Source: a virus. Taken from it: a stretch of 22,807 nt of DNA. Position numbers and translations under genes: made by a program. The notes beneath the pieces are model-generated. The model was not told the origin of the DNA and made no database searches. It was given only the letters and a program-made list of their open reading frames with translations. Positions 1 through 22,807 of the stretch are shown here, piece after piece. Where the stretch lies: positions 1 to 22,807 of the IMG/VR virus record IMGVR_UViG_3300004369_000160. One strand, 5' to 3'. Position 1 is the stretch's first letter. The number at the start of each line of letters is the position of its first letter.

Positions 1-885
1 AAATACTATTCGTCTAATGATTTCAGTATGTTGAGGGACAGGTCTAAGAAAGACTATCAATACTTCCTTGGCATACTGACTGACGAATTTGGTGATGTAC
101 ACTATGATAAGGTGACTACCAAGCAAGCCAAACACGCCTATGAAGAATGGGTACAGCGTGGCATATCACTTGCTAATCATGTGTGTACTGTGTCTTCCAT
201 CGTGTATCGCTACGCAATAGAGATGGAGTATGCTGTCATCAATCCATTCGCCAACATCAAACGCAAGACACCTAAACCTCGCAAGGTTGTATGGTCACAA
301 GAGGATGTGCGTAAGTTTCTTGACTACGCATACAGTGACTTTGACTACCGTAGTATTGGGTTGATTGTACACATGGCATATGAATGGTGTCAGCGGCTAG
401 GTGATATGCGTCTGCTTACATGGGACATGCTTGACTTTGAAGAAGGCAAGTTACACTTGGAGCAAAGCAAACGCCGTGCGCAAGTTACACTGCCTATTAG
501 TGAGGACTTGTGTGGCATGTTGTCGCACCAAAAGGAAGACTTTGGCTTTCAACCCTTGGTTGCACCTCGTCCACATCCTATGAATGGTGAGTATCACCCT
601 TATAGCATAGACAGATTGTCTAAGTTTGGGCGGCAAGCCATGCGTAATGCAGGGTTGCCAGAGGAACTACGCTTGTCTGACTTACGAAGGACAGGCACAA
701 CAGAAATGGTAGAAGCAGGTGTCGGTATGGCACAAATCATGTCGGTTACAGGACATAGTAACCCACAGTCTGTCAAACCATACATGAAAAATACTTATGC
801 TAGTGCGAATTATGCATTGACTACACGAAAAACACATGGTATAAGCAATACAAATGCCGCAACGAAAGTGATTATACATGAGTAA
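1..885 (+). CDS. int: Phage tyrosine recombinase (integrase), 5' end outside window
   Basis: Site-specific recombinase of the tyrosine integrase family, expected to cut and rejoin phage and host attachment sites. The frame is open from base 1; the first in-window ATG is at 28 but has no Shine-Dalgarno, and the usual N-terminal arm is missing, so the gene very likely starts upstream. Numbering from that ATG: an SAM-like core-binding region covers about 1-80 and the catalytic domain about 88-260. Visible catalytic positions are Arg123 (in CQRLGDM), Lys148 (beta-hairpin SKRR), Arg220 (in SDLRRT), His243 (in TGHSN) and Tyr252, nine residues after His243 as in XerD-type enzymes. The histidine usually opening the HxxR box is Ser217 here. 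The end overlaps the primase start by 8 bases (ATG at 878), so the two are probably co-transcribed. The family call is firm; activity and att site are unknown. Confidence 0.9.
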   Translation, partial: KYYSSNDFSMLRDRSKKDYQYFLGILTDEFGDVHYDKVTTKQAKHAYEEWVQRGISLANHVCTVSSIVYRYAIEMEYAVINPFANIKRKTPKPRKVVWSQEDVRKFLDYAYSDFDYRSIGLIVHMAYEWCQRLGDMRLLTWDMLDFEEGKLHLEQSKRRAQVTLPISEDLCGMLSHQKEDFGFQPLVAPRPHPMNGEYHPYSIDRLSKFGRQAMRNAGLPEELRLSDLRRTGTTEMVEAGVGMAQIMSVTGHSNPQSVKPYMKNTYASANYALTTRKTHGISNTNAATKVIIHE

Positions 886-1645
886 TATATATAACATTAT
901 AAGTGATATAGATATACCTAATGGTAGTACAAAGAGAATGACTTGTCCCGTTTGTAATGGGTACAATACATTCACTGTGACTAACAACATGGGTAGTCTT
1001 GTATGGAATTGTTACAAGGCTTCTTGTACTGTCAGTGGCGGTACACGTGTTAGGTTGACAATGGAAGACATTCGTAAAGGCTTTGGTGGTGCTGAAGCAT
1101 TTGCGTCTCAGGAAACATTTACCCTGCCTGAGTATATTGTACCTGCCAACTTTGATGTAGTGGAATGGGCTATGGAATTGTATGGTCTGGACGTTGATGA
1201 GGTGGGTATTATGTACGATGTTAAAGAGCATCGTGCAGTATTCCCTATCGTGCATGAAGGCAAAACAGTGGACGCAACTGGACGTGCGCTGGGAAAAAGA
1301 TTGCCTAAGTGGAAACGATATGGAAAAAGTGGCTTGCCATACAGTCATGGGTGTGGTAAAGTCGCCGTAGTTGTTGAGGACTGCGTGAGTGCCGCAGTTG
1401 TCGGTAATGATGTTTGGTGTGGGGTCGCCGTGTTGGGGACATCATTACAGGAATCTCACAAGAAGTATCTTGCGCAGTTCTCAACAGCCATAATAGCCCT
1501 AGACCCTGATGCTTTGCCAAAGACATTAGGCATGGCGAAAGAACTAAGAGGTCATGTAAATGATGTTCGTGTTCTTCGCTTGACAGATGACTTAAAGTAT
1601 CGTAATCCAACAGACTTTGAAAACCTAACCAACATAGGAGTATGA
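878..1645 (+). CDS. DNA primase, T7 gp4 primase-half type (zinc finger plus TOPRIM)
   Basis: Makes RNA primers for lagging-strand synthesis. The 255-aa protein has an N-terminal zinc-binding module with Cys23, Cys26, Cys45 and Cys50 (CPVC and CYKASC), followed by a TOPRIM-type catalytic domain. In that domain Glu167 lies in VVVEDCVSAA, and Asp209 and Asp211 lie in ALDPDA, matching the metal-binding acidic residues of the fold. T7 gp4 fuses primase and helicase in one chain; here the protein stops after the TOPRIM domain and the helicase is the next gene, 4 bases downstream. The start at 878 overlaps the integrase end. Neighbouring helicase and polymerase genes agree with a replisome role. Confident of function; the priming sequence recognised cannot be read from the sequence. 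Confidence 0.88.
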   Translation: MSNIYNIISDIDIPNGSTKRMTCPVCNGYNTFTVTNNMGSLVWNCYKASCTVSGGTRVRLTMEDIRKGFGGAEAFASQETFTLPEYIVPANFDVVEWAMELYGLDVDEVGIMYDVKEHRAVFPIVHEGKTVDATGRALGKRLPKWKRYGKSGLPYSHGCGKVAVVVEDCVSAAVVGNDVWCGVAVLGTSLQESHKKYLAQFSTAIIALDPDALPKTLGMAKELRGHVNDVRVLRLTDDLKYRNPTDFENLTNIGV

Positions 1646-1649
1646 CAAC

Positions 1650-2873
1650 ATGGAACTATCCCTAATACGAAGTTTAATGGACAAGTCGTTCTACGATGAC
1701 CATCGTGGTGCTAAGTGTCCAGACCGCCTGTTCAGTAAGGATGTGCGGAAGATTAAGAAGACCATTGACATGGCAATGGACAGGTACAATCGTACCGTAA
1801 CACCTGACGAAGTAGAGGCACTGTTCATGTCGGACAACCCGACACTGACTACTGCACAGAAGCAAGCCTATGCATCCCTGTTTGCCAGTGTTAAGAGAGA
1901 AAACACTATGGGCAGTGATGTAGCACAAGAGGTGCTATCCAAGTTATTCCAACAGGTTATTGGCGAAGATGTAGCCAACATTGGATTTGACATGGTGAAT
2001 GGCGATGCCAACACACTGGAGTCACTGCGTACTTTGCTTGAGCGATATGGCGATGACTTCATTCCTAACTTAAACATTGAGTGGGATGACATCAGCATTG
2101 AGACATTGATGGCAAAGGCTGAACTGGAAGCACGATGGACATTCAATGTACCTGCCATTGCTCGTAAGGTAGAGGGCGTGTCTGGTGGTCAGTTGATTGA
2201 GGTAGGCGCACGTCCTAACGCTGGCAAGACATCGTTTCATGCCAGCCTCATTGCCGCACCAGGGGGCTTTGCACATCAGGGTGCTAAATGCATCATCCTG
2301 TGTAACGAAGAGCATACACACCGTGTTGGTGCAAGGTACTTGACTGCCGCCGCAGGGATGACTGCTCGTGAGGTACGAGACAATATGTCCAAGGCAAAGG
2401 CACTGTATGCACCTGTGATGAACAACATCAGGATTAAGGATGCAGGTGGACGTGACATGGCATGGGTTGAATCTGTATGTAAGTCATACAAACCTGACGT
2501 ACTTGTGCTTGACATGGGTGACAAGTTTAGTGTAGCAGGTAGCTATGCTAGAGAAGACCAAGCACTAGCGGCTTGTGCTATCTATGCTAGGCAGATTGCC
2601 AAGACATATGACTGTGCTGTATTTTATATGTCACAGTTGAGTGCTGATGCTGAAGGACGTACTACACTTAACCAGAGCATGATGCAGGGTAGTCGTACAG
2701 GTAAGGCGGCAGAGGCAGACTTGATGATACTGATTGGCAAGTCACCATCTGTGGAAGGGCAGGAAGAAGATAGCCCAATGCGCCATATCAACATCGTCAA
2801 GAACAAGTTGAATGGCTGGCATGGCATGGTGAATTGTAACCTAGACTATCAGACAGCGAGGTACGAAGGATGA
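1650..2873 (+). CDS. Replicative DNA helicase, DnaB/T7 gp4 helicase-half type
   Basis: Hexameric RecA-fold helicase that unwinds the fork and pairs with the primase just upstream. In the 407-aa product the Walker A loop is GARPNAGKT (186-194), a catalytic-glutamate region is CNEEH (about 218-222), Walker B is VLVLD ending at Asp288, and the SQLS motif is at about 328-331. The segment SRTGKAAEADL (348-358) followed by KNKLNG (384-389) resembles the arginine-finger and DNA-binding loop region of DnaB-like proteins. The first 160 residues are helical and unlike the primase domain, so this is a stand-alone helicase. AGGAG at 1636-1640 lies 9 bases before the ATG. The stop overlaps the polymerase start as ATGA. 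Confidence 0.9.
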   Translation: MELSLIRSLMDKSFYDDHRGAKCPDRLFSKDVRKIKKTIDMAMDRYNRTVTPDEVEALFMSDNPTLTTAQKQAYASLFASVKRENTMGSDVAQEVLSKLFQQVIGEDVANIGFDMVNGDANTLESLRTLLERYGDDFIPNLNIEWDDISIETLMAKAELEARWTFNVPAIARKVEGVSGGQLIEVGARPNAGKTSFHASLIAAPGGFAHQGAKCIILCNEEHTHRVGARYLTAAAGMTAREVRDNMSKAKALYAPVMNNIRIKDAGGRDMAWVESVCKSYKPDVLVLDMGDKFSVAGSYAREDQALAACAIYARQIAKTYDCAVFYMSQLSADAEGRTTLNQSMMQGSRTGKAAEADLMILIGKSPSVEGQEEDSPMRHINIVKNKLNGWHGMVNCNLDYQTARYEG

Positions 2874-4912
2874 AACTAACACTAGACGTAGAGAATACTG
2901 TCACTAAGCGTGATGGCAAACTTCACCTTGACCCATTTGAACCAGAAAACTCACTGGTCATGGTTGGTATGCTTACTGACCAAGGTGAGGAGTTTAGTAT
3001 CACCTTTGACCACAGTGAGTGTGAGCCAAGCTACAATGGTCACAAGATTGTGCAGGAGCAGTTAGATAAGTCTACCGTGCTTATCATGCACAATGCGGCA
3101 CACGACTTGCTGTGGCTGTGGGAGAGTGGGTTCACGTATGATGGTCCTGTGTTTGACACAATGCTTGCTGAGTACGTCTTACAGCGTGGACAGAAGCAAC
3201 CTCTATCACTTGGGGCTTGTGCTGAACGATATGAGTTGGACATACAGAAGCAGGACACACTGAAGGAATACTTCAATAAAGGATACAGTGTACGTGACAT
3301 ACCGCACGATGAGTTATCACACTATCTGTCTGCTGACCTTCATGCTACCCAGCAACTTGCTGACAAGCTGATGTATCGTCTGAACACAAGGGATGATGGC
3401 GGCTTGATTGGTACTGTTGACCTGACTAATCAGGTAGCTGTGTGTCTGGCACGTATCTATCAGCGTGGCTTTGCTGTTGATATGACAGCACTCAATGATG
3501 TGCGTAGTGAGTTTGAACAGGAGCGTGATACCTTACAGAATGAACTGCAACAGCATGTTCGTAACCTGATGGGTGACACACCTATTAATCTCAACAGCCC
3601 AGAGCAATTATCATGGGTTATCTACAGCCGTAAGGTGAAGGACAAGCAGTATTGGGGCAATGCTATTGACCCTTACATGGATGATGCAGAGTTTCGTAGT
3701 CTCATTGCAGGTGGTACAGAGCGTGTGTACAAGACTAAGGCAGTCCAGTGTTCCTCTTGTAATGGTTCTGGCAAAATCAGAAAGGTAAGGAAAGATGGAA
3801 GTTTATATGCTAACGCAAACAGATGTACTGATTGTGACGCTATTGGCTATGTGTTTAATCCTACTAGTCAAGTCGCTGGATTAAAGTTCAAGCCACCGTC
3901 AGCTAAGTGGGCAAGTGCCAATGGCTTTACTACTAGCAAGGGTAACCTTGAGTTGCTTGAGGCATCAGCCAAGTCACAAGGCATGACAGATGCAGTGGAC
4001 TTCCTATATAAAGTACGTAGGCTATCAGCCGTTGACACATACCTGTCATCCTTTGTGGATGGCATTCAGACACATACCAAGCCTGATGGTAAGTTACATG
4101 TGCGTTTGCTTCAGCATCGTACAGCGACAGGCAGGTTTAGTGGGGCAGACCCTAACATGCAGAACATGCCACGAGGTGGTACGTTTCCTGTGAAGAAGGT
4201 GTTCGTGTCTCGTTTCGAGGGTGGCAAGATACTTGAGGCTGACTTTGCACAGCTAGAGTTTCGTGCCGCCGCATTCTTATCACAAGATGGAGTTGCTATT
4301 GAAGAAGTATCTACTGGATTTGATGTACATGCATATACCGCTGAAGTTATTACTACCGCTGGTCAATCTACGAATAGGCAGGATGCGAAAGCGCATACTT
4401 TTGCGCCGTTGTATGGAGCGACAGGCTTTGGAAGAACAAAGGCAGAAGCGGCATACTATGAACACTTCAACGAGAAGTATCAAGGAGTCGCAGATTGGCA
4501 TTCCAGATTGGCTAAAGAGGCTATAAACACACGCAAGATTCGTACACCATCAGGTCGTGAGTTTTCATTTCCTGATGTTACACGGAATGCCCGTGGCAGA
4601 GTGTCGCACTTTACACAGATAAAGAATTATCCTGTACAATCATTTGCTACGGCAGACATTGTACCTGTGTCATTATTACACATAGATAAATTACTTGACG
4701 GTATGCAGTCTTGTGTGGTAAATAGTGTTCACGATAGTATCGTCATTGATGTTCATCCAGATGAGGAAAGGAGAGTTATTGACATCATCAAACAAACTAA
4801 TGACGATTTACCAAACCTAATAGTAATGCGATGGGGCGTACAGTTTAACGTACCATTATTACTTGAAGCAAAAATTGGTTATAATTGGCTTGACACGAAA
4901 GACGTAGCCTGA
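2870..4912 (+). CDS. Family A DNA polymerase with 3'-5' exonuclease and DnaJ-like zinc insertion
   Basis: Replicative polymerase of the T7/Pol I family, 680 aa. Proofreading residues: Asp6 and Glu8 (Exo I), Asn75 and Asp79 (Exo II, HNAAHD), Tyr152 and Asp156 (Exo III). Polymerase motif A is EADFAQLEFR with Asp458; motif B has Arg503, Lys507, Phe511 and Tyr515 (RQDAKAHTFAPLYG); motif C is VHDS with His621 and Asp622. Between the halves sits an insert at about 290-330 with Cys294, Cys297, Cys319 and Cys322 (CSSCNGSGK and CTDCDAIGY), the CxxCxGxG style of DnaJ. T7 polymerase lacks this. From memory, such a central partial DnaJ domain was reported for SAR116 phage HMO-2011. Start overlaps the helicase stop. 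The polymerase call is secure; the insert's role is unknown. Confidence 0.95.
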   Translation: MKLTLDVENTVTKRDGKLHLDPFEPENSLVMVGMLTDQGEEFSITFDHSECEPSYNGHKIVQEQLDKSTVLIMHNAAHDLLWLWESGFTYDGPVFDTMLAEYVLQRGQKQPLSLGACAERYELDIQKQDTLKEYFNKGYSVRDIPHDELSHYLSADLHATQQLADKLMYRLNTRDDGGLIGTVDLTNQVAVCLARIYQRGFAVDMTALNDVRSEFEQERDTLQNELQQHVRNLMGDTPINLNSPEQLSWVIYSRKVKDKQYWGNAIDPYMDDAEFRSLIAGGTERVYKTKAVQCSSCNGSGKIRKVRKDGSLYANANRCTDCDAIGYVFNPTSQVAGLKFKPPSAKWASANGFTTSKGNLELLEASAKSQGMTDAVDFLYKVRRLSAVDTYLSSFVDGIQTHTKPDGKLHVRLLQHRTATGRFSGADPNMQNMPRGGTFPVKKVFVSRFEGGKILEADFAQLEFRAAAFLSQDGVAIEEVSTGFDVHAYTAEVITTAGQSTNRQDAKAHTFAPLYGATGFGRTKAEAAYYEHFNEKYQGVADWHSRLAKEAINTRKIRTPSGREFSFPDVTRNARGRVSHFTQIKNYPVQSFATADIVPVSLLHIDKLLDGMQSCVVNSVHDSIVIDVHPDEERRVIDIIKQTNDDLPNLIVMRWGVQFNVPLLLEAKIGYNWLDTKDVA

Positions 4913-4956
4913 TATAACTATGGTTCATTTGACTTTTATAGAAGGAGTATATACAT

Positions 4957-5859
4957 ATGACAACAACACTAACAACTATTGACACCAACAACTTTGCAGA
5001 GATGGCTAAAGCTATGGGCATGTCTGTTGATACTGCTAACTCAAAGAAGCAGAGCAGCACACTTGCACGACTACGCTTGAACCACTCTGCCATTATGGGT
5101 ACTGCCGATGTTAACGGCAAGAGTGTCAACATGGAAGTAGTACCAGCAGGGACTTACAGACTAGAGATTCCTGATGGTCCAACTTACTATGCCCAATCAG
5201 TAAACCTTCGTCCATACCTACAACGCTTCATGTACAAGCGTTTTATCAAAGGTCATGGCGATGTACCTAACCGCTATGTCAAGACTGTCATGGCTGACAA
5301 TCTGAATATAGACTTGAAAGACAATGATGGTGGCTTCAATTGTGGTAAGCCAGCAGGATACATCCAAGACTTCAAGGCATTGCCAGAGAAGACACAAGAC
5401 CTTATCAAGCAGATTAAGCGTGTACGTGTAATGCTTGGTACAGTTGAACTGATTGACCCTGTAGATGCCAACGGTAATCCTGTTGAACTAGATGAGACTG
5501 CATTCATCTGGGAGATTGAGAACCGTGACGCATTCAAGGATGTCGGTGCAGTGTTTACTAAATTGGGCAAGATGAAGCGTCTTCCTGTTCAGCATATTGT
5601 AGTAGGTAATACTGAAGAACGTAAGTTGCCTAACGGTAATAGTTTCTTCCTGCCTGTGGTATCCCTTGATGTAACCAATACACTTGACCTTGGAGATAGG
5701 GAACATCACATGTTTGCTGACTTCATGGCATGGGTAGAGAATTATAATGAGTATATCATTAATGCCTACGCTGAGAAGTCATCACGACATGATGATACCA
5801 TTGATGCTGAAATCTCAGATGGTATCATTGACATTGAACTTGATGAGGAAGTAGCCTAA
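4957..5859 (+). CDS. Putative ssDNA-binding protein (acidic C-terminal tail)
   Basis: The 300-aa product matches no family I can name with certainty. Its centre is beta-rich and basic (for example RPYLQRFMYKRFIKGH at about 85-100), and its last 22 residues are strongly acidic, about 279-298, ending ELDEEVA. A basic core with an acidic C-terminal tail, placed directly after the polymerase and before recombination nucleases, is the usual context of phage ssDNA-binding proteins such as T7 gp2.5, so I infer that role. GAAGGAG at 4941-4947 gives a strong ribosome site in the 44-base gap after the polymerase, which suggests high expression, as expected for a stoichiometric binding protein. The stop overlaps the next gene by one base (TAATG). 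It could instead be an unrelated replication accessory protein. Confidence 0.5.
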   Translation: MTTTLTTIDTNNFAEMAKAMGMSVDTANSKKQSSTLARLRLNHSAIMGTADVNGKSVNMEVVPAGTYRLEIPDGPTYYAQSVNLRPYLQRFMYKRFIKGHGDVPNRYVKTVMADNLNIDLKDNDGGFNCGKPAGYIQDFKALPEKTQDLIKQIKRVRVMLGTVELIDPVDANGNPVELDETAFIWEIENRDAFKDVGAVFTKLGKMKRLPVQHIVVGNTEERKLPNGNSFFLPVVSLDVTNTLDLGDREHHMFADFMAWVENYNEYIINAYAEKSSRHDDTIDAEISDGIIDIELDEEVA

Positions 5860-6725
5860 TGAACCATCCTGCTGAACTGTCGTTGCATCAGTATCTGGAA
5901 GATGCGGTCAATGGCAAAACACAAATGTCTGATGAAACGATAGAGCAAGTAGCCAACGACATCAAAGAGGCACTGCATCGTCAGTTTGGCAAGGAGAGTA
6001 AGCGCAGAGAGTTTACTCTTCGGATGTCAAACATAGGCAGACCGTCTTGTCAGTTGTGGTTTGAAAAGAATCACCCTGACAAGGCATTGCCAAAGCCTAC
6101 CACATTCGTCATGAACATGATGATTGGGGATATTGTAGAGGCAGTATTCAAAGGTCTGTTAACAGAAGCAGGAGTTAAGTATGAGAACTCAGATAAAGTA
6201 TCACTGGAACTCAATGACACCACTATTTCTGGAACATATGACATTGTTATTGATGGTGCTGTTGACGACATTAAGTCAGCATCTGACTGGTCATATCGTA
6301 ACAAGTTTGTTTCATTTGAAACACTAAAGAATGGAGACAGTTTCGGATATGTTGGTCAGCTTGCTGGCTATGCTAAGGCTTCTGGTAAAGAGGCAGGTGG
6401 TTGGTGGGTAGTCAACAAAGGTAATGGGGAGTTTAAGTATGTCCCTGCTACTGGCATTGACATTGATGCTGAACTGGACAAAGCAAAGTTTGCTAAGATT
6501 GCCTTAGAAAAGGATGAAGTACAGCGTTGCTTTGAGCCAGTTGAAGAAGTGTTCAGAGGCAAGCCTACAGGTAATAAGATATTAGGTGTAGAGTGTGGCT
6601 TCTGTTCATATAAACACGCTTGTTGGTCTAACTTGAAAGAGATGCCATCAGTTATGTCAAAAGCAAAAGACCCTAAGATTGTGTCTTATGTTGAGTTGGT
6701 AAATGATGGCAACCCACAATCATAA
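5859..6725 (+). CDS. PD-(D/E)XK exonuclease, RecB/Cas4-like with probable Fe-S cysteines
   Basis: A 288-aa nuclease probably degrading or trimming DNA during recombination or host DNA breakdown, in the slot of T7 gp6. The PD-(D/E)XK core is visible: Glu94 (GDIVEAVF), Asp128 (GTYDIV), Asp137 and Lys139 (DDIKSAS), and the RecB-family Q-x3-Y signature Gln167 and Tyr171 (GQLAGYAK). Cys64 near the N-terminus plus Cys246, Cys249 and Cys255 at the C-terminus (ECGFCSYKHAC) reproduce the one-plus-three cysteine layout that binds a 4Fe-4S cluster in AddB and Cas4 nucleases. The start overlaps the upstream stop by one base. Adjacent to a resolvase and the candidate ssDNA-binding protein. Not linked to any CRISPR array here. 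Confidence 0.82.
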   Translation: MNHPAELSLHQYLEDAVNGKTQMSDETIEQVANDIKEALHRQFGKESKRREFTLRMSNIGRPSCQLWFEKNHPDKALPKPTTFVMNMMIGDIVEAVFKGLLTEAGVKYENSDKVSLELNDTTISGTYDIVIDGAVDDIKSASDWSYRNKFVSFETLKNGDSFGYVGQLAGYAKASGKEAGGWWVVNKGNGEFKYVPATGIDIDAELDKAKFAKIALEKDEVQRCFEPVEEVFRGKPTGNKILGVECGFCSYKHACWSNLKEMPSVMSKAKDPKIVSYVELVNDGNPQS

Positions 6726-7167
6726 GGCATTTAGGGCGGCGCGTAAGTATGGTTATAGGAGTGGGTTGGAGTTAAAGATATCGGAGTATCTTAACAACCT
6801 AAAAGCAAAGTATGACTACGAGAGTATCAAGATTGAGTGGGAAGACTTAGCCTACCGCACCTATACACCAGACTTCGTGTTAGACAATGGCATCATCATA
6901 GAATCTAAAGGGATGTTTACTGCCGCAGATAGACGCAAGCACCTTGCAATCAAGCGGCAACATCCCACATTAGATATACGGTTTGTGTTTGAGAATAGCA
7001 GACGCAAGTTGCGTAAGGGTGCTAAGTCAAATTATGCTGAGTGGTGTATCAAGTATGGTTTCTTATACTATGACCGCATCATTCCAGAAGATTGGCTGAA
7101 AGAGAAAGGAAAGAACCAGCATCCTAAGTTTATTAAATTTACTGGAACTAAAAAGCAAAGGAGTTAG
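6703..7167 (+). CDS. Endonuclease I, T7 gp3-like Holliday junction resolvase
   Basis: Cuts branched DNA and Holliday junctions, clearing replication and recombination intermediates before packaging. The 154-aa length fits the T7 endonuclease I family (149 aa in T7). The catalytic set is present and correctly spaced: Glu23 (SGLE), Asp57 (YTPDF), Glu67 and Lys69 (IESKG). The downstream block with ADRRKHLAIKRQHP, DIRFVF, KGAKSNYAEWC and IPEDWLKE is typical of the family. The start codon lies inside the end of the exonuclease gene, overlapping by 23 bases; two adjacent ATGs at 6703 and 6706 make the exact start ambiguous by one residue. Highly confident. Confidence 0.93.
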   Translation: MMATHNHKAFRAARKYGYRSGLELKISEYLNNLKAKYDYESIKIEWEDLAYRTYTPDFVLDNGIIIESKGMFTAADRRKHLAIKRQHPTLDIRFVFENSRRKLRKGAKSNYAEWCIKYGFLYYDRIIPEDWLKEKGKNQHPKFIKFTGTKKQRS

Positions 7168-7169
7168 CT

Positions 7170-7535
7170 ATGACAGACAACGCAGACAACCATATTCAAG
7201 ACAATGATTTTTTGATTCGTATTCGCCCACAGACTGATAAGACAAATAAGTGGACAGGGGAGATTGATGTAGCCATTATTACTAATGACGACAAGCATCT
7301 GTCAGACGATGACTACTTCCAGATACTACATCTTACTAAGATGGTGGCTTGCACAATACCCATCATGGAAGTAGATGACGCAATGAGAGATGCGGTACAT
7401 GATTTTGTTATGGAGTTTGAAAATAAGATGTCAGAGGAAGATATTCCTGTTGACAGTGAAAGAGGAAGGGTGTTAGAAATAGATGACAATGTGGTGACAT
7501 TATCATTTGGAACACGAACAAAGGGGAGTGCTTGA
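7170..7535 (+). CDS. Acidic hypothetical protein, 121 aa
   Basis: Not recognised. The product is small and acidic, with aspartate-rich stretches near residues 1-13 (TDNADNHIQDND) and 45-48, and a C-terminal piece predicted as beta strands (VLEIDDNVVTLSFG). No cysteine pair, membrane segment or catalytic motif is apparent. AAGGAG at 7158-7163 precedes the ATG, and the gene begins 2 bases after the resolvase stop, so it is part of the replication operon. Acidic small proteins in this position in phages are sometimes inhibitors of host proteins or DNA mimics, but nothing in the sequence proves that. Confidence 0.72.
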   Translation: MTDNADNHIQDNDFLIRIRPQTDKTNKWTGEIDVAIITNDDKHLSDDDYFQILHLTKMVACTIPIMEVDDAMRDAVHDFVMEFENKMSEEDIPVDSERGRVLEIDDNVVTLSFGTRTKGSA

Positions 7536-7536
7536 C

Positions 7537-7839
7537 ATGACAGATTACAAAAAGATAATTGAAGAATTTGAAGCAGAGGAAAAAGCCAAGCGAGAGCAAG
7601 TCAGAAAACAATCTGACATGGTAAATAATCCTGCACATTACAATAAGTCAGGCATCGAATGCGTTGACGCTATTGCTGCTGCAACAGGAGAGGGGTTTGA
7701 GTATTATCTACAAGGCAACATACTTAAATACCTGTGGAGATACCGCTACAAGAATGGCTCAGAAGATTTGAAGAAAGCACAGTGGTATCTTAATCGTCTA
7801 ATTCAAGAAGTGGAAGGCTGCTATGATGGTGACCGTTAA
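7537..7839 (+). CDS. DUF3310-like small protein
   Basis: A 100-aa protein that resembles the DUF3310 family (sometimes annotated as phage nucleotide kinase), common in podovirus and siphovirus nucleotide-metabolism regions. The recognisable core is MVNNPAHYNKSGIECVDAI followed by an internal helix with NILKYLWRYRYKNG and DLKKAQWYLNRLI, matching the family's order of PxHY, EcId and KYlwR..K.g..eDl.KA..Yl. The first 25 residues are a charged helix. I start it at 7537, since AAGGGGAG lies at 7521-7528 and this ATG sits 2 bases after the previous stop; an in-frame upstream ATG at 7507 would overlap the previous gene and add ten residues. Its biochemical role is unproven. Confidence 0.82.
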   Translation: MTDYKKIIEEFEAEEKAKREQVRKQSDMVNNPAHYNKSGIECVDAIAAATGEGFEYYLQGNILKYLWRYRYKNGSEDLKKAQWYLNRLIQEVEGCYDGDR

Positions 7840-7993
7840 GGTGTTTATGACACTGCTAATTGACGATGAAGAATATCCTATGCCAGCAGATGGCAGAGTG
7901 GATGAAGAACTTGAAGAGGCACTTGAAGAAATGATATATGATATTGATGGTGTCAGAGTAAAAACAATAAGAACAGTTATGGAGAGTTACTAA
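7823..7993 (+). CDS. Small acidic hypothetical protein, 56 aa
   Basis: This short gene fills what otherwise looks like a 153-base gap. It opens with two ATGs (7823 and 7826) inside the end of the DUF3310-like gene, has GGAAGG at 7812-7817 as ribosome site, and stops with a TAA sharing one base with the RNR ATG (TAATG), the same coupling used elsewhere in this operon. The product begins with a short beta-like hydrophobic stretch (VTVKVFMTLLI), continues with an acidic helix (VDEELEEALEEMIYDI) and ends with a basic strand (VRVKTIRTV). No known family recognised. The exact fit between flanking genes is the main argument that it is real. Confidence 0.68.
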   Translation: MMVTVKVFMTLLIDDEEYPMPADGRVDEELEEALEEMIYDIDGVRVKTIRTVMESY

Positions 7994-9933
7994 TGAACAA
8001 TTATTTACCGACCGACTACCAAAACTTCATAGCCCTTTCACGCTATGCACGATGGAAAGAAAATGAGCAAAGGCGTGAGACATGGCAAGAAACTGTGTCT
8101 CGTTACTTTGACTACATCACAAACCACCTTCGTGACAAACACAATTACAAAGTCACAAAGGACATGCGCAACGAACTAGAGCAAGCGGTACTTAATCAGG
8201 ACATCATGCCAAGCATGAGGGCATTGATGACTGCTGGTCCTGCCCTAGACCGTTGCCATGTTGGTGGATACAACTGTTCATATGTACCAGTGGATAGCCC
8301 TCGTGCATTTGACGAGACTATGTACATCCTTATGTGTGGTACTGGTGTAGGCTTCAGTGTTGAACGCCATCATGTAGAGAAACTACCTATTGTGAATGAA
8401 GACTTTCATGAGACAGACACCATAATCAAGGTAGGTGACAGTCGTCCGGGATGGGCAAAGTCACTGAAAGAACTTATTGCTATGCTGTACACTGGACAGA
8501 TTCCTAAGTGGGATGTGTCAGAGGTACGCCCTGCAGGTGCAAGGCTCAAGACATTTGGTGGTAGGGCATCAGGTCCACAGCCACTTGTTGAGTTGTTTAA
8601 CTTCTGTATTGAAAAGTTCAAAGGTGCGGCAGGACGTAGGCTATACCCTATTGAATGCCATGACATCATGTGTAAGATTGGTGAGGTTGTAGTTGTTGGC
8701 GGTGTACGCCGTTCTGCACTCATCAGCTTGTCCAATTTGAATGATGACCAGATGCGTCATGCTAAAGCAGGTCAGTGGTGGGAGAATGAAGGACAACGTG
8801 CCTTGGCTAACAACAGTGTGGCATACAAAGAGAAGCCACAGATGGGTACATTCATGCGTGAGTGGATGTCACTGTATGATAGTAAGTCAGGTGAGCGTGG
8901 TATCTTCAATCGTCAGTCAGCAAAGAAACAAGCAGCTAAGAATGGTAGGCGTGACGCTGACCACGACTTTGGATGTAACCCTTGCTCTGAAATCATACTT
9001 CGTCCTTACCAGTTCTGTAACTTGTCAGAGGTAGTTGTACGAGCCTCAGACACACAACAGAGCCTGTTAAACAAGGTTCGACTAGCAACCATACTAGGCA
9101 CGTTTCAAGCCACGCTGACAGACTTTAAATACCTTCGTAAGATATGGAAGAATAACACAGAGGAAGAGCGTCTGCTTGGCGTGTCATTAACAGGTATTAT
9201 GGATAACCTGCTTATGTCTGGTAAGTCATCGCAGTTAGGCACAAACATTGCTACTACTCTTGCTTCACTTAAAAATGAAGCAATCAAAGTGAACGCTGAG
9301 TTGAGTAAGAAGTTGGGTATCAATCAGTCTGCCGCCATTACATGCGTCAAGCCTAGTGGTACAGTGTCACAGTTAGTTGACAGTGCGTCAGGCATTCATG
9401 CTCGTCACAATCCTTACTACATTCGTACTGTTCGTGGTGATAACAAAGACCCATTGACACAGTTTATGAAGGCACAAGGTATTCCAGCAGAGCCTGATGT
9501 CATGAAGCCTGATAGCACGACAGTGTTTAGCTTTCCAATGCAATCACCTAAGACTGCAATCACACGAAATGACATGTCAGCTATTGAGCAACTAGAGTTA
9601 TGGTTGGTATATCAATTGCATTGGTGTGAACACAAACCTTCTGTCACTATCTCTGTCAAGGAACATGAGTGGATGGAAGTTGGGGCATGGGTCTATGAAC
9701 ACTTTGATAATGTGTCAGGCATTAGCTTCTTACCACACAGTGAACATACATATCAGCAAGCACCTTATCAGGACATTGATGAAGAACAATATAAAAAGTT
9801 CTTGACACAAATGCCAGATAGTGTAGACTGGAGTAAGTTACCTGAGTTTGAAAAGGAAGACACAACATCAGGTGGTAGGGAGTTGGCTTGCACAGCAGGT
9901 GTCTGTGAAGTAGTTGACTTAACGGCTTCGTAG
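7993..9933 (+). CDS. nrdJ: Class II (adenosylcobalamin-dependent) ribonucleotide reductase, monomeric
   Basis: Reduces ribonucleotides to deoxyribonucleotides for phage DNA synthesis, using vitamin B12 as radical source rather than a second iron subunit. The 646-aa chain resembles the monomeric Lactobacillus-type enzyme. Cys331 in NPCSEI is the expected thiyl-radical cysteine with Glu333 beside it; Cys342 (FCNLSEV) lies 11 residues on, the same spacing as C408/C419 in the L. leichmannii enzyme. Cys95 (GYNCSY) is a candidate for the partner active-site cysteine. The C-terminal shuttle pair is Cys633 and Cys638, spaced as C731/C736. Other family blocks are GTGVGFSVERHHV (116-128) and VKPSGTVSQLVDSASG (452-467). 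Implies that the host makes or imports cobalamin. Confidence 0.95.
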   Translation: MNNYLPTDYQNFIALSRYARWKENEQRRETWQETVSRYFDYITNHLRDKHNYKVTKDMRNELEQAVLNQDIMPSMRALMTAGPALDRCHVGGYNCSYVPVDSPRAFDETMYILMCGTGVGFSVERHHVEKLPIVNEDFHETDTIIKVGDSRPGWAKSLKELIAMLYTGQIPKWDVSEVRPAGARLKTFGGRASGPQPLVELFNFCIEKFKGAAGRRLYPIECHDIMCKIGEVVVVGGVRRSALISLSNLNDDQMRHAKAGQWWENEGQRALANNSVAYKEKPQMGTFMREWMSLYDSKSGERGIFNRQSAKKQAAKNGRRDADHDFGCNPCSEIILRPYQFCNLSEVVVRASDTQQSLLNKVRLATILGTFQATLTDFKYLRKIWKNNTEEERLLGVSLTGIMDNLLMSGKSSQLGTNIATTLASLKNEAIKVNAELSKKLGINQSAAITCVKPSGTVSQLVDSASGIHARHNPYYIRTVRGDNKDPLTQFMKAQGIPAEPDVMKPDSTTVFSFPMQSPKTAITRNDMSAIEQLELWLVYQLHWCEHKPSVTISVKEHEWMEVGAWVYEHFDNVSGISFLPHSEHTYQQAPYQDIDEEQYKKFLTQMPDSVDWSKLPEFEKEDTTSGGRELACTAGVCEVVDLTAS

Positions 9934-10049
9934 TGATAGAGTGCAGTGGATTAGACTTGTTATGGTGGCAGTGGTGGATACTTGTAATGATTACAACCAA
10001 CACTGTCATTAACTTGATTGTGTTCTTTAAGCACAGGTTTAGGAGTTGA
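9933..10049 (+). CDS. Candidate 38-residue membrane peptide, GTG start
   Basis: The apparent gap after RNR holds an uninterrupted reading frame starting at a GTG that shares one base with the RNR stop (TAGTG) and ending 2 bases before the next ATG. The predicted peptide has a tryptophan-rich hydrophobic segment (about residues 9-32, including LLWWQWWILVMITTN and VINLIVFF) followed by a basic end (KHRFRS), as in a single-pass inner-membrane peptide with a cytoplasmic basic tail. No clear Shine-Dalgarno, so expression would depend on coupling to RNR translation. Function unknown. It could be chance, but tight fit plus hydrophobicity favours a gene. Confidence 0.48.
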   Translation: MIECSGLDLLWWQWWILVMITTNTVINLIVFFKHRFRS

Positions 10050-10051
10050 CA

Positions 10052-10243
10052 ATGGTAGGAAAGATTGGCATAAAGGATTATGTTGAACACAAAGATGGTT
10101 CAGCAACATTAACATTTGAGTGTGATGATGAAGCGAAGAAAGCACTCATTAACGAAGGGCTTATCTCGCTGCTTGAGAAGGCAGTCAGTGAGCATCACCC
10201 AGAGTATAAAGCAACAGAAGGAGAAGGAAGATGGAGAACCTAG
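10052..10243 (+). CDS. Hypothetical protein, 63 aa
   Basis: Not recognised. A small mixed alpha/beta protein with two short strands (KIGIKDYVEH and SATLTFECDDEA) followed by one helix (ALINEGLISLLEKAVSE). I use the ATG at 10052 because AGGAG at 10041-10045 lies 6 bases before it; a TTG at 10046 would be too close to that site. The 3' end overlaps the next gene by 13 bases. It lies between RNR and a second PD-(D/E)XK-like gene, so it belongs to the metabolic segment, but nothing in the protein points to a specific role. Confidence 0.65.
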   Translation: MVGKIGIKDYVEHKDGSATLTFECDDEAKKALINEGLISLLEKAVSEHHPEYKATEGEGRWRT

Positions 10244-10671
10244 AACCAAAGATTGAAGACAGAAAGAAGTTTGACATTGACCTTGAGTACGGTAAGGTGC
10301 GTGAAAAACAGGTAGCTGATATGCTACAGGATAAGAAGATTGAGGTGAAAAGTGAAAGAGACGTATGGCAGAAGACTGGAAACATTGCGATTGAGTATGA
10401 GTGCTACGGAAAACCAAGCGGCATCTATGCTACGGAATCGGATTACTGGTTTCACAATCTGTGTATTGGCGAAGATACGTTTGCTACTATTGTCTTTGAC
10501 ACAAAGAGTTTGAAGCGCATCATTGACAACCTTGATTACAAACGCAGCGTATCAGGTGGAGATAACAATGCATCACGTATGTACTTGCTCAACCTACAGA
10601 AGTTGTTCTCATCCGATGTAATCAAAGCATTTAAGGAGACACAGGATGAATTGGCTAGAGAAGCAAGCTAA
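10231..10671 (+). CDS. PD-(D/E)XK nuclease-like hypothetical protein, 146 aa
   Basis: Likely fold of a PD-(D/E)XK endonuclease, judged from DIDLEYGKVREKQVADML (15-32), then IEVKSERDVWQKTGN (37-51), in which Glu38 and Lys40 form the ExK element with Asp17 as a possible third residue. NIAIEYECYGKPSGI and SDYWFHNL after it resemble a recurring family of small phage proteins that I recall as uncharacterised nuclease-like. GAAGGAGAAGGA directly precedes the ATG. The C-terminal half is helical and basic. This would be the third nuclease of the arm after the RecB-like exonuclease and resolvase. Substrate unknown; confident it is a gene, moderately confident of the fold. Confidence 0.65.
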   Translation: MENLEPKIEDRKKFDIDLEYGKVREKQVADMLQDKKIEVKSERDVWQKTGNIAIEYECYGKPSGIYATESDYWFHNLCIGEDTFATIVFDTKSLKRIIDNLDYKRSVSGGDNNASRMYLLNLQKLFSSDVIKAFKETQDELAREAS

Positions 10672-11032
10672 AGAGTTTATGGAAAGGAAAGGCATGAGTA
10701 CAATTACAGCAACAGAGTATCAACAGAAGGCATCTGAGACAGCTATCTTCCCAAAAGAAAAAGCCCTTGAGTACATTACTCTTGGGCTGACAGGGGAAGC
10801 AGGTGAGATTGCAAATAAGGTGAAGAAACTTATTCGTGATGGAGCAGATAAGGAAACACTAGAGCAGAAGAAGATTGAGATTGGCTATGAGTTAGGTGAT
10901 GTGCTTTGGTATTGTGCTATGTTAGCACGTGAAGTGGATATTAACCTTGGGCATATTATGGAAAAGAACATTGAGAAGTTGCATTCACGTAAAGAACGTG
11001 GTACACTAGGTGGGTCTGGCGATAACAGATAA
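10646..11032 (+). CDS. mazG: MazG-like nucleotide pyrophosphohydrolase
   Basis: Hydrolyses nucleoside triphosphates to monophosphates; phage versions are proposed to clean the nucleotide pool or influence stringent signalling. The four-helix MazG core is seen with the metal-binding glutamates in LTGEAGEIANKVKK (Glu51, Glu54) and the second motif YELGDVLWYCAMLA (Glu82, Asp85). The usual preface of TEYQQKASETA leads into the core. Start choice: ATG 10646 has AGGAG 7 bases upstream (10634-10638), but ATG 10694 also has a purine-rich site and would begin at MSTITATEYQQ, closer to typical MazG N-termini. Last gene of the + strand arm; it ends in four consecutive in-frame TAA codons just before the terminator. 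Confidence 0.85.
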   Translation: MNWLEKQAKEFMERKGMSTITATEYQQKASETAIFPKEKALEYITLGLTGEAGEIANKVKKLIRDGADKETLEQKKIEIGYELGDVLWYCAMLAREVDINLGHIMEKNIEKLHSRKERGTLGGSGDNR

Positions 11033-11070
11033 TAATAATAATCTCCTTTCTAAATCATGGGCAAACTAAA

Positions 11071-11097
11071 AGGGGGCAATTAAGCCCCCTCTTTTTT
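11071..11097. terminator. Bidirectional intrinsic terminator between convergent arms
   Basis: A 7-bp G/C stem (AGGGGGC at 11071-11077 and GCCCCCT at 11084-11090) encloses the loop AATTAA and is followed on the + strand by CTTTTTT (11091-11097). On the - strand the same stem is followed by TTTTAGTTTG, a weaker U-rich tail. It sits between MazG and the 3' end of the 1199-aa gene, so it can end transcription from both sides. The T-run contains the TAA stop of the - strand gene (11096-11098). Confidence 0.88.
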
Positions 11098-14000
11098 ACA
11101 TAGCTTCTCTTGCTAATGTTCGCCCGACAGTAATTGCCATTATTAAATGATTCTTATCTGGTTCCATCTCTTGCATCTCAATAACATCTTTACCATATTT
11201 CTGCATATAGTAATCATCAGCAGCATTTCTTTCTGCCTTTGACATTGAGTTATATTCAGCACGGTCAAAAGGTGTATAACCTTCTTCACTTACTTTTATT
11301 GCTTCTATTTCACCAAGTTGTTTTGCAATACTTCTATACAATCCAAGACGATTACGTATGACAAGTCTTTTCTCTGCCTCAGTTTTAGATTGGTACTCTT
11401 CAGATTCTACGTAAGCAGATAGTTTATTTTCTATTTCTCCACCAAGGAATCTCTTTACGAATGCATCTGCCTTCTTATCACCAGTGCTAGGGGATATTTC
11501 AAAACTCTTATACCCTAGTCTAGTTAGTTCTTTTTCAGCAGGATTACGCTTGGCTTCTTTGCGAAGACCAATAAACTGTCCAACCATAGTACTTTGCCTA
11601 AACACTGGACCTTCTCTTGTCGGGCTTTCTAATTCAGGTAACTCTTTTGCATAACCCGGAAGGTCTTTAGCTATAGTATTAGATAATGCTTGACTGAATC
11701 TGCTAGATGAACCAAACCCTTCATACTGCTTTGAGTCACGGATAATAGCAGCCTCTGTATCATATGCTGCTTGCACATCTCTTACTACACGTATGGGTGT
11801 AGCAAAGCCACCAAAGATTTCACCTACATATTGACCACCTATCTCCGCTATCTTTTCAGAAGACTTGTCTGTTCCTTTAATTGACTCAAAGAAATTGTCA
11901 ACAACAAAGGAACTTGCACCTGTACGCCACTGCGCACCAGTAAATCCTTCTATGAAATCTTTTGAATCAATCGCTGTACCATTACCCATCTTAACAATCA
12001 CATCAGCAACCGCAAGATAAGGAGCGATAGGGAAGAATGGACGCAAGTCATATGTACCATTCTCAGTGCTACCTTCATACCACTTTACATCCTGATTATC
12101 TGAACGGTATTTGATAGCAGCCATTAGTGCAGCAGTACCAACTACACCTTTAGAAAAATCTTCTCTGGACTTACGAAATAATTGTGCAGCTTCTTTACCT
12201 TTAGCAGTAGCAAGGTCTACATTATCTGCTTTCTTAGCAGCTTCAGATGCTCTTCTGGCAAAGCGTCCTAACACATTAGTATAAGCAGAGGACACGACAC
12301 TTACAGGGCTGTACTGAAACTGAAACTGTAAAGCATTGACCATGAATCTAGCAAAAGGAAATGCGGCAGTACCAATAGGACCGGGTATTGGACCTAATGC
12401 CTCATTGAATTTTACGAAGTAATGCCCTACAGTATCTCCACCCTTTTTACCATCTGCTTTTGGCATACGAGAGAATGTAAAGGACAGAGATTCTTCAACA
12501 GCATCTGACAATACCGTACTAGGAAGTACCTTACCTGATGCTGTAAACTCTTCAAGACTTTTGTACTGACCTAACTTAGTAGGATTGTCTACAATAATAC
12601 CTGCACGGCGCATACGTTTATCTATAGTGTCTACAAATATAGCACGTCTAAACATAATATCTTGAGCAATGTTTAAGCCGTTTAGTTTTGTAGTAATCCA
12701 GCTAAGAGATTTATCACTGTCTACTTCCTGCAGTGTTCTGTTAATACGTGAAGCAAGAAATGTGTTGTGACTTAGTAGACTATCTGCTATATCTGCTGTA
12801 CCACTAACATCACGTAGTCTTGCCATCGCACCAAAGCTGTCACGAATAATGTCACGGAAACTTCCATTTGTTCCTGCTATCATATTACCTGACGTAGCAG
12901 CATCAGCACCACGTCCAATGTGATATATAGCTGCTTCAATAGCATTAGCTGCAGCTTCCATAGGCAGTCTAATAGCGGCAGTACCTACGTTACGTACTGT
13001 AGTAGAAATTTGTGTAACCATTAATGCACGTCTTTCACGGTCAAGACGTTGCATAAACTGATGACTCTTACCAAAGATGCCTATTATCTCATCACTAGGT
13101 AGTTGCTCTGTAAGAGCATCTGCAAGTTCTTTATCTATACGTGCTATGCCTTTAATTATTTTACCGACATTACTTGCTGTCTGTAAGAACCTACCAGCAT
13201 CTTGGTAGCTTGCACCCATAGCGTCAACAAACTGTTTATTTGTCAGACCAGATTGACGTAAAGCAGATTCAATGACATCCTCGCTGATGTCACCTTCAAT
13301 CATATCAAGGATACCTTTTTCAGTATCAGTACCAATGAGTAATTTTTCTGTCTGCTCTCTAATCTCTTTAGCAGATTTTTTCTCAGACATCTTTAGTGTG
13401 TCATTGACAATCTTACCAATGACTTCTGATGCTTGAGTTTCCTCGTTGACCATCTTTCCTAACTGACCGTTAGAAGCTAGGTCTTCTACAATAACAGTAA
13501 CAGCTTTACCTACACGCTGCATTAACTGTGTTCTAAACTGCATCTGTGCAGCAGGGTCTTTAGGTTCTGGTCCTAGTTCCTCTAGTACCTGTCTACCTGC
13601 ATCCTTATCAAATATATTATTAGCTATGTCACCGCTTTGATTTACTGCTTCATCACTTCTTTTACCAGCTTGTTCAGCAGCCTCATCTCTTAGTGCTTGC
13701 TCACGTACATTAAGTTGATTAGCAATCTTCTTTTGTTTGATACGTGCTTGTCTAGCATTACCTAGTAGTCTTTGACCATTTATACCACCAGAAATCTTTA
13801 AGCCACCTATACCAAAAGCAGTACCAAATGCACCTTCAGTACCTGCTCTAATAAAATCATAGCCCTCTTCAGGTTCACCATACTTCCAAGATAGTTTCTC
13901 TATTTCCTGTAACTTTAAATCTTGTACAGCTGCAGCACCTGCTTCTACGGTAACACCAGCAGCGGCAATCTTACCACCTGTTGTACTTAGAAGACGTTTG

Positions 14001-14695
14001 CCTGACATCTTAGCAGCTTCTTCTAGTGCCAGTTTTTTACCACCAGTCTTTAACGCTTGTACAATAGCACGTTGACCTACTGTAGCTGCAACTTTACCAG
14101 CACCAAAACCAATGTATGATAATGGGTCTAGTAAAAGTGACTTACCAAAGTCACGCAGAGCAGATAGATAACCTGTTCCACCTTCCTCATAAAAGGATGG
14201 TAGCTTTTCTAGCTGACTATATATGTAGCCAAACTTCATACGCTCTGCTTCATCTGCACTACGTACCCAGTTTAGTTGGCTTCCTAAATCAATACTGTTC
14301 CATTCAAACTCACGAGTGTGTGTAAGAAACCGTTTTAGATAGTCGGAGTCAGATTCATCTTCTTCTTTCTTACCCTCATCACCAAGACGATTAACCATAT
14401 ACTCACTGAGCATATCCATATATTCACTGTCACTTGCTAATTCTTCAAAAGTAAGTTCATCAGCAGTGTCAATATCTATATCGTCACCAAACTCACGAGG
14501 CTTTGGTGGTTTAAATTCATCTGGTATATCAAGGGATTCTTCGTCTTTAGCATAGAGAGAAGATACATAAGTGTCTAAATCAAATTCATCTGCAGACACT
14601 TCTTCTTGGTCAGGAATACCTGCGCTAGTAACTGTCTGTCTATCTTTACTATATAGAGAAGATATGTATGAATCTACATCAAATTCATCAGCCAT
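11096..14695 (-). CDS. Large putative internal virion (ejection) protein, 1199 aa
   Basis: By size, composition and position at the end of the virion gene block this resembles the large internal core/DNA-ejection proteins of podoviruses (T7 gp15/gp16 role); I see no lytic transglycosylase active site, so the assignment is contextual. It begins with an acidic region carrying a duplicated 17-residue motif (2-18 and 35-51). A long helical body follows, with alanine/glycine-rich stretches such as AAAGVTVEAGAAAVQ near residues 240-260 that could be membrane-active, and a charged C-terminus. The start shares one base with the previous stop (TAATG), so it is coupled to the 523-aa gene. Last gene of the - strand arm. 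Confidence 0.65.
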   Translation of the reverse strand: MADEFDVDSYISSLYSKDRQTVTSAGIPDQEEVSADEFDLDTYVSSLYAKDEESLDIPDEFKPPKPREFGDDIDIDTADELTFEELASDSEYMDMLSEYMVNRLGDEGKKEEDESDSDYLKRFLTHTREFEWNSIDLGSQLNWVRSADEAERMKFGYIYSQLEKLPSFYEEGGTGYLSALRDFGKSLLLDPLSYIGFGAGKVAATVGQRAIVQALKTGGKKLALEEAAKMSGKRLLSTTGGKIAAAGVTVEAGAAAVQDLKLQEIEKLSWKYGEPEEGYDFIRAGTEGAFGTAFGIGGLKISGGINGQRLLGNARQARIKQKKIANQLNVREQALRDEAAEQAGKRSDEAVNQSGDIANNIFDKDAGRQVLEELGPEPKDPAAQMQFRTQLMQRVGKAVTVIVEDLASNGQLGKMVNEETQASEVIGKIVNDTLKMSEKKSAKEIREQTEKLLIGTDTEKGILDMIEGDISEDVIESALRQSGLTNKQFVDAMGASYQDAGRFLQTASNVGKIIKGIARIDKELADALTEQLPSDEIIGIFGKSHQFMQRLDRERRALMVTQISTTVRNVGTAAIRLPMEAAANAIEAAIYHIGRGADAATSGNMIAGTNGSFRDIIRDSFGAMARLRDVSGTADIADSLLSHNTFLASRINRTLQEVDSDKSLSWITTKLNGLNIAQDIMFRRAIFVDTIDKRMRRAGIIVDNPTKLGQYKSLEEFTASGKVLPSTVLSDAVEESLSFTFSRMPKADGKKGGDTVGHYFVKFNEALGPIPGPIGTAAFPFARFMVNALQFQFQYSPVSVVSSAYTNVLGRFARRASEAAKKADNVDLATAKGKEAAQLFRKSREDFSKGVVGTAALMAAIKYRSDNQDVKWYEGSTENGTYDLRPFFPIAPYLAVADVIVKMGNGTAIDSKDFIEGFTGAQWRTGASSFVVDNFFESIKGTDKSSEKIAEIGGQYVGEIFGGFATPIRVVRDVQAAYDTEAAIIRDSKQYEGFGSSSRFSQALSNTIAKDLPGYAKELPELESPTREGPVFRQSTMVGQFIGLRKEAKRNPAEKELTRLGYKSFEISPSTGDKKADAFVKRFLGGEIENKLSAYVESEEYQSKTEAEKRLVIRNRLGLYRSIAKQLGEIEAIKVSEEGYTPFDRAEYNSMSKAERNAADDYYMQKYGKDVIEMQEMEPDKNHLIMAITVGRTLAREAM
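14543..14692 (-). repeat. Duplicated 17-residue N-terminal motif in the 1199-aa protein
   Basis: Residues 2-18 (ADEFDVDSYISSLYSKD) and 35-51 (ADEFDLDTYVSSLYAKD) match at 13 of 17 positions with conservative changes at the rest. The copies are encoded at 14642-14692 and 14543-14593, offset by 99 bases, which points to an in-frame tandem duplication. The spacer is unlike the repeats. The acidic, aromatic pattern looks like a docking peptide that may bind a partner during virion assembly; that role is inferred. Confidence 0.85.
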
Positions 14696-16266
14696 TATTC
14701 TAGCCCATATTCAGATGCTAATCTTTCTTGTGTAGCTTCGTCCATGTTTGTCTTTAATATTAAATCTTCAAATGCTGCCTTACGAATAGTCATATCTACA
14801 TTTTTATTTCTTGCAACATCAACCATAGTAGGTGTTTCATTAGGATTCCAAGTCACACCATCTGCAGTTTTACGACCAGCATCATCTATAGTAATCTCTG
14901 GTCCAGAAGGAGTAAACTTTCTTGTCGGTTCAGGAGTTTCAGGCTTTGGTAAATTTGCAAAAGCATTTTCTGCAATTACAGATAGTTCAGCAGCATCTAC
15001 TTCAGGATATATAGTATTTAAAGCATTCCATATATCTTCTGGAGAACTTGCTTTTGAAGCAGTTGCATTAGCAAAATCTAAAGGAGTTGGATATGTTTCT
15101 CTCACTTTAGCATTTTTATCTTCGTCAGGAACTCCTGCCATTACATCCATATCTGTGCCTGTACCTACTACACCACCATCTGTAGGCATATACATATCAA
15201 GACTATTTGTTTCAGCAAAGTTTTGGGCTTCTTTGTTTACATAATTACCTTGTGCATCTATTAGATTATCTCTAAAGAAAGAAGCATTGTACTCATCATG
15301 TTTTTGTTTTCTAAACTCTACTGCTTCTGGTCCTACGAGAGTTTCACCATTTGCAATAACGGTTGGTTGAGGGCCTCTATCATTATAACTAATATTGCTA
15401 TCTACTGTTGCTAGACCATCCTTATAATTGCTTCTATGAAATTGCCATTGCTGATAATCAAACTTATCATCTTTAATAGCAGCATTATACTTAGCAATAT
15501 TATTTGTTACATTATCTAAATCGTCACGCAATTTTATTTCTTGTTCTGCTGTTAAAGGTTGATTAGTAACAGGGTCAACACCTCTAGACAATGTTGATGT
15601 AATAATATTGAATTGTTGCTCCAGCTGTGGGATTTCATTTAATACTTGATTTCTATACTGTGTAGAGGCAACAGTACCACTTGTATCTATTGTCCCACCT
15701 ATTAAGTCATTAAACGCTTTCTTTTGTCTAGGTGGTATTAGTTTATTAATCTCAGCAGATGCTGTAGCACCTAAGTCTGGCGCACCCAAACCAATGTTAG
15801 CAAGTAATCCAGTATCCTGCATTTGAATATCTACAGGTTTAAGTTCCATACGAATAGAACCTAATGCATCTTCTCTTGATAGGTCAGCGTAGTCTTCTAA
15901 ATTGATATTGTCAAAAGCTACTCTCTCACTGATATTTTGTTTGACACCTGTAAGTCTGGATGTTTCATCCATGTCTGCAAAGAATTGACTTACAGATTCT
16001 ACACTGTTTCCAGCACCTTTATATGCAGCAAGTGCTTTTGCTACATCACCACCAAATTCATCAATCATTCTGTTAAGAAGTTTTTCAGCTTCAGCATCAT
16101 GTTCATCTGCCAAGTCCATCTTCTGTGCTTGGCGAGTCATCCAAAACTGTCTAGCGCGACTTACTTCTTCATCACGTTTTTCCATAGCATCTTGTAAAGA
16201 CTTATCAACACTTGTTGCAAGACCCGTTACAAGACCAGAACCAAAACTTCCACTAAACAATCCCAT
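14695..16266 (-). CDS. Putative internal virion protein, 523 aa
   Basis: Not recognised by family. The N-terminus is glycine/serine-rich and hydrophobic (MGLFSGSFGSGLVTGLATSV), followed by a long charged helix (about 20-75, rich in Asp, Glu, Arg, Gln), then mixed segments including PPRQKKAFNDLIGG and a C-terminal proline-rich linker (LPKPETPEPTRKFTPSGPE, about residues 432-450). Both ends are coupled by one-base TAATG overlaps to neighbouring virion-type genes. A hydrophobic glycine-rich N-terminus plus long helix suits an internal core or ejection protein inserting in the host envelope, but no catalytic domain is visible. The role is inferred from position between the 711-aa repeat protein and the 1199-aa protein. 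Confidence 0.6.
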   Translation of the reverse strand: MGLFSGSFGSGLVTGLATSVDKSLQDAMEKRDEEVSRARQFWMTRQAQKMDLADEHDAEAEKLLNRMIDEFGGDVAKALAAYKGAGNSVESVSQFFADMDETSRLTGVKQNISERVAFDNINLEDYADLSREDALGSIRMELKPVDIQMQDTGLLANIGLGAPDLGATASAEINKLIPPRQKKAFNDLIGGTIDTSGTVASTQYRNQVLNEIPQLEQQFNIITSTLSRGVDPVTNQPLTAEQEIKLRDDLDNVTNNIAKYNAAIKDDKFDYQQWQFHRSNYKDGLATVDSNISYNDRGPQPTVIANGETLVGPEAVEFRKQKHDEYNASFFRDNLIDAQGNYVNKEAQNFAETNSLDMYMPTDGGVVGTGTDMDVMAGVPDEDKNAKVRETYPTPLDFANATASKASSPEDIWNALNTIYPEVDAAELSVIAENAFANLPKPETPEPTRKFTPSGPEITIDDAGRKTADGVTWNPNETPTMVDVARNKNVDMTIRKAAFEDLILKTNMDEATQERLASEYGLE

Positions 16267-16781
16267 TATGCTCTCCGTGACATTAAGCCAGAACTATACT
16301 GCACATCTTCTTTTTCTTCTTTAACAGTTTCTTGCTCTTCTCTTGCCGTTTCTAAATCTACATCTTCTAACTTAGACTTATACTTAGTAGCTACTTTAGC
16401 AAGAAGACTTTCTCTAGTCTGTCCTTTTTCAGGTGCATCTAAGCCAGAGTTATACTTAACACCTGCACTATCACCAAGTAACATAATCATTTCTACAAGA
16501 ATAGGAAGAACCAACATGCCTGTATCAATATTGTGTACACCTTCCATAACACTAGACATTTGAATAGTGTTAGCAAGCACAGCAACAGGCACACCCATCT
16601 CTAAGATATCAACAAGCTGTACCATAAATTCTTCTGTTGTCATACGAGACATGTAATATTCTACGACTTCATCAACAGTAGAATACTGCGAAGGATTTTG
16701 CCACGGACGAGAACCTACTTCCATAGTTAATGATTCACCGGGAATAGGAGCATCAAAATTTGGGTCACTACTCAGTTTCAT
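16266..16781 (-). CDS. Hypothetical virion-block protein, 171 aa
   Basis: Not recognised. The central third (about residues 53-105) is hydrophobic and helical (FMVQLVDILEMGVPVAVLANTI, then GMLVLPILVEMIMLLG in separate helices) and could be membrane-associated or an oligomerisation bundle. The C-terminal third is highly charged (LEDVDLETAREEQETVKEEK), likely coiled coil, ending in MSRRA. A weak AGGAAAG precedes the ATG. It overlaps the 70-aa gene by 14 bases at its start and the 523-aa gene by one base at its end. Likely a minor structural or assembly protein; no stronger claim is supported. Confidence 0.65.
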   Translation of the reverse strand: MKLSSDPNFDAPIPGESLTMEVGSRPWQNPSQYSTVDEVVEYYMSRMTTEEFMVQLVDILEMGVPVAVLANTIQMSSVMEGVHNIDTGMLVLPILVEMIMLLGDSAGVKYNSGLDAPEKGQTRESLLAKVATKYKSKLEDVDLETAREEQETVKEEKEDVQYSSGLMSRRA

Positions 16782-16980
16782 TGATTTCTTTCCTACGGTT
16801 TCGGATAACCTCTAACTGCTTTGCAATACGTACAGCAGGATTTTTGTAGTCTATGCCAGACTTCATAGATGATGGTGCTTTACTTAACAATCCACCTGAT
16901 GGTTTATTATCTGGCTTTGGTAAGTTTTCAATATCCATATTTTTGTACATAAGTACAGCAGGATTAAGCTGTCTTGACAT
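16768..16980 (-). CDS. Hypothetical small basic protein, 70 aa
   Basis: Not recognised. A proline- and lysine-rich N-terminal half (NLPKPDNKPSGGLLSKAPSS) that is probably unstructured, followed by a basic helix (NPAVRIAKQLEVIRNRRKEI). No membrane segment or cysteine. AGGAAA lies before its ATG. It overlaps the 711-aa gene by 17 bases at its start and the 171-aa gene by 14 bases at its end, so it is translationally coupled on both sides. A short linker or assembly factor is possible but unsupported. Confidence 0.6.
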   Translation of the reverse strand: MSRQLNPAVLMYKNMDIENLPKPDNKPSGGLLSKAPSSMKSGIDYKNPAVRIAKQLEVIRNRRKEINETE

Positions 16981-19099
16981 CGTTTTGTTTCCTTTTACGT
17001 GATACTACAAAGTCCATAGCTTTTTTGGTAAGCCATTTTAGTGCAGGTTTGTTACTGATAAACTTAGCATATCTTTCACCATATTTGCCGTACAGTTTCT
17101 TAAACCATTTAGGTGCATCATACTGCAACCACACACGGAATACAAACCAACGTGTGTCTTGTTTGCCATACACTTCACGTGCTACCCAACAAAACATACC
17201 TGCACCAATAGCAGCACTACCAAGTGTACCAATTAAACTACCTACTGCAGTACCAGCAGCACTTGCAGATTGTTCATTAGCAATTTCTTTACGTGCCTTT
17301 GCATCTAGTTCTGCTATAGCCAATGCACTTATTCTATCCAGATAGTTTTCTGCAGACTTGTATGCCCACTCCATAGTATCTGCATGATAAGTCCACAGAT
17401 TATCGTAGGCAGTCTTGCTTATATCTAAAGCTGCTGTAGCATTTAATTCATTAGCACGGTTAATGGCAGCAGTATCTGCAGTAGCAATTTCTCTACGCCA
17501 TACAACATTGCTCTGTGCAATAGCTAATTGGTTTTGTGCATTGAACTGGTCACGTTGATTATTTAGTTCAGCATTAAATCGTTCTACTGTATTTACCTGA
17601 CCTGCATTAAACTGTGACTGTGCATTTGCTTGTGCTGAATTAAACTGTGATGTTTGAGAAGCAAGATTAGCAAAGAATTGGTCAACCTGATTTTGGCTAG
17701 TAGCATTAAACTGTGCAGCAGCATTAGTAGCAGCTTGGTCAGTAAACAATGCCTGTACTCTTTGTTGAGTATTAAACATTTGTGTTTGTTGACGGTTAGA
17801 CAGATTAGTCATATCCATCTGTAAGAAGTTCTGTGCATTCTGTACAGCTGCTTGTTGTCTGTTGTTTAGATTTTGTGTGTCCATCTGAGCAAGGGCAGCA
17901 GCTTCAGCCATTACCATCGCTTGTTTGTTAGATAGATTATTTAAATTCATCGTGTTAACAGCACGACTGTTTTCTAACTGCACCTGTTGTTCAGCAGTAA
18001 AGTTCATATTGGCAATATCACCAATACGTGCAGAGTTTTGTACACGTGCTTGGAAGTCTTGTGTAAACTCCATGCCCATAAACTCTGCTCTTTGTTGTGC
18101 CGCAAGCATAGCACGTTGCTGACGGTTTGTCAAGTTCTGCTGTTCAAATGAAGCAATAATACTTGCATCTGCCTGTGCAATAGGCAATGCGCTTTCTAAT
18201 GTAGCTTGTACAATAGCCTGACCAGCAAGACTGCTTGCACCTAGACCACGTGCAGCCATCGCTGCAGTAGCATTACGTAATGCACCAGCAGCCCATGCAG
18301 GTGGATTTTTAGCATCAAAGTTAGATGTAAGCTGCGCTAGTTGTCCTTGAACAGTAGCTTGTGTACTAGGTGTAGCGGTAGCAGCCTGTACCTGTTCAGT
18401 AAATGCAGCAGCAGTTTCAGCATCTGCACTACCACTAATAAGTTCACCATCCTGAATCTGTCGTTGTACAGGATTGTCAATAAGAATAGCATTGCCTTGG
18501 GCAGCAGTAACATTTCCTACACTGCTTGCTGTTTGCTGTGCAGCAGCTACTTGCGCACGTGGGTCATCAGGCGTAGTCTGAGCAGCCTGAGATGCTTGTA
18601 AAGCTGTGTTAATAGCAGGAGCAGCTTGTTGTGCTTGCATTAAGTTAGCTTGCATTTCTTGAGGAGCAGTTGCTTGATATGTACCAGCCATAGCTGTAGG
18701 CACAGCAACAGCACCAGTAACTTGCCCAGTTTCAGGCGCAATCATTTGAGATGCAGTAGGAGTTATACCAGCAGCAGTAACTACTCCACCAGCAGGTAGT
18801 CCGGGACTAGCCATCTGTTGTACACTAAAGTCAGCAAGACTTTGTCCCTCTTGTGGACCTGTAGTAACAGGAGTAGGTTGTTGTGGTAGTTGTGTAACAG
18901 CACCACCCTCTTGATACTTCTTACGTGCTACACCACCCTTTGCCATCTGCATGGCAGCATTAGTATAGCGTTGCATCTGCTGTTGACGCATTGGGTCATT
19001 TTCAATGTATTGCTGGAACTGGTTCATGTCACCAGAATAGCCCATAGCCTTTGCAATCTTATTCATTGCTTCAGGCTTAAATGCTTTAAACATTGCCAT
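16964..19099 (-). CDS. Hendecad-repeat coiled-coil virion protein with C-terminal CWVAREVYG domain, 711 aa
   Basis: A structural protein with four visible parts. Residues 1-60 are helical and Gln/Met-rich, with a glycine-lysine patch (AKGGVARKKYQEGG, 53-66). Residues 70-310 are low-complexity Ala/Gln/Thr/Pro. Residues 322-530 form nineteen consecutive 11-residue units, usually beginning with Asn, predicting a long coiled-coil rod. A glycine-zipper-like hydrophobic segment follows (616-636, GTAVGSLIGTLGSAAIGAG), then a basic aromatic domain (637-711) starting CWVAREVYG, which I recall at the C-terminus of various phage tail/fibre proteins. AGGGGA precedes the ATG, which shares a base with the previous stop. 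Rod plus membrane-type segment suits a tail-tip or DNA-ejection component; this is inference. Confidence 0.7.
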   Translation of the reverse strand: MAMFKAFKPEAMNKIAKAMGYSGDMNQFQQYIENDPMRQQQMQRYTNAAMQMAKGGVARKKYQEGGAVTQLPQQPTPVTTGPQEGQSLADFSVQQMASPGLPAGGVVTAAGITPTASQMIAPETGQVTGAVAVPTAMAGTYQATAPQEMQANLMQAQQAAPAINTALQASQAAQTTPDDPRAQVAAAQQTASSVGNVTAAQGNAILIDNPVQRQIQDGELISGSADAETAAAFTEQVQAATATPSTQATVQGQLAQLTSNFDAKNPPAWAAGALRNATAAMAARGLGASSLAGQAIVQATLESALPIAQADASIIASFEQQNLTNRQQRAMLAAQQRAEFMGMEFTQDFQARVQNSARIGDIANMNFTAEQQVQLENSRAVNTMNLNNLSNKQAMVMAEAAALAQMDTQNLNNRQQAAVQNAQNFLQMDMTNLSNRQQTQMFNTQQRVQALFTDQAATNAAAQFNATSQNQVDQFFANLASQTSQFNSAQANAQSQFNAGQVNTVERFNAELNNQRDQFNAQNQLAIAQSNVVWRREIATADTAAINRANELNATAALDISKTAYDNLWTYHADTMEWAYKSAENYLDRISALAIAELDAKARKEIANEQSASAAGTAVGSLIGTLGSAAIGAGMFCWVAREVYGKQDTRWFVFRVWLQYDAPKWFKKLYGKYGERYAKFISNKPALKWLTKKAMDFVVSRKRKQNDVKTA
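17510..18136 (-). repeat. Nineteen 11-residue (33-base) repeats within the 711-aa gene
   Basis: Reading from Asn322, the protein divides into 19 units of exactly 11 residues without a gap, to residue 530. Examples: NLSNKQAMVMA, NLNNRQQAAVQ, NAQNFLQMDMT, NLSNRQQTQMF, NSAQANAQSQF, NAGQVNTVERF, NAELNNQRDQF. Asn starts 14 of the 19 units, and in the distal ones Phe closes the unit (QF, RF). Eleven residues equal three helix turns, the hendecad pattern of straight or slightly right-handed coiled coils. At the higher order a 22-residue (66-base) similarity is visible. Confidence 0.85.
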
Positions 19100-19326
19100 T
19101 ATCTATTCCCCTGCAACACTCTATCTAGCTTATCTTCCAACCTGTGCAATGCTTCCATCAATCTATCCATGTCGTCACGTAACTCTGTCTTCGTTGCGTA
19201 GTCTTCACGTGTCCGGTTCAAAAGAATGCTGAGACGCTTGACTTCATTACTCAAGCCTACCAAGAACCACGCACCACCAGCTACGATGACACCAAGAAGC
19301 ATATCAATGAGGTTGGTCATTTCCAT
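19099..19326 (-). CDS. Small membrane protein with coiled coil (holin- or spanin-like)
   Basis: A 75-aa protein with one N-terminal membrane segment (about residues 5-24, LIDMLLGVIVAGGAWFLVGL) and a charged coiled-coil tail (VKRLSILLNR through LEDKLDRVL). I start it at 19326, where ATG shares a base with the previous stop (TGATG); an upstream in-frame ATG at 19356 would overlap the preceding gene by 31 bases. Phage proteins of this shape include holins, i-spanin-like proteins and uncharacterised virion-associated membrane proteins; no endolysin is adjacent in view, so I do not choose. Its Shine-Dalgarno (GGAG) lies in the conserved junction described in the repeat entries. Confidence 0.6.
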   Translation of the reverse strand: MEMTNLIDMLLGVIVAGGAWFLVGLSNEVKRLSILLNRTREDYATKTELRDDMDRLMEALHRLEDKLDRVLQGNR

Positions 19327-19340
19327 CAGGCGAGGTCTCC
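19324..19340 (-). repeat. Conserved cassette junction, copy 1 (paralog A end / membrane protein start)
   Basis: On the - strand this reads GGAGACCTCGCCTGATG. It encodes Gly-Asp-Leu-Ala-stop of the upstream gene, supplies GGAG as ribosome site, and provides the ATG of the next gene. See copies at 19809, 20228 and 20623. Confidence 0.75.
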
Positions 19341-19811
19341 CAAAATACCGATACAAATAAATGGGGAATCGTTCAAAACACTTAAAGAAGCTGTTTGAAA
19401 ATTAAAGTTAGAGGCAATTTTAACAGTTGTGGTGGTTACGTTAGAGTCACCATCGCTTGTATTTACACTTTGCGATTGACCATTATCGGAAACCCCTGAT
19501 TGTATCCTAGAACAGACAACTACAGCGTAGTCATTGTTTCCTGTAGCGTTTGTAAAATTTATATTGTAATCGCCAGTGCCATTGTCCGTTAAACTTGCAT
19601 TGTTCAGAGAATCACGAGCCGCTATAGCACCAGTGCCATTAAAGTTGACCCATTGTTTAGCCAGCCCCTGCTGAAGATTGGTTGTTGTTGAGCCACCCTC
19701 ACCTGTGACAGCAATGGAACCTGCCGATGTTTTGCCAGTTAATTCATCTGTTTTTGCTTCTGTAGTGTTTACATCAACAATCAGTGCCGCTAAGTCTGCT
19801 GCTCTACTCAT
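19326..19811 (-). CDS. Tail-fibre-like paralog A (type II), 161 aa
   Basis: Fourth and last of a tandem set of paralogs. After a distinct N-terminus (SRAADLAALIVDVNTTEAK) it shares with paralog C the block TSAGSIAVTGEGGS and NLQQGLAKQWVNFNGTG, then RDSLNNASLTDNGTGDYNINF, and ends with the set's hallmark -GDLA. Such modules, one compact domain with W.N..GT....RDS.N..S..D.GTGDY, are frequent in marine phage tail-fibre regions and are taken to be host-surface recognition or fibre-tip subunits; this is from family familiarity, not a search. The start overlaps paralog B by 4 bases (ATGA). Confidence 0.65.
   Translation of the reverse strand: MSRAADLAALIVDVNTTEAKTDELTGKTSAGSIAVTGEGGSTTTNLQQGLAKQWVNFNGTGAIAARDSLNNASLTDNGTGDYNINFTNATGNNDYAVVVCSRIQSGVSDNGQSQSVNTSDGDSNVTTTTVKIASNFNFQTASLSVLNDSPFICIGILGDLA
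19660..19676 (-). repeat. 17-bp direct repeat, paralog A copy
   Basis: GCCAGCCCCTGCTGAAG (plus-strand reading) is identical to 20516-20532 in paralog C. It encodes the shared LQQGLA block. The identical stretch is about 0.86 kb from its partner. Confidence 0.85.
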
Positions 19812-20230
19812 GCTAGGTCTCCTAACGTATGCACATCAATATAAACAGCATCATAATTTGTGCCTATTGTTGCGCCACCCGAAACTAAAAATCTGTAAAC
19901 GGTTGTTGTTGGTGCTACCACTGCTGTTCCACTTCCACCAGACTGGTGCATACCAATAAAAGTATATGCTCTATTCCCTGCACCGGTGTTTGACGATTGA
20001 GATGTTGTGTTGCTGTAATTTATGTTTGCAAAAGCAGACGATATGTTATGCGAAAATTCTCCACTTGCGTGGTCTGTAATGCTACTTAAATTCAGACTAT
20101 CCCTTGCCGAAGCAGTGGAACCATTCAGATTAATCCACGCCTTCGCACTTCCACCAGCCACATATTCCATAGCCACGCTGTTAGCACCAGCCGCATCCTT
20201 CAGGGTGTTTACTCTTAGTTCGCTTGCCAT
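19808..20230 (-). CDS. Tail-fibre-like paralog B (type I), 140 aa
   Basis: Third of the tandem paralogs. It begins MASELRVNTLKDAAGANSVAM and lacks the LQQGLAK block, going directly to GGSAKAWINLNGSTASARDSLNLSSITD, like paralog D. The second half is variable, Ser/Thr/Gly-rich, and strand-like, and the end is -GDLA. Start taken at 20230, whose ATG shares one base with the stop of paralog C (TAATG); an ATG at 20263 would add eleven residues inside paralog C. A surface-recognition role is inferred from tail-region location and the conserved-core/variable-end pattern. Confidence 0.66.
   Translation of the reverse strand: MASELRVNTLKDAAGANSVAMEYVAGGSAKAWINLNGSTASARDSLNLSSITDHASGEFSHNISSAFANINYSNTTSQSSNTGAGNRAYTFIGMHQSGGSGTAVVAPTTTVYRFLVSGGATIGTNYDAVYIDVHTLGDLA
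19809..19822 (-). repeat. Conserved cassette junction, copy 2 (paralog B end / paralog A start)
   Basis: Reads GGAGACCTAGCATG on the - strand, with the stop TGA following in an ATGA overlap rather than the TAATG of copies 3 and 4. GGAG lies 7 bases from the ATG here and 10 in the others. Confidence 0.75.
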
Positions 20231-20244
20231 TATGCTAGGTCTCC
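20228..20244 (-). repeat. Conserved cassette junction, copy 3 (paralog C end / paralog B start)
   Basis: Reads GGAGACCTAGCATAATG on the - strand, then GCAAGC of the next gene. It encodes -GDLA-stop and the start of paralog B, whose first residues (MAS) are the same as in paralog C. Confidence 0.8.
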
Positions 20245-20625
20245 TTTTACTGATGTACAGCAAAAATCACTATCAGCGTATGAACCACCGTTATTTACTT
20301 GCTGAGTAGAATAACTGCTTGTAGCCATTGCACTTATTCTGAGACCATTTACAGCAGGGCCAACAATCCCAGAAGAATAAGCTAGAGAATATCCTGCATT
20401 ATTCATAGCGTTGCTTATATTTATTGTCCCTTGACCCGTTCCAACGTCAGTGACTGATGTCACGTTTTGGCTGTCCTGAACAACGTGAGATGTGTTATAT
20501 TGCACCCAAACCTTCGCCAGCCCCTGCTGAAGTGATTGCGTTGCACTACCACCCTCGCTAGTAACTGTGATATCACCTGCGCTGGTTACACCCTGAAGGG
20601 CATCTACTTTGAGTATGCTTGCCAT
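20230..20625 (-). CDS. Tail-fibre-like paralog C (type II), 131 aa
   Basis: Second of the tandem paralogs. It begins MASILKVDALQG, then TSAGDITVTSEGGSATQSLQQGLAK in two pieces shared with paralog A, followed by VWVQYNTSHVVQDSQNVTSVTD, GTGQGTINI and NNAGYSLAYSS. The C-terminus has two adjacent cysteines (DFCCTSV) and ends -KGDLA. The start shares a base with paralog D's stop. No transmembrane segment. The half after residue 80 is the most divergent from its siblings, as expected where a fibre tip meets different receptors; that interpretation is inferred. Confidence 0.66.
   Translation of the reverse strand: MASILKVDALQGVTSAGDITVTSEGGSATQSLQQGLAKVWVQYNTSHVVQDSQNVTSVTDVGTGQGTINISNAMNNAGYSLAYSSGIVGPAVNGLRISAMATSSYSTQQVNNGGSYADSDFCCTSVKGDLA
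20516..20532 (-). repeat. 17-bp direct repeat, paralog C copy
   Basis: Identical to 19660-19676. Recombination between the two would delete or duplicate one two-gene unit (parts of C and A plus all of B). Confidence 0.85.
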
Positions 20626-20639
20626 TATGCGAGGTCTCC
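20623..20639 (-). repeat. Conserved cassette junction, copy 4 (paralog D end / paralog C start)
   Basis: Reads GGAGACCTCGCATAATG on the - strand, followed by GCAAGC as in copy 3. It differs from copy 3 by one base (CTC for CTA). Confidence 0.8.
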
Positions 20640-20999
20640 GTGAACTAGGCTATACGCATTATCAATATCTACATCGGTAGTATTACTTACGGCGTAGAAA
20701 TAGCCGTAAGCGTATGCGGAAGCAGTCAGTGTTACAGAGGAAACCACCACAAAGTAGTATTGGTTTTCGTCTCCGCTGCCAGCAATGTTGTAGTTGGCGT
20801 TAGTCATACTGCTGGTGAGATTGTTGGTGTAATCTCCCGTGCCACGGTCAACCACCGAAGCGATATTAAAACTGTCCCGCAGCGTTGGCCCTGTCCCGTC
20901 AAGGTTAGCCCAAGCCTTCGCGGCATACTGCCCCGTCAGGGCAACTGGTCCAGTACCTGCCTTATCCGCAATGGTATCTACATTAAGAACGCTAGTCAT
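20625..20999 (-). CDS. Tail-fibre-like paralog D (type I), 124 aa
   Basis: First of the four tandem paralogs in transcription order. It begins MTSVLNVDTIADKAGTGPVAL, then AAKAWANLDGTGPTLRDSFN, VVDRGTGDYTNN and a strand-rich variable end (YYFVVVSSVTLTASAYAYGYF), closing with -HGDLA. Start set at 20999, where ATG shares a base with the stop of the upstream fibre gene; the ATG at 21014 would add five residues (MEHCI) that its relatives lack. Most similar in arrangement to paralog B. Confidence 0.66.
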   Translation of the reverse strand: MTSVLNVDTIADKAGTGPVALTGQYAAKAWANLDGTGPTLRDSFNIASVVDRGTGDYTNNLTSSMTNANYNIAGSGDENQYYFVVVSSVTLTASAYAYGYFYAVSNTTDVDIDNAYSLVHGDLA

Positions 21000-21457
21000 T
21001 ATACAATGCTCCAATACCCGTTAACAGTGACGGTGGCATTCTGTGTGATTGGTCCACCGCTGACACCATTCTCATCGCTGTCAATCGTAATGTCAGCATC
21101 TATGCTCTGTCCATTCAAACGGATGATGCTGTTGTTACCTTTGAATGGGTAGCGATTGTCACTTTCAGTCTTTGTATACGAGTTCGCAATATTGAACACA
21201 TCGTATGCCACCATCTCAACAATGTCATTCAGGGATGCTGCAGTTGTCAGGACAACACTTGTGCCTGTCGTAGCGGTGTAGTCCGTTGTTGGCTTGAGCA
21301 GGACACCATTCTGGTACACGTCCAAGTACAAGCTGTCCTGATAGGTAAGTACCTTGCTGTCTGCGTCACTACCTGTGAAGGTTGTCTGACCTGCAGTTGC
21401 CTGATAGACAAAGCGGTTGCGAACACCTGTTGAGGGGGATTTACCGATGTAACTCAT
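20999..21457 (-). CDS. Tail-fibre protein with conserved MSYIGKSPSTGVRNRF N-terminus, 152 aa
   Basis: A tail-fibre or fibre-base protein. The N-terminal motif MSYIGKSPSTGVRNRFVYQA is widespread in marine phage and prophage fibre genes, followed by TAGQTTFTGSDADSKVLTY and the strand-rich module DVYQNGVLLKPTTDYTATTG and TSVVLTTAASLNDIVEMVAYD. The second half, from about 95, carries an extended repeat-like segment (YTKTESDNRYPFKGNN) of the kind used as fibre stalk or trimeric spacer. GGAAG precedes the ATG; the stop shares one base with paralog D's start. Confident on family, less on whether this is the full-length fibre or a short variant. Confidence 0.8.
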   Translation of the reverse strand: MSYIGKSPSTGVRNRFVYQATAGQTTFTGSDADSKVLTYQDSLYLDVYQNGVLLKPTTDYTATTGTSVVLTTAASLNDIVEMVAYDVFNIANSYTKTESDNRYPFKGNNSIIRLNGQSIDADITIDSDENGVSGGPITQNATVTVNGYWSIV

Positions 21458-21466
21458 TGGTCTTCC

Positions 21467-21778
21467 TTATGGTTTAGTAGGCCACGTTACGTCATCAAGA
21501 GATGTGGCGTTATCTGTGATGTCACGCAGGGCTTGGCGGTAAGTTGTCATGGCGGCTGTCATGGTTTGGTCGGACAACCCGTAGTGGTCAGTATCAGCCA
21601 GCCGCTTGGTACGTTCAGTACGTAGGGCATCTAGCTTGGCTGCATTTTCAAGTTCAGTCTGCTTTGTTGCAACAGCGTCTGCATCCCAAGATACTACGTT
21701 GCCGTTTGCATCGTAGGCTGTTTCACCCCGGATGGACACAACAGAAGAATAAAGATTGTATATAGCCTCGTGCTTCAT
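21467..21778 (-). CDS. Phage tail assembly chaperone-like protein, 103 aa
   Basis: Resembles small tail-fibre/tail assembly chaperone proteins: a variable N-terminal half (YNLYSSVVSIRGETAYDANG), then a helical region LDALRTERTKRLADTDHYGLSD and the typical closing pattern YRQALRDITDNATSLDDVTWPTKP (in two parts here). These proteins help fibres fold or attach and are not usually part of the mature virion. Its placement between fibre modules fits. It overlaps the upstream gene by 4 bases (ATGA). The family match is recalled, not searched. Confidence 0.75.
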   Translation of the reverse strand: MKHEAIYNLYSSVVSIRGETAYDANGNVVSWDADAVATKQTELENAAKLDALRTERTKRLADTDHYGLSDQTMTAAMTTYRQALRDITDNATSLDDVTWPTKP

Positions 21779-22257
21779 ACCGCTATCTCCGTTAGTGTTA
21801 TGCTACTTACGCCATCGATTGTGGTTTCATTGCTACCACCCCTATTGATGTACACTGTCGCTGCATATTTATGCTCTACATAAACTGTATAGTCTATTGC
21901 GCTTGTGGTGTTGTGGTCGTGATAAATTTGACCGCCATTATTAGACATTGAATAAGTGGAATTACCGCCAAGCCTTGCCCCAAAGAAACGTGAACTAAAC
22001 GCTGTGTCAGTTCCAGTTTGTCCTATGTCGTGATATACCATATGATATGAACCATATGCCGCACCTGAGTTGTTGGATGAGGTACAGAGACTGTAGGTCA
22101 CAAGTATTTTGCTGGTAGCATCTGTCGGTGTAATAGTAGCAGTTAATCCAGTTGCTACGGCAGTATCGGCAGATAAAACTAGGCTTTCCTCAGTTTCATA
22201 AAATGAGTGAACTACCTGCAAAACAGTTCCGGGCTGTGTTACTATGGTCAACGCCAT
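21775..22257 (-). CDS. Tail-fibre-type beta-rich protein, 160 aa
   Basis: A beta-rich protein of a type seen in phage tail-fibre regions: opening TIVTQPGTVLQVVHSFYETE, a middle with SADTAVATGLTATITPTDATSK ending in KILVTYSLC, and a closing SSITLTEIAV. Between these is a variable His/Tyr/Gly-rich portion (YHMVYHDIG, GGQIYHDHN). Such modules are commonly placed at the distal end of fibres, so host recognition is the likely role, inferred. GGAGATAGATAA precedes the ATG, giving a good ribosome site after the 33-base gap from the upstream gene. Confidence 0.62.
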   Translation of the reverse strand: MALTIVTQPGTVLQVVHSFYETEESLVLSADTAVATGLTATITPTDATSKILVTYSLCTSSNNSGAAYGSYHMVYHDIGQTGTDTAFSSRFFGARLGGNSTYSMSNNGGQIYHDHNTTSAIDYTVYVEHKYAATVYINRGGSNETTIDGVSSITLTEIAV

Positions 22258-22282
22258 TTATCTATCTCCAAACAGGGATGAC

Positions 22283-22303
22283 CCCTACGCTTATGCGTAA
22301 GGG
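22283..22303. other. Hairpin spanning the stop codon of the 122-aa gene
   Basis: CCCTACGC at 22283-22290 can pair with GCGTAAGGG at 22295-22303 (8 pairs, one bulged A). The stop codon (TAA on the - strand, 22291-22293) lies in the TTAT loop. There is no following T-run, so it is not a standard intrinsic terminator. Confidence 0.5.
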
Positions 22304-22659
22304 CTATCACCAAGCAAGTCTGCGTTCCATGCTGCTTTGAGTTCAGCAATCGTGCTGGCACTGTCAATAGCGGCAGCAGCAGGTGCATCACGAAGGGCAG
22401 TCTTTGCAGCAGCAATAGCACTGGTATCTGCACCAGTCTCTAGTGCCTTCATCAGTTCCACGTCCTTTGCTTCGAGCAACGGTTTACGTGCTTCACGAAT
22501 CTTGTCACGGAAGATTGCCCGTGCAGAATCCATGTCTTCACTGATTACGCTTCCATTAAGAGACCATGCACCACGAAAGTGACGGTCAGAAGGAACGGTA
22601 GCCGTGGAAGCGTCAATCTGGTTCCCGTCCTTATCTACGATGTATGTTGTTACAGCCAT
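22291..22659 (-). CDS. Tail-assembly-chaperone-like protein, 122 aa
   Basis: A helical protein of a type recurring beside phage fibre genes. It has an N-terminal beta hairpin (TTYIVDKDGNQI), the motif VPSDRHFRGAW (22-32), then SEDMDSARAIFRDKIREAR and LLEAKDVELMKALETG, and a C-terminal helix pair (AAAKTALRDAPAA, then TIAELKAAW). Its role in fibre folding or attachment is inferred from context. GGAG lies 9 bases upstream of the ATG. The upstream partial gene ends with a similar PSTREWRNAW motif, suggesting the two are related. Confidence 0.65.
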   Translation of the reverse strand: MAVTTYIVDKDGNQIDASTATVPSDRHFRGAWSLNGSVISEDMDSARAIFRDKIREARKPLLEAKDVELMKALETGADTSAIAAAKTALRDAPAAAAIDSASTIAELKAAWNADLLGDSPYA

Positions 22660-22669
22660 GTGTTTTCTC

Positions 22670-22807
22670 CTATGCTGCGATATCAGTGGCAGTTATGTCA
22701 TCAGCTATCTTCCAAGCATTACGCCACTCTCTAGTGCTTGGTAGCTGTTCTTTGCGGCAGATAACCATCTTTGGTTTGTTGCCAGAATCCCAGTTCTGCC
22801 ACACGTG
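22670..22807 (-). CDS. Partial gene, C-terminal 45 residues, tail-region protein
   Basis: Only the 3' end is in the window; the frame is open to the right edge. The visible piece contains WQNWDSGNKPKMVICRKEQL and LPSTREWRNAWKIADD, then ends in DIAA. The LPS-x-R-x-W-R-x-AW pattern parallels the 122-aa gene downstream (VPSDRHFRGAW), so this may be a paralog or a related chaperone-like protein. The stop TAG overlaps the TAGGAG that forms the next gene's ribosome site. Too short for a functional call. Confidence 0.7.
   Translation of the reverse strand, partial: HVWQNWDSGNKPKMVICRKEQLPSTREWRNAWKIADDITATDIAA

Follow-up and report, generated by a model that had tools for sequence, protein, structure and literature searches.

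Four consecutive minus-strand genes in a 22.8-kb virus record from an HMO-2011-type marine podovirus (the whole record, referred to here as the window), designated D, C, B and A in order of transcription, probably encode slot-specific docking peptides joined to interchangeable beta-sandwich receptor-binding tips, drawn from a pool shared between slots and phage lineages. Comparison of sequences across related loci established slot-coded N-termini, cross-slot exchange of the bodies behind them, sharp edges to the exchanged segment, and overlap of the C-terminal GDLA codons with a Shine-Dalgarno (SD) element.

Each product would be laid out as a 26–50 aa N-terminal plug set by the slot, an AKxW boundary, and a body of ~95–110 aa ending in GDLA. 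We infer a location in the virion, where each plug would attach its tip at a dedicated site, on the tail or on an adaptor fibre (P1/P2, T7-fibre-N-like), and where the body, of predicted fold, would bind host-surface receptors. Homology-driven recombination would swap the body whole, with AKxW at one end and GDLA/SD/stop at the other as its short conserved edges. The replacement would come from a pool common to slots and phage lineages, and tropism would change while assembly stays undisturbed. The chances seem evenly balanced that the array is combinatorial in the fullest sense. A virion would then have about eight position-coded plugs, each able to take any one of thousands of ~95-aa tips, or a C1q, VLQVV or other fold, from a pool that spans the ocean and several phage lineages. 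Recombination would act at two short standard edges, and one of these doubles as the ribosome-binding site for the gene that follows.

Four tandem genes in a slot-ordered array

The window PolA, aligned over 100% of its length, shares 78.6% identity with that of Puniceispirillum phage HMO-2011, and the gene order integrase-primase-helicase-PolA-RNR-MazG is the same in both, so that PolA type and gene order alike place the window among HMO-2011-type phages. The ORFs of D, C, B and A, counted from their ATG starts (Table 1), follow one another with stop/start overlaps of TAATG or ATGA. In a profile search, all four proteins matched phrog_11355 ('tail fiber protein') with E values of 1e-10 to 1e-16; the same family was matched by 119 of 120 aligned relatives, a match being counted over the W..GT/RDS.N/GTGDY core. 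Used as a query against the record that makes up the window, A retrieved the other three as paralogs (E 1e-9 to 6e-19). These matches confirm an earlier note on this DNA, which had described the genes as four tandem fibre-like paralogs.

Table 1. Features of the array region in the window
Feature	Position	Strand	Description
R	22291–22659	-	Conserved; matches phrog_20196; lies after the upstream trio and ahead of slot m
Slot m	21775–22257	-	MALT-type start and a different (VLQVV-type) body
Tail fibre assembly chaperone (Phage_tail_APC)	21467–21778	-	PF16778, E 5e-12; directly after slot m
P2	20999–21457	-	Adaptor gene (152 aa) at the head of the downstream array; family T7-fibre-N-like
D (slot b1)	20625–20999	-	MTSVLNVDTIADKAG N-terminus and beta-sandwich body (predicted fold)
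D/C junction	20619–20639	-	GGAGACCTCGCATAATGG; GDLA codons, Shine-Dalgarno and stop/start overlap; direct repeat D1
C (slot b2)	20230–20625	-	MASILKVD...LQQGL N-terminus; body known from slot a3 of relative L167
C/B junction	20224–20244	-	Same element as D/C junction
B (slot b3)	19808–20230	-	MASELRVNTLKDAAG N-terminus and body
B/A junction	19809–19823	-	GGAGACCTAGCATGA; ATGA overlap
A (slot S4)	19326–19811	-	MSRAADLAALI start, class-2-like linker (LQQGL) and body
A/E junction	19320–19340	-	Same element as D/C junction
E	19099–19326	-	Small gene, conserved, following S4; product of 75 aa from ATG 19326
Z	16964–19099	-	711-aa conserved gene closing the region; served as syntenic anchor

The motifs reported for the four proteins were also described correctly: TSAG..VT.EGGS and LQQGLAK are present in C and A and absent from D and B, and all four end in GDLA behind divergent second halves. 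The shared core holds for every pair (42–52% identity over 45 aa), but C (DSQN, GTGQG) and B (ASGEF) follow its motif only loosely. The alternation of two types is real and is limited to the N-terminal segment, where identity was 42% for D-B, 61% for C-A and 21–29% for the other pairs; the linker of C and A shares 76% DNA identity over 38 nt. Tail identity was 15–27%, and whole-body identity was 30–36% for every pair. The earlier note had held that a tree lacking D-B and C-A pairs would count against its reading, and the bodies do not pair in this way.

Syntenic loci were gathered from IMG/VR with four queries, together with HMO-2011 itself; nearly all are IMG/VR contigs. The region in relatives runs P1-a1-a2-a3-Q-R-m-P2-b1-b2-b3-S4-E-Z, an array of about eight slots (a1–a3, m, b1–b3, S4) that is present also in the isolate HMO-2011. 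Exactly three core genes, in a fixed N-terminal order, were found in 86 of the 91 upstream arrays ending in Q. The downstream arrays (n = 150) have b1-b2-b3 and then S4, with three core genes in 96 and four in 24, many of the remainder being interrupted by contig ends. The characteristic N-termini are MSTLKADTI in a1, MSEIKVDTLT/MSTILVNTLT in a2, MALGKIKADT/MAGKIIADTL in a3, MTS[VQ]LNVDTI in b1, MASILKVD/MASELKVD in b2, MASELRVNTLKDA in b3 and MSKAAELA in S4. Because N-termini track position in the array, D was assigned to b1, C to b2, B to b3 and A to S4. At its N-terminus D reaches 92% identity with slot b1 genes, the 5' end of B shares 89–98% DNA identity with slot b3 of relatives, and the first 43 bp of A share 91% DNA identity with the S4 start of contig L012. 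Slot S4 usually holds a tip of 330–370 aa, and a core body in about a dozen contigs including the window; S4-core genes resembling A occur in L086–L093, those of L087–L093 with a class-2-like linker and body. A resembles C because the S4 slot here holds a class-2-like linker and body.

The LQQGLAK linker common to C and A, with their 61% N-terminal identity, and its absence from both D and B would fit duplication of a two-gene unit followed by divergence of the tips in place, as previously proposed. This origin is very unlikely, since relatives have three positional classes plus S4 rather than two, A begins with an S4-type start, and the bodies are unpaired and mobile between slots and phages; nor does the order of the upstream and downstream arrays in related phages follow a two-gene unit.

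The strict composition and order of the upstream trio would fit a complex of fixed stoichiometry, and the same slots and the same swapping might then serve hetero-oligomers on one fibre (for example, b1-b2-b3 forming one tip), with plugs pairing mutually. We regard this arrangement as rather unlikely, because the trio bodies vary independently, so that a body-body interface cannot be conserved, and because the S4 and m slots lie outside the trio. Separate docking of each tip through its own plug is the reading we prefer. The earlier suggestion of several receptor-binding subunits stands as far as several fibre-type subunits in one virion module are concerned; that they bind receptors is probable only.

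In place of the array, other HMO-2011-type contigs carry at this locus a single long fibre-like gene, some 830–1460 aa in length. A similar array occurs in L088, L152, L302, L217 and like contigs, some of them fragments, which lack a close HMO-2011-type PolA, and in some such contigs the array is followed by a different structural gene (MPLTKLQFKPG...). These contigs suggest that the array as a whole passes from one phage lineage to another.

N-termini, bodies and slots

For comparison between slots, 500 non-redundant array proteins were split at the AKxW motif. N-terminal identity was 63–70% within a slot versus 23–44% between slots (59% for the related a2/b2). Identity over the 45-aa core was the same within and between slots (37–43%), and so was that of the tails (21–23%). 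In a scan with a 10-residue window, for which loci fetched with gene A were left out, identity just before the boundary was 0.59–0.60 for the same slot versus 0.22–0.36 for different slots; at the AK codons it was 0.33 for both.

The nearest N-terminus in another locus gave the right slot in 453 of 479 cases (94.6%) and the nearest body in 129 of 479 (26.9%), chance being 17.1% in each comparison; the slight excess for bodies is expected from shared descent. On the N-terminal tree the slot label changes 12 times, against a minimum of 6 and a shuffled value of 80.6; on the body tree it changes 77 times (shuffled 80.8; a value as low was reached in 27 of 200 shuffles). The 772 non-redundant genes comprise 628 bodies at 70% identity, for which Chao1 gives about 2,100 as a lower bound, but their N-termini fall into no more than 53 types, few of which are common.

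Exchange of bodies and its edges

Among body pairs with at least 70% identity, 53 of 80 occupy different slots. Different-slot pairs at 70–90% identity number 31, and 24 of these also come from non-homologous slots. Unrelated N-termini can precede bodies that are 77–100% identical, and HMO-2011, an isolate, provides examples. Within a single array, 2 of 787 body pairs reached at least 60% identity, a rarity that argues against recent local duplication.

DNA identity in cross-slot pairs climbs at the AK codons (0.52, 0.80 and 0.91 over successive 9-nt steps) and drops at the stop codon (from 0.92 to 0.63), the shared edges being only about 12–15 nt long. Most body pairs are 20–45% identical whatever their slots, which would fit slots that are ancient paralogs, with bodies diverged to saturation and little or no cross-slot exchange. 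The closely matching bodies behind unrelated N-termini, HMO-2011 included, and the edges at the DNA level make this account highly improbable.

Judged by DNA identity, C of the window is itself a b2/a3 hybrid: nt 7–141 of the padded gene share 92% DNA identity with slot b2 of contig L167, and nt 129–422 share 87% DNA identity (90% aa) with slot a3 of the same contig. In HMO-2011, the body in slot m shares 98% identity with a b3 body of contig L135, and the body in b1 shares 77% with an a1 body of that contig. Cross-slot bodies in this cultured phage argue against cross-slot hybrids being metagenome assembly artefacts at repeated junctions. An origin by misassembly draws on the repetition of the junctions and on the source of nearly all loci in IMG/VR contigs, and is most unlikely in view of the shortness of the shared edges, the divergence of many pairs (the 31 different-slot pairs at 70–90%, and C at 87% DNA identity), and the presence in HMO-2011 of the same slots with best body matches in other slots.

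Extreme variability beside a constant part is also what programmed diversification would produce, by a diversity-generating retroelement or by invertible cassettes. This is exceedingly improbable here: bodies are replaced whole, not codon by codon, no inverted repeats flank them, and no reverse transcriptase is annotated in the complete HMO-2011 record or was matched in the window genes searched. Shufflons and invertible fibre segments (R64 pilV, Mu, P1) combine a constant N-terminal part with alternative C-terminal parts; those systems invert segments, whereas the array lacks inversion sites and exchange occurs between genes and genomes. One inverted repeat pair was seen at 21526–21542/21962–21978 (17 nt, 94% complementary, 419 nt apart); it spans the chaperone and slot m genes, outside the four genes.

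The GDLA codons are strongly biased, with GGA used in 99% of cases versus 23% elsewhere, GAC in 91% versus 34%, and GCA in 92% versus 40%, and an SD-like core lies just ahead of the next start in 492 of 499 gene ends. The bias and the SD-like core together indicate that the end of one gene is the ribosome-binding site of the next. The Leu of GDLA is kept although its codon varies (CTC, TTA, CTA), and therefore the peptide itself is probably under constraint too. Direct repeats in the window array fall at the junctions between genes and in the linker that C and A share, and promoter-like matches were near the shuffled expectation, with no clear signal between slots. Exchange might rely on the brief homology that the edges offer, and an exonuclease and an endonuclease encoded by the phage itself (phrog_1990, phrog_945) may take part. 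The edges may instead be sharp because selection keeps the hybrids that work, those joined where a join is tolerated, and not because recombination happens there.

Predicted fold, fibre context and known systems

AlphaFold2, run on C with an alignment from its own locus, gave an eight-strand body at residues 39–127 (pLDDT mostly >80, pTM 0.69), with an overall pLDDT of 82.6 and values of 90 or more at residues 41–80. We read this body as a predicted beta-sandwich, the model output giving strands rather than topology. The variable tail contributes several body strands in the models and does not form a separate domain. In the model of A, the S4 plug is a helix (residues 2–16), followed by a strand pattern like that of C. 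N-terminal plugs were modelled with low confidence (pLDDT 56–70 beyond the first ~10 residues). A PDB sequence search with the family profile returned nothing below E 0.2. No Pfam family, C1q (PF00386) included, exceeded its cut-off in the window bodies, and Pfam gave scattered single matches only among 120 family members.

A fibre role is supported by phrog_11355, by the P1/P2 family with PF03906, by the tail-fibre chaperones, and by the long fibre-like gene at the locus in other contigs. P2 matched phrog_18345 (tail fiber, 1.6e-7) and shares 96% DNA identity with relatives. PF03906 (Phage_T7_tail) was matched by 16 of 32 P1/P2 family members (best 8.7e-7), with no match for the window P2 itself; the HMO-2011 P1 homolog scored 23.7 bits against a curated cut-off of 25.2. 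Of 60 VLQVV-type genes, 30 are followed by an APC chaperone gene, as against none of 1007 core genes. From synteny and variability, we infer that the array products are phage receptor-binding proteins at the tail.

Other body types occupy the same slots. The slot m bodies of other contigs are of the core, VLQVV, C1q-like or S4-like type, and slot S4 of HMO-2011 holds a 364-aa tip. Slot b2 of HMO-2011 (phage1322_31, L005:8165-8689) encodes a C1q-domain protein (PF00386, E 4e-10). The start of phage1322_31 is slot-b2-like, so that here a plug of this kind precedes an unrelated fold.

Modular N/C fibres and hypervariable marine host-recognition islands are already known (PMC8262889, PMC10386132, PMC3909814). 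A conserved N-terminal anchor with a variable C-terminal tip occurs in modular receptor-binding proteins such as those of Klebsiella phages (PMC8262889) and in podovirus fibres, whose points of exchange are described as lying at different places in the fibre (PMC10386132). The array shares with these a conserved attachment end and an exchangeable receptor-binding end; it differs in having 7–8 small consecutive genes, each with its own short slot-specific plug, in drawing on one body pool for all slots, and in its sharp edges. Marine metaviromic islands contain tail fibre and C1q genes and PF03906 fibres, and the N-terminal part of the C1q genes recruits better than the C1q domain, according to the available part of that report (PMC3909814). 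Like the array, those islands hold hypervariable host-recognition modules of marine phages, while a slot-ordered array or cross-slot body exchange is not described in the part available. In cultured HMO-2011, the same array (phage1322_25 to _42) is annotated as separate putative tail fibre proteins, without the slot logic. A literature search found no description of position-coded plugs with one cross-slot body pool, which is weak evidence as most subscription journals lay outside its scope.

If correct, the array of slots and tips would explain many tropisms on one phage backbone, provide a rule for telling the structural from the host-specific part of short 'tail fiber' ORFs, and offer a natural parts list for studying the evolution of phage host range. 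It is a likely way of continually changing the bacterial surfaces that can be gripped, in a common group of ocean viruses.

A search of MAG contigs returned four weak relatives only and no host link, and PADLOC gave no match for the unassigned window genes. Z is rich in Gln, Asn and Ala, with repeated 'NLNNRQQ' motifs and no PHROG or Pfam match, and its synteny is kept. A 300-aa gene between PolA and the exonuclease (4957–5859, plus strand), with no family match in Pfam, PHROGs or PADLOC, keeps its position in HMO-2011 (phage1322_13).
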